Assembly (NCBI GenBank): GCA_013138865.1 | Contig: WTBY01000024.1 | Location: 62,001 to 126,000 of the forward strand | Length of the DNA stretch: 64,000 bases | Direction of reading: 5' to 3' | Source: Helicobacteraceae bacterium | GTDB lineage: Bacteria; Campylobacterota; Campylobacteria; Campylobacterales; Sulfurimonadaceae | Part shown: one piece after another, positions 1-64,000 of the stretch | How the letters are laid out: each line of letters opens with the position of its first letter | Numbering within the stretch: position 1 is the stretch's first letter | Notes under the pieces: generated by a model | Told to the model about the DNA's origin: nothing | Database searches by the model: none | The model's input: the letters and a program-made list of their open reading frames with translations, nothing else | Program-made: the position numbers and the translations under genes

Positions 1-448
1 GTCCTAATGTAGCTGAAGAACTTTTTGCAAATCTATTTTCTAAAGTTAATAACTCATATTCAGTTATTTTAGTGTGCTTGGTTACACTTTTTGCTTTTGT
101 TATTTTAATTTTTTCTACTGGCTGAACTTTTTTAACTGGTACAGTTTTTTCTTGTTCTGAGCTTTTAATTTTTTCCATAAAGCTCATTGATGGTTGAAGA
201 ACTAATGGTGCATATTCTTCTCTTTTCTCTTTTATAACTACGTTTTCAACAAAACTTACAGGAACAATGGGTTCATCTTTTTTTATAATATTGTCTTTTT
301 TGACAGCCAACTCTTTTTTTACATCAGACTTAAATAATAACGTTACAATTAATGCTATCGTAACTAAAACAGTCAATAAAGCTATAGGTATATATTTTTT
401 AGCTTTGTATATAAACCATCTCTTCTCTAATTGCTCTAAATTATGCAT
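1..448 (-). CDS. CtsX/MshN-like bitopic membrane protein, N-terminal part only
   Basis: This gene is cut by the left edge of the window. About 149 residues are visible, starting MHNLEQLEKRW. A short basic cytoplasmic tail is followed by one strong membrane helix at about residues 19-39. A Lys/Glu/Pro-rich stretch follows, typical of a periplasmic linker. The ATG overlaps the end of the upstream ATPase gene by 8 bp, which implies translational coupling. Its place just after a secretin and an ATPase matches CtsX in the Campylobacter ctsR-D-P-X order, or MshN in MSHA pilus clusters. The functional domain would lie in the missing C-terminal part, so the name rests on position and topology alone. 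Confidence 0.6.
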   Translation of the reverse strand, partial: MHNLEQLEKRWFIYKAKKYIPIALLTVLVTIALIVTLLFKSDVKKELAVKKDNIIKKDEPIVPVSFVENVVIKEKREEYAPLVLQPSMSFMEKIKSSEQEKTVPVKKVQPVEKIKITKAKSVTKHTKITEYELLTLENRFAKSSSATLG

Positions 449-1238
449 TTATAAACCCTACATCAATAGCAGCCATCTCTATATACTTATGCTTTATTGT
501 TAATGAATTAACACTGCTTGGTTTGTGTTCTTCATAATACTCATATATTCCAAAAAGTGAATATAGAAGTTTATTTGTATCACGTAAGTTTCCATCTGTA
601 AACTTATAAATTAATTTTATAGCTTTAAGATCAAACATATTTGAGACTTGAAACATATCAGCATTTAAAAGTTTTTTTTGAATGTAAACTTTCAGATCCT
701 CTTTTGTACTATTTTTTAAAACTATACTTTTCCAGATCCTTGTTTGAAAATGCTCTTTTGCTACAAGATCCTCTTTTTCAGTTTTATGCAGAGCTATTAT
801 AAATTTAATTTTTCGAGTGTCTGAGAGTAGTCTAATTTTTTCCATAATAGTTTGAGAATATAGTTGAGCCTCGTCTAAAATAATAATAGGCACTTGTTTA
901 AATGTTGAATTTTGAAGAAGTATTGTTAGTTCAGAGAAATTAGTTATATTATTTGATTTATCATAAAAAATATCTTTTGCTATAGTGGAGAAAAAAATAT
1001 CTTCGTCAAGCATAGGTATTGGGTAAAAAAGAGAACCTTTTTGCTCTTCTAGGTCATTGTAAAGCCTATTAAGTAACATGCTTTTACCAGTACCTGGTTC
1101 ACCATATACTAAAACCATTTTTAACGGTTTTTGAACTGAAAGTTTAAGGTCTTCATATAGCTCAATACTTTTATCTAGCTTGATAAATAGTGTATCATCC
1201 ATTGTGTCGATAAAGGCATCTCTTGCTCTATTAAACAT
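441..1238 (-). CDS. ctsP: ExeA/MshM-type AAA ATPase, CtsP-like
   Basis: A cytoplasmic P-loop ATPase of 265 residues. The Walker A motif GEPGTGKS is at 46-53 and the Walker B motif ILDEAQ at about 120-125, which is the AAA_22/ExeA pattern. Members of this family sit next to secretins and pilus assembly proteins. In Campylobacter the equivalent gene, ctsP, encodes a nucleotide-binding protein needed for natural transformation. The gene starts 3 bp after the secretin gene and overlaps the next gene by 8 bp, so it lies within one operon. There is no membrane segment, so anchoring is probably through the CtsX-like neighbour. The ATPase call is secure; the role in DNA uptake is inferred from context. 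Confidence 0.8.
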   Translation of the reverse strand: MFNRARDAFIDTMDDTLFIKLDKSIELYEDLKLSVQKPLKMVLVYGEPGTGKSMLLNRLYNDLEEQKGSLFYPIPMLDEDIFFSTIAKDIFYDKSNNITNFSELTILLQNSTFKQVPIIILDEAQLYSQTIMEKIRLLSDTRKIKFIIALHKTEKEDLVAKEHFQTRIWKSIVLKNSTKEDLKVYIQKKLLNADMFQVSNMFDLKAIKLIYKFTDGNLRDTNKLLYSLFGIYEYYEEHKPSSVNSLTIKHKYIEMAAIDVGFINA

Positions 1239-1241
1239 TAG

Positions 1242-2771
1242 TTATCTTAGTTTAATCTCATCTAGTTTTTCACTCATATTACCTGTAGCATTTAGATCAT
1301 TTTCGCTTAACCTTGTGTAACCTAGCTCGCTTAAAGAGATAAATGGTTGGTCTTTTTTAATAATATGTGGTTCTATAATAATAATTAACTCTTCAAGTTG
1401 CACAACTTTTTTTTCACTTGAAAATGCATAACCTAAAATAGGAATATCACCTAAAATTGGCACCTTATTCTCTATTATTGAGTTCTTTCTACTTATAAGA
1501 CCACCTAAAACTATTTTATTTCCATCTTTTGTGATCACAACTGAACTTAACTGTTTTCTTGTCAAGTCAGGTGGCATATTCCTAGTAGTAGAAGATGTAA
1601 TAACATCTAATGTTTCTGATACTGATGGATTTATTTTAAGCGTAATTTCACCATCATTAGAAATTTCAGGTGTTATATGAAGGAGAATACCTGCAAATAC
1701 AGAGTTTACGATCTCATCTTTAAAAGTATCACTACCACCTGAACTTGATGTTGATACAGTATTTGTAATTTTATAAAAATACTCATTACCAACTGTAATA
1801 AGTGCTGGTTGGTTATTCAGTGTTAAAATTTTAGGATTTGAAATAGCTTTTACATCACCCTCTGTTTTTAAGAATTTAATAACTTCATTTAACGATGCAC
1901 CACCAGCAAGCTGAAAAACACTTGCTGTTCCAGCGACTGCAGTACCTAAAAGTGGTACAGGTGTAGTCCATTCAGCACCTTTAGGGTTATTTACTGAACC
2001 GTAATCAACTTTCATATTTTGTAACTTCCAAAGTTGAGACCAGTCCACTCCAGTACTTTGAGAGTCATTAAGTGTTACACTTAACATATGAACATCTATT
2101 AAAACTTGGTATTGAACTTTAGTTTGTAGCTCATGTAAATAAGAGTCAAGCCTCTTTAATTGCGCTGAAGTCGCAGAGACTGTTATAAGTCCTGCATTTT
2201 TATTTATAATTGGCTCTTCTGCTTTGTACTCATCTTCAGGACGATTTAAAACACTCTGTAACTCTTTATCTAAATCAGCCCAAAAAATAACTTCGTCAGT
2301 ACTCTCAATCTTAACACCAGACTCAGCATTACCACCAGAAGTTGATCCACCTCCAGTGTCACTAGATGCTCCTGCTTGTGTACTACTAAGAGTTACATCT
2401 GTATTTGTAACACCTTTTCTTTGTGAAAGAATATAATCAATATTATATGTTTTTGTTTGTAAATAAGATATACGTAAAAGGTTGTTCTCTAGTGTGTAGT
2501 ACAAGTTATACTCTTTTAAAATAATATCTAATACTTCTGTAAGTGTTAAATTTTTAATATGTATATTTTGAAGTTTCTGTTTTAACTTTTTTTGTGTTTC
2601 ACCTGACTTTACAATAAGGCTAAACTCACATGAGTTACTAAGCTGATCAACAAACTCTTCGATCGTAGTACCATTCGTTGAGCTTATGTTAAATAGTTGA
2701 TAGTTACAATCAGCCTTTAAAAATGTTACTAACAGTAGTGTTGAGAGTAGGTAAGTTCTTATTAAATTCAT
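1242..2771 (-). CDS. ctsD: Secretin of type II secretion/type IV pilus family (MshL/CtsD-like)
   Basis: An outer-membrane secretin subunit of 509 residues. It has an N-terminal signal sequence (about 1-20) and an STN/N0-like domain at about 40-110. A Gly/Ser-rich linker near 128-150 is followed by a ring-building region. The C-terminal secretin core carries the signature VPILGDIPILGY at 437-448. Secretins form the gated channel through which pili, proteins or DNA cross the outer membrane. The gene lies between a CtsR-like gene and an ATPase gene, as in the Campylobacter transformation cluster. Length is normal for MshL-type secretins. The symbol is chosen from gene order; a general type II secretion role cannot be excluded. 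Confidence 0.85.
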   Translation of the reverse strand: MNLIRTYLLSTLLLVTFLKADCNYQLFNISSTNGTTIEEFVDQLSNSCEFSLIVKSGETQKKLKQKLQNIHIKNLTLTEVLDIILKEYNLYYTLENNLLRISYLQTKTYNIDYILSQRKGVTNTDVTLSSTQAGASSDTGGGSTSGGNAESGVKIESTDEVIFWADLDKELQSVLNRPEDEYKAEEPIINKNAGLITVSATSAQLKRLDSYLHELQTKVQYQVLIDVHMLSVTLNDSQSTGVDWSQLWKLQNMKVDYGSVNNPKGAEWTTPVPLLGTAVAGTASVFQLAGGASLNEVIKFLKTEGDVKAISNPKILTLNNQPALITVGNEYFYKITNTVSTSSSGGSDTFKDEIVNSVFAGILLHITPEISNDGEITLKINPSVSETLDVITSSTTRNMPPDLTRKQLSSVVITKDGNKIVLGGLISRKNSIIENKVPILGDIPILGYAFSSEKKVVQLEELIIIIEPHIIKKDQPFISLSELGYTRLSENDLNATGNMSEKLDEIKLR

Positions 2772-2779
2772 ATTTTCCC

Positions 2780-3220
2780 CTATTTCATTTTTATTTTTTT
2801 ATTTTTTGTATATAAAAAAAGTATTTTTGTTTTTCTATTTTTTGCTTTTAAGACTATACGATCAGGTTGTATTTTAACTATAGTATACCCATATACACGA
2901 GAATTCAACTTATACCACTTGTTAGTTATTAATGCATTTTGATTTAAAATTGCCATTAATTTAATTTTAGGTTTTTTAGGTTTAGCTTTTCTCGTCACAC
3001 CTTTTTTTGTTACTTTAGTACCTCTGCCTTTTACAACTTTACCATCTTTAGTTTTCTCTTTTAAAAATATAAATGGATCTTTTAATTTAGTTATTGATTT
3101 CACATCAACACCAACACGTTTAGGCTTAATAGCTATGATCTGCTCATCTATAATTTTAAGATCTATTTTAGCACTAAAAGATATGCTAAAAGCTAGTCCT
3201 ATTAATATAATGTACTTCAT
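2780..3220 (-). CDS. CtsR/MshK-like small exported protein
   Basis: A basic protein of 146 residues with a clear signal peptide (MKYIILIGLAFSISFSA) and a Lys-rich mature part. I chose the Met at 3220 rather than the one 18 bp upstream. It begins directly with the signal peptide, overlaps the preceding stop (TAATG) and has a purine-rich site GGGGGA upstream. The C-terminal part resembles the small pilus-system proteins that sit just before the secretin gene (CtsR, MshK, PilP). These are thought to link inner-membrane PilN/PilO-type proteins to the secretin. The assignment comes from position, size and export signal, not from a diagnostic motif. Confidence 0.6.
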   Translation of the reverse strand: MKYIILIGLAFSISFSAKIDLKIIDEQIIAIKPKRVGVDVKSITKLKDPFIFLKEKTKDGKVVKGRGTKVTKKGVTRKAKPKKPKIKLMAILNQNALITNKWYKLNSRVYGYTIVKIQPDRIVLKAKNRKTKILFLYTKNKKIKMK

Positions 3221-3855
3221 TAGTATGTGATCCCCCATACAGAAATTTGCATCTGTGTCTCAACTTTACGATCTATTGTAGTGATGTTAATGTTATTAAT
3301 ATCAACAACTAAAAAACTCTGCTCAAGAGAGTTAATAAATCTTAAAAGATTTCTATAATCACTCGTACTCTTAATAGTTATATCTAGCACATGTCCAAAG
3401 TTATTTTTATCATCTGAAAACTCATTACTTAGCTCTTCTAAATGTATTTTATATTTTTTAGCATTTACTATAATAGAGTCAATATATGCACCCCAACTCT
3501 TCTCATCATAAAAAAGAGATGAAATCTTCTCTATTTCATAGTTTATATAAGCATTTGCATTTTTATATTCAATAAAATCATTTTGTATAGTTTTAGTTGT
3601 ATTCTCTATTAAAGTAATTCTCTCTTTAGGGTTAAACTTTAAGAACTTCTCATCAGTTGCTATATTTCTCTCTAATACCTGTACGTCACGCAAAGATTTA
3701 TTATAAGCTTTTTCACTACTCTCAAAAAGAAAAGTATATGATAGAAACCCTAGTACTGCAGCAACCATAACAAGTATAGCGTATACCTCTTTTGGCTCTT
3801 TATCTACTAAGACTTTGTCTATAGCCTGTAGATAGTCTTCTATTGCCATACTCAT
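3220..3855 (-). CDS. PilO/MshJ-like inner-membrane pilus alignment protein
   Basis: A bitopic protein of 211 residues. It has a short cytoplasmic tail, one membrane helix at about 24-44, a charged heptad-like coiled region at about 50-110 and a small C-terminal alpha/beta domain. This is the layout of PilO/GspM/MshJ proteins, which pair with PilN/GspL on the periplasmic side of the inner membrane. The start codon overlaps the stop of the GspL-like gene by 4 bp (ATGA type) and its own stop overlaps the next start by 1 bp. The family has almost no invariant residues, so topology and neighbours carry the call. Confidence 0.65.
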   Translation of the reverse strand: MSMAIEDYLQAIDKVLVDKEPKEVYAILVMVAAVLGFLSYTFLFESSEKAYNKSLRDVQVLERNIATDEKFLKFNPKERITLIENTTKTIQNDFIEYKNANAYINYEIEKISSLFYDEKSWGAYIDSIIVNAKKYKIHLEELSNEFSDDKNNFGHVLDITIKSTSDYRNLLRFINSLEQSFLVVDINNINITTIDRKVETQMQISVWGITY

Positions 3856-5396
3856 TTTATAACTACTTTCAGATCACTTATGTATCTTTTAGACTCTTCA
3901 TTATAGAGAATTTTCTCAATTGTAAATCTATAGAGTTCTCGCTTTTTATCTGTTAAATATTTTAATAGCTTAGCAATACTTTTATCACTTTTAGAGTTAA
4001 GTGTTAACATAAAAGTTCTATCTTTATCTTTTTCATCATATTTAATATCAGTTATTTGAACTTTAAATTTATTAAGGTCAGTAGTAAAAGTACATAAAAT
4101 TTTAGACTTCATAGCATAATTCACTTTTACATCATGTATTTTTATTAAAGTATCTTTTGACTCATTAAACTCATCTTCTTGAATTTTTAGTTTCTCTTTC
4201 TCTTTTTTTTGCTCAGATAACTTTAGTTTTATAGTATTCTCACGAACTGTTTTTTCATTATGAAGTACTTTATACTCCTCTTGTAAAACTGAAGCTTTAA
4301 AGTCCTCTATGTAAGAACTTGAATAATAGAATAGAGGGTATATAAGTGAAGCTACAATTGATACAACTGAAACTATTATCAACATACCACTTTTACGTTT
4401 TATAAATTTTGGAGGTCGCTCATAAATAGTAAAGTTACAAAATTCATCGTAACGGTTTTCACTATCAACTCTTAAAAATAGGTGAAGAAGAGATTGAATT
4501 TGATTAGTATAATCCTTATTTTCAAAACCGTAATCAAACTCAAAGTTAAAGGTACTATGTCCTAAGTAATTAGTCGTATATTGAGCTAAAGAGTCAATAT
4601 TACCAAGTTCACAACCTATATATATTTTGTCAATTCTATCTATATTTAGTGCTCTTTTTGCATAAGTTAAAACATCATTCGCATGTATAAGTAGATCATT
4701 AAAGAGGTTAATAAACTGTTCTTCATAGATGTTGTCTTCACTACTTAGTGCTTTCTTTAATAGAAGTTCGTTAAATGTTTTACGCTCTATAGACTCCCCA
4801 ATAGCTTCACAAAAATTTTCATATAACTCATCTAAAGAAAATTTAAGTGATTTAGAGTAGACATACTCATTTTCATTATATATAGTTAAAAAAGCATCAC
4901 CATTTTGTAAGTAAATAAAAGTGTGAATACCTGTTTCGTCTATAATTTTTTCGTCATAGAGTGATCGTAATAGAAGAGGTGAAGGTATTATAATATCTAT
5001 ATATTTTATAGCAGTTACAACATCTTTAAACGTCTCTTCTACTACCACAGGATCAGCTACAAAAACATGAAAAAGTTTTGAATTTTCATCTATATAAGTT
5101 TTTGACTCTATATAACTTATATTATACTCAACAGCCATGTCAAGTGCTAACTCTTCATAAACACGATTTTCTATAACATCAACAATATCTTCATCAGCTA
5201 TATTTTTATTAATTTCAAGTTGTGTTGTTATAAAGTTTTTTGTATTTAAGTAAGATATTGCATATTGATCTGCTGAGTAAGCAGGTGAGTCATTTTTTTT
5301 TAAAAAAGAGTTACTTTCATTACAGTAACTTTTTTCATAAGGATCAATAGAGATTACGTTTGAGAAGTTACTCTCTGTCGAATCTTCTTTTTTCAT
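3852..5396 (-). CDS. GspL-like protein (PilM-like cytoplasmic domain joined to PilN-like membrane domain)
   Basis: The protein has 514 residues. About 330 cytoplasmic residues are consistent with the actin-like PilM/GspL fold. They are followed by a single membrane helix at about 336-358, a long Lys/Glu-rich coiled coil at about 365-420 and a small PilN/GspL-type periplasmic domain. In type IV pilus systems PilM and PilN are usually separate genes; here they are one chain, as in GspL. The start is supported by an AAGGAAA ribosome site 8 bp upstream. The gene overlaps the end of the peptidase gene by 29 bp. The actin-like domain is inferred from architecture; I see no phosphate-binding motif I could quote with confidence. 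Confidence 0.6.
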   Translation of the reverse strand: MKKEDSTESNFSNVISIDPYEKSYCNESNSFLKKNDSPAYSADQYAISYLNTKNFITTQLEINKNIADEDIVDVIENRVYEELALDMAVEYNISYIESKTYIDENSKLFHVFVADPVVVEETFKDVVTAIKYIDIIIPSPLLLRSLYDEKIIDETGIHTFIYLQNGDAFLTIYNENEYVYSKSLKFSLDELYENFCEAIGESIERKTFNELLLKKALSSEDNIYEEQFINLFNDLLIHANDVLTYAKRALNIDRIDKIYIGCELGNIDSLAQYTTNYLGHSTFNFEFDYGFENKDYTNQIQSLLHLFLRVDSENRYDEFCNFTIYERPPKFIKRKSGMLIIVSVVSIVASLIYPLFYYSSSYIEDFKASVLQEEYKVLHNEKTVRENTIKLKLSEQKKEKEKLKIQEDEFNESKDTLIKIHDVKVNYAMKSKILCTFTTDLNKFKVQITDIKYDEKDKDRTFMLTLNSKSDKSIAKLLKYLTDKKRELYRFTIEKILYNEESKRYISDLKVVIK

Positions 5397-6687
5397 AAGC
5401 TTTTCCTTTAAAATCTATAATAATCATACCACAAAAAGAGTTACCTTTATAGAACTCAACACGATATTTACTCTTTTTTACATCTATAGAAAAATTTTCT
5501 TGCATTTGAGATCTAGTAATTTTAATATTACTCTCATTTTTTTGTTTCTTGGTGCTAAAACCAATTACATTAACTCTTAAACTCTTATGAGCTTTTATAT
5601 TAAAGCTATTACCTACAACTACAACAGATGGTATAGGAGATGATAATAACTCTGAATCTACTTCAATATCGACCAATTTATCAAGTTTCTTCATTTTAAA
5701 GTATTGAGGTTTCAGTGTACTTACTCTCTTGTTACCCACATATATAACATATGATGAACCTATTTTTTTAACACTACCTAGTGTATTTGTAAATTCAAAA
5801 CTATTCATAGCTCGTTTTAGAGGTACATATTTTAGATATTTTCTTAGATCATTTAGTGATAAAAATATATTCCCATTTATTAACACGGATCCTTTATCAT
5901 TTAATAAGTTAGCTATATTTTTTTCATTAAGTACAAAATCACGACTATACTTAATACCCATAATATCCATATAAGCCTCTATAGCACTTAGTTGATAATA
6001 TACTTTTTGTGATAAAGAAGATAAGTTTTTACTAGTTTCGATCGCAAATGCTGGTTTGTTATGTGTCACAGCGAAATAAGTTAAAGAGAGTTGCATAGCT
6101 TCATCATCGAACTTAGTTTGAGTATTTTTTACACTAAATTTATGGTGATCTTTTATAAGAGTTGAGTTTAGGTGTTTACTTACTTTTTTAGCAACTTCAT
6201 CAAGGTTACCAAAACGTAATGACTTATCTAATGAACACTGGTCTATAACACAAGTTTGTCCCCAAGCATTAGGGTTAAAAATAGTTCCTTTATGCTCTTT
6301 TCTGTAAAAACCATGCCCATCATGTAAATTTAATACCAAAGAGACTCTTTTATTTAAAATAAGCTCTTTTATCTCTTTTATAGTCTGAGCATCTCTATCT
6401 TTACTCTTTAGAGTTGCAAACTTTCTATTCATGTCACCATTTAGTCCACGTGAGTTTACTTGTATGCTTTTTCTATTAAGGTCTGGAACTACCCAAAGAC
6501 TACCTCTACTTATATCATAGTGTTGTGCTAGTATTGCTGGTGCGAAATAACCGCCTGGTTCATTTCCATGTATTCCCCCAATAACTAAAAGAGTAGGTTC
6601 ACTATCAAGTGAGTCTTTTTTAACTAATGTAAAATTTGTAGCATTAAGCACTATAGAAAAATATAAAAACAGTAAAAATTTCAACAT
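5368..6687 (-). CDS. pgp1: M14-type metallo-carboxypeptidase of the Pgp1/Csd4 cell-shape family
   Basis: An exported zinc peptidase of 439 residues with a signal peptide (about 1-16). The metal-binding motif is GGIHGNEPGG, with His40 and Glu43 as likely zinc ligands. A further His-containing segment LNLHDGHG lies at about 119-126, and a likely catalytic Glu in AFAIETSK near 217. Size and motif pattern match C. jejuni Pgp1 and H. pylori Csd4, which trim tripeptide stems in peptidoglycan to dipeptides and are needed for helical shape. The gene overlaps its upstream neighbour, an L,D-transpeptidase-fold gene, by 1 bp. That pairs two shape-determining enzymes and suggests a curved or helical cell. 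Confidence 0.8.
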   Translation of the reverse strand: MLKFLLFLYFSIVLNATNFTLVKKDSLDSEPTLLVIGGIHGNEPGGYFAPAILAQHYDISRGSLWVVPDLNRKSIQVNSRGLNGDMNRKFATLKSKDRDAQTIKEIKELILNKRVSLVLNLHDGHGFYRKEHKGTIFNPNAWGQTCVIDQCSLDKSLRFGNLDEVAKKVSKHLNSTLIKDHHKFSVKNTQTKFDDEAMQLSLTYFAVTHNKPAFAIETSKNLSSLSQKVYYQLSAIEAYMDIMGIKYSRDFVLNEKNIANLLNDKGSVLINGNIFLSLNDLRKYLKYVPLKRAMNSFEFTNTLGSVKKIGSSYVIYVGNKRVSTLKPQYFKMKKLDKLVDIEVDSELLSSPIPSVVVVGNSFNIKAHKSLRVNVIGFSTKKQKNESNIKITRSQMQENFSIDVKKSKYRVEFYKGNSFCGMIIIDFKGKAYEKRRFDRE

Positions 6688-7658
6688 TACTGCTCTGCTA
6701 AAATTCTAAAATTATTATTTTTGTCAAGCTTTGCTATAAGAGTTTTTTCACCATTAAATATGTATGTTTTAGTTATATATGACTCATCAAATGTAATCAT
6801 AAACAACCCTTTTTTCTCACCAGGATAAGGAACAATAGCAATATTTTTAAAGATAATTCTTTTACTCTCTTTTTTTGCAAATACTCTTTTTTTATAAGCT
6901 GAAAAAGGAACTTTTCTTACTCCGTCAAAACGGCTAAATTTCGAATGATAAAAAGACAAGTATGTATCTATATCATTATATAACCAAGCATATCTCCATG
7001 CAAATACTCCGGAAAGAATAGAAGCTAAACTCTCTTTATTAACTTTTATATTTACACTGTCGTCAATTAAAAGAAGTGAAGTTTTAATATCAATATTTCT
7101 GTCCATACACTCTATATTGTCGTTGCCGATCGCTATACAGCCTTTAGTATACTCATCTCTTTCTTGGTTAAAAGGTAGTCCATGTATCCAAATACCATGA
7201 CCTGTTTTGCCTCTGATTTTATCATATACATTAGGGTAAGAAGTTACAAAAGCTAAAGGACCATAAAAACTATCTACTTTATCAAGACGTTTACGGAGCC
7301 TATAAACACCAACTGGAGTTTTAAGATCACCCTCTTCTATTTTATCACCATCTTTTTGACCTGTAAATGCATCATGCTTTTTTAAAAGCTTAAATTTAGA
7401 ATTTGCATTTTTAGATTTTTTATAAATCTTTAGAGAGCCTTTTTGTTTATCGCACACTAAAAGAGAAGTTAAGTTTTGAAAATAACCAAAAGTAGTATCT
7501 TGACTCTTTAGCTTTTCTTGCCAATATTTTTTATTTGTTAAACCACGATCTAGACTTTTCTCAATAGGATCAATTCCCTTATTTAAATAAAGATCAATAT
7601 AGTCAACTGAAAAAGCAGAAGTAGTTAAGGCAAATAAAAGTGTTAGTTTTTTAATCAT
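6687..7658 (-). CDS. pgp2: YkuD-fold LD-carboxypeptidase, Pgp2/Csd6-like
   Basis: A periplasmic protein of 323 residues with a signal peptide. The YkuD (L,D-transpeptidase) domain lies at about 70-195, with the active-site block GHGIWIHG (His159) and KGCIAIGN (Cys174). A C-terminal NTF2-like domain spans about 210-320. This two-domain build is that of Pgp2 (C. jejuni) and Csd6 (H. pylori). Those proteins remove the terminal D-Ala from tetrapeptide stems and feed the tripeptide to Pgp1/Csd4. Overlaps of 1 bp on both sides (with era and pgp1) mean it is co-translated within the long operon. The catalytic Cys and His are intact. Confidence 0.85.
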   Translation of the reverse strand: MIKKLTLLFALTTSAFSVDYIDLYLNKGIDPIEKSLDRGLTNKKYWQEKLKSQDTTFGYFQNLTSLLVCDKQKGSLKIYKKSKNANSKFKLLKKHDAFTGQKDGDKIEEGDLKTPVGVYRLRKRLDKVDSFYGPLAFVTSYPNVYDKIRGKTGHGIWIHGLPFNQERDEYTKGCIAIGNDNIECMDRNIDIKTSLLLIDDSVNIKVNKESLASILSGVFAWRYAWLYNDIDTYLSFYHSKFSRFDGVRKVPFSAYKKRVFAKKESKRIIFKNIAIVPYPGEKKGLFMITFDESYITKTYIFNGEKTLIAKLDKNNNFRILAEQ

Positions 7659-8533
7659 TAATATACATAGCCTATCTCATTTAAAAATTTCTTATCATTT
7701 GTCCAGCCTTTTTTAACTGAAACAAAAAGCTCTAAATAGACTTGTTTACTTATTAGAGTCTCTATTTTTTCTCTTGCACTTTTACCTATTCTTTTTATAG
7801 CGTCCCCACCTTGACCAATCATAATTCTTTTTTGAGAATCTTTTTCAACTATGATAGTTGCACGAATGCGCTCTAAGTTTTTCTCTTCATCAATTTTGTC
7901 TATTATAACATCTGCGGAGTAAGGGATCTCATCTGAAATGTTATCAAATATACCCTCTCTTATAAAGTCTCTATAGATATCTCTTAACATCTCAGTTGTC
8001 AGATCTTCTGGATCATAAAGGTGTGGTGATTCTGGTAAATGTTTTACTAAAACATCAAGAAGATCTTTTTTCCCAACATTTTTATTTACAGAGAAAGGAA
8101 TTAGTGCTTCAAACTTATCACCATATTGGTTATAAGACATAATTCTTTTCATAAGTCTCTCTTGAGATACTTGATCAATTTTTGTAAGAATTATAAGATG
8201 TTTTTTACCTTTACTCATAGTTAAAAATTTCTCATAATGCGTTAAATCATCAGTCACTGGTGCTAAGTAAATTATTACATCACAATCGCCAATTGCTTTT
8301 AGCGCCTCTTCCATCATAAACTGATTGATAGCTCGCTCTTTTTCATGTAGACCTGGTGTATCAACAAAAATAAGCTGATCATCACCGTGCATAACGATCG
8401 CATTAATTCTTTTTCTAGTTGCATTTGCTTTTTGAGAGACCATAGAGATCTTCTCACCTAAAATATGGTTTAATAGTGTACTTTTACCAGCATTTGGACG
8501 ACCAATTACTGCAACAAAACCTGCTTTATTCAT
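7658..8533 (-). CDS. era: GTPase Era
   Basis: A ribosome-assembly GTPase of 291 residues that binds 16S rRNA through a C-terminal KH domain. The P-loop GRPNAGKST is near residues 11-19, the DTPG switch near 59 and the TKID specificity motif near 117-120. The KH domain, with GQGGDAIKRIG, falls at about 235-255. Length is typical. It shares one base with hslU upstream and one with pgp2 downstream, as in the conserved hslV-hslU-era order of Campylobacterota. All nucleotide-binding motifs are intact. Confidence 0.97.
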   Translation of the reverse strand: MNKAGFVAVIGRPNAGKSTLLNHILGEKISMVSQKANATRKRINAIVMHGDDQLIFVDTPGLHEKERAINQFMMEEALKAIGDCDVIIYLAPVTDDLTHYEKFLTMSKGKKHLIILTKIDQVSQERLMKRIMSYNQYGDKFEALIPFSVNKNVGKKDLLDVLVKHLPESPHLYDPEDLTTEMLRDIYRDFIREGIFDNISDEIPYSADVIIDKIDEEKNLERIRATIIVEKDSQKRIMIGQGGDAIKRIGKSAREKIETLISKQVYLELFVSVKKGWTNDKKFLNEIGYVY

Positions 8534-9861
8534 TATAATATATACCTCGCTAAATCATCATCTTCGACCACTTCATCTAGTTTTTCATGAACTAACTCTT
8601 TAGTTACGATAACTTTTTCACCACTATGCTCATCCGCATCAAAACTAATGTCTTCTATAACTTTTTCTAAAACAGTATGTAAGCGACGTGCACCTATATC
8701 TTCTGTTCTTTCATTTGCTGTATATGAAAGTTTTGCTAAAGCTTTGATCGCATCATCTTCAAACTCTAACTCCATACCTTCAACCTTTAGCAGTTCACTA
8801 TACTGCATAAGAAGAGAATTTTTAGTCTGTGTCATAATTTTATAAAGTGCTTCTTCTGTAAGTGATTCTAACTCAACACGAAGTGGAAAACGACCTTGAA
8901 GTTCAGGAATAAGATCACTTGGTTTACTTACGTGAAATGCCCCCGCTGCGATAAAAAGAATATGATCAGTATTTACAGGACCATGCTTAGTGTTAACAGT
9001 ACTTCCCTCTACGATCGGAAGTAAGTCACGTTGTACACCCTCTTTTGATGGGTCACTTCTTCCATCATTTTTTGCTCCAACTGCAATCTTATCTATTTCA
9101 TCTAAAAAGATAATACCGCCCTGCTCTGCGCGTTTTAAAGCTTCATTTTTTATAGCGTTCATATCTAATAGTTTTTCACTAGCTTCTACTTCTAAAATTT
9201 TAAAAGCCTCTTTTACAGTAATCTCTTTTTTAACTTCATCTTTATTAGTTGCGCTAAACATATTTGCTAAAGACTCTTGAACTTTTAGCATCTCAGGAGG
9301 TAGGTTTGAGTCTGAAAACTCTACTTTAACTTTTGGTATATCGATCTCAATAATTTTATCATCCATATCTCCACTAAGTATTTTAGACTTCATTCTCTCA
9401 CGGGAGTTTGCGTAAGCCTCTTGTTGTTCATCGCTTACACTTGTAGGAAGAGGTGGTAAAAGCTTCTCTATAATTTTATTTAGAACCCACTTTTCAATAT
9501 CAGCTTTATTACCTTCTTGTTGCTCTTTTTTAACAATAGAGATCGAAGTCATAACAAGATCACGAACCATAGATTCAACATCACGTCCAACAAAACCAAC
9601 CTCAGTATATTTAGATGCTTCTACTTTTATAAAAGGTGCTCCCATCATTTTTGCTAAACGACGAGCTATCTCTGTTTTACCAACACCAGTCGAGCCGATC
9701 ATTAAAATATTTTTAGGAATTATCTCATTTTGAAGTTCTTGATCTAGTTGCATTCTTCTGTAACGTGTTCTAAGTGCCAAAGCTATAGTTTTTTTAGCCT
9801 CGCGTTGTCCGATCACATATTCATCTAAATATGCAACAGTCTCTTTTGGAGTCATATTCAT
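8533..9861 (-). CDS. hslU: ATP-dependent protease ATPase subunit HslU
   Basis: The AAA+ unfoldase of the HslUV (ClpYQ) protease, 442 residues. The N-terminal block IGQREAKK is followed by Walker A GSTGVGKTE near 56-64, the pore motif KVEASKYTEVGFVGRDVE near 80-97 and Walker B IIFLDEIDKIA near 250-260. The charged I-domain lies between them, and the conserved C-terminal tail is DLARYIL, which docks into HslV. It overlaps hslV by one base, giving a fixed stoichiometric pair. Nothing is missing. Confidence 0.97.
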   Translation of the reverse strand: MNMTPKETVAYLDEYVIGQREAKKTIALALRTRYRRMQLDQELQNEIIPKNILMIGSTGVGKTEIARRLAKMMGAPFIKVEASKYTEVGFVGRDVESMVRDLVMTSISIVKKEQQEGNKADIEKWVLNKIIEKLLPPLPTSVSDEQQEAYANSRERMKSKILSGDMDDKIIEIDIPKVKVEFSDSNLPPEMLKVQESLANMFSATNKDEVKKEITVKEAFKILEVEASEKLLDMNAIKNEALKRAEQGGIIFLDEIDKIAVGAKNDGRSDPSKEGVQRDLLPIVEGSTVNTKHGPVNTDHILFIAAGAFHVSKPSDLIPELQGRFPLRVELESLTEEALYKIMTQTKNSLLMQYSELLKVEGMELEFEDDAIKALAKLSYTANERTEDIGARRLHTVLEKVIEDISFDADEHSGEKVIVTKELVHEKLDEVVEDDDLARYIL

Positions 9862-10403
9862 TACGCTTTATCCTCTAGTTTGAGTATTTTTATATTTTGG
9901 TTTGTGTAGATACATAACTCACCTGCAATCTTAAGTGATTCACGTACTAGATCTTCTTCACTCATATTAGCATGTCTTTTTAACGCTCGCGCGGCTGAGA
10001 TCGCATAGTTTCCACCAGATCCGATCGAAGCAATTTCACCATCTTCTGGTTCAACTACGTCACCATTTCCAGTTAAAATAAAAATATGTTCTTTATTAAG
10101 AACAATCATCATAGCCTCTAAGCGACGAAGAACTTTATCTTTTCTCCATGCTTTTGAGAAGTCAATTACTGACTTAACTAAGTCACCTTTACGGTTAGTT
10201 AAAAACTCTTCAAACATATCAAAAAGGTTAAAAGCATCAGCAGTACTTCCTGCGAAACCTGCTAATATTTCGCCTTTATAAAGTGTACGAATTTTAGTTG
10301 CATTTGCTTTTAAAATTGAGTCACCAAAAGTAACTTGACCATCTCCACCGATCACAGCAGAGTTCTCGCCCTTATAAGCTAAGATCGTGGTTGCGTCAAA
10401 CAT
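9861..10403 (-). CDS. hslV: ATP-dependent protease peptidase subunit HslV
   Basis: A proteasome-beta-like threonine peptidase of 180 residues. The start [12 protein letters not shown] places the active-site Thr after a short leader (Thr5/Thr6), as in other Campylobacterota, rather than directly after Met. Conserved blocks [21 protein letters not shown] and IGSGGNYA are present. It forms the dodecameric chamber capped by HslU, whose gene follows with a 1 bp overlap. It also shares one base with rplI upstream. Confidence 0.96.
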
Positions 10404-10849
10404 TATTCGCCTACTACTTCTACATGAAGTATTGCATGAAGGCCGTGACCTAGTTTAAAGTCTAAGTCATGAAGACCTACAGTTTTAATAGTACTTTTTG
10501 AATTGATATGTTTTTTATCAATTTCAATAGAGTGTTGTTCATTCAAAGCGTGAGCGATCTCATCTTTAGTAACAGCACCAAAAAGGTGACCATTTTGACC
10601 AAGTTTTTTACTTATTATAACTCTTAGTTTATCAAGTTTTTCAGACATAGCTTTTAGAGTTTCGATCTCTTTAGCTTCATTTTCAATTTTTTTCTTTTCA
10701 GAAGAAGCGTGCTTTTTAAGAACTTCATTTGTAGCAAGCTTTGCGAAACCTTTACCTATTAAGAAGTTTTGACCATAACCGTCTTTTACCTCTTTAACTT
10801 CGCCACTTTTTCCTAAACCCTTAACATCTTTAATTAGTAATACTTGCAT
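10403..10849 (-). CDS. rplI: 50S ribosomal protein L9
   Basis: Full-length L9 of 148 residues. The N-terminal rRNA-binding domain begins [18 protein letters not shown] with the GYGQNFLI block. A long central helix is rich in Lys and Glu, and the small C-terminal domain ends LHVEVVGE. The gene follows the FTR-rhodanese gene by 16 bp with an AAAGGAAT-like ribosome site. It abuts hslV in the group-typical order rplI-hslV-hslU-era. Confidence 0.97.
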
Positions 10850-10865
10850 AATTTTATTCCTTTAA

Positions 10866-11594
10866 TTATCTAACAACTTCGCCGTGGTAACCTGCTATAC
10901 CATGAGCTAAGTTAACTACATTTTTGAAGCCTCTATCTTTTAAGATCATTTGACACTGAGCTGAACGACCACCAACATGACAGTAAAGAATCATACTCTC
11001 ATCTGTGTCTAAATTAACCTCATCTAATGTTGCATAAAAGCTACTTGTAGGAACTAGTGCATCTACACCTAAAATATGTCCATTTTGGTACTCCATATGC
11101 TCTCTAACATCAACAAGTTTAAATTTAACCATACCAAGTTCTCTAGCTTCTAAAAGTGACATAAGTTCATCTGAATCTATATTAGCCTTAGAGATCAACA
11201 TATTAGCTTCATCTTTTGTAAGACCACGTGAGTGTTCATGTGAAACTGCCTCTAACTCCTCTTCAGCTTTTTGTGCAATTGCATACTCTGGTGTACAGAA
11301 AATTCCACAATGACACTTGCCATCTTTTGGAATTTCTAACTCAAGTGCAGGAGGACATGGACAGATACGATCTTCTTCTTTATTTCCTGTTACAAAAAAA
11401 CATGGACAGTATCTTTTTCCATGCATAAGTTTGTTACGAGCGAGTCCCATTTGAACGCCTTCGTTAACTTCTGCATCAGGGTTATAAACAAAATTAAACT
11501 GTTTTAGTACTTTATCTGTAAATTTTACTGTTTTTTCAAGTGCTACTTTAAACTCTTCAGAATTCATATCTATTTTTGTAACTGTTCCACTCAT
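10866..11594 (-). CDS. Ferredoxin:thioredoxin reductase catalytic domain fused to rhodanese
   Basis: A two-domain protein of 242 residues. Residues about 15-115 match the catalytic subunit of ferredoxin:thioredoxin reductase. The Cys pattern is CPC at 63-65, CPC at 78-80 and CHC at 94-96 plus Cys100, which is enough for a 4Fe-4S cluster and an adjacent redox disulfide. A helical linker joins it to a rhodanese domain at about 143-240, with active-site loop CHVGGRS (Cys205). The first half would pass electrons from ferredoxin to a thiol; the second carries persulfide sulfur. The gene lies 17 bp downstream of argG and 16 bp upstream of rplI. A role in sulfur or redox handling is inferred. Confidence 0.85.
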   Translation of the reverse strand: MSGTVTKIDMNSEEFKVALEKTVKFTDKVLKQFNFVYNPDAEVNEGVQMGLARNKLMHGKRYCPCFFVTGNKEEDRICPCPPALELEIPKDGKCHCGIFCTPEYAIAQKAEEELEAVSHEHSRGLTKDEANMLISKANIDSDELMSLLEARELGMVKFKLVDVREHMEYQNGHILGVDALVPTSSFYATLDEVNLDTDESMILYCHVGGRSAQCQMILKDRGFKNVVNLAHGIAGYHGEVVR

Positions 11595-11611
11595 AATATT
11601 CCTTTTAATTT

Positions 11612-12829
11612 CTATTTGTCACGTCTTGCTTTACCTTCGATTATAAATCGAAGTGCATTAAGTTTAATAAAACCTTCCGCATCTTTTTGATCATAAACCT
11701 CATCTTCTTCAAAAGTTGAGTACTCTTCATTAAACAGAGATACATCTGAACTTCGTCCAACTACCATTACACTACCTTTGTAAAGCTTAAGACGTACAGT
11801 TCCTCTAACAAACTTTTGAGTCTGATCGATCGCAGCTTGTAACATTTCACGCTCAGGTGCGAACCAAAAACCATTGTAAATAAGTTTTGCATATTTAGGC
11901 ATCATCTCATCTTTAAGATGTGAAGCTTCTCGATCAAGTGTAATTGACTCTATAGCACGATGAGCTTTTAACATAATAGTTCCACCTGGAGTCTCATAAC
12001 ATCCACGTGCTTTCATACCAACAAAACGGTTTTCAACTATATCAACACGCCCAATTCCATGATTTCCACCGATCTCATTTAAAGTTTTAAGCATAGTTGC
12101 AGGAGATAACTCAGCTCCATTAAGTGCGATCGGATCACCATTAATATAATCAAGTGTAATGTATTCTGCTTTATCTGGTGCATTCTCAGGTGAGTTAGAC
12201 CACAACCACATACTCTCTTCTGGTTCAGCAGATGGATCTTCTAAAATTCCACCCTCATAAGAGATATGAAGTAAGTTAGCATCCATAGAATATGGTGATT
12301 TTTTACCTTTTTTCTCTATTGAAATTCCGTGCTCTTCTGCATATCTTAAAAGTTTTTCACGTGAGTTTAAGTCCCACTCTCTCCATGGTGCGATAATAGT
12401 AAGAGTTGAGTCTTGTCCTAAATAACCCATCTCAAAACGTACTTGATCATTTCCTTTACCAGTTGCTCCATGACTTACACCATCTGCTCCAGTAATTTTT
12501 GCGATCTCCGCTTGTCGTTTTGCGATCAAAGGACGTGCGATAGAAGTACCTAAAAGATACTCTCCCTCATAAATTGCATTTGCTCTAAACATAGGAAAAA
12601 CAAAATCTTTTACAAACTCTTCTCTTAAATCATCTATAAAAATATTTTCAGCTTTTATACCAAATTCTAATGCTTTTTTACGCGCTGGTTCAAGCTCTTC
12701 ACCTTGACCTAAGTCCGCTGTAAAAGTTACAACTTCACACTTATACTCATCTTGTAGCCATTTTAATATTACGCTAGTATCTAAACCACCAGAGTAAGCT
12801 AGTACTACTTTTTTAACTGATTTTTTCAT
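11612..12829 (-). CDS. argG: Argininosuccinate synthase
   Basis: The enzyme of 405 residues condenses citrulline and aspartate at the expense of ATP in arginine synthesis. The N-terminal PP-loop AYSGGLDTS, the block [13 protein letters not shown] and the substrate-binding GKKSPYSMD are all present. Length and ends are normal. It is the first gene of a leftward run with short gaps all the way to the window edge. The 83 bp gap upstream would hold the promoter. An AT-rich block with TAGAAT about 46 bp before the start is a possible -10, but it is weak. Confidence 0.97.
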
Positions 12830-12912
12830 AATTATTGATCTCTTTTAAAATAAAATAGTTTTTATTCTATCTAAAAACAGATTAATAATAACTCTAAGGG
12901 TTGGAATTAGTT

Positions 12913-13164
12913 TTATAATTTAATGTCTAGGGAGTTTTTAACTTGCTGGGTTGATTTTATGAAGTCTATACTTTTTCTAATTTGTACTATTGAAGCAGAT
13001 GTAGCTGTTTTTAGTTTATTTACTAAAGTAAGGGCTTCATTTGATAGAAAAAGAGCCTCTTCCATCTCTTTTAATGTATCAAAAGTTGGCATTGTGTTTA
13101 AAAGCAGTTCTAACTTATCAGCATCTTTTTCTAATAGTGCTACTTTAAACTCATTTAACCACAT
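12913..13164 (-). CDS. Small FliT-like flagellar protein (tentative)
   Basis: A predicted all-helical protein of 83 residues, directly abutting the fliS stop codon. Its size, helical content and place after fliS match FliT-type or other small chaperone proteins at the end of fliD operons. Campylobacter also carries a small unnamed gene after fliS. There is no motif to fix the function. Codon use and the lack of a gap argue that it is a true member of the flaG-fliD-fliS operon. Confidence 0.6.
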   Translation of the reverse strand: MWLNEFKVALLEKDADKLELLLNTMPTFDTLKEMEEALFLSNEALTLVNKLKTATSASIVQIRKSIDFIKSTQQVKNSLDIKL

Positions 13165-13536
13165 TTAGACTGTTGTCTCTCTCCATGCGCCTAATAAACC
13201 TTTTACAACTAAATTTACTTCATCTATTTTTTCAGCTGAGTTGTCCATATTAGCAACTGTTAGCTGTTGAAGTTGGTAAGTATATAGACCACTTAGGTAG
13301 TGAGCAACATCACCACCCTTTTCAAAGTCCAATGTGCTTAAAAGTTCTGCAAAAATTGCAGTTGATCTATTGATCCAGTAACTTCTTTTTTCGATATCAT
13401 CATTTTTCATAGCGTGTTTTGCTTGAACGTTAAAGCGTAAAATACCTTCATAAAGCATCTCTATAAGTTTATGTGGTGACTCAACGCCTGCACTGTTTTG
13501 AGCGTATGCATTATATGCTAAATTATTGTTATACAT
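13165..13536 (-). CDS. fliS: Flagellar export chaperone FliS
   Basis: A helical-bundle chaperone of 123 residues that binds the C-terminus of flagellin and stops it polymerising in the cytoplasm. The N-terminal YNAYAQNSAGVESPHKLIEM and the segment LYEGILRF are the typical FliS opening. The C-terminal region includes GLLGAWRETTV. A start preceded by AAGGAAGT lies 27 bp after fliD. It probably serves FlaC, encoded at 62179-62928, and other flagellins outside the window. Confidence 0.93.
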   Translation of the reverse strand: MYNNNLAYNAYAQNSAGVESPHKLIEMLYEGILRFNVQAKHAMKNDDIEKRSYWINRSTAIFAELLSTLDFEKGGDVAHYLSGLYTYQLQQLTVANMDNSAEKIDEVNLVVKGLLGAWRETTV

Positions 13537-13563
13537 TTCACTTCCTTATAAAAAGAAACTAGC

Positions 13564-15357
13564 TTAATTGTTCGCGGCTGATATAGCTGCACTTAAAGTA
13601 CTGAAATTAGAATTAATTTTACTAATCATTCCATCGTACTGAACAAACCTTGCTGTCATAGTATCATATCGGTCATTTAACCGAAGTATTGAATTATCTT
13701 GGTCGGTTTGTAGTGTTTTTAGCAAAAGAGCAAGTCCAGAATCAGTTCCACCAATAGAACCTGTATCTTTTAACATATCTTTTATAGAGTCCTTAAGTTG
13801 AGCAAACGTACCCTCTTCTCTACTTTCTATACCGGTATAACTAGTTATAGTTCCCCCTACAAAAAGAGTCTCTGCTGCTGTTGGGTCATCATTAAATGTT
13901 GATTCAAAAACTGAACTATTAAAAGACATAACTCCAGATCTATCAATATCAATACTAGGAGTAAATGTTCCACTTGAACTTGTAGTACCAAAGTTAATTA
14001 ACGAGTTTCCATTAGAGTCAGTTCTTGTTATAATGTTATTCATCGTTCTAATCACTGAACTAAGTGTATTGTCTCCACGAAAAAGACCTTGAGTTTTATC
14101 ATCATCATTAAGTTGTGTCATAGATGAGATTTGTTTTGCTACTTCATTATAAGCAGTAACAAAATTTTCCATCTCTGTTGTGATTTCTTCCGTATCTTGA
14201 GAAATATCTACATTGACAATACCAGTAACATTATTAGCTGAGTCTTTCTCTTTTAAGAGATTAATTGTTATACCTACACTCAGGTCTGTAATTGTATTAC
14301 TTGTTCTCTCTATATTAATTCCATTATAAATAAATTTAGCATCTTTAGACTCTTGAATATTTGTACTTTCAGCATCAGCGTCATGAGTAACACTTTGTCC
14401 ATCGCTAAAGCCACTATAAGTTAGTGCATTACCTGAAACATTGATAGTTATGTCATTATCAGTAGCATCTGCAGTGTCATTAGTATTTGTCAAATAGAGG
14501 TAAGGTTCACCTGACTTTGTAATAATATTTGCTACTACGCCTGTTGTAGAGGTAAGCTTATTTATAGCATCTTTAAAAAGAGTTGCTACCTCATCTGCAG
14601 TTGATCCAGCTAAAATTTCTATATCTTCTGCTAATGGAGTTTCAGTTCCATCCCCATTGTTAATAGTAAAATTTGCACCACTTACTGTCACGTCTGAGCC
14701 AGTGCCATTTTTTGTTATAACAGAAGATTGTATAGTTGCATCTTCAGAAAGTAGAGCATTTTTTAAGTTGCCTCCACTACTATCACTAACAATTATTTTC
14801 TCATCAACTCCAGAATCCTTTGAAGTTAATATAAGTCTATAATCATCAGTACCTACTTGTAAAATAGAGGCAGTAAGTGAATCACTCATCTCTTCGTTAA
14901 TATAACCTTTAAGATCCGTAAGTGTATCACTTGCATCATAATCAACGTCATATGTAGTACCACCTACGGCTATGCTCATAGTTCCAGCACCACCTGCAAC
15001 AAGGCTTGTAGCAGATGCAAATGTACCAGACTCTACAACATCAGTTTTTGCAAGTTGAGTAACTTCTAGTTCAAAAGACTGTACACTAACACCAGCAATA
15101 GCTTCAACTGTTGCAGCGTCACCTGTCACGGTAGTTGATGTACTTTGATAAAGTGCACTATCACCTAAAGAGCTAACAGAAGTCTGAAGAGTATCAACTA
15201 AACTAGTTAATAGCTCCATAGACTTCTCTTTAGCTTCTGTTACTGTGATCTTGTCACGGATCGGGTCTATTGTATTTTTTTCATCATTCGCTTTTAGCTT
15301 CTCAATAATATCAGATGTTAAAACACCTGAACCTATACCTAAAGAACTTATTGCCAT
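13564..15357 (-). CDS. fliD: Flagellar filament capping protein FliD
   Basis: The filament cap of 597 residues promotes insertion of flagellin subunits at the tip. The N-terminal block (IGSGVLTSDIIEKLKANDE) and the C-terminal coiled region (SILRLNDRYDTMTARFVQYDGMISKIN) are the D0/D1 segments. The centre is Thr/Ser/Asp-rich, as expected for the variable exposed domains. It follows flaG by 3 bp and precedes fliS. It is probably transcribed from the sigma-28 promoter upstream of flaG. Confidence 0.94.
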   Translation of the reverse strand: MAISSLGIGSGVLTSDIIEKLKANDEKNTIDPIRDKITVTEAKEKSMELLTSLVDTLQTSVSSLGDSALYQSTSTTVTGDAATVEAIAGVSVQSFELEVTQLAKTDVVESGTFASATSLVAGGAGTMSIAVGGTTYDVDYDASDTLTDLKGYINEEMSDSLTASILQVGTDDYRLILTSKDSGVDEKIIVSDSSGGNLKNALLSEDATIQSSVITKNGTGSDVTVSGANFTINNGDGTETPLAEDIEILAGSTADEVATLFKDAINKLTSTTGVVANIITKSGEPYLYLTNTNDTADATDNDITINVSGNALTYSGFSDGQSVTHDADAESTNIQESKDAKFIYNGINIERTSNTITDLSVGITINLLKEKDSANNVTGIVNVDISQDTEEITTEMENFVTAYNEVAKQISSMTQLNDDDKTQGLFRGDNTLSSVIRTMNNIITRTDSNGNSLINFGTTSSSGTFTPSIDIDRSGVMSFNSSVFESTFNDDPTAAETLFVGGTITSYTGIESREEGTFAQLKDSIKDMLKDTGSIGGTDSGLALLLKTLQTDQDNSILRLNDRYDTMTARFVQYDGMISKINSNFSTLSAAISAANN

Positions 15358-15360
15358 AGC

Positions 15361-15747
15361 TTATCCTTTTTGATCGAAAAGAGCTCCAGTTATTTCATAC
15401 ATTTTCTCAGCCAATGTACTTGCTTCTTCAGCAGGGAATCTTCGAATAGTCTCACTTGTTTTCTCATTAACCACAGAGACATAAAAATCATCTGAGCTAC
15501 TATCAAAACCAAATTTTAAAGAAGTATCAAGAGGAGCTATAGCTTTATTTAGCTTATCTACTAACTCTTCAACCTCTTCTTTAGAACTTATTTTTGTATT
15601 CTCTTCAGGAACTTTTTCAACATCCTGAGCTTTTAATTCCTCTGGTGCTTCCATTTTTGGTGCTTCCATCTTTGGTGTAGAAGCTACCCCCGTATTTACA
15701 TTTTGTTGTGGCATTTGCGGTGCCGACATATTATTATTAACTTCCAT
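15361..15747 (-). CDS. flaG: FlaG family protein
   Basis: The protein has 128 residues: a Met/Pro/Gln-rich N-terminus, then a FlaG domain with VDKLNKAIAPLDTSLKFGFD and a C-terminal ETIRRFPAEEASTLAEKM. FlaG proteins influence filament length and always sit with fliD. The start at 15747 (MEVNNNMSAP) is preferred over one 51 bp upstream because AAAGGAGT stands 7 bp before it, and the upstream option would run through the sigma-28 promoter region. It is the first gene of the flaG-fliD-fliS-fliT-like operon. Confidence 0.88.
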   Translation of the reverse strand: MEVNNNMSAPQMPQQNVNTGVASTPKMEAPKMEAPEELKAQDVEKVPEENTKISSKEEVEELVDKLNKAIAPLDTSLKFGFDSSSDDFYVSVVNEKTSETIRRFPAEEASTLAEKMYEITGALFDQKG

Positions 15748-15786
15748 AATTCTGACTCCTTTCAGTTTTATTGGATCACATACCAC

Positions 15787-15815
15787 TAACATCGACACTT
15801 AAAAAAATAACTTTA
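15787..15815 (-). promoter_or_regulatory. Sigma-28 (FliA) promoter of the flaG-fliD operon
   Basis: On the minus strand, TAAAGTTA (15808-15815) and CGATGTTA (15787-15794) are separated by 13 bases. The enteric FliA consensus TAAAGTTT-N11-GCCGATAA has the same spacing to its CGAT core. The site lies 40 bp upstream of the flaG start and faces it. The rest of the operon is late flagellar, as expected for FliA control. Confidence 0.75.
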
Positions 15816-15887
15816 ACACTTTTTCATAAAATTTATATTAAAAATTTAGAGCACGTTATGTTCCACCTATTTATGGTACTATTGCGC

Positions 15888-17096
15888 ATGATAAAAAGAT
15901 ATATAAATTTTTTAAAATCAGAAAAATTAGTTAGAAAATTAGTTTTAATTCAGCTTATATCTTATTTTGGTGCATGGTTTAGCAATGTAGCTATATATAC
16001 ACTTCTAATTCAAATGAATGTTTCAGTTATGATCATAGCTTTGGTTGCTGCACTTCATTTTTTACCAGGTGCTTTAATTGCTCCTTTTAGTGGTGCAATA
16101 ATAGATAAATATCCTCCCAAAATACTTCTTAAAACTTTAATTATTATAGAAATTATTGCTACATTTTTATTAACTCTTGTTAGTGATGCTTCATATATCT
16201 ACCTGCTCTATATTTTAGTATTTATTAGAATGGGCGCTGCAAGTTTTTATTTTACGACAGAGATGTCACTACTTCCTAAACTACTTAAAAATGAGAGTTT
16301 ACATATAGCCAATGAGATACAATCTATTGTTTGGTCACTCTCTTACACTGTAGGTATGGCATTAAGCGGCTTTTTTGTCTATAAGTTTGGTGTTATGATG
16401 GCTTTTATTGTTGATGGCTTTATGTTTATAGTTGCGCTATTGTTACTACTACCTTTAGAGCTACCTAAAAATAAAAATATTGTTGAGCAAAAAATACTCT
16501 TAATGATGAAAGATACTTTTACTTACATAAAATCAAACCCTGTTATTTTAGCTCTTATAACTCTTCATGCAACAGTTGGCTTTACTGCTTATGACGCTTT
16601 GATGGTTCTAATAGTTGATTACTATTATAGCGATTTGCTTGCTGTCTCATTAGCATTAGGTCTATTAAATAGTTTTAGAGCAATAGGTTTAGTTATTGGT
16701 CCTCTCTTTATATCTAAATTAATAAATAATAGTTCATTAACTTACCTTTTTATACTACAGGGTTTAACACTATTTATATTTTCTAGCTTTTTAGACTCTT
16801 TTTACTTAACTCTTTTTACTTCAATCATAGTTGGTTTAAGTGCCACAACTTTATGGTCATATACATATACACTTCTACAACATCATACAGATTCTGCTTA
16901 TTATGGAAGGGTAGTTGCATATAATGACATGTTCTTTTTACTCGTAGCTTCATTTAGTGGATTTTTAATTGGTTTTCTTGCTAATTTCAAGGTATCACTA
17001 GTTTCTATTACAGATATATTTGGAGTTATTTTTATTCTTTGTGGACTCTACTATATTTGGTTAAAAAATAAATTTGTATTAAAAGAGGTAAAATGA
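15888..17096 (+). CDS. MFS-type transporter
   Basis: An integral membrane protein of about 402 residues with roughly 12 hydrophobic segments, as in the major facilitator superfamily. The loop after the second helix reads SGAIIDKYPPKILLK, close to the MFS signature G-x-x-x-D-R. The open frame runs further upstream. I chose the Met at 15888 because the protein then begins just ahead of the first helix (LIQLISYFG); no start has a strong ribosome site. The substrate is unknown. It resembles EntS/macrolide-type exporters in overall layout. The next gene overlaps its end by 4 bp. Confidence 0.75.
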   Translation: MIKRYINFLKSEKLVRKLVLIQLISYFGAWFSNVAIYTLLIQMNVSVMIIALVAALHFLPGALIAPFSGAIIDKYPPKILLKTLIIIEIIATFLLTLVSDASYIYLLYILVFIRMGAASFYFTTEMSLLPKLLKNESLHIANEIQSIVWSLSYTVGMALSGFFVYKFGVMMAFIVDGFMFIVALLLLLPLELPKNKNIVEQKILLMMKDTFTYIKSNPVILALITLHATVGFTAYDALMVLIVDYYYSDLLAVSLALGLLNSFRAIGLVIGPLFISKLINNSSLTYLFILQGLTLFIFSSFLDSFYLTLFTSIIVGLSATTLWSYTYTLLQHHTDSAYYGRVVAYNDMFFLLVASFSGFLIGFLANFKVSLVSITDIFGVIFILCGLYYIWLKNKFVLKEVK

Positions 17097-17371
17097 TATT
17101 TAAAACAGCTACTCAAGAGATAGACTTAAGTAAAATAACACGTGTTTTTCCTTCTGCTATAGTTATTGATGAGGGCGATCGTGTTCAAGTTTCACTAGAG
17201 TGGATAGAAGAGAAAAAAGATAAAGTTAAATTAGAGTGTTATAGCCTAGTTTTTGACTTTGACCTAGTTGGTGAAGAGATTAGAAATAGAGTCGAGGTTG
17301 ATTTTGAAACGAAAGATGAGTTAATTAGTGCTATGCAAGAGGTCGCTAACCTCTATGAAGCTAAAAAATAA
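17093..17371 (+). CDS. Conserved small protein of unknown function
   Basis: A soluble acidic protein of 92 residues, alternating strands and helices, with no motif that I recognise. Its ATG overlaps the stop of the MFS gene (ATGA), so the two are translated together. It ends 2 bp before the stop of the convergent HD-GYP gene. No signal peptide or membrane segment is visible. It may be an accessory of the transporter, but only the overlap supports this. Confidence 0.6.
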   Translation: MIFKTATQEIDLSKITRVFPSAIVIDEGDRVQVSLEWIEEKKDKVKLECYSLVFDFDLVGEEIRNRVEVDFETKDELISAMQEVANLYEAKK

Positions 17372-17373
17372 CT

Positions 17374-18819
17374 TTATAGGTATTGTGAAATATCTACCTC
17401 ATCTATCTGTTCTGGTTTAAGTCTATCTTTTGCATACTCTTTATAAATTCCACTACTCAAAAATAGTTTAAATAGATCAGGATCTAAGTGTTTGTCTTTA
17501 GCCATAAAGCTAAGAATTTTTACTGAAGCTGAGAGTGTTTTAGGCTCTTTATATGGTCGATCAGAAGCAGTAAGTGCTTCAAATACATCTGCGATCGCCA
17601 TAACTCTAGCAGGGATAGACATATCTTCAGCACTAAGTTGTCTTGGGTACCCTGTTCCGATCAGTGTTTCATGGTGAGATCCTGCATATAGTGGAACATT
17701 TTTTAGGTTTTCAGGAAAAGGTAGTTGTTCAAGCATTTTAATACTCATAACAACATGCTCTTGAATTTTAAACCTATCTTCATAAGTTAGTGTACCAGCA
17801 GAGATACATATATTTGTAAGCTCACCTAAATCATAAAGGTTTTCAGGTACTTTAGTTTTAAAACCAAATCTTTCATACTCTTCATAATCAAAATATTCTC
17901 GCTCAATTATATGTCTTTTTTTATCAGATAAAAGTTGCTCAACCGCTGGAGTTTCAGACTTTTCAAGAAGAACTCTCTGTTTCTCTTCATGTGCTAAACC
18001 TAAAGTGTCATCAAAATTTCTAACCCAAGTTCTTGAAGCTATTTCTCTAATTTTCTCTTTAGATTCATCTTTCATATATTCACCACCAACATTAGCAATA
18101 GCTAATATTTCATACTCTTCTACAAGCTTTTTATGTTCTACTTCAAGCCATGCATCAACAGTACTTACATCTTCACCAGCAAGTTTTTTCTCTAACGCTT
18201 CTATGGTTAGATCTCTATGAATAACTTCAAAACGAGTTCTTACTTCATGTATTCTGTTGTAAATAGTTTCTAGCTTTGTAGCTTTGTCAACTATGTATTC
18301 TGGGGTTGTAACTTTACCACAGTCATGTAGTAATGAAGCAATATTTAACTCACGAAGCTCATCTTCGCTCTCTAGTTTAAACTCTTTAAAAGGCTCTTCA
18401 TCAGAATTAGAAGCCTCTTTTACCAACATCATAGAGAGCTCAGGAACACGAATACAGTGACCACCAGTATACTTGCTCTTAGCATCAATAGCACCAGCAA
18501 TAAGCTCTATAAAAGAGTCCATAAGTTTTTTCTGAGACTCTTGAAGTGCTGTAACTTCTACAAGTCTATCTTGTAGTTCATCGTACTCTTTACGCTGTCG
18601 TTTATCAGCACGCGACATGATCTTATCTTGTCTTTTAATATCTTTAGCAAGCTTATCAATAGTCATATTGAAAGTTATTTTCAACTCATCAATTTCACCT
18701 ACTAATTTATTTTCCTCTTGATTAGACTCTTCTTCTCTTCGATCGTTAGTAGTAGAAGCTCTCTCTTTTTCTCTTCGTTCTGCTCGTTCTGCTTTACGGC
18801 GTTCTCTATCGTCACTCAT
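17374..18819 (-). CDS. HD-GYP domain protein, probable c-di-GMP phosphodiesterase
   Basis: A cytoplasmic protein of 481 residues. A highly charged Arg/Glu-rich N-terminus and coiled coil (about 1-100) precede a divided HD-GYP domain. The HD part has GGHCIRVPEL near 119-128 and LHDCGK with His165-Asp166 and Lys169. After an insert of about 130 residues (roughly 205-340), the second part has HHE and GTGYP near 395-407 and the block ADVFEALTASDRPY. HD-GYP proteins hydrolyse c-di-GMP to pGpG or GMP. The usual D in HHE..DGxGYP is absent (HHETLIGTGYP). It lies 7 bp downstream of the siaC-like gene, at the end of the Lap/Sia operon. Confidence 0.85.
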   Translation of the reverse strand: MSDDRERRKAERAERREKERASTTNDRREEESNQEENKLVGEIDELKITFNMTIDKLAKDIKRQDKIMSRADKRQRKEYDELQDRLVEVTALQESQKKLMDSFIELIAGAIDAKSKYTGGHCIRVPELSMMLVKEASNSDEEPFKEFKLESEDELRELNIASLLHDCGKVTTPEYIVDKATKLETIYNRIHEVRTRFEVIHRDLTIEALEKKLAGEDVSTVDAWLEVEHKKLVEEYEILAIANVGGEYMKDESKEKIREIASRTWVRNFDDTLGLAHEEKQRVLLEKSETPAVEQLLSDKKRHIIEREYFDYEEYERFGFKTKVPENLYDLGELTNICISAGTLTYEDRFKIQEHVVMSIKMLEQLPFPENLKNVPLYAGSHHETLIGTGYPRQLSAEDMSIPARVMAIADVFEALTASDRPYKEPKTLSASVKILSFMAKDKHLDPDLFKLFLSSGIYKEYAKDRLKPEQIDEVDISQYL

Positions 18820-18826
18820 AATTTAC

Positions 18827-19204
18827 CTACTTTGTAACTAACTCTATATCTAAATCTTCAAAATCTTCAACAAAGTCTTCACCAGCTTCTTCAGCTGACT
18901 CATTTTCTTCATCGTAGATCCAGTTAATTTTAATAGTATTGTCATCTTTAGCTTCATCTAAAAGATCAAAAAAGTCAAAAAATAGCTTAGAACTACTAGA
19001 GTTAAAATATATAATTTCCATATTAACAGTAGTTACATCTTGTGCGTTTTCCTCAAAGTAGTTCTCTAACCACTCCATCATAGGTTTATAAAACTCAAAT
19101 GTATTTTCAGGATATGATTTACCTACTAAACTTATAATACCTGACGTTGCATCTAGCTTTATTTCTGGTGTATACTTTGTTGCTTCAAAATTTAGATTTT
19201 CCAT
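18827..19204 (-). CDS. siaC: SiaC-family (DUF1987) partner protein
   Basis: An acidic protein of 125 residues of the DUF1987/SiaC family. The diagnostic pattern is an N-terminal YTPEIKLDATSGIISLVGKS with YPENTFEFYKPMMEWLENYF, then MEIIYFNSSSSKLFFDFFDLL. The Ser run at 69-72 is where the family carries its phospho-acceptor Thr/Ser. In Pseudomonas aeruginosa unphosphorylated SiaC binds and activates the diguanylate cyclase SiaD; SiaB phosphorylates it and SiaA dephosphorylates it. Here it follows two SiaB-like genes, but no SiaA phosphatase or SiaD-type cyclase lies next to it. The target is therefore open. Confidence 0.85.
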   Translation of the reverse strand: MENLNFEATKYTPEIKLDATSGIISLVGKSYPENTFEFYKPMMEWLENYFEENAQDVTTVNMEIIYFNSSSSKLFFDFFDLLDEAKDDNTIKINWIYDEENESAEEAGEDFVEDFEDLDIELVTK

Positions 19205-19225
19205 TTTATTCCTTTTTATTTTAAT

Positions 19226-19765
19226 TTATAGTGTTGCTTCAAAACGAAAGTAAAATCTATCTTCACTAAGCGCTTTAAAATCATAATCAATTGTAGAACA
19301 TCTCTTTGCAATTTCATAAAAGCCTATTCCACCACCTTTATTATGCGTATCTTTACCACTTTTTCTTGCTTCTTTATAAAGCTTTTTTACACCAGCAATA
19401 TCAGTATCAACAATGCCTTGAAGTTTAGGTTCTAGCTTTTGTCTATCTTCTAAACTAACAACATTTTTACTTAATATATAGTACTTACCATCAGGTTTTT
19501 TGCCCAGAATTATAATTCCTTTAGGATCAAACTCTTTGCCATCTATCTCTATTTTTTTTGTATAATTCATCATATTTTGAGACAACTCTATAAAAATAGT
19601 AAAAATATTAGTAGACTCTTTTAAAGTTAAGTTTACACTTTCGCTCTCTTTTTCAATAGCCTCTGTCATGCCTACTATCAATGATTGTGTTAAAAATCCA
19701 CCATAAGTCAAGAATACTACCCCATTATTTTCAAGGGCATCTACTAATTTTTCTGTATCTATCAA
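19226..19765 (-). CDS. siaB: SiaB-family (DUF6272) protein kinase, second copy
   Basis: A cytoplasmic protein of 179 residues with a GHKL-like ATP-binding layout. ELSQNMMNY at 60-68 supplies the N-box Asn and KGGGIGFYEI at about 143-152 is a glycine box. The segment KKLYKEARKSGKD between them is shared with the neighbouring kinase. SiaB in Pseudomonas phosphorylates SiaC. The gene is 3 bp downstream of the other SiaB-like gene and 21 bp upstream of siaC, so both kinases probably act on that partner. It lacks membrane and sensor domains. Confidence 0.8.
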   Translation of the reverse strand: MIDTEKLVDALENNGVVFLTYGGFLTQSLIVGMTEAIEKESESVNLTLKESTNIFTIFIELSQNMMNYTKKIEIDGKEFDPKGIIILGKKPDGKYYILSKNVVSLEDRQKLEPKLQGIVDTDIAGVKKLYKEARKSGKDTHNKGGGIGFYEIAKRCSTIDYDFKALSEDRFYFRFEATL

Positions 19766-19768
19766 AAA

Positions 19769-20314
19769 TTATCCTTTTGCATTATTCACAGTTCTTTTTT
19801 TCTTTGGAACTACAATAGCTTTAAATTCAAATATATATTTCTCTTTATTTATCTCTTTAAAATTATACCCTATTGATTGTGTTAATTTAGCTATTTCATA
19901 AAAACCTATACCAGCACCTTTACCATGCTTATCTTTTCCACTTTTTCTTAACTCTTTATATTTTTTTTTAATTCCATCAGGATCTAAAGAGTGAATTTCA
20001 ATTAGTTTAGGTTCAATTTTTATTTTGTCATCTATGGAGATGATATTTTTGCTTTGAACATAAAATAATTCTTCACTCTCTTTAATAACTTCTATTGAGC
20101 CAGTGGCTTCAACTGCTCTAGAGTTTAAGGTATCTGTTTTAGAGTAGTTCATCATATTTTGCATAAGTTCTATAACTATTGTAGATATATAACTTTGCAT
20201 TCCCATATTTTCTATTGAGGTTTCTATTATGTCCATACTATTTTTAATAACACTCTGTTCTATTAGACCATCATGTTTGTATATCATACTTGACACTAAA
20301 ACCTCTCTTAACAT
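19769..20314 (-). CDS. siaB: SiaB-family (DUF6272) protein kinase, first copy
   Basis: A protein of 181 residues, clearly paralogous to the next gene and to the C-terminal 155 residues of the large LapD-like protein at 23003-25387. The N-box ELMQNMMNYSK is at 49-59, and YKELRKSGKDKHGKGAGIGF runs at about 119-138. A basic tail (KKKRTVNNAKG) follows. It resembles the fused domain more closely than it resembles its downstream neighbour, which suggests copying between gene and domain. The start is uncertain: the Met at 20287 has a GAGG further upstream, while the one given has a weak ribosome site. An AT-rich hairpin separates it from the lapD gene upstream. Confidence 0.8.
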   Translation of the reverse strand: MLREVLVSSMIYKHDGLIEQSVIKNSMDIIETSIENMGMQSYISTIVIELMQNMMNYSKTDTLNSRAVEATGSIEVIKESEELFYVQSKNIISIDDKIKIEPKLIEIHSLDPDGIKKKYKELRKSGKDKHGKGAGIGFYEIAKLTQSIGYNFKEINKEKYIFEFKAIVVPKKKRTVNNAKG

Positions 20315-20365
20315 AGTAAGTTATCTACGCAATAATAAAACTAACTACCAATACTTTAACATAAA

Positions 20366-20383
20366 AATAATAACATTATTATT
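20366..20383. terminator. AT-rich hairpin between lapD and siaB genes
   Basis: A perfect 8 bp inverted repeat AATAATAA/TTATTATT has a 2-base centre. It is followed by a T run on the plus strand and, read on the minus strand, by TTTTTAT. It lies in the 89 bp gap between the end of the second lapD gene and the start of the first siaB gene. It may act as a weak terminator or attenuator dividing the Lap part from the Sia part. With no G or C in the stem the call is weak. Confidence 0.35.
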
Positions 20384-20403
20384 TTTTCACATCTAATTAA
20401 CCG

Positions 20404-22380
20404 TTATGATACTTTAATACTATCAGTAATTGGTCCTTGCACACTATCTATATGCATAGTTTGTAATTTTTTAAGCTCATCTTCTGTTTTTACAAAAGTT
20501 GCAATTATATCTATACCTAAAGAGTCTGTTATAACTTGTAGTGCACTCATAGAATCTTGTGACTGATCGAGTAAAAATGCACAGTCTGCTTTTAAGAATT
20601 TAGGATTTAGCTCTTTTAAGTAAGTAAAGTTATTTGACTCTCCTGTAAATGCATTAAGTCCAAAACCAAAGTTATATTTATTGAATAGTTCAACAAAACT
20701 TTTAACTGTTGCTGTGTTGTTAATGGCAAAACTGTCAGTAACCTCAAAAGATAGATCAAACTGTATAGTTTTTGCGTACTCATTAAGTAGAACTGATAGC
20801 TCATCAAAAGCTTTTGGATCTTTTATAAACTCATTCGATAGACGAATAGAGCATATACTTCCATCAAGTTCTGCATGTCTTTGAGTTATAAGATCTTTTA
20901 GAGTAACTATATAAATTTTAGAGACAAGTCCAAGGTTAATAGCTGGTGCTATAAAGTCACCATAGAAGTACTTTTTATTTTCGCCACCATCTATAGTAAA
21001 TGTCATAACGCTATGCTCTACAGTTTTTGACTTAGCATTCATTGTAGGCCAAAACTTTAGACTAAATAAGTTAGTATGAATTGACTCTTCGATGATTGTT
21101 CTCCACTGCTCTTTACCCATAGCATTTTCATCATTTTGCTCTTCATAAAGGTGTATATTATTACCCTCTTTAGCTTTTGCTTGTGATAGTGCATTATCTG
21201 CACGAGTCAGTAATTCACCAACATTAACAGATGGTTTATATCTATAAATACCAATATCTATAAATATTTTTTTATTATCTAACTCATTACTCTGCAGTAA
21301 AGCCTCAAAGTTTATGTTGATCTTTTGAGCAACTTCATATCCCATTTTAGCTTCACAATCAGGTAACATAAGAGTAAACTCTGTGCCATTTACACGTGCG
21401 ATCAACCTCTCTTCATACTCTTTACAAACATTGTTAAAAGATGAGGCTAAGCTTAAGAACATATCATCAGCTTTTTGTCGACCTAGAACTTGGTTAATCG
21501 CTTCAGCTCCACTAAGTGCTATAAATATTACAACACCACCCTCTGTTTTATTTGCTTCTTTTATAAGGTCTGGTAGTTTTAACATAAGGTAACGTCTATT
21601 AAATAGTTTAGTTGTCGGATCGTTATAAAGAAGTTCTCTATTCCTTTGAGCTGCTTCATTACCTTTTTCAAAAATATCTTCAACTTTGTTAACCATAGCA
21701 TTCATCCCGTAAACAACATCTTTAAACTCAGTTGTATATGGGATCTGCTCTTGAATAATAAACTCATTTTTAAGTATAGACTCTGCTTGGTGCTGAACTC
21801 TATAGAGAGGTTTTAGTACAAAATGAAGAACTGAACTAAGAACCAAAAGTGCAAGCGCTACTGAGATCGCAAATATATAAAGAAGGTTTGTAAACATCTT
21901 ATATAAAGCTTTATAAACTATGCCAGGATCACCTTCAACACTTAGAACACCTAACATATTAAAGCCATCCATAATATCTTCGCTTACAGTTTGTAGTTTA
22001 ATACTACTAAACTCTATAAACCACAGCGGTACACCCTCAACTGGATCATTGTCAATTTGCATATACTCAAACGAACCACTCTCAGAGCTAAACTTAACCA
22101 TTCTGTAGTAACCACCACCTACAGAGCCATCTATTTCTGATTCTATAAGTGCGTTATTACTACTCTCTTCTATAATTTCTTCATCATCACTACTCTCTTC
22201 TGTAAAATTATTTGCTTCTATTATTTTTTGCATTAGCGTTTGAAGATTATTTATTGTCGTTTGATTAAGTGACTCCAACATATCTTTTTTAGCCGATTGA
22301 TAGTTAATCGCCATGACCGAGCCAAGCATAATAATAATAATTAGTGAGACCATCAAGGCCATTTGTTTAAAGAGTGTCAT
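20404..22380 (-). CDS. lapD: LapD-like c-di-GMP receptor with degenerate GGDEF-EAL
   Basis: An inner-membrane receptor of 658 residues. A membrane helix at 8-26 leads into a periplasmic LapD_MoxY_N-type domain (about 27-160) with VPLWFIEF at 117-124, the Trp-bearing loop that holds LapG in known LapD proteins. A second helix lies at about 166-188, then HAMP. The GGDEF domain has NGTEF in place of GGDEF, and the EAL domain has lost the EAL triad. Both should be catalytically dead, so it binds rather than turns over c-di-GMP. The Met at 22380 is chosen because it overlaps the lapG stop (ATGA) and matches the paralogue's start MTLFKQMAL. An acidic Glu/Ser insert (60-80) sits in the periplasmic domain. 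Confidence 0.85.
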   Translation of the reverse strand: MTLFKQMALMVSLIIIIMLGSVMAINYQSAKKDMLESLNQTTINNLQTLMQKIIEANNFTEESSDDEEIIEESSNNALIESEIDGSVGGGYYRMVKFSSESGSFEYMQIDNDPVEGVPLWFIEFSSIKLQTVSEDIMDGFNMLGVLSVEGDPGIVYKALYKMFTNLLYIFAISVALALLVLSSVLHFVLKPLYRVQHQAESILKNEFIIQEQIPYTTEFKDVVYGMNAMVNKVEDIFEKGNEAAQRNRELLYNDPTTKLFNRRYLMLKLPDLIKEANKTEGGVVIFIALSGAEAINQVLGRQKADDMFLSLASSFNNVCKEYEERLIARVNGTEFTLMLPDCEAKMGYEVAQKININFEALLQSNELDNKKIFIDIGIYRYKPSVNVGELLTRADNALSQAKAKEGNNIHLYEEQNDENAMGKEQWRTIIEESIHTNLFSLKFWPTMNAKSKTVEHSVMTFTIDGGENKKYFYGDFIAPAINLGLVSKIYIVTLKDLITQRHAELDGSICSIRLSNEFIKDPKAFDELSVLLNEYAKTIQFDLSFEVTDSFAINNTATVKSFVELFNKYNFGFGLNAFTGESNNFTYLKELNPKFLKADCAFLLDQSQDSMSALQVITDSLGIDIIATFVKTEDELKKLQTMHIDSVQGPITDSIKVS

Positions 22381-23000
22381 AGTTTTTTCCTTTTCATTCC
22401 AGCTTCTAGCTTTTTCCATTTTTTCGATTTTGCGCCTGTATCACCATTAATGAGCTTTACCACTTTTATAATGTCTTTTCTTTTGGAAGCTGGCAGTATT
22501 TTTTTGTTGTTATTATCTAAAATAAGTATATCTTTTCTTGATTTTGGTTTTTTCTTTTTAAGGTATGCCAAAACCATATGAGAGACTTTTTTACCTCTTC
22601 TATCTTTATAAACAACATATGCAAATTTCATACGTTTTGGATCAACACCAAGCTCTTTTAAAATATAGTACTTAGCGATCGTATAGTCTTCACAATCACC
22701 CTTACCTTTTCCAACAAACTCATATAAAGTAGCCCAATAATCTTTAACACCATAAACTTTTTTATCACTCTTATATTTAATATAATTAACCCAATTATTA
22801 ACAGTGTTTAACTTTTTCGCTGTACTTTGAGACTTAAGTTTTTTAAGTAGTGCTTTATCCATATCTAAAAAACGATTTTTAGAGAATTTACCATACTTCT
22901 TTTCTGCTTGAGATATTACTTTTTTAGTTACAAGATCAGTAGCTACTATATTTGCATAAAAAAACAGCATGCCAATCATAAAAATTAAAATAAACTTCAT
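22377..23000 (-). CDS. lapG: LapG-like periplasmic cysteine protease
   Basis: A transglutaminase-like cysteine peptidase of 207 residues with a signal peptide (about 1-20). The catalytic triad is visible: Cys103 in KGDCEDY, His141 in VSHMVLAY and Asp162 in LILDNN. Asp102 and Glu104 beside the Cys match the calcium-site region of LapG. In pseudomonads LapG cuts the N-terminal retention module of a giant adhesin such as LapA, releasing the cell from a surface, unless LapD binds it. The gene lies between two lapD-like genes, 2 bp after the first and overlapping the second by 4 bp. The basic C-terminal tail is longer than usual. No adhesin gene lies in the window. Confidence 0.87.
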   Translation of the reverse strand: MKFILIFMIGMLFFYANIVATDLVTKKVISQAEKKYGKFSKNRFLDMDKALLKKLKSQSTAKKLNTVNNWVNYIKYKSDKKVYGVKDYWATLYEFVGKGKGDCEDYTIAKYYILKELGVDPKRMKFAYVVYKDRRGKKVSHMVLAYLKKKKPKSRKDILILDNNNKKILPASKRKDIIKVVKLINGDTGAKSKKWKKLEAGMKRKKL

Positions 23001-23002
23001 AA

Positions 23003-25387
23003 CTAGTCACTCTTCTTTATTTTGTTATCTATACGTACTTTAAACTTAAAGCTATAGCGTTCTTTATTTAATTCATCAAACCTATACTCTATTTTAGAAG
23101 TTAACTTGGCTATTTCATAAAAACCAATTCCACCGCCTTTAGCATGAGTATTTACGCCTGATTTTCTTAACTCTCTGTATCGCTTACGAATACCAGCTGA
23201 GTCCAAAGTCAATATCTCTGCTAGTGTTGGCTCTATTCGTTTCATATCTTCTAAACTAATGATATTTTCACTATGAACATAGTAATTGAAATCTTCATCT
23301 TTAGTTACTTCTATGTAACCAGTTAAACTTAACTGATCTGATTTTAGATCTTTTGAGTAGTTCATCATGTTTTGTAGTAGTTCAACTGAAACGGTAGAGA
23401 CTTTAGTCATAAGTGAAAAGTTAACGATATTATCTTCAAGATTATCCATACAGTAACTTACAACACCTTGTGTTATGGTACCGTTGTATTTCATAATGTG
23501 TTTTATACTAGCACCATAAATACCTAGCTCTCGTAACTTGTTAAAGTCACTCTCATCTTTTGCATCTTCACTAAACACTTTTATGTTTAAGAGTTTAGAG
23601 AGTTCACAAATAGACTCTACAAAGCTCTGCTTAGAGCGATCAGAACTTATATCATTTGTATATTCTCTTGCTAGCCTTATATAGTCTAAGTTTAACTCTT
23701 TCAAAGAGTCTAAAGGAATAAATTTTGTTTCAAAACGTTTAAGTATAACTTTTGCACCATTATCATGGACAAGTGTTATAAACTTTTTAAAAGCTTCTAT
23801 ATCTCTAACACATCCATAAGCTGTCATACTAAAAACAAGTTGTGAAGATATATCTTTGTTACTATTTAGTGTCTGTATCAACCAACTGTTAAACTCATCG
23901 TCTAAAAGTGAGTCAAAAGCTAAGTTTATAAGGATCTCATTTTTAACTTTTTTTACTCTTATATATTCTACGATCTGACCTATTACAGCCTTATCAAAAT
24001 CCACGATTTTGTTGTACATCTCAGCTACGGAGATAAAAGTACCTATTTGAATAGTTTTGTTTGAACTATCAACAGCAGAAGTAAACGCTTCTTCTAAAAG
24101 CACTTTACGATCGGAGTCCATGGAAAGAGCCTGATGTATATAACCAACATGAAAAGTTGAGTTATCAATAACCCCGCACACTAACTCTTTCCAAACTAAC
24201 ATATCTTTAGCAAGGTCGCCCTTGTCTCTTATAAAAAATTCATTGGCTCCAACTGTTTTGGCTTTATCATAAGCCATATTTGCAAACTCAAAGATCTCAT
24301 CAGTAGTACTAATAGGGTTAAATGGAGTTGCACCTATATGTGCTACATTTGAGATTCCATACTCATCACCTAAACTTTTAAATGAATTTTGGAGTTCTTT
24401 TGAAAGTTTTAAAATTTCATCATAATCAGTTATTTTAGATATAAGTGCAAAGTTAGAACCAAAGAAGCGGTAAGCAGTAGTTTTAACGTTACACGTACTT
24501 AAAATATTTGCAAAATCTTTTAAAAATTTATCTACTATATTTTTTGCATTATTTTTTGCAAACTCTCCAAAATTATCAATTTTTATACTAAAGATGTAAC
24601 CATCTTTTTTCTTAATAAACATCATCTTCATATCTGTATTAAAAGTCTGTTCTTGCTCTAGTCCTGTAAGATCATCTTTTGAGAGTTCATCTGTCATTTT
24701 TTCTAAATTATTATTTAACTTAGAGATCATACTTTTTATTTTGTTTGACATATCATTCATTGATAAAGATACGTTTTTAAGCTCTAGCGTTGAAGGTATT
24801 TTTTCTATAGTTTCAAACTTACCTTGTGAAATATTTTTTGAAAGAATTTCGATATCTTTTAGAGGCTTAAGTATAAAACGAAGCATAACACTCAAAATAA
24901 TTAAAAATATAGAGATAGAGATACCAAAAATATAGAGATAATTTTCAAACATTTTGAAAAGTGCTTTATAAACTACAGCAGTATCACCTAAAACTGTAAC
25001 TTCTCCGATTATATCCCAACCTGCCGTTACAGTTGCAGAGATACTCTCTAACTCTATATTTGAGTACTCTATAAACCAAAGAGGAACACCTTTTACTGGG
25101 TCATTATCAAGCTGTTTATAGTCACTCTTACCATCAGTCGATTGAAAATCAATCATCTTAAAATAGCCACCACCAGCTTCAGCGTCTATTATGCTCTCTA
25201 ACTCTGCTTTGTCACCACCTGTCTCTGCTAGTTTGTCTGCTAATGTTCCAATATTATTTACTGTAGTTTGAAAAAGTGTTTCAACCATATCTGATTTAGA
25301 TGCTTTATAGTTAATAGCCATAACAATACCAAGAAGAGCAACTATCATGATAGTAATAGCAAGTGCCATCTGTTTAAAAAGTGTCAT
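23003..25387 (-). CDS. lapD: LapD-like receptor fused to a C-terminal SiaB-type kinase domain
   Basis: The protein has 794 residues with domains in this order: membrane helix 8-26; LapD-type periplasmic domain about 27-150 with VPLWFIEY at 101-108; second helix 151-170; HAMP about 171-225; degenerate GGDEF about 235-385 with FFGSNF (308-313) for GGDEF; degenerate EAL about 395-628 with no EAL triad; and a SiaB/DUF6272 domain about 633-787. The last has ELLQNMMNYSK (669-679) and AKGGGIGFYEIAK (749-761). The first half mirrors the other LapD in this operon. The fusion would let one receptor hold LapG outside and phosphorylate a SiaC-type protein inside. No stop or frame change breaks the join. 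It is probably the first gene of the operon. Confidence 0.85.
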   Translation of the reverse strand: MTLFKQMALAITIMIVALLGIVMAINYKASKSDMVETLFQTTVNNIGTLADKLAETGGDKAELESIIDAEAGGGYFKMIDFQSTDGKSDYKQLDNDPVKGVPLWFIEYSNIELESISATVTAGWDIIGEVTVLGDTAVVYKALFKMFENYLYIFGISISIFLIILSVMLRFILKPLKDIEILSKNISQGKFETIEKIPSTLELKNVSLSMNDMSNKIKSMISKLNNNLEKMTDELSKDDLTGLEQEQTFNTDMKMMFIKKKDGYIFSIKIDNFGEFAKNNAKNIVDKFLKDFANILSTCNVKTTAYRFFGSNFALISKITDYDEILKLSKELQNSFKSLGDEYGISNVAHIGATPFNPISTTDEIFEFANMAYDKAKTVGANEFFIRDKGDLAKDMLVWKELVCGVIDNSTFHVGYIHQALSMDSDRKVLLEEAFTSAVDSSNKTIQIGTFISVAEMYNKIVDFDKAVIGQIVEYIRVKKVKNEILINLAFDSLLDDEFNSWLIQTLNSNKDISSQLVFSMTAYGCVRDIEAFKKFITLVHDNGAKVILKRFETKFIPLDSLKELNLDYIRLAREYTNDISSDRSKQSFVESICELSKLLNIKVFSEDAKDESDFNKLRELGIYGASIKHIMKYNGTITQGVVSYCMDNLEDNIVNFSLMTKVSTVSVELLQNMMNYSKDLKSDQLSLTGYIEVTKDEDFNYYVHSENIISLEDMKRIEPTLAEILTLDSAGIRKRYRELRKSGVNTHAKGGGIGFYEIAKLTSKIEYRFDELNKERYSFKFKVRIDNKIKKSD

Positions 25388-25422
25388 TATTGTCCATAAA
25401 AATTAATTCTTTCATTATATCA

Positions 25423-26037
25423 CTAAAAACTTTTAAACTTTTTTTTTGTAAAACTTTTCAACACTTCAATAGCATTTTTATTCTCTTTAACAACAGCAAA
25501 GTCATAAGGTGAGTAACCATCGCTATTTTTTACATTTGGCTCTGCACCTACATTCATTAAAAACTCTATTATTATCGGAACTCCTGTAAATGCAGCTTGA
25601 TGCAGTGGCGTTATAGAGTCATCATTTTCCAAATTCACATCTGCACCACTAATAGCTAAAAACTTAACAAGTCGTAACCTCTTTTTTTTAATTGATAAAA
25701 GTAGTGGTGTATTTCCTCTGTTGTCATAAGCATCAATATCAGCTCCATTATCAAGTAAAATTTGTGCTATCTTTAGATCACGCTTTTTTATGGCTATATG
25801 TAGAGGTGTAAGTCCTGCTGCGTTTTGAACATTTACATCTGAACCATTTTTAAGTAACTCTTTTACTTTTTCACTGTTTTCATAGTAAACTGCGTCATGC
25901 AAAGCAACTCGTCCATCTACACTATCTGCTAGCCCTAACACAAAGAACATTGATAGTAAAAAAACAACTCTTATAACATGTGTATTTAAATTATTTATTG
26001 GCAACTTACTATTCAACATATATTCCTTTTGTTTCAT
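25423..26037 (-). CDS. Exported ankyrin-repeat protein
   Basis: The protein has 204 residues: an N-terminal hydrophobic segment at about 22-37, then about four to five ankyrin repeats. These are visible as recurring blocks GLTPLHIAIKKRDLKIAQIL, GNTPLLLSIKKKRLRLVKFL, SITPLHQAAFTGVPIIIEFL and GYSPYDFAVVKENKNAIEVL. Ankyrin repeats bind proteins; small periplasmic ones in this phylum have been linked to oxidative-stress defence. It is read in the same direction as the Lap operon but lies downstream of the opposite-facing mqnP start and 35 bp before lapD, so it may be co-transcribed into that operon. Function unknown. Confidence 0.8.
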   Translation of the reverse strand: MKQKEYMLNSKLPINNLNTHVIRVVFLLSMFFVLGLADSVDGRVALHDAVYYENSEKVKELLKNGSDVNVQNAAGLTPLHIAIKKRDLKIAQILLDNGADIDAYDNRGNTPLLLSIKKKRLRLVKFLAISGADVNLENDDSITPLHQAAFTGVPIIIEFLMNVGAEPNVKNSDGYSPYDFAVVKENKNAIEVLKSFTKKKFKSF

Positions 26038-26135
26038 AATATATCATTTTATTTCTTCAAATAGATAATAAAAAAAAGCTAAAAAATAACAATAAAATGC
26101 TATTATTTAATATAAAAACAAATTTGGAATAAACT

Positions 26136-26996
26136 TTGATAAAAAAACTCCGTGATTTTAATGAACTAGTAATGTTTGAGCACTCTATATTCTCTTTACC
26201 ATTTATATTTATAGCTATGATCGTAGCATCTGATGGATGGTTTGGTACTCCTTTAATGATATTAGGAGTTTTAGCAGCACTAAGTGCTAGAAATTTTGCA
26301 ATGGGATTAAATAGATACGCTGATCGTGAATTTGATGCTAAAAATCCTAGAACAGCTACAAGACCTAGTGTTGATGGACGCTTAAGTGGAGGATCTATTT
26401 TAATATTTACGATCGTAAATGCACTTATTTTTATAGTTGTCGCTTTTGTAATTAACACTCTTGCTTTTTATTTAGCAGTACCTATTTTGATGGTACTTGG
26501 TAGTTACTCATATTTTAAACGTTTTAGCTCTGCTGCTCATTTAGTCTTAGGACTTTCCTTAGGTTTGGCTCCGATCGCTGGAGTAGTTGCTGTTTTAAAT
26601 GAAGTTACACTTTGGTCACTATTTTTAAGTGCAGGTGTTCTTTTTTGGGTTGCTGGGTTCGATCTTCTTTACTCTTTGCAAGACATGGAGTTTGACAAAG
26701 AAGAGGAACTATTCTCAATTCCTTCGAAATATGGTGCAGATGCAACACTAAAAATTTCGCTATTTTTTCACTTATTAGCCACTGTTTTTTGGGCTATGTT
26801 TGTCTCTTTAGCGAACTTAGATCTTTTTGCACAAATTGCTGTTGTTTTTGCAGCTTTAATGCTTGCGTATGAGCACTATTTAGTAAGAAAAGATTTCACA
26901 AAAATAGATCGAGCTTTTTTTACTGTTAATGGTTACTTAGGTGTAGTTTTCTTAATATTAATTATTTTAGATAGGAGCCTGCTATGGAAGCTATAG
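26136..26996 (+). CDS. mqnP: UbiA-family prenyltransferase, probable MqnP of futalosine menaquinone pathway
   Basis: A membrane prenyltransferase of 286 residues with about eight to nine helices. The two Asp-rich motifs are NRYADREFD near 67-75 and DLLYSLQDMEFD near 181-192, which bind prenyl diphosphate through Mg. Campylobacterota lack ubiquinone and make menaquinone through futalosine, so MqnP is the likely role even though databases often label such genes ubiA. The ATG follows a long AT-rich gap. The next gene overlaps the last 13 bases. All catalytic Asp residues are present. Confidence 0.85.
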   Translation: MIKKLRDFNELVMFEHSIFSLPFIFIAMIVASDGWFGTPLMILGVLAALSARNFAMGLNRYADREFDAKNPRTATRPSVDGRLSGGSILIFTIVNALIFIVVAFVINTLAFYLAVPILMVLGSYSYFKRFSSAAHLVLGLSLGLAPIAGVVAVLNEVTLWSLFLSAGVLFWVAGFDLLYSLQDMEFDKEEELFSIPSKYGADATLKISLFFHLLATVFWAMFVSLANLDLFAQIAVVFAALMLAYEHYLVRKDFTKIDRAFFTVNGYLGVVFLILIILDRSLLWKL

Positions 26997-27523
26997 AAGA
27001 TCAAAATGTAAGACTTGTTAATGCACCACTCTCAATAGTTTACGATCATAAAGATCTAAATGAAGAGGAGTTTGAGCGAGAGTTTCACTCACTAAATGAA
27101 GCTAACGATGATCCAATAGGTCAATGGCTAAAAGTAGCAAAAGCTAGAGGTGAAACTAAAGATAGCGATCCTCTGTTATTAAATTTATTAGTTGAGTTAC
27201 ACAGAAAACTTGATTCACTAGAGAGAACGATTAAAGATGAAGCACCTGCACGTGTAAGCCTTATTAATGAAGCATTAATAGAACAAATTGGTTATGAACA
27301 TATACAGATGAAAGAGCCTGAGTTAGAGATTGGTGTACTTTACTATGGTAGAATTGATCTTCCAGTCCATCCAAGACGAGATGTTGCCATATTTTTCACT
27401 GCCATTAATGAAAAATTAGCTAAAATTACAAAAATTCACGATCGTGATACTAAAGAGTGGAATACTTACTTTACATCACGTGAACGTGTAATGATTAGAG
27501 AAATGAGAGGTAAAAATGATTGA
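26984..27523 (+). CDS. PilZ-like protein with N-terminal helix (tentative)
   Basis: A soluble protein of 179 residues. A helical segment LLLNLLVELHRKLDSLERTI (about 65-84) precedes a probable beta domain with ELEIGVLYYGRIDLPVHPRR and a C-terminal helix SRERVMIREMRGK. This resembles the non-canonical, oligomeric PilZ proteins that carry a similar hydrophobic helix, though the classic RxxxR and DxSxxG c-di-GMP motifs are not visible. The start is supported by TAGGAG 6 bp upstream. It overlaps mqnP by 13 bp and the next gene by 8 bp. If the call holds, it may not bind c-di-GMP itself. Confidence 0.5.
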   Translation: MEAIEDQNVRLVNAPLSIVYDHKDLNEEEFEREFHSLNEANDDPIGQWLKVAKARGETKDSDPLLLNLLVELHRKLDSLERTIKDEAPARVSLINEALIEQIGYEHIQMKEPELEIGVLYYGRIDLPVHPRRDVAIFFTAINEKLAKITKIHDRDTKEWNTYFTSRERVMIREMRGKND

Positions 27524-28037
27524 GTTAGAGTATATAGTAGCGATAATTTCACTACTTTTAATTTATGTAATTTATCAAAATATGGTTAAAACTTCCAAAG
27601 ATGCACGTCATATTCGCTCGCTTGCACTTGCAGTTGAAAACCTTAACCGTGAGTTTTATGCACTAGAAAAAAAAGTAAATAAGTTTACTGAAGAGATTGA
27701 AATAACATCGAGTGTTAATATAACCCATGCAGATATTCAGCAACATGTTCAACAAGCAATAACTGATATGGCACAACCCATAGCTGCATCATTAGAAAAT
27801 GTTGAAGAAAATATAAATGAGTTTAATGAGTTTAAAGAGAATATAACGAGACGTTTAGACTCAATGGAGACTGGTATGAAAAGTTTTTCAATGCCATCTT
27901 CAGTAAATGGTAGCATGGATGATGATAAGATAATATCACTCTATCAACAGAGCAAATCAGCAGAGCTTGTAGCAAAAGAGTTACGTCTTTCTCAAGCAGA
28001 AGTAGAGTTTGTTTTAAAAGTTCATAAAATAAAATAG
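27516..28037 (+). CDS. Membrane-anchored coiled-coil protein with C-terminal DUF6115-like helix-turn-helix
   Basis: The protein has 173 residues: one N-terminal membrane helix (about 7-22), a central coiled coil rich in Glu and Asn (about 40-135) and a C-terminal segment DKIISLYQQSKSAELVAKEL with LRLSQAEVEFVLKVHK. The last resembles the small HTH-like end of DUF6115/DUF2802 proteins, often found near flagellar and PilZ genes. It overlaps the PilZ-like gene by 8 bp, so the two probably work together. A perfect hairpin directly after the stop fits the end of the operon. Confidence 0.6.
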   Translation: MIELEYIVAIISLLLIYVIYQNMVKTSKDARHIRSLALAVENLNREFYALEKKVNKFTEEIEITSSVNITHADIQQHVQQAITDMAQPIAASLENVEENINEFNEFKENITRRLDSMETGMKSFSMPSSVNGSMDDDKIISLYQQSKSAELVAKELRLSQAEVEFVLKVHKIK

Positions 28038-28039
28038 AA

Positions 28040-28061
28040 TGTAATCCTTAAAAGGATTACA
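28040..28061. terminator. Bidirectional hairpin between convergent genes
   Basis: A perfect 10 bp inverted repeat, TGTAATCCTT/AAGGATTACA, is separated by two bases. It begins 2 bp after the plus-strand DUF6115-like gene and ends 8 bp before the stop of the minus-strand YwqK-repeat gene. No long T run follows, but stem strength and position between converging genes fit a shared terminator. Confidence 0.7.
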
Positions 28062-28069
28062 CTAATTAA

Positions 28070-28639
28070 CTAGAAACCAAGTTTTGCTAAATCTTGCTCG
28101 CTCATTTTTCTACTATCACCATTAATCTCATAAATACGACCTTTAGTTTCACTATCTGGATATGCTGAAACTTTATATTTCATATTACCATTTGGATAAT
28201 ACTCTTTTTGTGTTCCATAAAAGTTACCATTATCATCAAAGTTTAGTTTAGCTTTTAAGTTACCATTATCAAAAAGCATTTTTTTACCACCAACTGGGTG
28301 ACCCATTCTATTAGTACCAATAGATTTAAGTTGAGAATTTTTATAGTACTCTTTCTCTTTACCGTTTGTCTTTCCATTTGTCATAGCGATACTAGCTTTT
28401 AGAGCACCATTTTCATAGAAACCATATGTAGTTCCGTTGATTTTGCCATTTCTAAAGTTTGTTTTTGTTTTAAGATGTCCACTCTCATAATAAGCTTTAG
28501 CCATACCATTAAGTTTTCCATTCTCATAATTACGCTCAAATTTCACTTTACCATTTGGGTAAAGAGTCTCTTTAACTTCTGCACTTAATGACGTTACAGC
28601 TAACATTGCCACTAGAGCAAGACTTATTTTAGTTTTCAT
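28070..28639 (-). CDS. Exported YwqK/MORN-like repeat protein
   Basis: The protein has 189 residues with a signal peptide (MKTKISLALVAMLAVTSLSA). It then has about six repeats of roughly 22 residues built on YPNGKVKFERNYENGKLNG, with variants such as YYESGHLKTKTNFRNGKING. Such repeats form beta-strand stacks in YwqK-type proteins. The start at 28639 is chosen for its signal peptide and AAGGAAA ribosome site; an upstream Met is possible but overlaps the RND gene. It is the last gene of the RND cluster. A role with the pump is unproven. Confidence 0.8.
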   Translation of the reverse strand: MKTKISLALVAMLAVTSLSAEVKETLYPNGKVKFERNYENGKLNGMAKAYYESGHLKTKTNFRNGKINGTTYGFYENGALKASIAMTNGKTNGKEKEYYKNSQLKSIGTNRMGHPVGGKKMLFDNGNLKAKLNFDDNGNFYGTQKEYYPNGNMKYKVSAYPDSETKGRIYEINGDSRKMSEQDLAKLGF

Positions 28640-28667
28640 TGTTTTTCCTTTTTTTTTGGTTTTAATT

Positions 28668-30425
28668 TTATAGTCCAACATCTTTTGGTTCTATATGTTC
28701 TCTCTCACCACCATGGCATTCACCATCGCTATACTGTTTGCTAAGAGGACAGAGTGCTGCTGTATTATCTATAAGTACTGGAACTAAGAACAGTGACACA
28801 ACAGTTGAAGCAATTGATCCAAATATAAGTGCAATACCTAAACCACCAAAAATAGGGTCAGTAGATAGAAGCAGTGAACCTAAAATAATAGCAACAGCAG
28901 TCATTACAATAGGCTTAGCACGTGTTGATGTAGAGACAGCGATCGCTCGTCTTTTTTCCACACCTTTCTCTATTAACGCCATAGAAAAATCTATAAGTAA
29001 CAGTGAACTTCTAGCACTGATACCCATCAAGGAGATAAATCCAATAAGTGATGTTGCAGTTAAATAGAAGTGTATATCCGCAAAAAATAGTGATATAAGA
29101 TCTGTTATTAAGTGACCTACGATCACACCAATAATAGATAAGAAACTAGCAAGTAAAATAATACCACTTAAAGCAAATGATTTATAGTACATTACCATTA
29201 GTAAAAACATAAGTATAAGTGCAGCTATGAAAGCACCACCAAGATCTCTAAATGTATCAAGTGAAACTTTCATCTCACCATCCCATCTAAGTAGAAGTTT
29301 TTTACCTGTACTTTTCTCTGTAAGGTAAAGATCAAACATATAAGTAGAAGCAACACCAGGGACATCTGTTATATTAAAGTCATTGGCAAACTTTTTCATC
29401 ATAATCTCTCTTGCTTCCATAAGAGGATATAGCTGAGAAACTAAATCACACTCAGCAGTAACACCTACATAGTTTTCAAGATTTTTTCTATAGATAGTTG
29501 GACGAGAAGAGACTTCTTGTACATTTACAATCTCTTTAATAGGAATCATCATACCCATTGGGTTAAGTAGTTTTAGACGAGATAATTTCAAGTTAATACC
29601 ATCAATATTATCAGGTTGAATAATTCTACTCTCTTTGTTAAGACGAACAAAAATAGGAATTTGATCTTGTTGAACTTCAGAGTTTTTTACAGCTACACTC
29701 ATACCCTCAAATGCAAGGTATAGAATATTATTTACTTGTTCAATACTCAAACCACTTCGCATAACTTTTTCAGTATCAGGAACAATTTCAAAATATGCAT
29801 ATATATCATCTTGCATAATATCTATATCAACTAAACCGTTAGTCTCACGTAAAACATTAGCTACACGAGCTGCCATTTCACGCATAAGATTAGCATCCTT
29901 ACCAAAAACGTTTACCTCAATAGTTGCAAATGTGGGTGGACCTGATGGCATCTCCACAAAACGTATACTTGTATCATCATATAGAGATTGACATTTATCT
30001 TTTATAAGTGGACGAATACGATGAACTAACTTGTAAGATGCTTCTTCTCTATGGTGCTTATCACTTAAGTTTACAACTATTTCAGCTTGATTTTTCATAC
30101 GCTTCATAGCACTACCCTTAACAAGACCAGCATAATCAAGTGGGGCACCTTGTGCTAAATATACTTCAGAATTTTCAACTTCAACTTCTTGCTTTAAAAA
30201 AGATAGTACACAACTTGTAACTTCTTGTGTCTGGGCTAAAGAGCTATTTGTTGCAGTATCTACATAGATAGTAAATGTATTTGCACTTTTACCTGGTAAC
30301 ATTTTTGCCAAAACTAAGTTTGTTGGAATCAACATAACTGCAACTATAAAAGCAATAGCTATATATATAAGAACATTTCTTTTTTTCTTTTTTGAATTTA
30401 ATATTCTATATATTAGATCTTCCAT
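28668..30425 (-). CDS. RND efflux pump, C-terminal half
   Basis: The protein has 585 residues and corresponds to the second half of an AcrB/CusA-type pump: helix 7 at about 18-38, a large periplasmic loop (about 40-385), then helices 8-12 in the last 200 residues. The segment GISARSSLLLIDF is the helix-10 region, where AcrB has Lys940; here the residue is Arg. Partner residues are in the other half, encoded 2 bp upstream in a different frame. Each half starts and ends cleanly between helices 6 and 7, so this looks like a stable split, not a broken gene. Substrate unknown. Confidence 0.85.
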   Translation of the reverse strand: MEDLIYRILNSKKKKRNVLIYIAIAFIVAVMLIPTNLVLAKMLPGKSANTFTIYVDTATNSSLAQTQEVTSCVLSFLKQEVEVENSEVYLAQGAPLDYAGLVKGSAMKRMKNQAEIVVNLSDKHHREEASYKLVHRIRPLIKDKCQSLYDDTSIRFVEMPSGPPTFATIEVNVFGKDANLMREMAARVANVLRETNGLVDIDIMQDDIYAYFEIVPDTEKVMRSGLSIEQVNNILYLAFEGMSVAVKNSEVQQDQIPIFVRLNKESRIIQPDNIDGINLKLSRLKLLNPMGMMIPIKEIVNVQEVSSRPTIYRKNLENYVGVTAECDLVSQLYPLMEAREIMMKKFANDFNITDVPGVASTYMFDLYLTEKSTGKKLLLRWDGEMKVSLDTFRDLGGAFIAALILMFLLMVMYYKSFALSGIILLASFLSIIGVIVGHLITDLISLFFADIHFYLTATSLIGFISLMGISARSSLLLIDFSMALIEKGVEKRRAIAVSTSTRAKPIVMTAVAIILGSLLLSTDPIFGGLGIALIFGSIASTVVSLFLVPVLIDNTAALCPLSKQYSDGECHGGEREHIEPKDVGL

Positions 30426-30427
30426 GA

Positions 30428-32017
30428 TTAGTGCGATGCCTTTCCACGTTTGATCATTTTTTTAGCTAAAAATGGTGTAAATACATAAGCCACAAATAGA
30501 GATACGGCTAAAGCAACTGGAACATTTAGCGGAATAGGTTTCATGAATTGTCCCATCATACCACCAACAAAGCCCATAGGTATCATAGTTAAAATAATGG
30601 CAATAGTAGCAATATTTGTAGAAGGTCCAATCTCATCGGTCGCTTCAACAATAATGCGATCAAAACTATGATCTTCAGTCTCTTTCATATGCATACGACG
30701 GTGAATATTTTCAATAACAATAATAGCATCATCAACAATCAAACCAAGACTCAGTAAAAATGCGAATAAAGTAATTCTATTAATTGTTTGGTCTGTTATG
30801 TAAGCGATAAAAAGTGTAGTAGCAAGGATCATAGGTACTGCAATTGAGACTACCAAAGACTCTCTCCAACCCAAAAATGGTATAAGAATCAGACCAATAA
30901 TACCGATCGTAATTACAAGGTGATGCATAAGCTCGCTTACCGCTTCATTTGCACGAACACCATAGTTTCTTGTTACTATATAGCCTATTCCTGCAGCATC
31001 TAAAAGAGATGCTTGATCTTTAAGCAAGTCAATAACATCTTTAGCAACATGAACAGCATTTGTACCTTTTAGTTTTGAAACAGTTAGTGTAACTTGTTGC
31101 ACAGGATCATCAAAAGTACTATTATTATCTCTTAGTGCTATTTGTGATTTTTGAAAATGTTGCACATCATAACCATAATGAAGTTCAGCAACATTTTTCA
31201 AATATATAGGTGAACCCATATATTGTGCAATAATAAGATTTCTAAGATCGTCTATATCATCAATTGAGTTTTTAACACCAAAAACAACTATAGAATTCTT
31301 ACTAGTTGGTGCGTTTATAGTTGGTGCATTATTGGCAATTGCTTGAACTGCTTGTGAAATTTGACCAAGTGAGAGGTGAAATGATGATAGTTTATCAAGA
31401 TCCACATCAATGTTAAATTGTGGTTGATGAATACCTTTTAGAGTACTTTTTGAAACATTATCAATAGCACTTATCTCTTGTTGAATATCTCTAATAAGGC
31501 GGTACTGTTTAAGTGTACTTGGTTTAGTAGAGTTCTTCTGATAAAAAGCAACTGTCACAACAGGAATATCTATATCAATATCGAATGGTTTAACTAAAGG
31601 TGACTGTACACCCTTTGGAAGGTTGTCCATATTTTGCATAACTTTATCGTAAAGTTTCAGGTTTGACGACTCCCTATCTTCACCTATTAAGTATTGTACG
31701 TTGATCATACCAACATTATTCATGGCGGTACCATAAATATGCTCAACACCCTTAATTTCACGTATTTTACGCTCTAAAGGTTTAACAGCAACATTACTAA
31801 TTGCTTCAGGAGTTGCACCAGGAATTACAATTATAATAGATCCACCACTAACGGCAATTTGTGGATCTTCTTCTCGTGGTGCTATATTTAACGTAATGTA
31901 ACCAAGTAGAATAATAGTGATTGCAAAGATCATAGTAAGTGGATTATTTAAAAATACTTCGGCTAAGTAGCCCGCTATATTTTTACTTTTATAATTATTA
32001 TCTTCTAATTCTGCCAT
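30428..32017 (-). CDS. RND efflux pump, N-terminal half
   Basis: The protein has 529 residues covering helix 1 (about 33-50), the first periplasmic loop and helices 2-6 of an RND pump. The helix-4 signature LGLIVDDAIIVIENIHRR holds the paired Asp of the proton relay. After helix 6 it ends in a basic tail (AKKMIKRGKASH), at the point where intact pumps continue into helix 7. The next gene supplies that half. It sits 9 bp downstream of a membrane-fusion protein gene. Sequence features are nearer to the hydrophobic/amphiphilic efflux branch than to the heavy-metal branch, but this is not firm. Confidence 0.87.
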   Translation of the reverse strand: MAELEDNNYKSKNIAGYLAEVFLNNPLTMIFAITIILLGYITLNIAPREEDPQIAVSGGSIIIVIPGATPEAISNVAVKPLERKIREIKGVEHIYGTAMNNVGMINVQYLIGEDRESSNLKLYDKVMQNMDNLPKGVQSPLVKPFDIDIDIPVVTVAFYQKNSTKPSTLKQYRLIRDIQQEISAIDNVSKSTLKGIHQPQFNIDVDLDKLSSFHLSLGQISQAVQAIANNAPTINAPTSKNSIVVFGVKNSIDDIDDLRNLIIAQYMGSPIYLKNVAELHYGYDVQHFQKSQIALRDNNSTFDDPVQQVTLTVSKLKGTNAVHVAKDVIDLLKDQASLLDAAGIGYIVTRNYGVRANEAVSELMHHLVITIGIIGLILIPFLGWRESLVVSIAVPMILATTLFIAYITDQTINRITLFAFLLSLGLIVDDAIIVIENIHRRMHMKETEDHSFDRIIVEATDEIGPSTNIATIAIILTMIPMGFVGGMMGQFMKPIPLNVPVALAVSLFVAYVFTPFLAKKMIKRGKASH

Positions 32018-32026
32018 ATATATCTA

Positions 32027-32839
32027 CTAGTTTGAGTAGTAAGTCTCATCAATCTTAATAAGAATTTTTGCATACATACCAGGAAATATTTTATCACTTT
32101 TCTTTTTAAAGTTAATAATTATTTTAAATGTATGTGCCATAGGGTTTGCACTAGGTACAATTGACTTAATATAACCAACATCATTATAGTTAATAGAAGG
32201 TATACTTATTTTAACTTTTTGAAATTTGTTGACGTATTTTAAATCTGACTCAGCAACTTCACTCTCAATTTGTAAATGGTCAAGATCAACAATGATCATA
32301 CCTAGCATACCAGGTGCTACTAAATCACCAACACGAATTTTTTTCTCCACTATAATTCCTGCATTAGGAGCTTTAATTTCTAAATAACCGGTAATTGTAG
32401 CTACTTGCTTTATTTTTGAAGCAGCATTTTTAACTAACACTTGAGCTGAAGCTAAACCAGCTTGAACATTGTCTGCTGTCATATCAAGGTTTTGCATATC
32501 TTCACTGTTAAACATACCCTGTTTTGCCAGTGTTTTTCTTTGTCTTTTAATAGTATTCATACGTGTTTGATACATATCTACTATAGAGTTCGCTTGTTCT
32601 AACGCTAAGTCAGCCTGAGATTTTAATATATCAAACTCAGCTGATTCCATTTCCCACAGAGTATCTTCTCTCTCTACACTATCACCAATATCAAAATATA
32701 TATGTTTGATATAACCCATATATCTAGCACCAATCATTTTTTGGTTGTAAGAGACTACTGTACCAGTAATTGGCAGATCAAAAGCTGATACTTCTACACT
32801 GAGTAGAAGAAAAATTGTTAAAATTAAATTTTTCAACAT
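32027..32839 (-). CDS. HlyD-type membrane-fusion protein of the RND system
   Basis: A periplasmic adaptor of 270 residues with a signal peptide. A lipoyl half (YIKHIYFDIGDSVEREDTLW), a short helical hairpin rich in Gln, Ala and Lys (about 75-125), the second lipoyl half (YLEIKAPNAGIIVEKKIRVG) and a beta-barrel domain follow in order. The adaptor links the inner pump to an outer-membrane channel; no TolC-type gene lies in the window, so that partner is elsewhere. It is shorter than most adaptors, with a small hairpin. Confidence 0.85.
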   Translation of the reverse strand: MLKNLILTIFLLLSVEVSAFDLPITGTVVSYNQKMIGARYMGYIKHIYFDIGDSVEREDTLWEMESAEFDILKSQADLALEQANSIVDMYQTRMNTIKRQRKTLAKQGMFNSEDMQNLDMTADNVQAGLASAQVLVKNAASKIKQVATITGYLEIKAPNAGIIVEKKIRVGDLVAPGMLGMIIVDLDHLQIESEVAESDLKYVNKFQKVKISIPSINYNDVGYIKSIVPSANPMAHTFKIIINFKKKSDKIFPGMYAKILIKIDETYYSN

Positions 32840-32855
32840 TTAAACCTTTACTTGC

Positions 32856-33266
32856 TTACCACGCACGAACTTCATGATGACACTTCATACACTGTTTCAT
32901 AATTTTTGTATATGCTTGAACAGCTGCTTGTACGTCACCATCTGCAAATCTCTCAATTATAAGTTCTGCTTTACCATCAATTGTTCTTACTATTTTATTA
33001 CTAAATCTTACTTTTTCATTTTCCCATCTAGCCAAAGGGTCTTGTTCTGCTCTCTCTTCTAAAGGTGGTTTAACTTTTCTGATAACTTCTGAAAGCTCAA
33101 GCGCACCACTTTGAACTATATCATTATTGTTATAGAAAAAACCAGTAGAAATAGTAGTCATAGCTTCAGCCATTTTTTGCATATCTTTAATACGATCTTG
33201 CTTAGTATACGGAGCAGCTAAAAGAGTTGTTCCTAGCAATAGTAGTATATAAAATTTATTCATCAA
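32856..33266 (-). CDS. Small periplasmic c-type cytochrome, cytochrome c'-like
   Basis: The protein has 136 residues with a signal peptide and a single heme motif CMKCH close to the C-terminus, followed by HEVRAW. The rest is helical. A C-terminal CxxCH on a four-helix body is the class II (cytochrome c') layout. It leads the RND cluster, 17 bp before the adaptor gene, an unusual partner for an efflux pump. A similar protein is encoded at 41359-41802. It could carry electrons, bind NO or sense a ligand; the sequence does not decide. Confidence 0.8.
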   Translation of the reverse strand: MMNKFYILLLLGTTLLAAPYTKQDRIKDMQKMAEAMTTISTGFFYNNNDIVQSGALELSEVIRKVKPPLEERAEQDPLARWENEKVRFSNKIVRTIDGKAELIIERFADGDVQAAVQAYTKIMKQCMKCHHEVRAW

Positions 33267-33438
33267 TAACCTTTAGATAACTTTTTTAAATATAACTACA
33301 TCGTCTATATAAAAAAGTCTTAATTAAAAAAAATTATACCACCCATTTCAAAATTGATGCTTAAAGTTTATTAATTAAAAAAATTTTATATACTTCTGTT
33401 CTCAATTAACACAAATTACAATAATTTTAGGAGTTTCA

Positions 33439-34680
33439 ATGCCTTTTAGCAAGTTTAAATTATCGGCTGTAATCACTAAGGCTATCGCTACCAACGATTT
33501 TCTTGAGCCTACAAAAATACAACAAGAAGTTATACCACTTGTCTTAGACAAGCATGATATTATTGCACAAGCACAAACGGGAAGTGGTAAAAGTGCTTCA
33601 TTTGTTATACCTGTATTGGAACTTTTTTCTAAAATTTCAAGTGAAGGTAAGCCAAGAATAAAGGTTCTTGTTCTAACACCTACTCGCGAATTAACACTTC
33701 AAGTTGTAGAAACATTTAAAAACTTTTCACAATTTTTAGAAAAAAAACCAAAAGTTGTTGGTGTGATCGGTGGAGAGAGTTTAGGCGATCAGATGTTTAA
33801 AATTCAAAAAGGGTGTGATGTTGTTGTTGCAACTTCTGGGCGACTTTTAGAGATTATCGCTAAACAACAGATCAACCTTTCACATGTTGAGTTCTTTATA
33901 CTTGACGAAGCAGACAAAATGTTAGATCTTGGTTTTGCAGAAGAGTTAGATTCTATTTTAAAAGAGATTCCTACAAAACGTCAAAATTTACTCTTTTCTG
34001 CAACATATCCTCCTAAAATGAAATTAATAGCTTCAAAGATAACTAAAGATCCAATAGAAATTCAGATTGAAGCTGATACACCAACTGTTCAGAGCATCAA
34101 GCAGAGAGCTATTTTAGTTAACCAAGAGAATAGAGCACCTCTATTAAGACACCTTCTTAGATCTGAGCAGTTAGGACTAGTCTTAGTATTTATGGCAAAC
34201 AAGAGGGCTACCGATAATATTGCTGAGAAGTTCAGAAAACATGGCTTTTTAGCAGAATCTTTTCATGGAAATTTAGAACAAGACGATCGTAACTACACAT
34301 TAGAAGAGTTCAAAGCAAAACGTATTCGTATTTTATTTGCAACCGATTTAGTATCACGCGGGATAGATATTGACGATATTAATACTGTTATAAACTTTGA
34401 CCTTCCAAGATCACCGAGTGATTATATTCACAGAATAGGTAGAACGGGACGTGCAGGGAAAAAAGGTAAAGCTATCTCATTTATTACTCATGAAAATAGT
34501 GAGCACTTTGAACTTATAGAAAAAAGAGCTAAAATAAACTTAGAAAGAGAAAATATAGAAGGTTTTGAATTTAGTGGTGAATTGCCTAATAAAACAAAAG
34601 GGCAAGCGCCAGTAAAAGGTAAGGGCAAAAGTAAAAAAGATAGAGCAAGAGAGAAAGCTTTGGAAGAAAAAAAGCTTTAA
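33439..34680 (+). CDS. rhlE: DEAD-box RNA helicase, RhlE-type
   Basis: An ATP-dependent RNA helicase of 413 residues with all motifs intact: Q motif (FLEPTKIQQEVIP), Walker A AQTGSGKS, PTRELTLQV, DEAD, SAT, and motif VI HRIGRTGRAG. A short basic tail (KGKGKSKKDRAREKALEEKK) would help RNA binding. An AGGAG ribosome site lies 6 bp before the ATG. It is followed by a gene that encodes only a worn helicase C-terminal domain, 30 bp away. Confidence 0.92.
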   Translation: MPFSKFKLSAVITKAIATNDFLEPTKIQQEVIPLVLDKHDIIAQAQTGSGKSASFVIPVLELFSKISSEGKPRIKVLVLTPTRELTLQVVETFKNFSQFLEKKPKVVGVIGGESLGDQMFKIQKGCDVVVATSGRLLEIIAKQQINLSHVEFFILDEADKMLDLGFAEELDSILKEIPTKRQNLLFSATYPPKMKLIASKITKDPIEIQIEADTPTVQSIKQRAILVNQENRAPLLRHLLRSEQLGLVLVFMANKRATDNIAEKFRKHGFLAESFHGNLEQDDRNYTLEEFKAKRIRILFATDLVSRGIDIDDINTVINFDLPRSPSDYIHRIGRTGRAGKKGKAISFITHENSEHFELIEKRAKINLERENIEGFEFSGELPNKTKGQAPVKGKGKSKKDRAREKALEEKKL

Positions 34681-34710
34681 AATAAAAAAATTAAATATAA
34701 AGAGAATAAA

Positions 34711-35283
34711 ATGAGTGAAAAAATATATTACGATCCTATAAGTGTTACAAGACGAACGTCACAAGTTATTCATTTTGTAGAGCAACATGATAAAGAGGCT
34801 ATGCTAGAGATAATTTTGCATAATAATGAAAAAAAACAGACTCTTATAATAATGAAAAGTAAAAAGAGTATTGATATTCTAAGTAGATCTTTGAGTGCAA
34901 AAGCTGTTCATGGAAACCATAAGAATGAGTATCAGCAAGAAACGGTTAGTGAATTTAATAGTAAAAAAATAGATATTTTAATCACAACTGATGCTATTTT
35001 AAAAACGTTAGAGCTTAAAGATGTAGAGCTTGTTGTAAGTTTTGATCTACCGCTAAGTCCACATGAGTATTTTAATAGAGTGGTATTTTTAAATGAAAAA
35101 GGTAACTCTATTATATTTCTAAATGAAGCAGATGAGACTCTTTTAGACAAAATTGAGTACTACTTAAAAGAGGAAATTCAAGCAATTCCATTAGATGGGT
35201 TTGTACCTACAAAAGCACCAGCAGTAGAATTAAAAAGTACGAAAAAGAAAAAAGCACGTCATCGAACAAAAAATAGATCATAA
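34711..35283 (+). CDS. Stand-alone degenerate helicase C-terminal (RecA2-like) domain protein
   Basis: The protein has 190 residues and aligns in layout only with the second RecA-like half of the DEAD-box helicase next to it. IYYDPISVTRRTSQVIHFV starts the domain, DILITTDAILKTLEL corresponds to the ATDLVSRGID region, and VVSFDLPLSPHEYFNRV matches the INFDLPRSPSDYIHRIG region. Motif VI has lost its Arg residues (FNRVVFLNEKGN for YIHRIGRTGRAG), so it should not hydrolyse ATP. A basic tail (STKKKKARHRTKNRS) remains. It looks like a duplicate that kept an RNA- or helicase-binding role; the frame is open and clean. Confidence 0.75.
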   Translation: MSEKIYYDPISVTRRTSQVIHFVEQHDKEAMLEIILHNNEKKQTLIIMKSKKSIDILSRSLSAKAVHGNHKNEYQQETVSEFNSKKIDILITTDAILKTLELKDVELVVSFDLPLSPHEYFNRVVFLNEKGNSIIFLNEADETLLDKIEYYLKEEIQAIPLDGFVPTKAPAVELKSTKKKKARHRTKNRS

Positions 35284-35343
35284 TGTAAATTTATGATAAA
35301 ATAAATGAAATAATTATCTTCAACATAATTAAAGGTTTAATGA

Positions 35344-37764
35344 ATGTTAAAATTTAGCAAGATTACAAAAAGTATATTTTTATTTACATTAATAGTACTG
35401 TTTGTGTGGTCTGCAATTGTTAGCGCACTTGTGTACAACAACATACTAATTGAAAAAGAGATCACTAATAAGACACTTGTTAACATTGCTAGGTCTAGCT
35501 TTAACAAAGACCTTGCATACAGAAAATGGGCATCATCTCACGGTGGAGTATATGTTACACCAACAGCTAAAACACCTCCTAGCCCATGGATGGCACATAT
35601 TGAAGATAGAGATATTGTAACTACTGATGGTAAAAAACTTACATTAATGAACCCTGCATATATGTTAAGAGAGATGATGCAAGACTACTCTAAACTTTAC
35701 GGAATAAAAGGAAGAATAGTAGGTAAAGTTTATCTTAATGAAAACAATAAAGCCAATGCATGGGAATCAGCTGCAATAGATAGTTTTGACAAAGGTTCAA
35801 AAGAGTCTATGGAGATTATTACCGAAGATGGTAAAGAGTATCTAAAACTTATGCAACCTATGATTATGAGCCAAGAGTGTCAAAAATGTCATGGACATCT
35901 TAATTTTAAAAATGGTTCCGTAAGAGGTGGAGTTAGTGTCTCAGTTCCTACAAAAAAATTTAAAGAGTATGAAGCGACTACAATAGAGCACATGCTCTAC
36001 ACATACTTTACAATTTGGTTACTAGGAACAATTTCTATTTTTATTATGTCATCTACAATTTCTTATCATTTAAAAAGACGTGAAAATGATGTACAAAAGA
36101 TTAGCTCAACAAATATAACTCTTGTGAATACTACAAAAGAGTTAAGTGACAACCTAGCATTTTATAAAAGCTTTCAAAAGGCAACAGATAAAGGGAACTT
36201 AGTATCTAAGAGTGACCTCAAAGGAAATATTACCTACGTTAATGATAACTTTTGCAATGTAACAGGCTATAACAGAGAGGAGTTAATAGGTAATCCACAC
36301 AACATAATCAGGCACTCTGATACACCAAGAGAGACGTTTAAAGATTTATGGCGAACAATACAATCTAAGAACACATGGAAAGGCACACTAAAAAATAGAA
36401 AAAAAAATGGTGACTACTACTGGGTTGAAATAACTGTTAGTCCTATTTTAAGTGATAGTAATGAAATCATAGAGTACGTAGCAATTCGCCATGATATTAC
36501 TGAATTAGTGAAAAAGCGTATTGAAATAGAAAAAAGTGCTCAGACAGATAAATTAACAGGTGTTGGAAATAGGTTTAAACTTATCAATGACATAGATAAT
36601 AACACAACACAAACGTTAGCATTAATGCTTATCAATATAGATACCTTTAGTGAAATTAATGATTTTTATGGGCATCATTATGGAGATTTGGTTATCTCTG
36701 AATTAGCTACTAGACTAACTAATTGTATAGGAAGTGAAAATATAGAAAAGCTCTATCGCTTACATGGTGATGTATTTGCAATTTTAAATGATTTAGGTGA
36801 CACAAATGCATGTAGTAAAATTGCAAACACTATTATAAATGATGTATCATCTGCTGATTTCAAAGCTGAAAATGAAGAAATTCCTCTACAAGTAACGATT
36901 GCAATAACATCTGAACAAAATAGACTAAACCTTCTGCCTACAGCCGATATGGCTATGAAAATTGCAAGAAAAGAACAAAAGAACCTAGTAATATATGATG
37001 AGTCTATGACGCTTGATAAAGAGTATGCGAATAACATAAAATGGAGTAAAATACTAAAAGATGCTATTAAAGATGATAGACTAACTCCTTTTTATCAACC
37101 AATAGTAAACAATGCTACTGGAAAATTTGAAAAATATGAGTCATTAGTTAGGTTAATTGAAAAAGATGGTAAAGTTATTTCACCTTACTTTTTCTTAGAT
37201 ATAGCCAAAAGAACAAAGAACTATATAAGTTTAACAAAGATAGTTATATCTAAATCATTTGAAATGTTTAAAGATAAAGATGTTGAATTTTCTATAAACT
37301 TAACTATTCAAGATATTATGAACGAAGATCTACAAGAGTTTCTTTTTACAAAACTAGAAGAGTATAAAATAGCAAAAAGAGTAGTATTGGAAATTGTTGA
37401 GTCAGAAGGTATTGAAAATTTTGACAAAGTATTGAAGTTTATTCATAATGTAAAAGATCGTGGATGTAAAGTAGCTATAGATGACTTTGGAACTGGTTAT
37501 TCAAACTTTGAATATCTAATTCAACTAAAAGCTGATTACATAAAAATAGATGGTTCTATGATCAAAAATTTAGACACAGACTCTGACGCAAGGGCTGTTG
37601 TATCAACAATTGTAGAGTTTGCAAAAAAGATGCACATAAAAACAATAGCAGAGTTTGTAAAAGATGAGAAAATTGCCGCTATCGTAAAAGAGATGCATAT
37701 TGATTACTCTCAAGGCTACTATTACGGTGAACCAAAAGCAGAACTAAAACTAGAAAAGCAGTAG
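35344..37764 (+). CDS. Membrane PAS-GGDEF-EAL protein with periplasmic heme-binding (DUF3365-type) domain
   Basis: The protein has 806 residues. A helix at about 10-30 leads to a periplasmic DUF3365/Tll0287-like domain with heme motif CQKCH (179-183), then a second helix (about 219-239). PAS follows (about 275-390, with VTGYNREELIGNPHNIIRH), then GGDEF (about 405-560) and EAL (about 565-800). The GGDEF signature is degraded to HGDVF. The EAL domain looks active: ESLVR keeps the Glu, and IDDFGTGYS is intact. It is therefore likely to be a c-di-GMP phosphodiesterase answering to a heme ligand or redox state. It stands 60 bp after the helicase-like gene. Confidence 0.88.
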   Translation: MLKFSKITKSIFLFTLIVLFVWSAIVSALVYNNILIEKEITNKTLVNIARSSFNKDLAYRKWASSHGGVYVTPTAKTPPSPWMAHIEDRDIVTTDGKKLTLMNPAYMLREMMQDYSKLYGIKGRIVGKVYLNENNKANAWESAAIDSFDKGSKESMEIITEDGKEYLKLMQPMIMSQECQKCHGHLNFKNGSVRGGVSVSVPTKKFKEYEATTIEHMLYTYFTIWLLGTISIFIMSSTISYHLKRRENDVQKISSTNITLVNTTKELSDNLAFYKSFQKATDKGNLVSKSDLKGNITYVNDNFCNVTGYNREELIGNPHNIIRHSDTPRETFKDLWRTIQSKNTWKGTLKNRKKNGDYYWVEITVSPILSDSNEIIEYVAIRHDITELVKKRIEIEKSAQTDKLTGVGNRFKLINDIDNNTTQTLALMLINIDTFSEINDFYGHHYGDLVISELATRLTNCIGSENIEKLYRLHGDVFAILNDLGDTNACSKIANTIINDVSSADFKAENEEIPLQVTIAITSEQNRLNLLPTADMAMKIARKEQKNLVIYDESMTLDKEYANNIKWSKILKDAIKDDRLTPFYQPIVNNATGKFEKYESLVRLIEKDGKVISPYFFLDIAKRTKNYISLTKIVISKSFEMFKDKDVEFSINLTIQDIMNEDLQEFLFTKLEEYKIAKRVVLEIVESEGIENFDKVLKFIHNVKDRGCKVAIDDFGTGYSNFEYLIQLKADYIKIDGSMIKNLDTDSDARAVVSTIVEFAKKMHIKTIAEFVKDEKIAAIVKEMHIDYSQGYYYGEPKAELKLEKQ

Positions 37765-37789
37765 TTAAATATTAAAATGTAGTGTAAGT

Positions 37790-38128
37790 TTAATTCTCAA
37801 ACTCACTATTTTCAAAAATGTACTTAGCTATTTTTTTAAGAGTGTAAAGATCAAATGAGAGGTAAGGCATAACACCATACTTCTCAACTGCATCGTGCAT
37901 TAGTGCACTTTCAGCTTTTGGATCATGGATCCAATTTGCCATTTTTTCGATAAAAACCTCTTTTTGTGGGTAAGCCATTAAGTAGTAACCCTTGATCTCT
38001 GCAAAATGTGGCGCAGTTTTTTTATTCGACTCCATATGACAAGCGATACAGTTACCAAAAAAGTAGAGTCTCTCTTCACTTGCATTTAAAATATTTATGA
38101 GTAGTAGAGTTAGTAAACATATTCTCAT
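37790..38128 (-). CDS. Small exported cytochrome c
   Basis: The protein has 112 residues with a signal peptide (about 1-16) and heme motif CIACH close to the mature N-terminus. A downstream Met in YGVMPYLSF can serve as the second axial ligand, which is the class I cytochrome c layout. The gene overlaps yraN by 4 bp. It is presumably a periplasmic electron carrier. The formate-dehydrogenase-like gene two genes upstream is a plausible partner, though only position supports this. Confidence 0.8.
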   Translation of the reverse strand: MRICLLTLLLINILNASEERLYFFGNCIACHMESNKKTAPHFAEIKGYYLMAYPQKEVFIEKMANWIHDPKAESALMHDAVEKYGVMPYLSFDLYTLKKIAKYIFENSEFEN

Positions 38129-38457
38129 ATAGTTATATTCTCAATTAACTCAACTTCTTCAGGAGTTACGATCACCGCGTCAACTGAGAACTCTACATCG
38201 AGTGAATTCTTTTTTAAAAATGTGTAGATGGTTTTTACTATTTTGTTGATTTTTGATGGTGTTAGGTTTTGTAGTGCTACTTCATAAGAGCTTCCACTTT
38301 TAACCTCTATAAAGTGCCAAGTGTTATTTTTTTTTGTTATGAGGTCTATCTCTCCAAAGCGAGAGTAGACGTTTTGATCTATGATCTCAAAGCCTTGAGC
38401 TTCTAAATACTCTTTGGCTTTTTGTTCTGCTAAGTCACCCTTAGCTTTGGTGTGCAA
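38125..38457 (-). CDS. yraN: YraN family (UPF0102) nuclease-fold protein
   Basis: A protein of 110 residues of the UPF0102 family. A core PD-(D/E)XK-like pattern is visible: KGDLAEQKAKEYLE, then SRFGEIDLITKK and HFIEVKSGSS. The family is widespread; the nuclease fold is established but the biological role is not settled. It overlaps the end of the molybdopterin enzyme gene by 17 bp and the cytochrome gene by 4 bp. Confidence 0.88.
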   Translation of the reverse strand: MHTKAKGDLAEQKAKEYLEAQGFEIIDQNVYSRFGEIDLITKKNNTWHFIEVKSGSSYEVALQNLTPSKINKIVKTIYTFLKKNSLDVEFSVDAVIVTPEEVELIENITI

Positions 38458-40498
38458 TTACTTCAACCTTTACAGACTTAAAAGCTGCCGTCATTATTAG
38501 TTCATCACTCTCATCTCCAAAAAGTGCATTTACTCTACTCTTTGCGTGGTGGAAAGTTGTAAATAGCGTTTTAGGTTTTACATGGCTTGTAAACTTAACT
38601 TTAAGTGGATTTGTCTCTCCATTCACAGTTTTTAAAACTACATACTCTGTTGAAAAGTCATCTTTATCATCTTCACAAACGAGTAGAATATCTTCACTAT
38701 AGCGCTTATTTAAACTTTCACTTTTGTTAGTTTGTGCAGCATTGTTATAGTGAGCAAGTGTTCTACCTGTTGTTAAGTGATAACCGCTAAGAGTTTTAGA
38801 CTTCATCTCTTTGATCATTCCACGAAGTTTGTATTGGTGATAGTGAAATTGACCTAGCCCATCATCTTTTCTGAAGTCTAACAGGTGAAGAACAGGCGTA
38901 TCTTCTTGGTAAACTGGCCATTGAAGCCCACGTTTTCTATGACGTTTTAGACGATCATAAGTTGCACCACTATAACGACGATGTGCAACTTCTCTTACTT
39001 CATCCCAAATAGCATTTGAGTCTTTGTAGTCAAACCCTCCGCCTAGCTTATTGTCAAGTTGTTGTATAACTTCCCAATCATCTGGCATGTCACACTCAAC
39101 AAGTGGTTGCGACAGGTGAAGCCTTCTCATAGCGTTTACGTAAACACCAGTTTTTTCATAAGCAGACTTAACACCTACTACGATGTCTGCCTCTTGAGCA
39201 ATTTCTGTCATAAATAGTTCTTGAACCATTAAAAACTCTAAGTTTTTAAAAGCCTTTTCTGTTTTATTTACATTAGGATGAATATGTAAAATATCTTCTC
39301 CCATATTTAATAGTGCTTTTACTTTTCCATCAGCCATAGCATCTATTAACTGAGGTGTCATAAGACCTATCTCTTTAGGCTCTTGGTAATCAGGTGCATA
39401 ATAAGGTAACACACCCATATCACAAGTCCCTTGAACATTGTTTTGTCCTCGAAGAGGCATAAGTCCAGCACCAGTTTTTCCAACGTTTCCAGTCATAAGT
39501 GCTAAGTGTGTAATAGCCATAACAGCGTATGAGCCATCAAGATGTTCAGTTATACCTAGTCCCCAAAAGATCATAGAGTTTTTAAGAGCATACTCTCTTG
39601 CAATTTTAGGAATCATTTTTACTAAATATTCATAACCTTCAAGATCACTAAAGTACTCAGGGTTAGCGTAAGGATCGCTCATGATCGAGTTCTTATACTC
39701 TTCAAACCACTTAGTTCTACTCTCTATAAATTTCTTATCATAAATCTCTTCATCTATAATTACGTAAGCGAGCATATTCAGAACTAAAAGGTTAGCTTCG
39801 TGAGGAATTACTGCGTTATACTTTGCGTGACGAGCAAGTTTTATATCGCGTACATCTATGATCGCAACATTATCTTTTTTTGCTGCAACATCTATAATTC
39901 TATTAGCAACAATCGGGTGTGCTTCTGTTGTGTTAGAGCCAATTACTAAAATAAAGTCAGTCTCATAAATATCGTTATAAGGGTTAGTAGCAGCTCCCTC
40001 TCCGATCGTCGTTCTCATACCTTTGAGCGATGGTGAGTGACACACTCTCGCACAGTTATCTACATTTGGTGAGTCCATACTCTCACGTGCAAACTTTTGA
40101 AAAAGATAAGAGCTTTCACATGAAGTTCTAGCTCCTCCGATCGCACAAAAACTGTGGCGACCATGTCTCTTTTTTACGTCAGCGAAAGCGATCGCACCTG
40201 CTGTTGTTGCACTTTCAACATCACATTCATACCAAATTTCATCAAGCTCTATAAGTGAGTTTTGAATCTTCTCTTTTATATGAGGATTTTTTTCTAAGAA
40301 AGCTTTTTTAATTCTTGGAGTTCTTATACGCTCATTAGAAGCTACAAAGTCAAAGCCATATTTACCTTTAATACAGAGCTTACCTTGTGAGACATAACCA
40401 TCATCAGCATAGATCTTTTTGATCTCATTGTTTTCAACAACACCAACGATGTCACAACCAACACCACAGTAAGTACAAACACTATCGATATTTGCCAT
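38441..40498 (-). CDS. Molybdopterin oxidoreductase, formate-dehydrogenase-like catalytic subunit
   Basis: The protein has 685 residues. The N-terminus CTYCGVGCDIVGVV and KLCIKGKYG supply the four Cys of one 4Fe-4S cluster. The molybdenum-site segment is NVDNCARVCHSPSLKG, the formate-dehydrogenase pattern with Cys where many enzymes carry selenocysteine. The C-terminal domain carries TTGRTLAHYN. The start at 40498 has GGAG 7 bp upstream; 15 further in-frame residues upstream lack a site. It has no extra ferredoxin domains and no twin-arginine signal, so it should be cytoplasmic. No electron-transfer subunit or maturation gene is beside it. Nitrate-reductase-like (NasA) function is an alternative. 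Confidence 0.75.
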   Translation of the reverse strand: MANIDSVCTYCGVGCDIVGVVENNEIKKIYADDGYVSQGKLCIKGKYGFDFVASNERIRTPRIKKAFLEKNPHIKEKIQNSLIELDEIWYECDVESATTAGAIAFADVKKRHGRHSFCAIGGARTSCESSYLFQKFARESMDSPNVDNCARVCHSPSLKGMRTTIGEGAATNPYNDIYETDFILVIGSNTTEAHPIVANRIIDVAAKKDNVAIIDVRDIKLARHAKYNAVIPHEANLLVLNMLAYVIIDEEIYDKKFIESRTKWFEEYKNSIMSDPYANPEYFSDLEGYEYLVKMIPKIAREYALKNSMIFWGLGITEHLDGSYAVMAITHLALMTGNVGKTGAGLMPLRGQNNVQGTCDMGVLPYYAPDYQEPKEIGLMTPQLIDAMADGKVKALLNMGEDILHIHPNVNKTEKAFKNLEFLMVQELFMTEIAQEADIVVGVKSAYEKTGVYVNAMRRLHLSQPLVECDMPDDWEVIQQLDNKLGGGFDYKDSNAIWDEVREVAHRRYSGATYDRLKRHRKRGLQWPVYQEDTPVLHLLDFRKDDGLGQFHYHQYKLRGMIKEMKSKTLSGYHLTTGRTLAHYNNAAQTNKSESLNKRYSEDILLVCEDDKDDFSTEYVVLKTVNGETNPLKVKFTSHVKPKTLFTTFHHAKSRVNALFGDESDELIMTAAFKSVKVEVIAHQS

Positions 40499-40601
40499 TT
40501 TAAACTCCAAAGAATAAGAAAAAATTTTAAAAGGATAATACACTCTTTTAGTTGAGGACTTTCTTTTAAAATATAAGTAAGTAATGTGTTAAAATACTTT
40601 T

Positions 40602-41228
40602 ATGGTTCATCATAAAAAAGCAATATCAATATCTATCCTTTTACACACTACTCTCATAGCCATAGCTCTATATATATTTTTTTATGAGCCAAAAGCAAAA
40701 AAAGTTTCACAACCCTCAAAGATGAAGAGTTTAAACTTAGCCTATTTTACAAAAGAGGTTCCAAAAGTTCAAAATAAAAGTATGCAAAAAGAGATAAAAC
40801 ATAAAGAGAGTAAAGTAATACCAAAAATTATTAAGAAAAAAGTATTTATAAAGAAACAACCTGTTCAAGCAAAAGAGCTTGTGAAGGAAGAAGTAGTAAA
40901 ACAAAAAAATATAACACCACTTCAACAAACTAAAAAAGAACCTCTAAAAAAAAGTTACCTTGATAAAAACTTAGCACTAATTATGAAAATATTAAAAGAG
41001 AACTTTCACTACCCCAAACGTGCTAAGCGCCTAAATATTACTGGTGAAGTTTTAGTAAGTTTTACTCTTTTAAAAAATGGTAATATAGCATCATTAAAAA
41101 TTAAAAAAGGTAGTAAAAAAATTCTAAATAGATCCGCTCTAAAAACTATTCACTCTCTTTCTCATAAACTACCATTACCAGAAAACAGCATTACTATATC
41201 GTTACCCATAGTTTATAGCTTGCGATAA
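40602..41228 (+). CDS. TonB-like energy transducer
   Basis: The protein has 208 residues: an N-terminal membrane helix (about 9-28), a Lys/Pro/Gln-rich spacer (about 30-125) and a C-terminal TonB domain with NFHYPKRAKRLNITGEVLVS (about 134-153) and LPIVYSLR at the end. It would pass proton-motive energy from ExbB/ExbD to outer-membrane receptors. No exbB, exbD or receptor lies next to it, and no Fur box is visible in the 58 bp upstream. The spacer is more Lys-rich than Pro-rich, common in this phylum. Confidence 0.8.
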   Translation: MVHHKKAISISILLHTTLIAIALYIFFYEPKAKKVSQPSKMKSLNLAYFTKEVPKVQNKSMQKEIKHKESKVIPKIIKKKVFIKKQPVQAKELVKEEVVKQKNITPLQQTKKEPLKKSYLDKNLALIMKILKENFHYPKRAKRLNITGEVLVSFTLLKNGNIASLKIKKGSKKILNRSALKTIHSLSHKLPLPENSITISLPIVYSLR

Positions 41229-41358
41229 GCGTATAAGTTATTTAAATATAACATTAAAGTTACACTTAGCTCATTTACAACTAGAAAATATAATCTTTTA
41301 TAATACTTTAAAAATAGTTGATCTACAATAGTTAATATTAAAACACAAGGAACGAAAC

Positions 41359-41802
41359 ATGTTAAAGAAAAATTTACTATCAACAATCGCGGCTATTGCT
41401 ATTACTGTTACATCTGTTCAAGCAACAAATGATTATGATCTTAAGACGAACATGCAACTTTTAAATGCTGAATTATCTACAGTAAGAGATGGTTTTATTA
41501 CTGGTGATAATAAGACTATTAAAGAAGCATTAAAGAAATTTAGTGAAAATGCACGTGATCTTTTAAGTAATAAAGAGCACATTAAATCTATGCTTCCTAA
41601 AGATGTAGCTTATAAAGCAAACATTGCTGTTAATGCATCAAAAGCTATTGACAAAAATGTTGGTATTATTGAGGAAATGCTTAACTATAGAAATACTCAA
41701 TCAACTTCTAGAAAAAATAAAAATGCTCAAGAAGCTTTTCTTGCAATTGAACGTGCTTGTTTCTCATGTCACAGTCTAGTTCGTGACTACGGAAAAAAAT
41801 AA
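41359..41802 (+). CDS. Small periplasmic c-type cytochrome, cytochrome c'-like
   Basis: The protein has 147 residues with a signal peptide (about 1-22), a helical body, and one heme motif CFSCH near the C-terminus (SLVRDYGKK follows). It has the same layout as the cytochrome at 32856-33266 (heme five to ten residues from the end), so the two are likely paralogues. An AAGGAACG site lies upstream of the ATG, and two TATAAT-like boxes lie 60-70 bp upstream. It stands alone as a single gene. Confidence 0.8.
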   Translation: MLKKNLLSTIAAIAITVTSVQATNDYDLKTNMQLLNAELSTVRDGFITGDNKTIKEALKKFSENARDLLSNKEHIKSMLPKDVAYKANIAVNASKAIDKNVGIIEEMLNYRNTQSTSRKNKNAQEAFLAIERACFSCHSLVRDYGKK

Positions 41803-41816
41803 CTTCACTTTTTAAG

Positions 41817-41840
41817 CTCTCTTCAATTTTGTGAAGAGAG
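41817..41840. terminator. Hairpin after the cytochrome gene
   Basis: A perfect 9 bp inverted repeat, CTCTCTTCA/TGAAGAGAG, has a 6-base loop and starts 15 bp after the cytochrome stop codon. No T run follows, so it is either a weak terminator or a 3' stabilising hairpin. Confidence 0.55.
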
Positions 41841-41880
41841 TCCAGTATCCGGAGCCACTTCAAATAAACCCCCTAAATTA

Positions 41881-41947
41881 CAACCTTTTAACTAACTTTT
41901 GAAACACTCGGTGTCGTCTCGGTGCTTTTTAGTGCAACCTTTTAAAC
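41881..41947. repeat. Pair of short direct repeats upstream of the toxin-antitoxin remnant
   Basis: CAACCTTTTAA occurs at 41881-41891 and again at 41935-41945. Between them CTCGGTG occurs twice (41907-41913 and 41918-41924). The stretch is non-coding and richer in GC than its surroundings. It could be the scar of an insertion at the edge of the toxin-antitoxin cassette. The remaining bases up to 42051 hold a TAAAAT-like -10 for the MNT gene and nothing else I can name. Confidence 0.35.
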
Positions 41948-42051
41948 TATGTAATTATGCGTAATGCAATATATGGAAGTTTGTCTAGTTTATTGGGGAC
42001 ATTCCAGATACTTATATTTGCATACTAAATAACTATGCTAAAATACATATT

Positions 42052-42351
42052 ATGAATACAAAAAATGAAATTTTAGAATTTTTACAAAATAACCGTAAAC
42101 ATTTGTTAGAGCAATATCACATCACAAAAATAGGTCTATTTGGTTCTTTTGCTCGTAATGAACAAAAAGAGAATAGTGATGTTGATTTATTAATAGAGCT
42201 AGAAGATGGAACTAAAAATATTTATGATTTAAAAAACTCTCTAAGAGATTATTTATCTATTTCATTTAACAGAAGTGTAGATATAGCTAGAGAAAAATAT
42301 TTAAAACCTTATGCCAAAGAGCAGATACTAAAAGATACTGTATATGTCTAA
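42052..42351 (+). CDS. MNT-type nucleotidyltransferase antitoxin (MntA-like)
   Basis: A minimal nucleotidyltransferase of 99 residues with the catalytic pattern LFGSFARNEQKENSDVDLLI. The GSxxR helix and the two Asp of DVDLL are present, and a later Asp in RSVDIA can be the third. In MNT-HEPN modules this protein adds AMP to the HEPN RNase toxin and so silences it. The next frame begins inside its last codons (8 bp overlap) and encodes a HEPN protein that is broken by a frameshift. The antitoxin itself is intact. Confidence 0.85.
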   Translation: MNTKNEILEFLQNNRKHLLEQYHITKIGLFGSFARNEQKENSDVDLLIELEDGTKNIYDLKNSLRDYLSISFNRSVDIAREKYLKPYAKEQILKDTVYV

Positions 42352-42672
42352 TATCACATTTAATTTAAAAGCACTAACTGAAGCTATTGAAAAAATAGAA
42401 CTTTACTCACAAGATTTTAATGATGCAGATAAATTTTATCACGACCAAAAAAGTTTTGATGCTTCTATGATGCAGTTTGTGTTATAGGTGAAATAATCTC
42501 TCGATTAGATGAAGATTATAAAGATAAGCATAATGAGATACCTTGGCAAAAAATTAAAGATTTTAGAAATATTGTAGCTCACGATTATTTTGGTATAGAT
42601 GCTGATGAAATTTGGGATATTATTAATAATAAACTTCTTCCACTAAAAGAAGATATAGCTAAACTATTTTAA
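42344..42672 (+). pseudogene. HEPN-domain toxin, frameshifted
   Basis: From the ATG at 42344 the frame reads MSNITFNLKALTEAIEKIEL and onward, with the conserved DASMMQF block, but stops at a TAG after 47 codons. The rest of the protein continues in another frame: VIGEIISRLDEDYKDKH, then WQKIKDFRNIVAHDYFG with the HEPN RNase motif RNIVAH. It ends at 42672. The break lies at CAGTTTGTGTTATAGG: a duplicated GT (or one lost base) separates F from VIGE. Without it the two parts join into a normal HEPN of about 109 residues. Either the toxin is dead or the base is a sequencing error. Confidence 0.85.
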
Positions 42673-42833
42673 TGCAAAATAGTAGCCACAGTCAATTAAA
42701 AAATACTACTGAAAAAATTTGTGATATGGCAGATGAATATGATTTTTCAAATGCTGAACAAGGTAAATTTTATAGACCTTTAGAAGAATTAGACATTCCA
42801 AACTATTTGGAAGAGAATGATGTAGATTTTTAG
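42672..42833 (+). CDS. Small antitoxin-like protein, 53 residues
   Basis: A short frame whose ATG overlaps the HEPN stop (TAATG). It encodes 53 residues, including MADEYDFSNAEQGKFYRPLE and a C-terminal LDIPNYLEENDVDF. The block DEYDFSxAxxGKFYRPLEELxIPxYL is one I recognise from small orphan antitoxin-type proteins in many bacteria, usually ahead of a toxin or nuclease gene. No such gene follows here; a hairpin and the convergent feoB come next. It is probably part of the same small accessory cassette as the MNT and HEPN genes. Confidence 0.6.
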   Translation: MQNSSHSQLKNTTEKICDMADEYDFSNAEQGKFYRPLEELDIPNYLEENDVDF

Positions 42834-42868
42834 GGTTAGCTTGATTTATAAAGGCCATTATGGACACT

Positions 42869-42895
42869 ACTTTAACTTTATATTAAAGCTAAAGT
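42869..42895. terminator. Bidirectional hairpin between the toxin-antitoxin remnant and feoB
   Basis: ACTTTAACTTTA and TTAAAGCTAAAGT form a 12 bp stem with one mismatch around a short AT centre. It overlaps the last codons of feoB and lies 36 bp after the small antitoxin-like gene, so it can serve transcripts from both sides. Confidence 0.6.
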
Positions 42896-44983
42896 AATTC
42901 TATAAGCTAAAAAAGCCAAACTGTAAGCTGTTATGGTAGTGAAAATAAACAGGTAGAAGAAGTATTTATAGTGCCCTGCTTCTTTTGTAAATACAATTGA
43001 AGCTGCTAAACATGGTAAATAGATCATTATGATCACTATAAAGGCAACAGCTGAGGCAAATGAGATATTCTCTTGGAGTCTATCCATCAGTGGTCTGCTC
43101 TCATCAGTAACTTCATTACCAAGTGAGTAAAGAACACCTAAGGTTGAGACAACAACCTCTTTAGCAGCAAGTCCAGTTTGAAGTGCAACTGCCATTTTCC
43201 AGTCCATACCAAGTGGCTCAAATAGTGGTTCTATAAACTTTCCAGCTTGACCTAAGTAACTTTTTTCTAATAGCTCTTCATTCATTCTATTTTCAAGTTC
43301 TATTTTAAGCTCTTCATTTTGAGTCTGTTCTATCTTTGCCTCATAAAGTGCACTTAAGTCTAAATTTTTTGGGTAGTTACTAGCAAACCATACTAGCATT
43401 GAAGCAGCAGCTATAAAAGTACCAGCTTTTTTCAAATACATCCAAGTTTTGGTCTGTACTGTATGTAAAATTAATTTCATTGACGGAAGACGATACTTAG
43501 GCATCTCCATTACAAATGGCTCATCAACTCCTTTAAAAGCTGTAAGTTTAAGAATTTTAGCAGCAATTAAACCTATAAGAGCACCACCTATGTAGATAGC
43601 AAATAATACGTTACCAGCATTTGACTCAGAAAAGAAAGCACCGACAAATAGAACATAAACAGGGAGTTTAGCTCCACAACTCATAAAGCCTATTATAAAA
43701 AGAGTCAGTAGTCTATCGCGATCATTTTTTAAAATTCTTGCACTCATATAGGCAGGAATAGAACAACCAAAACCAGTAACTAAAGGTATAAAAGATTGTC
43801 CATGTAGACCAAAGCGATGGAAAAAGCCATCAAGTAAAAAGGCTACACGACTCATGTATCCAGTTGATTCTAAAAGTGCTATACCTATAAATAAAATTAT
43901 AATATTAGGAACAAAAAGAACAACAGCTCCAACTCCACCTATAAGTCCATCAACTATAAGTGATCGTACTTCTTCATTTGTGATCGTAGATCCGATCACA
44001 TCACCAAACCATATAAAAAAGTTCTCAATCCACTCCATTGGTATAGAGCCTATTTCAAAAGTTAATTGAAAAAGTGACCACATTAAAAACAGGAATATAG
44101 GAAGTCCAAAAAGTTGGTGAATTAAGATTTTGTCTATTCTTTGTGTTAAAGTTAGTGTCTCTTCTTTTGTCTCTTTAGTAGTCACAACCTCAGCTACTAC
44201 ACCCTTGTTAAAAGACATAAACTCTTCAGCAAAAACTTCTTTTATATCATCACTTCCACCATGAAGCTCAACATGTTCTATTGCTTCAGCAACAACACCT
44301 TGAAGCTCGATCCATATTGGCAGTGCTCTAAGTTGGTTATAGCGTTGTTTATTTCCACTTAATAACTCTATTGCTACTGAGCGTAAGCTACCTTTTGTTT
44401 TAAAACCATGTCGTTGTAAATGTGAAGCTATTGAGTCTATCTCTTCTTCTATGGCTTCTGAAAAAACAAGTTTTGTCTCTTTTTTAATATTTACAAAAGT
44501 CTGAACAATACTTTTTAATAGATCATCAATACCCTCTTTTGTAACAGCAGAAACTTTTGTTGTTTGAATACCTAAAAGTAGAGATAGTTGAGGGCTATCA
44601 ATTTCTATACCCTCTTTTACAGCTTCGTCACTCATATTTAGAGCTAAACACATTTTTTTATTTAGGTTTAAAAGCTCAGAAGTTAGTTGTAGATTTTTTT
44701 CTAAGTTTGTTGAGTCTACTACATTTAAAATAATGTCATACTCTTCATTTGCTAAGAATTCGCTAGTAACAATCTCTTCAATAGAGTAGTCACTTAACAT
44801 ATAAGTTCCAGGTAGATCTACGATCTCTAAGTTATAGCCTGCGTAATTACACTCAACTACAGTCTTTTCAACCGTTACACCAGTAAAGTTACCTACATGT
44901 AACTTTGCGTTAGAGATTGAGTTAACGAGCATACTTTTACCAACATTGGGTTGACCTACAAGTGCTATTTTTATTTTTTTCAC
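42878..44983 (-). CDS. feoB: Ferrous iron transporter FeoB
   Basis: The inner-membrane Fe(II) transporter has 701 residues. The N-terminal G-protein domain carries GQPNVGKS, the DLPGTYML switch and NMSD. A helical spacer domain is followed by the membrane core with two Gate blocks, including VTGFGCSIPAYMSARIL and LPCLAASIVF. The start codon is GTG with AGGA about 9 bp upstream. It lies 8 bp after feoA in a porin-feoA-feoB operon with a Fur box at its head. No feoC follows. Confidence 0.96.
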   Translation of the reverse strand: MKKIKIALVGQPNVGKSMLVNSISNAKLHVGNFTGVTVEKTVVECNYAGYNLEIVDLPGTYMLSDYSIEEIVTSEFLANEEYDIILNVVDSTNLEKNLQLTSELLNLNKKMCLALNMSDEAVKEGIEIDSPQLSLLLGIQTTKVSAVTKEGIDDLLKSIVQTFVNIKKETKLVFSEAIEEEIDSIASHLQRHGFKTKGSLRSVAIELLSGNKQRYNQLRALPIWIELQGVVAEAIEHVELHGGSDDIKEVFAEEFMSFNKGVVAEVVTTKETKEETLTLTQRIDKILIHQLFGLPIFLFLMWSLFQLTFEIGSIPMEWIENFFIWFGDVIGSTITNEEVRSLIVDGLIGGVGAVVLFVPNIIILFIGIALLESTGYMSRVAFLLDGFFHRFGLHGQSFIPLVTGFGCSIPAYMSARILKNDRDRLLTLFIIGFMSCGAKLPVYVLFVGAFFSESNAGNVLFAIYIGGALIGLIAAKILKLTAFKGVDEPFVMEMPKYRLPSMKLILHTVQTKTWMYLKKAGTFIAAASMLVWFASNYPKNLDLSALYEAKIEQTQNEELKIELENRMNEELLEKSYLGQAGKFIEPLFEPLGMDWKMAVALQTGLAAKEVVVSTLGVLYSLGNEVTDESRPLMDRLQENISFASAVAFIVIIMIYLPCLAASIVFTKEAGHYKYFFYLFIFTTITAYSLAFLAYRITLALI

Positions 44984-44991
44984 AAAATATC

Positions 44992-45222
44992 CTATTCTAT
45001 AACTTCGACTTCTATAGCTTTTGCTTCATCTGAACGAAGTGCTAATGTTGTTTTTCCGACCATTAATTCTACGGTACTCTTGGTGGGAGAAAAAGCCATA
45101 AGAGTAATAATAGCCCCTCTCATAATACCAAAAGAGAGTAGTCTTTGTTTTAATGAACCTGTTGTATGAACTTTGATTATACGAAGTTCCTTGCCTTTTT
45201 CACACTCTAAAATATTTTTCAT
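44992..45222 (-). CDS. feoA: FeoA family protein
   Basis: An SH3-like protein of 76 residues that supports FeoB. It shows LKQRLLSFGIMRGAIITLMA, the RLxxMGfxxGx pattern of the family, and ends with SDEAKAIEVEVIE. It is between the porin (6 bp gap) and feoB (8 bp gap), so all three are read from one promoter. Confidence 0.9.
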   Translation of the reverse strand: MKNILECEKGKELRIIKVHTTGSLKQRLLSFGIMRGAIITLMAFSPTKSTVELMVGKTTLALRSDEAKAIEVEVIE

Positions 45223-45228
45223 AATTAC

Positions 45229-46530
45229 CTAAAAGTTATAATTTATTATTAATTGTATATGAGAATTATCATATTCTGTTTTTGCATTTGACTCTTTATC
45301 GTCACCTATGACATAAATAAAAACTAAATTTGCATTTTCATAAAAGTCGTATTCAAAACCAACATCTAATTCACTGACATGTGCTTTAGCAGATACTCCT
45401 GCTTCTGCTCTAAAATCGCCATAAGCTGCAAGAAAATTTAATTTATCAAAAGAGTATGTCACACCAGTAACAATAGATGTTGCTGTACCATGTGAATCAC
45501 TCAGGTTATCTGCAGTCATTAAGTTCATATTTGTAAAGAATGGACCACCACCAAAACCACCAAATATATATTTATCGTCTTTACTATAAGCTTGATTAAA
45601 AGCTATATTTAAACCAAAATCATTAGCTATAAGTTCACCCCAAGCTCCTATTACAGTACCTTTTACATTACTATTATCAAGTTCACTCTCATTTAAATAT
45701 TGAATACCATACTCTATTTCAACATTTTTAATATCTATACAACTTAAAGCTTCAAAATAAGCTGCATTAGCCATTTCACCAATATTGTAGTACCAACCAC
45801 TTGCATCAACTATATCATTTTCATAAGTTACAGCTCCCATCCAAGTGTCTCTATTATTTTCACCTGTTTGTGCCCAACTGTTTCCATCCCAGTTTCCATT
45901 TGCATCAATAGTGTCAACACCTTGCCATTTCTGTATATTGGCACCTATAAAAGTAAAATTGTTTACTTCATAAGAGGCTACATATGCTTCAAATGTATGT
46001 GGTGTCATACTAATATCATTACTATCGGCTAATGGAGTATCAATAAGTTGGCGACCACCTTTAAAGTTAAAACTCTCATATTTATAATTTACATAAGCTT
46101 CTGCAAGTTGTGCATAGTTTTTTTTGTCTGATAATAAATAGTTACTAAATTCATTACCCTCACCACTACTAATATCTTGTGCTGTATACATTGCAACACC
46201 TAAATTTACCCCATTAAAGATGGCTGTTTCATATTTAAGTTGTCCCCCGATAGCTGTTGACATGGAGTTAGCACTGTTTTCAACTGCTGAATAAGTATGA
46301 ATATGTCCAACACGAATTTGACCTGAAACAACACCCTGTGAAAATATATCTTTCCCAGATGTTATTTTGTGTAGTTCTGGTTCAAAAGTTTTATTAATAG
46401 CTGTTTTAAGTTGTATAATAGATGGCATTCTAGCTCTGTGTTCTTCTACTTCTGCTAACAGAGTTGTATTTAAAGTTAGTACTGTAAGCAGACTAACCTT
46501 TACGATTTTTTTCATTTTAAGAACTTTCAT
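45229..46530 (-). CDS. Outer-membrane porin, OprD-like
   Basis: The protein has 433 residues with a signal peptide and alternating beta-strand sequence throughout. It closes with HIQLIINYNF, whose final Phe is typical of a beta barrel. Family-typical patterns include SGQIRVGHIHTY and FKGGRQLIDTPLADSNDI. OprD-type porins in this phylum pass small cations or organic acids. Position ahead of feoA-feoB and behind a Fur box suggests iron-regulated uptake across the outer membrane, perhaps of Fe(II). Two Met (46530 and 46515) can start it and neither has a clear ribosome site. Confidence 0.75.
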   Translation of the reverse strand: MKVLKMKKIVKVSLLTVLTLNTTLLAEVEEHRARMPSIIQLKTAINKTFEPELHKITSGKDIFSQGVVSGQIRVGHIHTYSAVENSANSMSTAIGGQLKYETAIFNGVNLGVAMYTAQDISSGEGNEFSNYLLSDKKNYAQLAEAYVNYKYESFNFKGGRQLIDTPLADSNDISMTPHTFEAYVASYEVNNFTFIGANIQKWQGVDTIDANGNWDGNSWAQTGENNRDTWMGAVTYENDIVDASGWYYNIGEMANAAYFEALSCIDIKNVEIEYGIQYLNESELDNSNVKGTVIGAWGELIANDFGLNIAFNQAYSKDDKYIFGGFGGGPFFTNMNLMTADNLSDSHGTATSIVTGVTYSFDKLNFLAAYGDFRAEAGVSAKAHVSELDVGFEYDFYENANLVFIYVIGDDKESNAKTEYDNSHIQLIINYNF

Positions 46531-46581
46531 ATTTATATTATTAGCATAATAACTACTATTGACTTAATTACAATTGAAATT

Positions 46582-46600
46582 GATAATAATTCTCATTATC
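46582..46600. promoter_or_regulatory. Fur box
   Basis: GATAATAATTCTCATTATC matches the 19-base Fur consensus GATAATGATAATCATTATC at 16 positions. It lies 52 bp upstream of the porin-feoA-feoB operon and 41 bp upstream of the phosphatidyltransferase gene on the other strand. Iron-bound Fur would repress the porin-feo operon, and could also touch the divergent gene. Confidence 0.85.
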
Positions 46601-46629
46601 TTATTTATACTAAACTTTTTTAGATCTGC

Positions 46630-46635
46630 TATAAT
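46630..46635 (+). promoter_or_regulatory. TATAAT box unusually close to a start codon
   Basis: A perfect -10 hexamer ends 6 bp before the ATG of the phosphatidyltransferase gene. If used, transcription would begin at or next to the ATG and give a leaderless message. There is no ribosome site in between, which fits. Sigma-70 promoters in this phylum often lack a -35 box, so a missing TTGACA is no objection. Confidence 0.4.
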
Positions 46636-46641
46636 GCTTTT

Positions 46642-47196
46642 ATGAAATTTTTATTTACCCCAACTAACCACTTTAACTTAGCCAACCTTTTTACGTTTGT
46701 AAATATAGCTGCCGGAATGAGCGCTACTTACTTCATTACTCAAAACAATTTTTTTATAGCTATCATACTAGCTTGGGTAGGTGGTGCTTTTGATATTTTC
46801 GATGGAAAAATAGCAAGAAAATATAATCTCTCAAATGAGTTCGGCATACAACTAGATAGTTTTGCAGACTTCCTCTCTTTCGTACTTGTTCCTGTCTTTT
46901 TAATTTTTCAGGCGATCTACAGTACACTTGATGGTATGCTACTCGCTATTTCTGCGATCGCTTCTATATATTATGTTATAAGTGGACTACGTCGTCTTAT
47001 TCAGTTCAATATAGATGCTGATGCAGGTAAAGTTTCAAAATACTTTATAGGTGTTCCTACACCTCTTGGAGCTATCCTTTTATGGTTAGTATATTTAGCA
47101 GCGATAAACTCTTTAATCACTGCACCTCTAGTAATAGTTGCTATGGTAGCAATTGGTTACTTACTAAACTCAAAATTAAAAGTAAGACACCCTTAA
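46642..47196 (+). CDS. pssA: CDP-alcohol phosphatidyltransferase, probable phosphatidylserine synthase
   Basis: An integral membrane enzyme of 184 residues with the full CDP-OH-P signature DGKIARKYNLSNEFG followed by QLDSFADFL. Starting from FDIFDGKIAR, the Asp pairs and Gly fit D-x2-DG-x2-AR-x8-G-x3-D-x3-D. The N-terminal NLANLFTFVNIAAGMSA is typical of PssA type II proteins, which join serine to CDP-diacylglycerol. It is shorter than most PssA (usually above 220). The start is the only Met before this conserved part. A response regulator gene follows 9 bp later. Confidence 0.8.
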   Translation: MKFLFTPTNHFNLANLFTFVNIAAGMSATYFITQNNFFIAIILAWVGGAFDIFDGKIARKYNLSNEFGIQLDSFADFLSFVLVPVFLIFQAIYSTLDGMLLAISAIASIYYVISGLRRLIQFNIDADAGKVSKYFIGVPTPLGAILLWLVYLAAINSLITAPLVIVAMVAIGYLLNSKLKVRHP

Positions 47197-47205
47197 GGTA
47201 AATAG

Positions 47206-47886
47206 TTGAGTTTAGATGAACTAAAAAAATATAGTGTTCTTTATGTTGAAGATGACAAAGCAACACGTGATAGTGCTACAGAGTATTTAAATAGAATAAC
47301 CAAAGAGGTTTTTAGTGCTTCAAATGGCGAAGTAGCTTTAGAGTGTTGGCAATCAAAACACCCTGACATAATTATTACAGATATTAATATGCCTAAACTA
47401 AATGGTATTCAAATGAGTAAAATCATTAGAGAGAGTGACTCTACAACTCCTATAATAATAGCAACAGCTCACGATGATAAAGAGTATTTAATAGAAGCCG
47501 TTGAACTTCAACTAATAAAGTACATCATAAAACCTATAACTACAGAAAAGTTGTTAAATGCTCTTACTCTTGCAACAGCAACTTTTAAAAAATCACAAAA
47601 TATAATTTACCAGATCTCTGCTGAGTGTAGTTATAACCCACTAGAACAGACGGTTGCATTAAATAAAGAAGAATTAAAAGTATCAAATAATGAGAAGCTA
47701 CTTTTAACGCTTCTTTGTGAAAATAGAGGCTTTACTGTTACTTACGATCTCATAGAGTCAAAAATATGGCCTTATGATGGTATGAGTTCAGATGCTTTAA
47801 AATCATTAGTGAGATCTCTGCGAAAAAAACTACCAGATTCTACTATTAAAAATATCTCTATGAGTGGTTATAAAATAGAGGAGTAG
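47206..47886 (+). CDS. OmpR-type response regulator
   Basis: The protein has 226 residues. The receiver domain (about 8-125) has acidic pocket VEDD, phospho-acceptor Asp59 in ITDINMPKLNG, Thr/Ala near 86-87 (ATAHDD) and Lys in IIKPI. The DNA-binding winged helix (about 140-225) has NEKLLLTLLCENRGFTVTYD and LRKKLPDSTIKNISMSGYKI. The start is TTG with AAGG 9 bp before it. No histidine kinase gene is adjacent, so it is an orphan regulator. It ends directly against the stop of the opposing outer-membrane protein gene. Confidence 0.9.
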   Translation: MSLDELKKYSVLYVEDDKATRDSATEYLNRITKEVFSASNGEVALECWQSKHPDIIITDINMPKLNGIQMSKIIRESDSTTPIIIATAHDDKEYLIEAVELQLIKYIIKPITTEKLLNALTLATATFKKSQNIIYQISAECSYNPLEQTVALNKEELKVSNNEKLLLTLLCENRGFTVTYDLIESKIWPYDGMSSDALKSLVRSLRKKLPDSTIKNISMSGYKIEE

Positions 47887-48786
47887 TTAAAAAAAGTATC
47901 GAAGTCCGATATTTATTTTAGCTTGGTTATCTCTAGTTAGTTTACTTGAAGCAGATGTTGTCTGTAGTTCAGTAGTATGTTCCGCTTTTAAGAACTGGTA
48001 CTGTGCAAAAATAGATATATGATCATCTATTTTTTTGTCTGCTCCAAATTGAACTCCATATGCAAATGCACTTCCACCACTATCTGCTAAGCTACCACCT
48101 AAATGAGACTGTGTAAGTTCAACAAAACTAACACCTCCTACAAGACCGATATAGGGCGAGTAGTCATAATCAAAAACTTTGTTATAACTAATTAAGTAGT
48201 TATAAAAGTTTACATCATTATAGTGAACATACGTCGCAGAAAATGTGCCGACATTTCCACTTAAATGCTTATAACCAAGAGCGATCGTAATATTTTCACC
48301 TTCATAAGAAGTTGGTCTACTTAATAATAAATTTCCTGTACTATTTTCTTGTTTAACACTCATAAAAGAGTAACCAGCAGATATAGATACAAAAAGGTTA
48401 CTCTTTATGATATTAAAATGGTTAGTACTTTTAAGCTCACTTGTTTCAGTTTTTATACTTTTAGTTTTTACTTCAGTAGGTTTAGACTCAGCTACCTCAA
48501 TATTTTCAGTATTCTTATGCTCAGTTTTAATAGGTATAAGCTTTACTAGAGACTCACTTACATAACCCTCTGGTGTCTTATACCAAAAATATCCATTTTT
48601 TGCTTGCACTGTTTCTAAAATTATAATTTTTCTACTTTTTTGTAAGTATCCTATAACTTTAGAGTCTAATGAAGGTGCATTACGCACGTTAAGTGTCAAG
48701 TCAGAAACACCTATTTTACTCTCATTAGCAAGTAGTGCTATATTTAAAATAAATGTAATAAGTGAAAATTTTATAATTTTTTGCAT
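47887..48786 (-). CDS. Outer-membrane beta-barrel protein with N-terminal SH3 domain
   Basis: The protein has 299 residues: a signal peptide (about 1-20), a bacterial SH3 domain (about 26-85, LTLNVRNAPSLDSKVIGYL with YFWYKTPEGYVSESLV), a Thr/Glu/Lys linker (about 88-130) and an eight-strand-type barrel (about 135-299). It ends KINIGLRYFF, with the C-terminal Phe needed for barrel assembly. The SH3 domain would bind peptidoglycan or a protein, so it may tie the outer membrane to the wall. The gene has its own start region; its stop touches that of the response regulator. Confidence 0.75.
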   Translation of the reverse strand: MQKIIKFSLITFILNIALLANESKIGVSDLTLNVRNAPSLDSKVIGYLQKSRKIIILETVQAKNGYFWYKTPEGYVSESLVKLIPIKTEHKNTENIEVAESKPTEVKTKSIKTETSELKSTNHFNIIKSNLFVSISAGYSFMSVKQENSTGNLLLSRPTSYEGENITIALGYKHLSGNVGTFSATYVHYNDVNFYNYLISYNKVFDYDYSPYIGLVGGVSFVELTQSHLGGSLADSGGSAFAYGVQFGADKKIDDHISIFAQYQFLKAEHTTELQTTSASSKLTRDNQAKINIGLRYFF

Positions 48787-48864
48787 TGTTAAATCCTTTT
48801 TAAGTCAATTATTATATCCATAACAACTTTAACGAGATATAATAGGAAAAAAATAGGAAAAAAA

Positions 48865-50598
48865 TTGAAATATTTATTAGACTTTATTGATCAAAAATCT
48901 ATTACCCAAAGTGAAATTTACCCTCACCTTAAATGTGAAACAACTCAAGCAGAAATTTTAAAACTACTCTCTACTCGATATATCTCAGGTAGTGAAGATG
49001 GTATAGTATTTGAAATTTTACAGTCTATTTATGGTGAAGATGATTATAAATTTTTAGACCATTTAAAAGATGTAAAAGTACTTTTAGAGCTTGGTTGGTT
49101 AACACAAAGCTCTTTTGCACCACTTAAAGTAAATGATCTCTCAGAGTTAGAGCTTTTAAATACCGCGATCGCTTTAACTCCTGCTTTTTTGAGACTTGTA
49201 GAGATAGGTTCACTAGAGATGGAACTACCAGATATTAAACCTTATGAAGATCATTTAGAGTACCTTCAAGATCAATTCTTAAGAGTTGAACTTTATGCTC
49301 AAATGAGTATGATCAGACATAGTGTTCATGAGTCATCTCTAGGCATTGATCGTATTCAAAACAAACTAGAACTCTTAGAAAAAAGAATTTTAGACAGGCT
49401 TTCTCAAACAGAACAAGAAATAATATTGGACAAATATATTAAGCAAAAGAAGTTTGACAAAAATGAAGAGATTATTTTCTTAGCTCTTTTAAAAGAGGAG
49501 TACAACGCTGCTGAGAGTTCACTACGTGAAATGAACTCTTTGATCGATCTAGTCTCACTAGATGAGTACGATCGCATTAAAAATAGATCACTTTTAGAAG
49601 AGGGAGCACGACTAATAAGTGAAGAGATCATAGACTATGAAGAGATGCTAAACCCTTTTGGTGGAATAACAAGAGCTTTTTATATAGTTGATAGCGTACT
49701 TCAAAATATTATTCATCCACAAAAAAAGAAAAAAGTACAAAAATTAAAGTTAAACAACCTTATTAAAGAGCAAGATATGTTTGAGCTTATAGATCCACAA
49801 ACATCTTTAGAAGATGTAGTTTTACACCCTAAGACTGTTGAAACATTAGAGTCGCTTATGAGACAGATGGATAAAGAGGTAGTAGCACGTCTTGTAAAGT
49901 GGGGTATTAAAGACAAAAAAGCAACACTTGACGCTAGAATTATTTTTTATGGTGCACCTGGAACTGGTAAAACTATGACTTCTCACTCTTTAGCTAAGTC
50001 ACTTAAACGTCAAATTTTAGCATTTGACTGTTCAAAAATACTCTCTATGTATGTAGGTGAGAGTGAAAAAAATGTAAGAAAAATATTTGATACTTATTAT
50101 GAGCTGACTCAAAAAACAAAAACAGAACCTATTTTACTTCTGAATGAAGCAGATCAGTTTTTAGGTGCAAGGTCTAGTGGTGTAACTTCTGGAGCTGATC
50201 AGATGCACAACCAAATGCAGAATATTTTTTTAGAGCAGATAGAAAATTTCAAAGGTATTTTAATAGCTACTACTAACCTTTTAGAAAATATTGATAGTGC
50301 ATTTTCAAGACGTTTTAACTATAAAATAGAGTTTAAAAAACCAACACTCGATCAAAGAGTTCTACTATGGGAAAAAATGCTTCCACAAAATGCTCCTTTT
50401 GAGAAAAACTTTGATATTAAAAAGTTAGCTACTTACGATCTTACGGGTGGACAGATTAACTTAGTAGTTAAAAATACTGCTTTTGTTGTAGCAACTCATG
50501 AAGAGCCACTATTTAGTATGAAAGAGTTTATACAAGAGATAGACAAAGAGAAAAAAGGTAGCTTTGATAGCGAAAAGTTAATGGGCTTTATAAACTAA
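48865..50598 (+). CDS. AAA+ ATPase with long N-terminal domain
   Basis: The protein has 577 residues. About 330 residues of an unassigned helical N-terminal domain precede an AAA+ core. The core has Walker A GAPGTGKT at about 363-370, Walker B LLLNEAD near 424 (Asn in place of the usual first Asp), sensor I ATTNL and the arginine segment FSRRFN. The pore-like loop MYVGESEKN suggests a substrate-threading ATPase. It begins with TTG behind AGGAAAAAA. It overlaps the end of mtnA by 4 bp in the opposite direction. No partner protease or chaperone lies near, so the substrate is unknown. Confidence 0.75.
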   Translation: MKYLLDFIDQKSITQSEIYPHLKCETTQAEILKLLSTRYISGSEDGIVFEILQSIYGEDDYKFLDHLKDVKVLLELGWLTQSSFAPLKVNDLSELELLNTAIALTPAFLRLVEIGSLEMELPDIKPYEDHLEYLQDQFLRVELYAQMSMIRHSVHESSLGIDRIQNKLELLEKRILDRLSQTEQEIILDKYIKQKKFDKNEEIIFLALLKEEYNAAESSLREMNSLIDLVSLDEYDRIKNRSLLEEGARLISEEIIDYEEMLNPFGGITRAFYIVDSVLQNIIHPQKKKKVQKLKLNNLIKEQDMFELIDPQTSLEDVVLHPKTVETLESLMRQMDKEVVARLVKWGIKDKKATLDARIIFYGAPGTGKTMTSHSLAKSLKRQILAFDCSKILSMYVGESEKNVRKIFDTYYELTQKTKTEPILLLNEADQFLGARSSGVTSGADQMHNQMQNIFLEQIENFKGILIATTNLLENIDSAFSRRFNYKIEFKKPTLDQRVLLWEKMLPQNAPFEKNFDIKKLATYDLTGGQINLVVKNTAFVVATHEEPLFSMKEFIQEIDKEKKGSFDSEKLMGFIN

Positions 50599-51662
50599 GA
50601 GTTAAACTTTTTTGTTATCTCTGCTAGGTTTGCTTTACAAACACCTTTGTTTGTTATAAGGCCTGTTATAAGACGAGCCGGTGTAACATCAAAGCCATAG
50701 TTTAGTGCAGGTGAATCTTTTGGAGTTATTAAAACTTCACGTACAACACCATTCTCATCAACACCTCTCATATATTTAACTTCATCAGCACTTCTAGTCT
50801 CGATCGGAATATCTTTTACTCCGTCTTCTATATCAAAGTCAAATGTAGAAGCAGGAATAGCTACATAAAAAGGTACATCATTATCATTAGCCGCTAAAGC
50901 TTTTAAATACGTCCCTATTTTATTTGCTACGTCACCATTAGCACTTACACGATCGGCGCCAGTTATAACCATGTCAACCATACCTTGTTGCATAAGATGA
51001 CCACCTGTATTGTCAGCTATGATTGTGTGAGGGATATTGCTTTGAGTCAACTCCCACGCGGTAAGTGATGCACCTTGGTTTCTTGGTCTTGTCTCATCAA
51101 CCCATACATGAATATCGATTCCTCTTCGCTGTGCTTCATAAATTGGTGCCAGTGCTGTTCCTTCATCAATAACAGCTAACCACCCAGCATTACAGTGAGT
51201 TAAAATATTGAACTTTTTACTCTCTTTTTGTTCTAAAATTTTCTCTATTATGTCACATCCATTTTTTGCGATCTCAACACTCTCTAATGCTTCTTGATCA
51301 TTAAGTTCAATTGCAAATTTTAGTGCGTCATCTTTTAGTGATGTTGACTTTTTTAACTGATCCATCATACGATCAACTGCCCACATAAGGTTTACAGCAG
51401 TTGGACGTGAGTCACGTATCAGTTTGGCTTTTTTTTGTAGATCGCTGTAGTTATTTACTTCACTACAAGCTACATAAATTCCAAATGCAGCTACACTTCC
51501 GATCACACCTGCTCCACGAATAGTCATATCGGTAATCGCAGTTACTACCTCATCTGTAGTTTTCAACACCTTTGTCTCGTATGAGAATGGTAGTTTTGTC
51601 TGATCTATAACTTCTAACTCTTCATTTTCATTAATCCATAATGCTCTATATTTACCTTGCAC
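50595..51662 (-). CDS. mtnA: Methylthioribose-1-phosphate isomerase
   Basis: The protein has 355 residues and converts 5-methylthioribose-1-phosphate to the ribulose form in methylthioadenosine salvage. MTIRGAGVIGSVAAFG, the Cys block NILTHCNAGWLA and the Asp block ITGADRVSANGDVANKIGT, which hold the catalytic pair, are present. Length is normal. It overlaps mtnK by 11 bp. It belongs to the eIF-2B-like superfamily, but these motifs point to MtnA and not to an eIF-2B subunit. Confidence 0.95.
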   Translation of the reverse strand: MQGKYRALWINENEELEVIDQTKLPFSYETKVLKTTDEVVTAITDMTIRGAGVIGSVAAFGIYVACSEVNNYSDLQKKAKLIRDSRPTAVNLMWAVDRMMDQLKKSTSLKDDALKFAIELNDQEALESVEIAKNGCDIIEKILEQKESKKFNILTHCNAGWLAVIDEGTALAPIYEAQRRGIDIHVWVDETRPRNQGASLTAWELTQSNIPHTIIADNTGGHLMQQGMVDMVITGADRVSANGDVANKIGTYLKALAANDNDVPFYVAIPASTFDFDIEDGVKDIPIETRSADEVKYMRGVDENGVVREVLITPKDSPALNYGFDVTPARLITGLITNKGVCKANLAEITKKFNS

Positions 51663-52884
51663 TTTTTTCCTTTATGATCTCAATTACTTGCTCTATTTTT
51701 TCAATGTTCTCATAACTCATAACAAACTCTCTTGCAATATCTATAATCATCTCTTCTGCTTTTGCTCTTGTAGTTTTATCTTTTATTCCTCGGATCTCTT
51801 CAACACCTGCAACACCAAAAACTCGTCTTGCCATTTTAGCCCCTGCAAAACCTACACTATCTTTTATGATATTTTTAATAAATTTTCTTTTAAAACTCTC
51901 TTGAGTTTGTTCATCTATATAACCATCAACTAAGAGTGCTGAATTTTTATGAGCACACCACAGAGTATAAAACTTTTCACTAAACATCTCTAATATATTT
52001 TTGATAGTCTCTAATAATTCAATTTTAAACTCATCATTTTGTGTTACAAAATGATGATGAACATAGCTACTACATAAATTTGCAACTAGTGCGCCTATAT
52101 CAAAACCAAAAGGACCTACAAAAGCAAATTCTGGATCGATCACATAAGTTTCATTCTCATTTAACATAATAGAACCAGTATGAAGATCTCCATGAACAAG
52201 TGCATCATTTTGTGTCATAAACCTATATTTTAAGTCTAAAATTTTCTCTTTAAAAGCCATATCTTCAAATAGCTTTTTAGCAAGTAAGTTATCTTTTACA
52301 TTCTCTTGATCGTTAGTCTCATTTTTCATAAAAGCAAAGGTAAATACAAAGTCTTCACTCAGCTTACACAACTCTGTATTCGAATTAAACTCATTAATAA
52401 GGGATCGTTTTTCACTACTTTGTAAATATAGTGAAGAGGTAAAAAATAGTGTTGAAGCTAAATATGTAGAGATATGATCAGCAAAGTTTGCATAACTATT
52501 TTGCTCCATTAACCCATATCTTAAAATTGTGTGATCGTCTAAGTACTGCATTATGAGAAGTGACATCTCTTCACTAGAGTGATAAATAAGCGGTACTTCG
52601 TTAGTTGCTATCTCTTTGAACTTACTTAGTGCTCTGATCTCATAAGTCATACGCTCACGTGAAAGTGGAAACTCTTCTCCAACACATCGTAAGTAAGGAA
52701 CTGCTTGTTTTACGATCATAGCTTTTGTACTATCTACGATCGAGCTTACTAAATAGACATAGTTTAAGTTTCCATCACCTATCTCTTTAACACTTAGTTC
52801 ATCATCTAAAAAGAACTCTTTTATCTCTTTAATATTTATTATGTGTTCAACTACACTATTTACATCTAATATTTTATAAGCCAT
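51652..52884 (-). CDS. mtnK: Methylthioribose kinase
   Basis: The protein has 410 residues and phosphorylates methylthioribose with ATP. It has an aminoglycoside-phosphotransferase-like fold. The catalytic loop is LVHGDLHTGSIMLN and the metal motif VIDPEFAFVGPFGFDIG. An N-terminal segment DGNLNYVYLV binds nucleotide. It starts 3 bp after metK and overlaps mtnA, so metK-mtnK-mtnA form one unit. The presence of mtnK implies a separate nucleosidase to make free methylthioribose; none lies here. Confidence 0.93.
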   Translation of the reverse strand: MAYKILDVNSVVEHIINIKEIKEFFLDDELSVKEIGDGNLNYVYLVSSIVDSTKAMIVKQAVPYLRCVGEEFPLSRERMTYEIRALSKFKEIATNEVPLIYHSSEEMSLLIMQYLDDHTILRYGLMEQNSYANFADHISTYLASTLFFTSSLYLQSSEKRSLINEFNSNTELCKLSEDFVFTFAFMKNETNDQENVKDNLLAKKLFEDMAFKEKILDLKYRFMTQNDALVHGDLHTGSIMLNENETYVIDPEFAFVGPFGFDIGALVANLCSSYVHHHFVTQNDEFKIELLETIKNILEMFSEKFYTLWCAHKNSALLVDGYIDEQTQESFKRKFIKNIIKDSVGFAGAKMARRVFGVAGVEEIRGIKDKTTRAKAEEMIIDIAREFVMSYENIEKIEQVIEIIKEKSAR

Positions 52885-52887
52885 AAC

Positions 52888-54045
52888 TTACACTCCTAAA
52901 TATTTTTGTATCTCTACTACCTTATCAGTTTTTTCCCATGTAAACTCATCTAGCTCACGACCAAAATGTCCATAAGAGGCAGTTTTTCTATAAATAGGAC
53001 GTAATAAATCTAGCATCTCTATAATCCCTTTAGGAGAAAGATCAAAAAGTTCATTTACACAAGTTTCTATTTTTTCCTCGTCTATATTTGAAGTGTTATG
53101 AGTGTCGACTAGAATAGATATAGGTTTAGTTACTCCGATCGCATATGAGAGTTGAACAGTAGCCTTGTCACAAATGCCACTTGCAACTAAGTTTTTGGCA
53201 ACATATCTTGCAGCGTAAGCAGCTGAGCGATCTACTTTTGTAGGATCTTTTCCACTAAAAGCACCACCACCATGAGGGCAGCTTCCGCCATAAGTGTCAA
53301 CTATTATTTTTCTACCTGTTAAACCTGCATCACCTTGAGGACCACCTACAACAAATTTACCTGTTGGGTTAATATGATAAATAGTCTCATCAGTTAACAT
53401 GTGTGAAGGTATAACCTCTTTTATAACCTCTTCAATAATGTCCTCATGAAGTTGCTTCTGCTCTGTTGTTGGTGAATGTTGTGCGGAGACTACAACTGTA
53501 TGAACTGAGTGTGGTTTATTGTCTATGTATTTAATACTTATTTGAGCTTTTCCATCTGGGCGAAGGTAAGGGATTGTTCCATCTTTTCTAACTTCTGCAA
53601 GACGTTCAGTTAATCTATGAGCTAAGTAAATAGGTAGAGGCATAAGTGTCTTAGTCTCATTACAAGCGTAACCAAACATAAGACCTTGATCACCTGCTCC
53701 TATCTCACCATTTTCACGATCAACTCCTTGGTTTACATCAGGAGACTGCTCTCCTATACCTATTAAAACAGCTGCAGATCTATAGTCAAAACCATAAGTA
53801 GCATCAGTATAACCTATCTCTCTAATCACATTTCTAGCAATCTCTTGCATAGGTGCATATGCCTCTGTTTTCATCTCCCCTGCTAAAATACAAAAGCCAT
53901 TGGAAACTACACACTCACACGCAACACGTGCCTCTTTATCTCGCTCTATAATATAATCCAAAATAGCGTCGCTAATTTGATCAGCCATCTTATCAGGATG
54001 CCCTTCTGTTACAGACTCAGAAGTAAATATATACTCTTTTGTCAT
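52888..54045 (-). CDS. metK: S-adenosylmethionine synthetase
   Basis: The protein has 385 residues and makes SAM from methionine and ATP. All signature blocks are present: [20 protein letters not shown] near the start, [12 protein letters not shown] and [20 protein letters not shown]. An AAAGGAAT ribosome site stands about 9 bp upstream. The leader contains two inverted repeats, one over the -10 box. It heads the operon whose later genes recycle the methylthioadenosine left by SAM-using reactions. Confidence 0.97.
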
Positions 54046-54068
54046 CGATTATTCCTTTATTTAAAATT

Positions 54069-54104
54069 TAGGGTAGACCCTATTTAGTTGGCTATTATAG
54101 CCAA
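54069..54104 (-). promoter_or_regulatory. metK promoter with two inverted repeats
   Basis: Read on the minus strand, TATAAT (54094-54099) sits inside a perfect palindrome TTGGCTAT-A-ATAGCCAA (54088-54104). A second one, TAGGGTCTACCCTA (54069-54082), follows in the likely leader, about 25-35 bp before the metK ATG. The first could be an operator covering the -10 box; the second a leader hairpin or operator half. The sequence is far too short for a SAM riboswitch. Confidence 0.5.
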
Positions 54105-54160
54105 AGATAATTAAATATTTTATACTCAAATAAAAGTGAATTTATAGAAATTATAAATGC

Positions 54161-55939
54161 TTAAGAGGCTTCTTGTTCTATATCACTCTCTTCTGTGTTA
54201 CCAACACTATCAATTATAGTATGGTCATATATTTTATCAGCATATTTTTCATAAATTTCATTTGCATATACTGCATTGTCATATTTACTTTGAAATGTTC
54301 TTTTAAATCTTTCGTTAAACTTGCCATCTTCATTTCGTCCATCATACCAATCTGTACCATTCTCAGTTTCGTATGCTCGCTCTTTTAATTCGTCTAATTT
54401 TTTATTAACTACATCATCATTTTCAAGTAAAAATGAGTAAAGTTCTACATCATACATAATTCTAGATTTTTCACCTATGGAGTCATTTCCATAAGTATTT
54501 AGATAAGCATCACTCCAAAAGTTGTGTTCAAAGCCATAATCTCTTAAATCTATTTGCTTGTCATAGTCTATATCATGTTCAGGTATTTGCATTGCTTCTT
54601 CTATATCTTCAGGTAATCCAGAGAAAAACATTAATGTAAAGGCTTGTGCTTCACGTCCACCAAAGGATGAAAGTAATCCATTAGCCTTTTTAGTTGCTTC
54701 TTCTATGCTCATACCACTCTCAAGAGAGTCATATACTGCAAAGTTGTATGCTTTACTTGACTCTTTTGTTGTAGCATTAAAACCGGTAGAACTAAAGTCC
54801 ATATCATATTTTTCTCTTAAGTATTTATTGTAAGCTTGATAGTCCCAAAACATATCTTCAAACGCTTCTTTGTCTTGTTCTGTTCCACCCATATATGCTT
54901 TTTCTCTCATGGCTTTAAACTCTGGAAACTGTGCATTTAAATCTCTGCCGATATTGTTTGCTTTTTCAGTGGTATAGTTAGAGTATATTGGAGTAAAAAT
55001 ATCTTGATATTTTTCATAGTGTTCATACTCAGCTTTAAAGTATGGTTCATGTTTTAGCAAAGCTGCTGCTTTTTGTTCTTCAAACATACCTTCAACAAAT
55101 ACACCAGCTTGACCTGGCATAGCACGGTATTCTGCAATAATTTCTTCTGGTGTTCTTGTCTCTTTAGTAACTTTTGTCTTTTGCATTGTACTAGTCTCAG
55201 TAGTAGCTGCTAAAAGTTCTTCTAGTGAGCTTGTCTCTTCTACATTTTCATCTAAAAGAACTTTTATGATAGCTTGTTGTTGCGCGTTTAAGCTGTTCTC
55301 TTTTGAGTTTTCAAGGCTATCTCTATACTCTTGAAGTAACTCATTTTTGTATTGGTTTAGTAGTTTTGCATTCTCAAGTTCCGACTTTGTCTCATCTTTT
55401 CTCTCTTCAAGCATCAGTTGTGCATACTCATTTATTTTTTGTTCTATTTCATCTTTAATAACTGTTGATTTAAAATCAATTGCTTCTTTTGAGTACAGCT
55501 CTTCTATATATTCATTTTCAGGCGACTCTTCTGTATTCTCAAAATTAGAAAAAGAATCTTTACTTTTCCAAGCTACAAGAAGTTTTTCCGCTACTGATAT
55601 AGCACCATTCATATCAGAATTACCTAAATCTCTTTGCATCTTGACATACTCTTCTAACTTACTAATTGCATTTGACTTGGAATTATCTATATCAGATATA
55701 CGCTTCAAAGTTCCATCTTTTATTTCATGAGAAAGACTTAAATCAAGAGCTAATTTAATAAACCATTTCTCTTCGTCAGTATTATCTGCAAGAGCTTCAT
55801 TTAGTAGTTCATTACCTTCTTCATCAAGTGTATTAAGAACATAGTTTTGACCTTTAAGAGGATCAATAACTTCTTCATTTAAATCTTTTTTATCTGTTTT
55901 TTGCGTGGATTGAGTTTGGGTTGATGATGTTACATTCAC
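54161..55939 (-). CDS. Large acidic helical protein of unknown function, probable sigma-54 dependence
   Basis: I do not recognise this protein of 592 residues. It begins MNVTSSTQTQSTQKTDKKD, is rich in Glu, Asn, Lys and Ala, and has long predicted coiled segments (about 150-240). Aromatic-rich stretches (HYEKYQDIFTPIYSNYTTEK, about residue 305) and a very acidic tail follow. It has no signal peptide, membrane helix or enzyme motif. The Ser/Thr/Gln-rich N-terminus without a signal recalls flagellar or type III exported proteins, and a sigma-54-like promoter stands 33 bp upstream; both hint at the flagellar regulon. It is a single-gene unit. Confidence 0.65.
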   Translation of the reverse strand: MNVTSSTQTQSTQKTDKKDLNEEVIDPLKGQNYVLNTLDEEGNELLNEALADNTDEEKWFIKLALDLSLSHEIKDGTLKRISDIDNSKSNAISKLEEYVKMQRDLGNSDMNGAISVAEKLLVAWKSKDSFSNFENTEESPENEYIEELYSKEAIDFKSTVIKDEIEQKINEYAQLMLEERKDETKSELENAKLLNQYKNELLQEYRDSLENSKENSLNAQQQAIIKVLLDENVEETSSLEELLAATTETSTMQKTKVTKETRTPEEIIAEYRAMPGQAGVFVEGMFEEQKAAALLKHEPYFKAEYEHYEKYQDIFTPIYSNYTTEKANNIGRDLNAQFPEFKAMREKAYMGGTEQDKEAFEDMFWDYQAYNKYLREKYDMDFSSTGFNATTKESSKAYNFAVYDSLESGMSIEEATKKANGLLSSFGGREAQAFTLMFFSGLPEDIEEAMQIPEHDIDYDKQIDLRDYGFEHNFWSDAYLNTYGNDSIGEKSRIMYDVELYSFLLENDDVVNKKLDELKERAYETENGTDWYDGRNEDGKFNERFKRTFQSKYDNAVYANEIYEKYADKIYDHTIIDSVGNTEESDIEQEAS

Positions 55940-55971
55940 TATTTAGCCTTCAGTTATTATATTGACTTACA

Positions 55972-55987
55972 AGCAATAAATATACCA
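55972..55987 (-). promoter_or_regulatory. Sigma-54 (RpoN)-type promoter of the 592-residue protein gene
   Basis: Minus-strand TGGTAT-ATTTA-TTGCT has the -24 TGG and -12 TTGC elements at the exact GG-N10-GC spacing. The -12 element lies 33 bp from the ATG, leaving a short leader with AAGG. In Campylobacterota RpoN mainly drives middle flagellar genes. The rest of the 206 bp gap up to 56145 is AT-rich and shows nothing else I can name except a hairpin at the end of hom. Confidence 0.6.
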
Positions 55988-56136
55988 TTCAGTATGTGAC
56001 CATTTAACTATCTAAGAAAATTTTATATATTGCAGCCGTACATATAGAGTTACAATTCTTGTAAATTATTTATAGTTTTGAAATAGACCTAAATAGGTTA
56101 CTTTTTTAAATTTGAGAGCTAGTATAGTGTGGGTGT

Positions 56137-56157
56137 AGAGTAGTATTAAACTACTCT
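56137..56157. terminator. Hairpin at the 3' end of hom
   Basis: AGAGTAGT/ACTACTCT form a perfect 8 bp stem with a 5-base loop that contains the hom stop codon. No T run follows on the minus strand, so termination strength is uncertain. It is placed correctly for the end of the rpmE-to-hom operon. Confidence 0.5.
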
Positions 56158-57405
56158 AATAAGTGAAGTCTCTTCTAAAACAAAGTCAAAAGATTGTATC
56201 TCTTGAAGCATTGCTTGTATATTTTTTTCAACTGCACTATGAGTTAAAATTAATAAGTTTGCACTAGTATCATCAACAGTACGCTGTAGCATAGTTTCAA
56301 TCGAGATGTCAAAGTCACCAAAAGTCTGAGCTATTTTTGCTAAAACTCCTGGTTTATCTGCTACTTTAATACGAAAATAGTATTTTGAGACTATTTCATC
56401 ACGACTTTTAAGTTTTTTGGCACGTTCAAGTGGTTTATCAAAACCTAACATAGGTGATCTTTTTCCACTTCTAGCAATGTCAATGATATTTGCAACAACA
56501 GCACTTGCAGTAGCATCTCCACCAGCACCAGGTCCATAGTAGAGTGTTTCACCAACTTTATCACCAACAACACTTACACCATTCATAACACCATCAATTT
56601 TAGCGATCATCTCTTCTTGTTTAATAAGACAAGCATGAACTCTTAACTCAACTTCATCTTTATCACGTTTAGCAATACCTAAAAGTTTTATAGAGTAACC
56701 AAACTCTTTTGCAAAAGCTATATCATCTTGAGTGATTTTTTGAATACCCTCAATCAAAATATCTTCTGGTTTAGCATCAATTCCATAAGCTATACTTCCA
56801 AGAATTAAAAGTTTATGAGCAGCGTCAAAACCACCAATATCAAAAGTAGGATCAGCTTCTGCGTAACCTAACTCTTGTGCCTCTTTTAAAATAACGTCAA
56901 AATCAACACCTTCGTTGATCATTTTTGTAAGCATGTAGTTACAAGTTCCGTTCATAATACCTTGAATTGACTCTATATGGTTAGCTGAAAGACCATCACG
57001 AAGTGCGTTAATAATAGGAATACCACCAGCTACACTTGCTTCATACTCAAAAGCTAAATCTTTTGCTATGTCTTGAAGTTCATAACGATGATAAGCAAGA
57101 AGTGCTTTGTTAGCAGTTACTACAGCTTTGTTATTTTCTAAAGCAGTTTTAACAACTTTAAATGGCTCATCAACACCACCCATAAGTTCGACTACAATGT
57201 CAATCTCTGGATCATTTAAAATGTCATTTACATCAGTTGTAAGTGCAATGTCAAGTCCACGATCTTTATTTAAGTTTCTAACAACTCCACTTTTTACAAT
57301 TATCTCTACTCCTGCGCGAGCAGTAATTATGTCTTTATTATCATTTAAAATATTAACAACAGAAGTTCCAACTACACCAATACCTATAACGCCTACTTTT
57401 ATCAT
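56146..57405 (-). CDS. hom: Homoserine dehydrogenase
   Basis: The protein has 419 residues from the chosen start and reduces aspartate semialdehyde to homoserine for threonine and methionine. The NAD(P)-binding GVIGIGVVGTSVV at the N-terminus, the catalytic region GIPIINALRDGLSANHIESI with NGTCNYML, and a C-terminal ACT domain (about 345-419, VADKPGVLAKIAQTFG) are all present. The ACT domain usually mediates threonine feedback. The Met at 57405 has GAGGG upstream; the frame opens 18 bp earlier. It is preceded by alaC with its stop inside that ribosome site. Confidence 0.95.
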   Translation of the reverse strand: MIKVGVIGIGVVGTSVVNILNDNKDIITARAGVEIIVKSGVVRNLNKDRGLDIALTTDVNDILNDPEIDIVVELMGGVDEPFKVVKTALENNKAVVTANKALLAYHRYELQDIAKDLAFEYEASVAGGIPIINALRDGLSANHIESIQGIMNGTCNYMLTKMINEGVDFDVILKEAQELGYAEADPTFDIGGFDAAHKLLILGSIAYGIDAKPEDILIEGIQKITQDDIAFAKEFGYSIKLLGIAKRDKDEVELRVHACLIKQEEMIAKIDGVMNGVSVVGDKVGETLYYGPGAGGDATASAVVANIIDIARSGKRSPMLGFDKPLERAKKLKSRDEIVSKYYFRIKVADKPGVLAKIAQTFGDFDISIETMLQRTVDDTSANLLILTHSAVEKNIQAMLQEIQSFDFVLEETSLIRVV

Positions 57406-57406
57406 A

Positions 57407-58624
57407 TTATTTACCCTCTTCAAACTGTTCTAAAAATTTCTTAATATTTCTTGCTGCTTGTCTAATTCTATTGTCATTTTCTATTAGTGCGATCCTTACA
57501 TAGTTCTCACCATACTCTCCAAAACCTATACCTGGTGCTACTGCAACTCCAGCTTCAACTAAAAGTCTTTTTGAGAACTCTAATGAGCCTAAATGCTCAA
57601 CACATTTTGGTAGTGGAGCCCAAACAAACATAGTTGCTTGATTTCTTTTAAGAGACCAACCTGCACGCTCGAATGCTTCTATTAGAATGTTTTGTCTATG
57701 AGAATATTTATCAGTTATATCTTTAACGCACTGCTGATCGCCATTAAGTGCAACAGTAGCTGCGACTTGGATCGGTGTGAACATACCATAGTCTAACCAT
57801 GACTTAATTTTTTGTAGTGCACCAATTAGTTTTTTATTTCCTACAAAGAAACCTACACGCCAACCTGCCATATTATAACTTTTTGAAAGCGTAAAAGACT
57901 CAACTGCTACATCTTTTGCACCTTCAACTTCCATGATCGAAGGAGTTACATAACCATCAAAAGTTATATCTCCATAAGCAATGTCACTAATTACATAAAA
58001 ACGCTCTTTTTTAGCCATTGCAACTATTCTTACATAGAAATCTTTAGTAACTGTTGCTGTTGATGGGTTATGTGGAAAGTTAACGACCACATATTTTGGT
58101 TTAGGTGAGCTCTCTTTAAAAACACGCTCTAAATCTATAAAGAACTGATCTTCGTCTATTTTGTAATTTTCATCAAAAACAATTCCAAATTTATGAACAT
58201 TACCACCAGCTAGTATAAAAGCGTAGCTATGAATTGGGTAAGTAGGATCTGGTACAACTGCTATATCGCCAGGGTTTGTGATCGCATATGCAAGATGCGC
58301 ATAACCCTCTTTAGAACCCATTGTGGCAACACACTCTGTCATAGGATCAAGTTCACAGTCGTAACGTCTTTTATACCAGTCTGAAATAGCTAGTAAAAGT
58401 TTTGGTATACCTTTTGATGTTGAGTAACCATGAGTTTTAGTTTTTTTTGCTGACTCTACTAACTTCTCACGAATGTGCTCTGGTGTGTCACCATCTGGAT
58501 TGCCCATAGAGAAGTCTATAACATCTTTTCCTGCACGGCGTTCTGCCATTTTAAGATCATTTACTTCTGCAAAAACATATTTTGGTAATCTTTTAATACG
58601 ATCGAATTCTATTTCATCAAACAT
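57407..58624 (-). CDS. alaC: AlaC-type aminotransferase
   Basis: A class I PLP aminotransferase of 405 residues. It follows E. coli AlaC closely from memory: DFSMGNPDGDTPEHI near the start, HGYSTSKGIPKL, and the PLP-lysine block FTLSKSYNMAGWRVGFFVGN. The C-terminal SPGIGFGEYG-like segment reads APGIGFGEYGENYVRIALIE. AlaC makes alanine from pyruvate and glutamate; in this operon, next to hom, a broader role with aspartate-family amino acids is possible. It begins 22 bp after the exported protein gene with AGGAAAAT before the ATG. Confidence 0.88.
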   Translation of the reverse strand: MFDEIEFDRIKRLPKYVFAEVNDLKMAERRAGKDVIDFSMGNPDGDTPEHIREKLVESAKKTKTHGYSTSKGIPKLLLAISDWYKRRYDCELDPMTECVATMGSKEGYAHLAYAITNPGDIAVVPDPTYPIHSYAFILAGGNVHKFGIVFDENYKIDEDQFFIDLERVFKESSPKPKYVVVNFPHNPSTATVTKDFYVRIVAMAKKERFYVISDIAYGDITFDGYVTPSIMEVEGAKDVAVESFTLSKSYNMAGWRVGFFVGNKKLIGALQKIKSWLDYGMFTPIQVAATVALNGDQQCVKDITDKYSHRQNILIEAFERAGWSLKRNQATMFVWAPLPKCVEHLGSLEFSKRLLVEAGVAVAPGIGFGEYGENYVRIALIENDNRIRQAARNIKKFLEQFEEGK

Positions 58625-58646
58625 TTCATTTTCCTATAATTTTATA

Positions 58647-59465
58647 CTATTTTTGACCAATGGCTTTAAGCTTTAGTCCACCTTTTATATTTTTCAAGCT
58701 ATACAGATCTGAGAGCTTAACATAGACACACTCTTGTGGTAAATTAATCGTGATTTGCCACGTTTTATGATCACGTTTATAGACTTTTAAAAGTCTCATA
58801 TGCTTGTCATAATATGAAATGTAAGGATACCAAGTATTTCCTTTTAGACTCCATATAGTTAACTTTTTTATTTTAGATACATCAACCCAATAGTCTTGAT
58901 TAGCATGTTTTAAAATTTTGACTTCATCTTGTAGTATTTTTTTAGTTTTTAGTTTAGCATATCGCATATCTATAGAGTAGTGCCACTTGTCGCCAGAAAT
59001 ACGCTCTATATCTACAATAGAACAGCCCCTTTTAGCTAACTCTTTTCTAAGTGAAAGAGGATCCGTAGCATACTCACTTTTTATAGCAACGGTCCAGCTA
59101 AATTCACTACTGTTTAAATTTGAACTTTTAGTAATGTAACGATAATAGCCCATAGAGCGAAGTGTATCACTCATTAATTTTACAAAGAATAGAGGTACTC
59201 CATTTGTTGAAAAAGTAATTTCAAATGTTTTTGGTTTTTTAAAAAATAAGTTTAGAAGTCCGTTCTCTTTAAGTGTTTCTATTACTTTTACACTATCAAG
59301 TGAACTATTTGAGTAGTAACTTTTTTCGTCACTGAAAATAATCTTTATAAAAGAACGATTTTTAGCATAATTATCTTTACCAATTAGAGACTCTATTTTA
59401 GATGTTAATAAAGAGGCATTAAGTGAAGCAAAAAATAGAGTAGTTAAAAGTAGAACTCTTACCAA
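58647..59465 (-). CDS. Conserved exported protein of unknown function
   Basis: The protein has 272 residues with a signal peptide (MVRVLLLTTLFFASLNAS) and an alpha/beta mature part with many Lys and aromatic residues. I recognise it only as the counterpart of the periplasmic protein at the same place in Campylobacter (between the aminotransferase and the RodZ-like protein). No catalytic motif is visible. It overlaps the preceding gene by 7 bp, so the two envelope proteins are probably made together. Confidence 0.75.
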   Translation of the reverse strand: MVRVLLLTTLFFASLNASLLTSKIESLIGKDNYAKNRSFIKIIFSDEKSYYSNSSLDSVKVIETLKENGLLNLFFKKPKTFEITFSTNGVPLFFVKLMSDTLRSMGYYRYITKSSNLNSSEFSWTVAIKSEYATDPLSLRKELAKRGCSIVDIERISGDKWHYSIDMRYAKLKTKKILQDEVKILKHANQDYWVDVSKIKKLTIWSLKGNTWYPYISYYDKHMRLLKVYKRDHKTWQITINLPQECVYVKLSDLYSLKNIKGGLKLKAIGQK

Positions 59466-60268
59466 AAACGCCCCTGATTTATCTCTTTAAATTTACTTCC
59501 ATTTATCTCTACTAATTTATGATCACTATATAAAAATCTAAGTCTTCCACCATCGCGGAATTTTGTTGTTTCATTTGAATTTTGATTAATTACGTCTATA
59601 TTTCCATGACCTAAAGAGATTAGTAGGTCTTTATCTCCAACTATCTCATATGGCTTACTTACTACTTTACTAATATTTTTTCTATGAGTTCCAATATCTA
59701 TAATTCCAAGCCAAACTTTTTGCAATGGATTAATTAAAATACCTTTTAGGTTATTAACTTCAGGCTTTTTAGTAACATTTTTTTCAATTAATTTAACTTC
59801 AACAAGAGGTGAAGGTGCACTCTGTATTGGCGATCTCACCTCTTGTGATGCTTTGTTAATTTTAATATTTTTGAGAGCTTTGTCTATATTAGTATTATCT
59901 GGTTTTACAGTAGGTGAAGAAGGCTGTGACATAAAAAGGTAAACAGCAGTAGCAACAGCAAGTGTAGCTAGAGTTATTACAATATAAATTTTAATATAAG
60001 GGTTTCTTTCTTTAAGTGTTGTAACAAAAAGCTTTTGTTGACGATCAACATTATGAATATCGTAATATTCTAAACCTTCATTTTTCAACTCACTAAGATC
60101 TAATCCATACTGAGTTTCTAAGATAGATACAAAACCAACAAATTGAACTTTATTGATTTTATCAAACTCTTTTTCAAGTAAAAGTTTTAAGTTTTTTTGC
60201 GAAATATGTGTCTCTTCATAGAGTGTAAATAGATCTTTTTTCTTTAAATACTCAAAACCATCTTCCAT
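59459..60268 (-). CDS. Bitopic membrane protein with RodZ-like layout
   Basis: The protein has 269 residues. A cytoplasmic helical N-terminus (about 1-95) has repeated short helices like a helix-turn-helix (LYEETHISQKNLKLLLEKEF, VQFVGFVSILETQYG). One membrane helix follows (about 98-117) with a Pro/Lys/Ser spacer, then a small beta-rich periplasmic domain (about 180-269). This is the layout of RodZ, the cytoskeletal partner of MreB. The match is in architecture and not in a diagnostic motif. It directly follows rlmB (1 bp overlap), as in Campylobacter. Confidence 0.6.
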   Translation of the reverse strand: MEDGFEYLKKKDLFTLYEETHISQKNLKLLLEKEFDKINKVQFVGFVSILETQYGLDLSELKNEGLEYYDIHNVDRQQKLFVTTLKERNPYIKIYIVITLATLAVATAVYLFMSQPSSPTVKPDNTNIDKALKNIKINKASQEVRSPIQSAPSPLVEVKLIEKNVTKKPEVNNLKGILINPLQKVWLGIIDIGTHRKNISKVVSKPYEIVGDKDLLISLGHGNIDVINQNSNETTKFRDGGRLRFLYSDHKLVEINGSKFKEINQGRFW

Positions 60269-60945
60269 TATCTCATCCTATCTATTAGTATAGCTGACGC
60301 TGACGCTACATTTAGTGAATTAAAACCGTTCTCCATTTTTATAGTTATAGGACAATCAATTTTTTTAATAACTCGTGGGTGAAGTCCAGTACCCTCGCTA
60401 CCAATAATTAAAGCACTTTTTGTAGCAACTCCGGCTTCACGTATATCTACACCATCTAAAACTGCGCCATAAGTTATATAGTTTGCTAACTTTAACTCAT
60501 TTATAACATCATAAATATTATTTTGAAGTACTAAAGGTATATCAAAAAGAGCACCACTACTACTTTTAGCAATTCCTTCAAGATTTAACTGTTTAAGACC
60601 ACAAACTACAACACCACCAACACCTAAAGCATAAGCATTACGTAAAATCGCACCTATATTTCCAACATCTGTGACATCATTTAGAACTAAAACTAATGAA
60701 GATGTACATATTGCTGATAATTCTATATACTCTTTGTCTTTAACTTCAGCTAAGTACCCTTGATGATTTCCACTTTTACTAATTTTATTTGCTGCATCTT
60801 GGGGTATACGTTTAACTTCAAAGCCCATTTTCATAAGACGTGAATACTCTTTTTTTTCAACTTCTTTAGCTAAAAAAAGCGTCTCAATTTTATCGGTGTG
60901 TTTCTCTATTAGGTAATTAATACTCTGTTTTCCATAAACTAACAT
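60268..60945 (-). CDS. rlmB: SpoU/TrmH-family 23S rRNA 2'-O-ribose methyltransferase, RlmB-like
   Basis: The protein has 225 residues: an N-terminal L30e-like RNA-binding part (about 1-70, YGKQSINYLIEKH) and a SPOUT catalytic domain. The three family motifs are present: DVGNIGAILRNAYALGVGGV, ALIIGSEGTGLHP and the C-terminal NGFNSLNVASASAILI. RlmB methylates G2251 in 23S rRNA with SAM. Length is slightly below E. coli RlmB. It follows rsmI by 56 bp. Confidence 0.9.
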   Translation of the reverse strand: MLVYGKQSINYLIEKHTDKIETLFLAKEVEKKEYSRLMKMGFEVKRIPQDAANKISKSGNHQGYLAEVKDKEYIELSAICTSSLVLVLNDVTDVGNIGAILRNAYALGVGGVVVCGLKQLNLEGIAKSSSGALFDIPLVLQNNIYDVINELKLANYITYGAVLDGVDIREAGVATKSALIIGSEGTGLHPRVIKKIDCPITIKMENGFNSLNVASASAILIDRMR

Positions 60946-61001
60946 GTTTATATATTATCTAAAGAGTTCTTAAAGATTCTTATATTGGCTTAAAAGGGGT
61001 A

Positions 61002-61811
61002 CTATTCTTGAAGTTGAGTGTAAATATCTTTGATATTTTCACCAGTTATTTTAGAGATAAGTTTAGCTTTTGTTTTTTTAGGCAATTCAAGTGCTTCTAT
61101 ATCATTTTTGGTAATTGCTGAATTTTGATGCAAATCACCAGCCTCAATTACTACAACCCATTCACCTTTAATCTCTGAATTTAACTCTATTAAAAGTTCA
61201 GAAGCTGTGCCTTTATAAAATTTTTGATACTTTTTTGTGATCTCTTTTGCTAAAAATACAACTCTTTGACTTTGCTCTTTTTTTATCTCTTCAAGTAGCT
61301 TTTTAAGTCTATGTGGAGCTTCGTAAAGGACTGTCGTATAGCCATTATGCAGAGCGCTGTTTAACATACTGTTACGCTCTTTTCCTTTATGTGCTAAAAA
61401 GCCAAAGAAGAGCATCTGTGTAGTTACAAAACCACTAGCAACAAATGCTGTTAAAACAGCATTTGCACCGGGAAGAACATCATATTCAACACTGTTTTTT
61501 AAACAGTACTCAACAAGAAGTTGTGCAGGGTCACTAATACCTGGCATACCAGCATCACTAACATAGACTATATTTTGATCGAAAAAAGAAACTTCTAGTT
61601 GCTCAACAAACTCTTTTTCATTATGATAATGAAGTGAAATAAACTGTTGTTCGGAAGTTTTAAGAGAGTAGCGTTCTTTTAAAATATTTAGGAGTTTTTT
61701 TGTTACACGAGTATCTTCGCAAAGAAGTATGTCAGCTTCACTTAGAGCATCCATAGCTCTAAGTGAAATATCTGAAATGTTTCCTATGGGAGTAGGAACA
61801 AGTTTAAGCAT
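61002..61811 (-). CDS. rsmI: 16S rRNA cytidine(1402)-2'-O-methyltransferase
   Basis: The protein has 269 residues of the tetrapyrrole-methylase fold. VPTPIGNISDISLRAMDAL opens the protein, then CEDTRVTKKLL, VSDAGMPGISDPAQLLV and LPGANAVLTAFVASGF, which together are the RsmI pattern. It modifies C1402 at the ribosomal decoding site. It follows rpmE by 10 bp in the group-typical order. Confidence 0.94.
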   Translation of the reverse strand: MLKLVPTPIGNISDISLRAMDALSEADILLCEDTRVTKKLLNILKERYSLKTSEQQFISLHYHNEKEFVEQLEVSFFDQNIVYVSDAGMPGISDPAQLLVEYCLKNSVEYDVLPGANAVLTAFVASGFVTTQMLFFGFLAHKGKERNSMLNSALHNGYTTVLYEAPHRLKKLLEEIKKEQSQRVVFLAKEITKKYQKFYKGTASELLIELNSEIKGEWVVVIEAGDLHQNSAITKNDIEALELPKKTKAKLISKITGENIKDIYTQLQE

Positions 61812-61821
61812 TAAGTTAAGA

Positions 61822-62025
61822 CTATTTGTCTAAGTTGTAACGCTTGTTGAATTTTTCGATACGTCCAGCAGTATCAACTATTTTTTGTGAACCAGTAAAG
61901 AATGGGTGACACTCATTACAAATTTCAACTTTCATTGACTCTTTTGTCATGCTTGTAGTAAACTTATTACCACATGCACATGCAATATCACATGTATAAC
62001 TAGTTGGGTGTAGATCTTTTTTCAT
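61822..62025 (-). CDS. rpmE: 50S ribosomal protein L31, zinc type
   Basis: The protein has 67 residues beginning [19 protein letters not shown]. Four Cys positions in CACG and CNEC make the zinc ribbon of the C+ form. The segment [20 protein letters not shown] is standard. It is the first gene of the operon running down to hom; a strong promoter and a 94-base leader precede it. Confidence 0.96.
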
Positions 62026-62125
62026 TATTTTGCCTTTTAATACACGCTATGTACGTATATTCATTTTTATTTTGACTCGAATATCTATATTAAAAAAGAT
62101 ATATGGGGGACGAGTTTTGAGCCGG

Positions 62126-62154
62126 ATTATACAAAAAACGGACTCAAAAGTCAA
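62126..62154 (-). promoter_or_regulatory. Strong sigma-70 promoter of the rpmE-rsmI-rlmB-hom operon
   Basis: On the minus strand TTGACT (62149-62154) and TATAAT (62126-62131) are 17 bases apart. Transcription would start near 62119 and give a leader of about 94 bases before rpmE. The leader has a small stem ATATC/GATAT around a T-rich loop. It is the best classical -35/-10 pair in the window. Confidence 0.8.
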
Positions 62155-62178
62155 TATGTAGAAGTTTAAAACTCTTTG

Positions 62179-62928
62179 TTAGCCTAAAAGAGCAGTTACT
62201 CTATCAAAAGAGATATTATTTTGATGAGCTTGAGCGATCATTCCAGCTTCAAGCATAATATCGTTTTGTTGGTATTTTGCCATAATTTCAGCCATATCAG
62301 TATCAGACATTTGACTTTTAGCAGCTGATTTTTGTGTTATTGATTCCATTATATTGTTAGCTGAACTTTGTAATGAGTTAGATGTTGAACCTATATTACT
62401 CATTGCACTTTGAATTTGTTTTACAAAATCATCTATACTATCACGTGAGTCTATACTTAATCCTTCTGAGTTCATATCTTCTAATGCTATAGAAACTTCA
62501 CTACTACCTAGTGAAAAAACTATGTTCTCCCCAAAAAGTGCTTTCCCATTAAAACTTGCATTTGATATAGTTGAATTTATAGTCTCAACTGTAGCACTAA
62601 ACTCAGCACTTAGTGCATCTTGTTCACTTGAGCTAAGTCCTGCATTTCCAGAAGCTACACTAAGTTCTTGCAACTTTGTACTCATTTCACTAACTTGAGT
62701 TATAGCTCCGTCCGCAATTTGCATCATTGAGATTGCAGTGTTTGCATTTTGAAGGCCTTGAGTGTCAGTCATAATATCAGACATCATAGCACTTGCGATC
62801 ATTGCGATTGCAGGATCATCTATAGGGTCTTTTTTCCCGCTTGAGAGTTCTTTTAAAAGATCTTCTTGCTCGTTTTTCTTTTGGTTGATGTTAATTAAAG
62901 TATTTGAATTACTTGATCCAATTTCCAT
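62179..62928 (-). CDS. flaC: Short flagellin, FlaC type
   Basis: The protein has 249 residues, the same length as C. jejuni FlaC. It has the conserved flagellin ends only: N-terminal SSGKKDPIDDPAIAMIASAM and MMQIADGAITQVSEMSTKLQ, and a C-terminal helical region ending NISFDRVTALLG. The variable D2/D3 part is almost absent. FlaC in Campylobacter is secreted through the flagellar export gate and acts outside the cell instead of building filament. An AAGGAAG site stands before the ATG, with a TATAAT box about 30 bp upstream; I saw no sigma-28 or sigma-54 site. Confidence 0.85.
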   Translation of the reverse strand: MEIGSSNSNTLININQKKNEQEDLLKELSSGKKDPIDDPAIAMIASAMMSDIMTDTQGLQNANTAISMMQIADGAITQVSEMSTKLQELSVASGNAGLSSSEQDALSAEFSATVETINSTISNASFNGKALFGENIVFSLGSSEVSIALEDMNSEGLSIDSRDSIDDFVKQIQSAMSNIGSTSNSLQSSANNIMESITQKSAAKSQMSDTDMAEIMAKYQQNDIMLEAGMIAQAHQNNISFDRVTALLG

Positions 62929-62987
62929 TTCATCTTCCTTTTTAAAAATTATTACTTTATTATAACATAATTTTTGTATAATTATGT

Positions 62988-63911
62988 ATGTTATTAACTC
63001 AATTTAGATCATTTTACTTTCGTACTATGCCGCAGGATATGGAAATAGCCATCAGATACTTTTCTATTTTTGGATCTCTTGAGTGGGATATAGATATAGA
63101 TAAACCGTTAGAAGAGCTAATTGAAAATGAGATATTTACAAATTTTCACACTCTAAAAACAAAAATTGACTCTATTTTAGTAGAAGATGACTTAGAACTT
63201 TTACTTCATGCTATAGCTGTCGGTGATCGTAAAATGTTCTCTTCATTTAAAAAAGCTCATTTAAATGAGTTTGAAGGTGGAATTTCATTAAATAAACTAC
63301 AACTATTAAATATTTTAGGGTTAGAGCACTCAAGAGAGAGTGAGCCTCAAAAAGAGTACAGTTCACAAAAATTAAAAAAAGAGATAGTGAAAAACAGAAT
63401 TACACACAAACTCTACTTTAAGTCTCAATTTTTACGTTTTTGGTTCTATTTTGTCTATCCATTTTATGATGAAATATCAGAGCAAGAGTACAAAAACTTT
63501 TTTACCAATTTTAATAAGCACCTTTACTCATATATTAGCTTTACATTTGAAGAGTTGTCAAACTTATTACTCGAACAAACTTATGCAGATAAAATAGTAG
63601 AAAAAGGTAGCTACTGGGATCGACGTATTGAACTTGATGTTTTAGCACTTAGTGAAAATGGAAAACTTATTGCAGGTGAGTGCAAGTGGAAAAATCATAA
63701 AATTACAAAAAAAGAGTTAGGAAAAATTAAAGATAAGTGTAATAAAATAAATCTAGATATTGATACTTATGCACTTTTTTCTAAAAGAGGTTTTTCAAAT
63801 GAACTACTATCTATTGCAGATGATAAACTACTTCTTTTTGGCGCTGAAGATTTTGAGGAACTAGTAAAAAATACAACTATAGCAGATCTTTTAGAGTCAA
63901 GTTTTAAATAA
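62988..63911 (+). CDS. DUF234-like protein with PD-(D/E)XK nuclease fold
   Basis: The protein has 307 residues. The C-terminal domain (about 205-300) has the pattern RRIELDVLALSENGKLIAGE with ECKWKN, a PD-(D/E)XK core. It matches the DUF234 domain normally found at the end of archaeal-type P-loop ATPases, but here there is no ATPase part. The N-terminal region is helical (winged-helix-like). The start may be the Met given or one 39 bp later (MPQDMEIAIRYF); no ribosome site decides. It overlaps the stop of the convergent gene by 8 bp. It is possibly a nuclease remnant or a stand-alone regulator. Confidence 0.65.
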   Translation: MLLTQFRSFYFRTMPQDMEIAIRYFSIFGSLEWDIDIDKPLEELIENEIFTNFHTLKTKIDSILVEDDLELLLHAIAVGDRKMFSSFKKAHLNEFEGGISLNKLQLLNILGLEHSRESEPQKEYSSQKLKKEIVKNRITHKLYFKSQFLRFWFYFVYPFYDEISEQEYKNFFTNFNKHLYSYISFTFEELSNLLLEQTYADKIVEKGSYWDRRIELDVLALSENGKLIAGECKWKNHKITKKELGKIKDKCNKINLDIDTYALFSKRGFSNELLSIADDKLLLFGAEDFEELVKNTTIADLLESSFK

Positions 63912-64000
63912 CATTAAGTGCAGTGTAGGCTTCTTGTAACTGTTGAAACTTTTGTGTATATTCATTAACTAATTCACTATTTTCACTATAAACACGATCA
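63904..64000 (-). CDS. C-terminal end of a coiled-coil protein, cut by the window edge
   Basis: Only the last 31 or so codons are present, ending YTQKFQQLQEAYTALNVI then TAA. The Gln/Glu-rich heptad-like pattern suggests a coiled coil. The stop lies inside the last codons of the convergent DUF234-like gene. Nothing can be said about function. Confidence 0.55.
   Translation of the reverse strand, partial: DRVYSENSELVNEYTQKFQQLQEAYTALNVI

Follow-up and report, generated by a model that had tools for sequence, protein, structure and literature searches.

The closest described counterparts of the locus presented here are the SiaABCD system of Pseudomonas aeruginosa (PMC8457831, PMC7647112), the LapD–LapG system of Pseudomonas fluorescens (PMC3032545, PMC3032553, PMC4359373) and the DvhD/DvhG pair of Desulfovibrio vulgaris (PMC13090378). 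To date, SiaC is known as the activator of one cyclase. Residues through which SiaC contacts SiaD are available from PMC8457831, and E61 is the predicted catalytic residue of SiaB (PMC7647112). In DvhD, the HD-GYP domain is a catalytically dead receptor inside a membrane protein (PMC13090378). The locus under study lies on a contig (C76) of a Campylobacterota bacterium, within a window of 64,000 nucleotides that constitutes the whole stretch of DNA analysed. Judged from its sequence, it offers two new points, namely HD-GYP proteins that are predicted to be controlled by SiaC and a fusion of LapD to a kinase. In the limited literature collection searched, no earlier report of a SiaC-controlled HD-GYP or of a LapD–SiaB fusion was found.

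The operon runs on the minus strand from 25387 to 17374 and consists of seven genes in the order LapD–SiaB fusion, LapG, LapD, SiaB, SiaB, SiaC and HD-GYP. The seven same-strand genes of the initial annotation are all present as open reading frames at the coordinates it gave, and each could be named with Pfam and NCBIfam. Spacing in gene order is +2, -43, +89, +3, +21 and +7 bp, where the negative value is an overlap of LapG with LapD if the listed ATG of LapD is used. The 89-bp gap (20315-20403) holds a perfect, A/T-only 11-bp inverted repeat (20363-20386, no strand assigned) that is a possible candidate for an operator or weak terminator; when the region including this gap was scanned for promoters and terminators, nothing rose above shuffled sequences. 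An ankyrin-repeat protein is encoded on the same strand (25423-26037), 35 bp upstream of the fusion gene, and is possibly the first gene of the operon transcript.

The fusion protein (794 aa; 23003-25387, minus strand) is composed of a periplasmic LapD_MoxY_N domain (residues 24-144), a weak HAMP, a degenerate GGDEF, a degenerate EAL (425-624) and SiaB (about 629-794). The SiaB domain (DUF6272; 23006-23503, minus strand; E 4.6e-23) is in the same single 794-aa frame as the LapD part. A plain LapD of 671 aa without SiaB (20404-22419, minus strand) also has a degenerate GGDEF (NGTEF) and a degenerate EAL; both LapDs have the LapD_MoxY_N, GGDEF and EAL architecture, with scores short of the 1020 bits that NCBIfam sets for a LapD equivalog. 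LapG (Peptidase_C93/BTLCP; 22377-23000, minus strand) scores under its own equivalog cut-off of 320 bits and, when aligned with 4u65 and 4fgo, keeps the catalytic Cys (GDCEDY), His (SHM) and Asp (ILDNN). Whether a duplication of LapD gave rise to the fusion and the plain LapD was not settled by the tree. A structure model of the fusion reached a pLDDT of about 88 in the SiaB part and below 50 in much of the EAL part, which was too poor for the model to be used as evidence on EAL.

The LapG-binding GWxQ motif reads GWDI in the fusion, where the Trp is kept, and GFNM in the plain LapD, where Phe replaces it. The c-di-GMP contact R450 of the EAL domain is not Arg in the fusion, in the plain LapD or in a further LapD on contig C82, and the EAL domains of the fusion and the plain LapD both lack the catalytic residues. 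Since R450 is gone from both operon LapDs, a c-di-GMP input to them is doubtful. Given these losses and the Phe in the plain LapD, the feedback loop of the initial annotation, in which the LapD proteins would read the same c-di-GMP signal, is left unproven.

Turning to the kinases, the catalytic Glu is present in all three SiaB domains (IELSQN, IELMQN and VELLQN), and the fused domain keeps both its N-box Glu and a G-box, GGGIGFYEIAK. SiaB1 (19769-20314, minus strand) is 51% identical to the fused domain and shares its clade, which has 100/100 support and also holds SpoIIE-fused and GAF-fused SiaBs; LapD therefore stands where these have a phosphatase or sensor. SiaB2 (19226-19765, minus strand) is the ordinary SiaB of the SiaB–SiaC–HD-GYP module. 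In SiaC (18827-19204, minus strand; E 1.7e-40), S69 (codon at 18998-19000) occupies the alignment position of T68, the phosphosite in P. aeruginosa SiaC, so that a phosphorylatable residue is kept; R103 is replaced by Ser.

The locus as a whole is best explained, with fair confidence, as a partner-switch module with a phosphodiesterase as output and LapD–SiaB as input. SiaB2, and probably also SiaB1, would phosphorylate SiaC at S69, while unphosphorylated SiaC would dock on the helical stalk at the N-terminus of the HD-GYP protein, as it does on Pseudomonas SiaD, and change the activity of the enzyme in one sense or the other. On the input side, the SpoIIE phosphatase of other loci, which is fused to SiaB in two Arcobacteraceae, would here have been swapped for LapD–SiaB, LapG and the second LapD. 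Through its state, whether that responds to c-di-GMP, LapG or a periplasmic input, the LapD part may then set the phosphorylation of SiaC and through it the breakdown of c-di-GMP, thereby tying adhesin release to c-di-GMP turnover.

Under such a scheme, dephosphorylation of SiaC would have to be carried out by a SpoIIE protein whose gene lies elsewhere in the genome. No match to SpoIIE or SiaA was found on the operon contig. The initial remark that SiaA and SiaD are missing holds for the operon. The genome as a whole, however, encodes 10 SpoIIE domains, all off this contig, and five further SiaC genes, among them that of a SiaA–SiaB–SiaC set on contig C17. Two other Sia clusters of the host adjoin genes for type I secretion and for LapA-like retention-module proteins, and one of the two has a TAAG site. 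On another contig, a 1549-aa protein with a retention-like N-terminus (matches below cut-off) and TAAG at residue 114 adjoins HlyD and ABC genes.

The wiring could also run in the reverse direction, with SiaC binding or phosphorylation at the fused SiaB moving the periplasmic domain of LapD and so gating LapG in place of a c-di-GMP signal. An EAL domain in the fusion that has lost R450 and its catalytic residues would fit such a role, as would the LapG-binding GW retained there next to the GF of the plain LapD, and two complete SiaBs are already available to SiaC. However, the fused SiaB retains its kinase residues (Glu and G-box) and other fused SiaBs of its clade carry sensor or phosphatase input domains, making the reverse direction conceivable but rather unlikely.

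Support for SiaB-to-SiaC signalling with an HD-GYP output comes from the last gene of the operon (17374-18819, minus strand), which encodes a long HD-GYP variant of 481 aa that contains an insert about 140 aa in length. A weak match of this insert to a TrmD-like domain (E 0.7) was taken as chance. The HD, HH and GYP motifs are intact and the invariant residues H121, H165-D166, K169, H355, H382-H383-E384, G390-Y391-P392 and D411 are kept, so the product is predicted to be a c-di-GMP phosphodiesterase. The protein is separate, has no predicted membrane part, and begins with a helix (residues 3-114) that leads directly into the HD-GYP fold. Within this helix, the predicted SiaC-docking motif R63..KI...ADK.Q....D80 (18580-18633, minus strand) falls into register with the SiaD contacts R74, K77, V78, S82, D83, R84, Q86 and D91. 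Most SiaC-linked HD-GYP stalks keep these contacts, V78 as Ile and R84 as Lys; the operon protein has Ala at the position of S82.

The docking helix was found in 8 of 298 Campylobacterota genomes, all with SiaC nearby, plus one marginal match elsewhere; within the host genome it occurs in only one of the 16 HD-GYP matches. The Fisher p is about 1e-12. Since the helix rises above chance only beside SiaC in these 298 genomes, SiaC very probably controls the HD-GYP of its module. A wider stalk profile was built from SiaC-adjacent kinases and cyclases, the latter from alphaproteobacterial plasmids, with Pseudomonas left out. Among 177,635 PDB sequences its top match was SiaD of the SiaC–SiaD crystal (7e6g; E 4.2e-8), followed by a next match at 0.39, and a profile-profile comparison of the HD-GYP stalks with the kinase and cyclase stalks gave a probability of 95.7 (E 8.7e-9). 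Because both profiles were built from SiaC-adjacent proteins, there is some circularity in their positive matches, which does not extend to the absences, the SiaD match or the cross-matches.

Coiled coils stand before many output domains, and the N-terminal helix of the HD-GYP protein might be an ordinary signalling coiled coil, leaving SiaC with some other partner. Such a helix would account for the PDB search with the HD-GYP stalk profile alone, in which no match to SiaD came up at E values as high as 10. It would not account for a register that matches SiaD contact by contact, for a helix that is nearly absent from genomes lacking SiaC and from the remaining HD-GYPs of the host, or for reciprocal detection with an independent profile that also picks SiaD, and it is accordingly improbable.

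The SiaB–SiaC–HD-GYP set is a conserved module. Of 32 loci in named genomes, which span Arcobacteraceae, Sulfurimonas, Sulfurospirillum, Marinobacterium and others, 27 have the three genes linked, mostly adjoined by a SpoIIE/SiaA phosphatase. This linkage and the SiaD-type helix on the HD-GYP lend support to the earlier suggestion that SiaC acts on the HD-GYP enzyme instead of a SiaD cyclase. LapG and SiaC are both present in five sampled genomes, and of these the host alone has them linked; their co-presence is not enriched (p 0.36); a conserved Lap–Sia synteny was rejected on these grounds. No further LapD–SiaB fusion turned up in 228 family genomes, 397 phylum genomes or the 32 loci, and plasmid sequences yielded only ordinary SiaBs. 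The co-occurrence check proposed for Campylobacterota thus came out in favour of the Sia–HD-GYP linkage and against the Lap–Sia linkage, and the joined Lap and Sia circuit of the initial annotation stands as a physical union in a single ORF, but not as a conserved arrangement. Insertion of the Lap set by chance beside an ordinary Sia–HD-GYP module, with the fusion as a by-product of no regulatory meaning, would suit the unconserved linkage and a chance proximity of LapG and SiaC of about 4% in such a genome (simple placement model), yet it is very improbable in view of the single-ORF fusion with intact SiaB residues, the SiaB of the fused-SiaB clade that comes after the unfused LapD, and the two more host loci where type I secretion and retention-module proteins accompany Sia.

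These results suggest that partner switches can govern not only the synthesis of c-di-GMP but also its breakdown. Provided that the docking motif is correct, such switches would control c-di-GMP breakdown in many Campylobacterota and Gammaproteobacteria, and SiaC clients would be predictable from sequence; the motif points to histidine kinases and a secretion adaptor as additional candidates. In a broader and more tentative view, SiaC may be a general phosphorylation-gated adaptor that recognizes [KR][IV]...SD[KR].Q in cyclases, HD-GYPs, histidine kinases and a type I secretion adaptor; with LapD joined through the SiaB fusion, adhesin retention, export and c-di-GMP turnover would come under one phospho-switch. 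As a natural experiment, the LapD–SiaB fusion joins adhesin release to a phospho-switch within one polypeptide, so that the relation of the two biofilm pathways is directly testable.

Compared with P. aeruginosa SiaABCD, the operon has in common the SiaB kinase, the SiaC phosphosite in N(T/S)SS and a client whose N-terminal helical stalk carries the SiaC motif; it differs in that the predicted client is an HD-GYP phosphodiesterase with a SiaD-like stalk, not the SiaD cyclase, and in having no SiaA and three SiaB domains, one of them fused to LapD. The domain order of LapD, the catalytic residues of LapG and the adjacency of their genes are as in P. fluorescens, whereas here a SiaB has been added to one LapD, R450 is missing from both, GW has become GF in the other, and the operon lacks genes for LapA and type I secretion, for which candidates lie on other contigs. 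An Arcobacteraceae locus (L101; SpoIIE-SiaB, SiaB, SiaC, HD-GYP) shares the input–SiaB fusion, SiaB2, SiaC and the long HD-GYP in the same order, but its input half is a SpoIIE phosphatase and it has no Lap genes. Finally, D. vulgaris DvhD/DvhG likewise combines Lap-type protease control with an HD-GYP domain, whereas the HD-GYP described here forms a protein of its own, has no predicted membrane part and keeps its motifs.

All seven Lap, Sia and HD-GYP genes of the initial annotation were recovered in place as open reading frames with matching domains, in a Campylobacterota genome of 3.03 Mb, whose contig C76 contains the window (C76:62001–126000) and whose named relatives point to Sulfurimonadaceae as its probable family. 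Read along the minus strand, they encode a LapD–SiaB fusion (25387–23003), LapG (23000–22377), a plain LapD (22419–20404), the free kinases SiaB1 (20314–19769) and SiaB2 (19765–19226), SiaC (19204–18827) and an HD-GYP protein (18819–17374), with successive gaps of +2, -43, +89, +3, +21 and +7 bp. On the same strand, an ankyrin-repeat gene (26037–25423) lies 35 bp upstream of the fusion. A perfect, A/T-only 11-bp inverted repeat with a 2-bp loop (20363–20386) falls between LapD and SiaB1.

By sequence, the HD-GYP motifs are intact, LapG retains its Cys, His and Asp, and SiaC S69 aligns to T68 of P. aeruginosa SiaC. All three SiaB domains keep the G-box and the catalytic Glu, which is E61 in P. 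aeruginosa (PMC7647112). In both LapDs the EAL domain is degenerate, and the R450 contact known from P. fluorescens LapD (PMC3032553) is missing, so that c-di-GMP input is doubtful. Where the LapG-binding Trp of LapD sits in GWxQ (PMC4359373), the fusion has GWDI and the plain LapD has GFNM, with Phe for Trp; GW is retained in most LapDs of Campylobacterota.

When the fusion protein was used as a query against named genomes, 32 loci were retrieved, with SiaB as the best-matching part in every case. An HD-GYP gene follows or flanks SiaB and SiaC in 27 of the 32, so SiaC frequently travels with HD-GYP in these bacteria, and a SpoIIE (SiaA-type) phosphatase adjoins most of these 27. Carriers include Arcobacteraceae, Sulfurimonas, Sulfurospirillum, Marinobacterium and further Gammaproteobacteria. 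Sia–HD-GYP is a conserved set and very probably a partner-switch module, with SiaB2 as its ordinary SiaB. In several families the HD-GYP beside SiaC is of a long subtype, in which an unassigned insert of ~140 aa separates HD from the later motifs (window 17374–18819 and loci L101, L113, L118 and L142–L144); other SiaC-linked HD-GYPs are about 265 aa.

At their N-terminus, HD-GYPs linked to SiaC have ~60 residues in common, KDIKRQxKIMxRSDKRQxxEYDELQ, whose profile (A1) is invariant at R27, I31, D36, Q39 and L56. Where SiaC grips the SiaD stalk in the crystallised P. aeruginosa complex (PMC8457831), the contacts include R74, K77, V78, S82, D83, R84, Q86 and D91, which a gapless alignment with SiaD finds retained in most of 29 HD-GYP stalks (V78 as I, R84 as K), and R80, I81, Y85, M88 and R90, which are not retained there. 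The S82 position is A in the window HD-GYP, whose predicted structure is a single helix (3–114) running directly into an HD-GYP fold, with HD-GYP structures as its PDB matches.

A related motif, [KR][IV]...SD[KR].Q, occurs on further proteins encoded next to SiaC: histidine kinases and cyclases from Campylobacterota, from one gammaproteobacterium and from Azospirillum, Tistrella and Methylobacterium plasmids. The profile built from these (A2) contains no Pseudomonas sequence; among 177,635 PDB sequences its top match was SiaD of 7e6g (E 4.2e-8; second best 0.39), covering both SiaC-binding motifs. A1 alone did not find SiaD in the PDB; A1 and A2 match each other with a probability of 95.7 (E 8.7e-9). 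A2 also recovers HD-GYPs linked to SiaC, as well as an adaptor of type I secretion, none of them part of the profile itself. Across 298 phylum genomes, A1 gave eight clear genomes, all SiaC-positive with the stalk within 1.5 kb of SiaC, plus one marginal match (6.7e-4), and convincing A2 matches were confined to SiaC-positive genomes, the others being short and at chance level; these positives are partly circular because both profiles were made from SiaC-adjacent genes. The studied genome has 16 HD-GYP matches, of which just one carries the A1 stalk. Together, the stalk comparisons make it likely that SiaC docks on the HD-GYP stalk.

Linkage of the Lap half to Sia is not conserved. Of the 298 genomes, 83 carry LapG and 14 carry SiaC (13 above cut-off); five hold both, without enrichment (p 0.36), and the two are side by side in the studied genome alone. 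Among 228 family and 397 phylum genomes, no second SiaB was found in a LapD-sized frame; the only other long SiaB frame above cut-off is a SpoIIE–SiaB protein on contig C3 of the same genome. A tree built from 72 SiaB domains groups the fused SiaB and SiaB1 with two SpoIIE-fused, one GAF-like-fused and one free SiaB, in a clade supported at 100/100. A GAF-like–SiaB fusion is encoded in an Oceanospirillaceae MAG (L105:2073-3167), where no nearby SiaC was found. The genome's second LapD–LapG pair (L137:7370-9888, contig C82) has no Sia genes.

Retention-module matches, below the curated cut-off in both cases, accompany two further Sia loci. On contig C12, one same-strand string (L133, C12:28000-42000; L177, C12:10001-30000) encodes stalk-bearing and other histidine kinases, SiaB, SiaC, a 500-aa protein, TolC, ABC, HlyD and a protein of 1549 aa whose N-terminus resembles the retention module of LapA; at residue 114 it has TAAG, the type of site that LapG cuts in LapA. 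The C3 group comprises a retention-module protein, SiaC, TolC, ABC, HlyD and an 803-aa receiver-PAS-SpoIIE-SiaB fusion (L134:4658-7069), placing SiaC phosphatase and kinase domains on one chain. The HlyD of this group, a 624-aa secretion adaptor near SiaC (L134:11156-13030), bears an N-terminal SiaC-stalk-like motif and PAS; SiaC might control secretion directly. Both loci support a functional tie of Sia switches to Lap-type adhesins in this organism. Apparently related ~500-aa proteins immediately follow SiaC at L136:6936-8480 and L133:4671-6173, with no clear Pfam family. Elsewhere, a stalk, HATPase and CheX-like protein adjoins SiaC (L132:3997-6150), and a stalk protein, a small one of CheX/CheC type and a receiver follow one another at L101:12881-14945; these CheX-type sets are a possible SiaC-controlled branch.

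As to mechanism, we lean towards a scheme in which the fused SiaB would phosphorylate SiaC under control of the LapD part. That c-di-GMP then closes a feedback loop, of either sign, is a tentative extension. The reverse wiring, in which the state of SiaC moves LapD, seems unlikely. The architecture nearest to the window operon is that of L101 (Arcobacteraceae), ordered SpoIIE–SiaB fusion, SiaB, SiaC and long HD-GYP; its fused input half is SpoIIE, whereas LapD occupies the same place in the window. The literature searched describes neither a pairing of SiaC with HD-GYP nor a LapD–SiaB fusion, and the nearest precedent in it is the suggestion that DUF1987 proteins modulate adjacent proteins (PMC8457831). 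In P. aeruginosa, the place held by HD-GYP in these bacteria is occupied by the SiaD cyclase.

Follow-up and report, generated by a model that had tools for sequence, protein, structure and literature searches.

A LapD-type membrane receptor with a C-terminal SiaB-type kinase domain in a Sulfurimonas-family bacterium

LapD-LapG and SiaABC have been studied separately as controls of attachment. A gene of a Sulfurimonas-family bacterium, located in a window of 64,000 nucleotides (the whole stretch of DNA analysed), raises the question of whether both may be addressed by a single membrane receptor, as its product joins the layout of the c-di-GMP receptor LapD to a kinase domain of the SiaB type.

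Domain anatomy of the LapD-SiaB fusion

The first-pass annotation had proposed a LapD layout and a SiaB-type C-terminus of about 155 residues within one frame, which is borne out by Pfam and NCBIfam matches along 794 codons without an internal stop. The strand, missing from that annotation, turned out to be minus, the gene running from 25387 to 23003. Its parts are the following:

23003..25387, minus strand: LapD-SiaB fusion, 794 aa (Pfam and NCBIfam)
24872..25387, minus strand: residues 1 to ~172, with TM1, the LapD_MoxY_N periplasmic domain and TM2, of the Sulfurimonadaceae LapD type
25016..25018, minus strand: Trp124 of the GW loop, the LapG anchor in known LapDs (alignment and PMC4359373)
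24734..24886, minus strand: HAMP, residues 168-218, with the changeover between LapD types at its start (Pfam and segment-wise comparison)
24242..24676, minus strand: degenerate GGDEF, residues 238-382 (Pfam)
23516..24115, minus strand: degenerate EAL, residues 425-624 (Pfam and alignment)
23492..23509, minus strand: junction, residues 627-632 (end of YGAS, then IKHIM)
23006..23497, minus strand: SiaB kinase domain, residues 631-794 (Pfam, NCBIfam and structure model)
23357..23383, minus strand: N-box, E669 to Y677 (conserved-column alignment)
23108..23137, minus strand: glycine box GGGIGFYEIA, residues 751-760 (alignment)

The LapD_MoxY_N domain (Pfam, residues 24-144, 6.8e-17) lies between two hydrophobic helices (about 7-25 and 149-172) and is followed by HAMP (a weak match, 0.015), GGDEF (3e-7) and EAL (9.7e-30) domains, the order by which a LapD layout is recognized, and finally by DUF6272 (PF19788; residues 651-780, 4.6e-23). 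The NCBIfam model of LapD spans residues 1-629 with an E value of 1.1e-68, but stays under its equivalog cut-off, and SiaB_fam_kinase (NF038262) spans residues 630-786 with 87.4 bits against a cut-off of 85. Chance is excluded as an explanation of these matches, and the anatomy of the fusion is near certain. The catalytic motifs of the GGDEF and EAL domains are degenerate (FGSNF, EAFTS, KRFE and IRLA), and in the PDB the cytoplasmic part is best matched by the P. fluorescens LapD structure 3pjw (1.4e-20). The fusion shares with the LapDs of Pseudomonas fluorescens and Vibrio cholerae the entire order TM-periplasm-TM-HAMP-GGDEF-EAL, the degenerate motifs, the GW anchor and an adjacent LapG gene (PMC3032553, PMC4359373, PMC6890996), but differs from them in the additional C-terminal kinase domain, in some of its c-di-GMP contacts and in the presence of a second LapD in its gene run.

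The SiaB fold expected at the C-terminus, whose absence would have refuted the first-pass annotation, was recovered in a structure model of this domain (mean pLDDT 91.2, based on 42 aligned relatives). In the PDB, this model is matched strongly by nothing but the two SiaB chains of 6kko, the SiaB-SiaC complex from P. aeruginosa, the better one being 6kko_A (E 4.5e-9, TM 0.80). Among the 34 columns conserved to at least 90% in the relatives, 30 are unchanged and the remaining four show conservative changes. N-box and glycine box are complete (E669, N673, G751, G753, G755), the nucleotide-binding residues are retained in the alignment with the relatives, and ELLQNMMNYS and GGGIGFYEIA are indeed common to the fusion and the stand-alone proteins at 20314-19769 and 19765-19226, as originally observed. 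The nucleotide pocket is intact, and the domain is predicted to be an active kinase, presumably phosphorylating SiaC. P. aeruginosa SiaB has the same fold, both boxes and a SiaC gene nearby, but is a separate protein, whereas the domain forms the tail of a membrane receptor in the fusion. Note that the model of the full-length chain is poor outside of GGDEF and SiaB (mean pLDDT 66, from an alignment of limited sequence input) and too weak to judge interdomain contacts. Production of a free SiaB from an internal start at Met632 was considered and dropped, as no ribosome-binding site is evident before this codon.

Gene context and mosaic origin

The fusion gene belongs to a run of eight genes on one strand, separated by short gaps or overlapping, which extends from an ankyrin-repeat protein to an HD-GYP protein (26037 to 17374). 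No terminator-like site was found on the coding strand within this run, and the genes are presumably co-transcribed. The ankyrin-repeat protein is encoded at 25423-26037, directly upstream of the fusion and on the same strand; the features downstream are as follows:

22377..23000, minus strand: LapG-type cysteine protease (Peptidase_C93; Pfam and NCBIfam)
20404..22419, minus strand: second LapD (LapDb), likely starting at residue 14 (22380) and overlapping the LapG stop, with Phe replacing the anchor Trp
19769..20314, minus strand: SiaB1, stand-alone, of the type nearest to the fused domain (Pfam and tree)
19226..19765, minus strand: SiaB2, an ordinary stand-alone SiaB (Pfam and tree)
18827..19204, minus strand: SiaC, with Ser69 at the place of P. 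aeruginosa Thr68 (Pfam and alignment)
17374..18819, minus strand: HD-GYP-type protein with a long insert and a coiled-coil stalk (Pfam and alignment)
18595..18633, minus strand: stalk motif RQDKIMSRADKRQ, residues 63-75 of the HD-GYP protein, matching the SiaC-binding motif of SiaD

The downstream trio SiaB-SiaC-HD-GYP represents a conserved module, which also occurs in a locus of the Arcobacteraceae (L060) in the order sensor-SpoIIE-SiaB, SiaB, SiaC, HD-GYP. Compared to L060, the LapD-SiaB fusion occupies the first place in the window, and LapG, LapDb and SiaB1 are extra, so by analogy the LapD unit may stand where a sensor and a phosphatase stand elsewhere. The sensor-SpoIIE-SiaB (SiaA-SiaB) fusions of L058-L061 and L065 contain the nearest SiaB clade and share the domain boundary of the fusion, but their input consists of a sensor and a phosphatase rather than a LapD; no SpoIIE/PP2C (SiaA phosphatase) domain was found by Pfam among the products of the gene run in the window. 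SpoIIE-SiaB and SiaA-like genes are present elsewhere in the genome. The initial statement that SiaB is a separate protein in known systems needs correction in view of these SiaB domains fused behind SiaA-type phosphatases.

When identity was compared segment by segment against 22 LapDs from the same family and 12 belonging to a type of ~740 residues, the LapD part proved composite; counting SiaB, the fusion is a mosaic drawn from three sources. Up to about residue 165, through the first helix, the periplasmic domain and the second helix, the chain is closer to the LapDs of its own family (51-59% mean identity versus 19-40%), while from where HAMP begins as far as residue 627 it is closer to the ~740-residue type (39-68% versus 12-33%). 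The latter type occurs in family f9 of the same order, probably the Arcobacteraceae (L106-L116; LapG adjoins in all 11 loci read), and also in a single genome (G180) of the family to which the window belongs. Its HAMP-GGDEF-EAL part in f9 is 41-50% identical to the fusion over residues ~99-630, whereas its periplasmic part differs, and the chains terminate at YGASR or similar in the very column where the fusion continues with YGAS-IKHIMKYNG into SiaB. Almost no linker remains between EAL and SiaB, and the SiaB part starts at the boundary seen in the sensor-SpoIIE-SiaB proteins. The neighboring LapG is 59-73% identical to the LapGs of Sulfurimonadaceae and 37-46% to those of f9, which, taken with the segment-wise comparison, means that the periplasmic part and LapG match in origin and that the cytoplasmic part is foreign to both. 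A tree of 54 SiaB domains places the fused one with SiaB1 of the window and five SiaB domains located behind SpoIIE phosphatases (support 100/98), and SiaB2 with the stand-alone SiaBs. Another family of GGDEF-EAL proteins of ~718 residues with a different N-terminus (L021, L026, L028, L033) is 30-35% identical to the GGDEF-EAL part of the fusion.

The domains and the fold postulated at the outset were thus found, but a second copy of the architecture was not: no further LapD-SiaB chain turned up when 228 genomes of the family, overlapping draws of 399 genomes from the order and 397 from the phylum, and 72,556 plasmids were searched. SiaB relatives were also sought in 84,980 species, in a scan that detects only those with GIGFYEIA or [SAL]QNMMNY and in which absence is not proof; it yielded 48 loci with five SiaB fusions, all of them behind SpoIIE phosphatases and none behind a LapD. 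No published link joining LapD and SiaB was found in the literature searched, and LapD-SiaB is a new combination of known domains, which may be young or private to this single bacterium. Loss of a stop codon between a LapD gene and an adjacent SiaB copy might accordingly have created a fusion without any new regulatory link, in which the two halves work independently or the SiaB tail is tolerated baggage. Such an origin would agree with the single occurrence, with a junction placed at the LapD C-terminus and a SiaB domain boundary beside a SiaB copy of the same type, and with the presence of two further SiaBs in the run that could do the kinase job. We still consider it unlikely, because the highly conserved SiaB columns are retained or changed conservatively and because the fusion sits at the place of the sensor-SiaB fusion of L060.

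SiaC and its putative HD-GYP target

In P. aeruginosa, SiaC binds to the stalk of SiaD via R74, K77, V78, S82, D83, R84, Q86 and other residues, and phosphorylation of SiaC at T68 abolishes this binding (PMC8457831). The gene following SiaC in the window encodes an HD-GYP-type protein and not the diguanylate cyclase SiaD. Its metal-binding His/Asp and GYP motifs (HD, HH, GTGYP and DVFEAL) are kept around the long insert, as seen in the alignment to PmGH 4mcw and 5z7c. With the contact residues named in PMC8457831 as a basis, its stalk sequence RQDKIMSRADKRQ matches R74, K77, V78 (as Ile), D83, R84 (as Lys) and Q86 of SiaD, while the position of S82 is occupied by Ala in this protein and by Ser in most relatives. 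The stalk pattern was observed in 37 of the 994 open frames of the 48 loci and in none of 50 residue shuffles. HD-GYP proteins account for 34 of the 37 cases, mostly encoded directly after SiaC, and these should be regarded as one conserved feature rather than 34 independent ones because the proteins are homologous. A PDB search with the HD-GYP stalk alone gave no match.

As judged from this motif, SiaC probably acts on an HD-GYP phosphodiesterase and not on a SiaD cyclase. HD-GYP proteins bearing the SiaD-type SiaC-binding motif are encoded beside SiaC in L062-L105 as well as in the window (18595-18633), suggesting that SiaC-controlled phosphodiesterases may be widespread in Campylobacterota and some gammaproteobacteria; no description of an HD-GYP enzyme under SiaC control was found in the literature searched. 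The genome contains six SiaC genes, two of which (L133, L134; G000:C52, C77) have no SiaB directly beside them. A protein encoded after a LapB-type exporter (L132:10156-11001) has a coiled-coil N-terminus, KKRLERVTDQGDRQHKQ, resembling the SiaC-binding stalk, and a kinase-like protein near a SiaB-SiaC pair (L131:7572-8525) contains the stalk RLEKIMLHSDKQQ and is possibly another SiaC target.

The SiaB tail might also serve as a membrane dock that keeps SiaC, and thereby the HD-GYP protein with its SiaC-binding stalk, near the LapD-LapG complex, with kinase turnover being secondary. In the best fold match, 6kko, SiaB is bound to SiaC, and kinase activity could come from the two free SiaBs, but every residue of the nucleotide pocket is kept in the fused domain, which a mere dock would not need. 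We regard a purely docking role as distinctly improbable.

C-di-GMP input and the two predicted outputs

The EAL domain of the fusion lacks the EALxR arginine, the FE-motif glutamate and the lysine and aspartate of KID, and the residues replacing these contacts are themselves conserved in 12 of 12 relatives. The Arg of the GGDEF domain that holds a second c-di-GMP in V. cholerae LapD apparently has no counterpart in the fusion, its placement being our own reading of the alignment. These differences would fit a receptor responding to another ligand or a partner protein, or relaying a periplasmic LapG signal inward to the kinase. We give little credence to such an input, since N488, R551 and E607 are retained in the fusion and in all 12 proteins of the ~740-residue type, the best PDB match is a c-di-GMP receptor of the LapD type from P. 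fluorescens, and the Arg of EALxR is, by alignment, also missing from V. cholerae LapD, which was crystallized with c-di-GMP (PMC6890996). Binding of c-di-GMP by the fusion is plausible by homology, and we infer that it drives both outputs.

For the outward branch, VPLWFIEY, highlighted at first, is indeed a signature that marks these LapDs, but LapG is known to be anchored by the Trp of the GW loop (PMC4359373), represented here by W124. This residue is present in 33 of the 34 LapDs compared, the sole exception being LapDb of the window (Phe), which suggests that, of the two, the fusion may bind LapG better. The Q of the GWxQ loop is I in the fusion, and related LapDs also carry other residues there. 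A LapG-like protease under an unusual c-di-GMP-binding membrane receptor is likewise known from DvhD of Desulfovibrio vulgaris, although DvhD, a dCache-containing HD-GYP receptor, has no kinase (PMC13090378).

The genome encodes two LapB-type exporters and, as a candidate LapG substrate, a protein of 1549 residues with a weak match to the LapA retention module and DTAAGEE around residue 115. All of them are located close to SiaB-SiaC genes, and a search of the genome for RTX repeats (PF00353) gave no match. SiaB/SiaC genes lie near LapB-type exporters and weak retention-module proteins at L132 (G000:C3) and at L131 and L136 (G000:C12). The retention-module protein of G000:C12 carries DTAAGEE, and that of G000:C3 is a long PTDA repeat without it. 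A second LapG-LapD pair (L005, L135; G000:C82) adjoins glycosyltransferase genes.

An assembly artefact joining two genes is rejected as extremely improbable: the genome is a draft of 82 contigs with only one example, but the frame is continuous inside a contig of 181,857 bases, and the junction lies deep in a tightly packed same-strand run with both halves ending at domain boundaries.

In the mechanism we propose, c-di-GMP or a bound partner would shift the GGDEF-EAL unit, and this change would be relayed outward via HAMP to the periplasmic domain, which would capture LapG with Trp124 and spare the surface adhesin. The same movement would be relayed inward through the rigid, nearly linker-less junction and alter the activity or pairing of SiaB; phosphorylation of SiaC on Ser69 would then release it from the HD-GYP stalk and change the phosphodiesterase activity. 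Adhesin retention and c-di-GMP breakdown would thus come under the joint control of one receptor, in a loop that could either lock attachment in or damp it. Sequence and fold establish the parts and their features; binding, catalysis, coupling and the sign of the coupling are what we infer for the fusion.

The first interpretation, a c-di-GMP signal passed both to LapG and to a SiaC-type partner, has held as to architecture, SiaB fold and nucleotide-binding residues, and a SiaC gene is part of the run. The full dual-output reading, with LapG capture outside and SiaC phosphorylation setting the HD-GYP phosphodiesterase inside, is supported by the domains, fold and residues present, by a junction precisely where the ~740-residue LapDs naturally end, and by a LapG-docking part matching the family type of the neighboring LapG. 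It is further supported by the conserved SiaB-SiaC-HD-GYP trio, preceded in L060 by a sensor-SpoIIE-SiaB protein in place of the fusion, by the SiaC docking motif on the HD-GYP stalk, by the lack of terminator-like sites on the coding strand of the run, and by the LapB-type exporters and the candidate LapA-like TAAG substrate. Against it stand the lack of an orthologue in the genomes searched, the partly kept c-di-GMP contacts, the absence of a SiaA phosphatase from the run, the poor full-length model, and the absence of SiaC-HD-GYP control from the papers searched. On balance, we lean slightly toward accepting the dual-output reading. Its stricter form, in which c-di-GMP binding to EAL directly switches the attached SiaB, and LapG capture and SiaC-controlled HD-GYP breakdown constitute one feedback unit, is put forward more tentatively, as a conceivable but somewhat doubtful extension.

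A general idea that would be cheap to test is that SiaC proteins act on HD-GYP phosphodiesterases, and set their activity, via the same kind of stalk motif as on SiaD, and the fusion represents a ready test protein for EAL movements reaching an output other than the periplasmic one. If the covalent link is what it appears to be, a c-di-GMP receptor could also command an enzyme that sets the c-di-GMP level.
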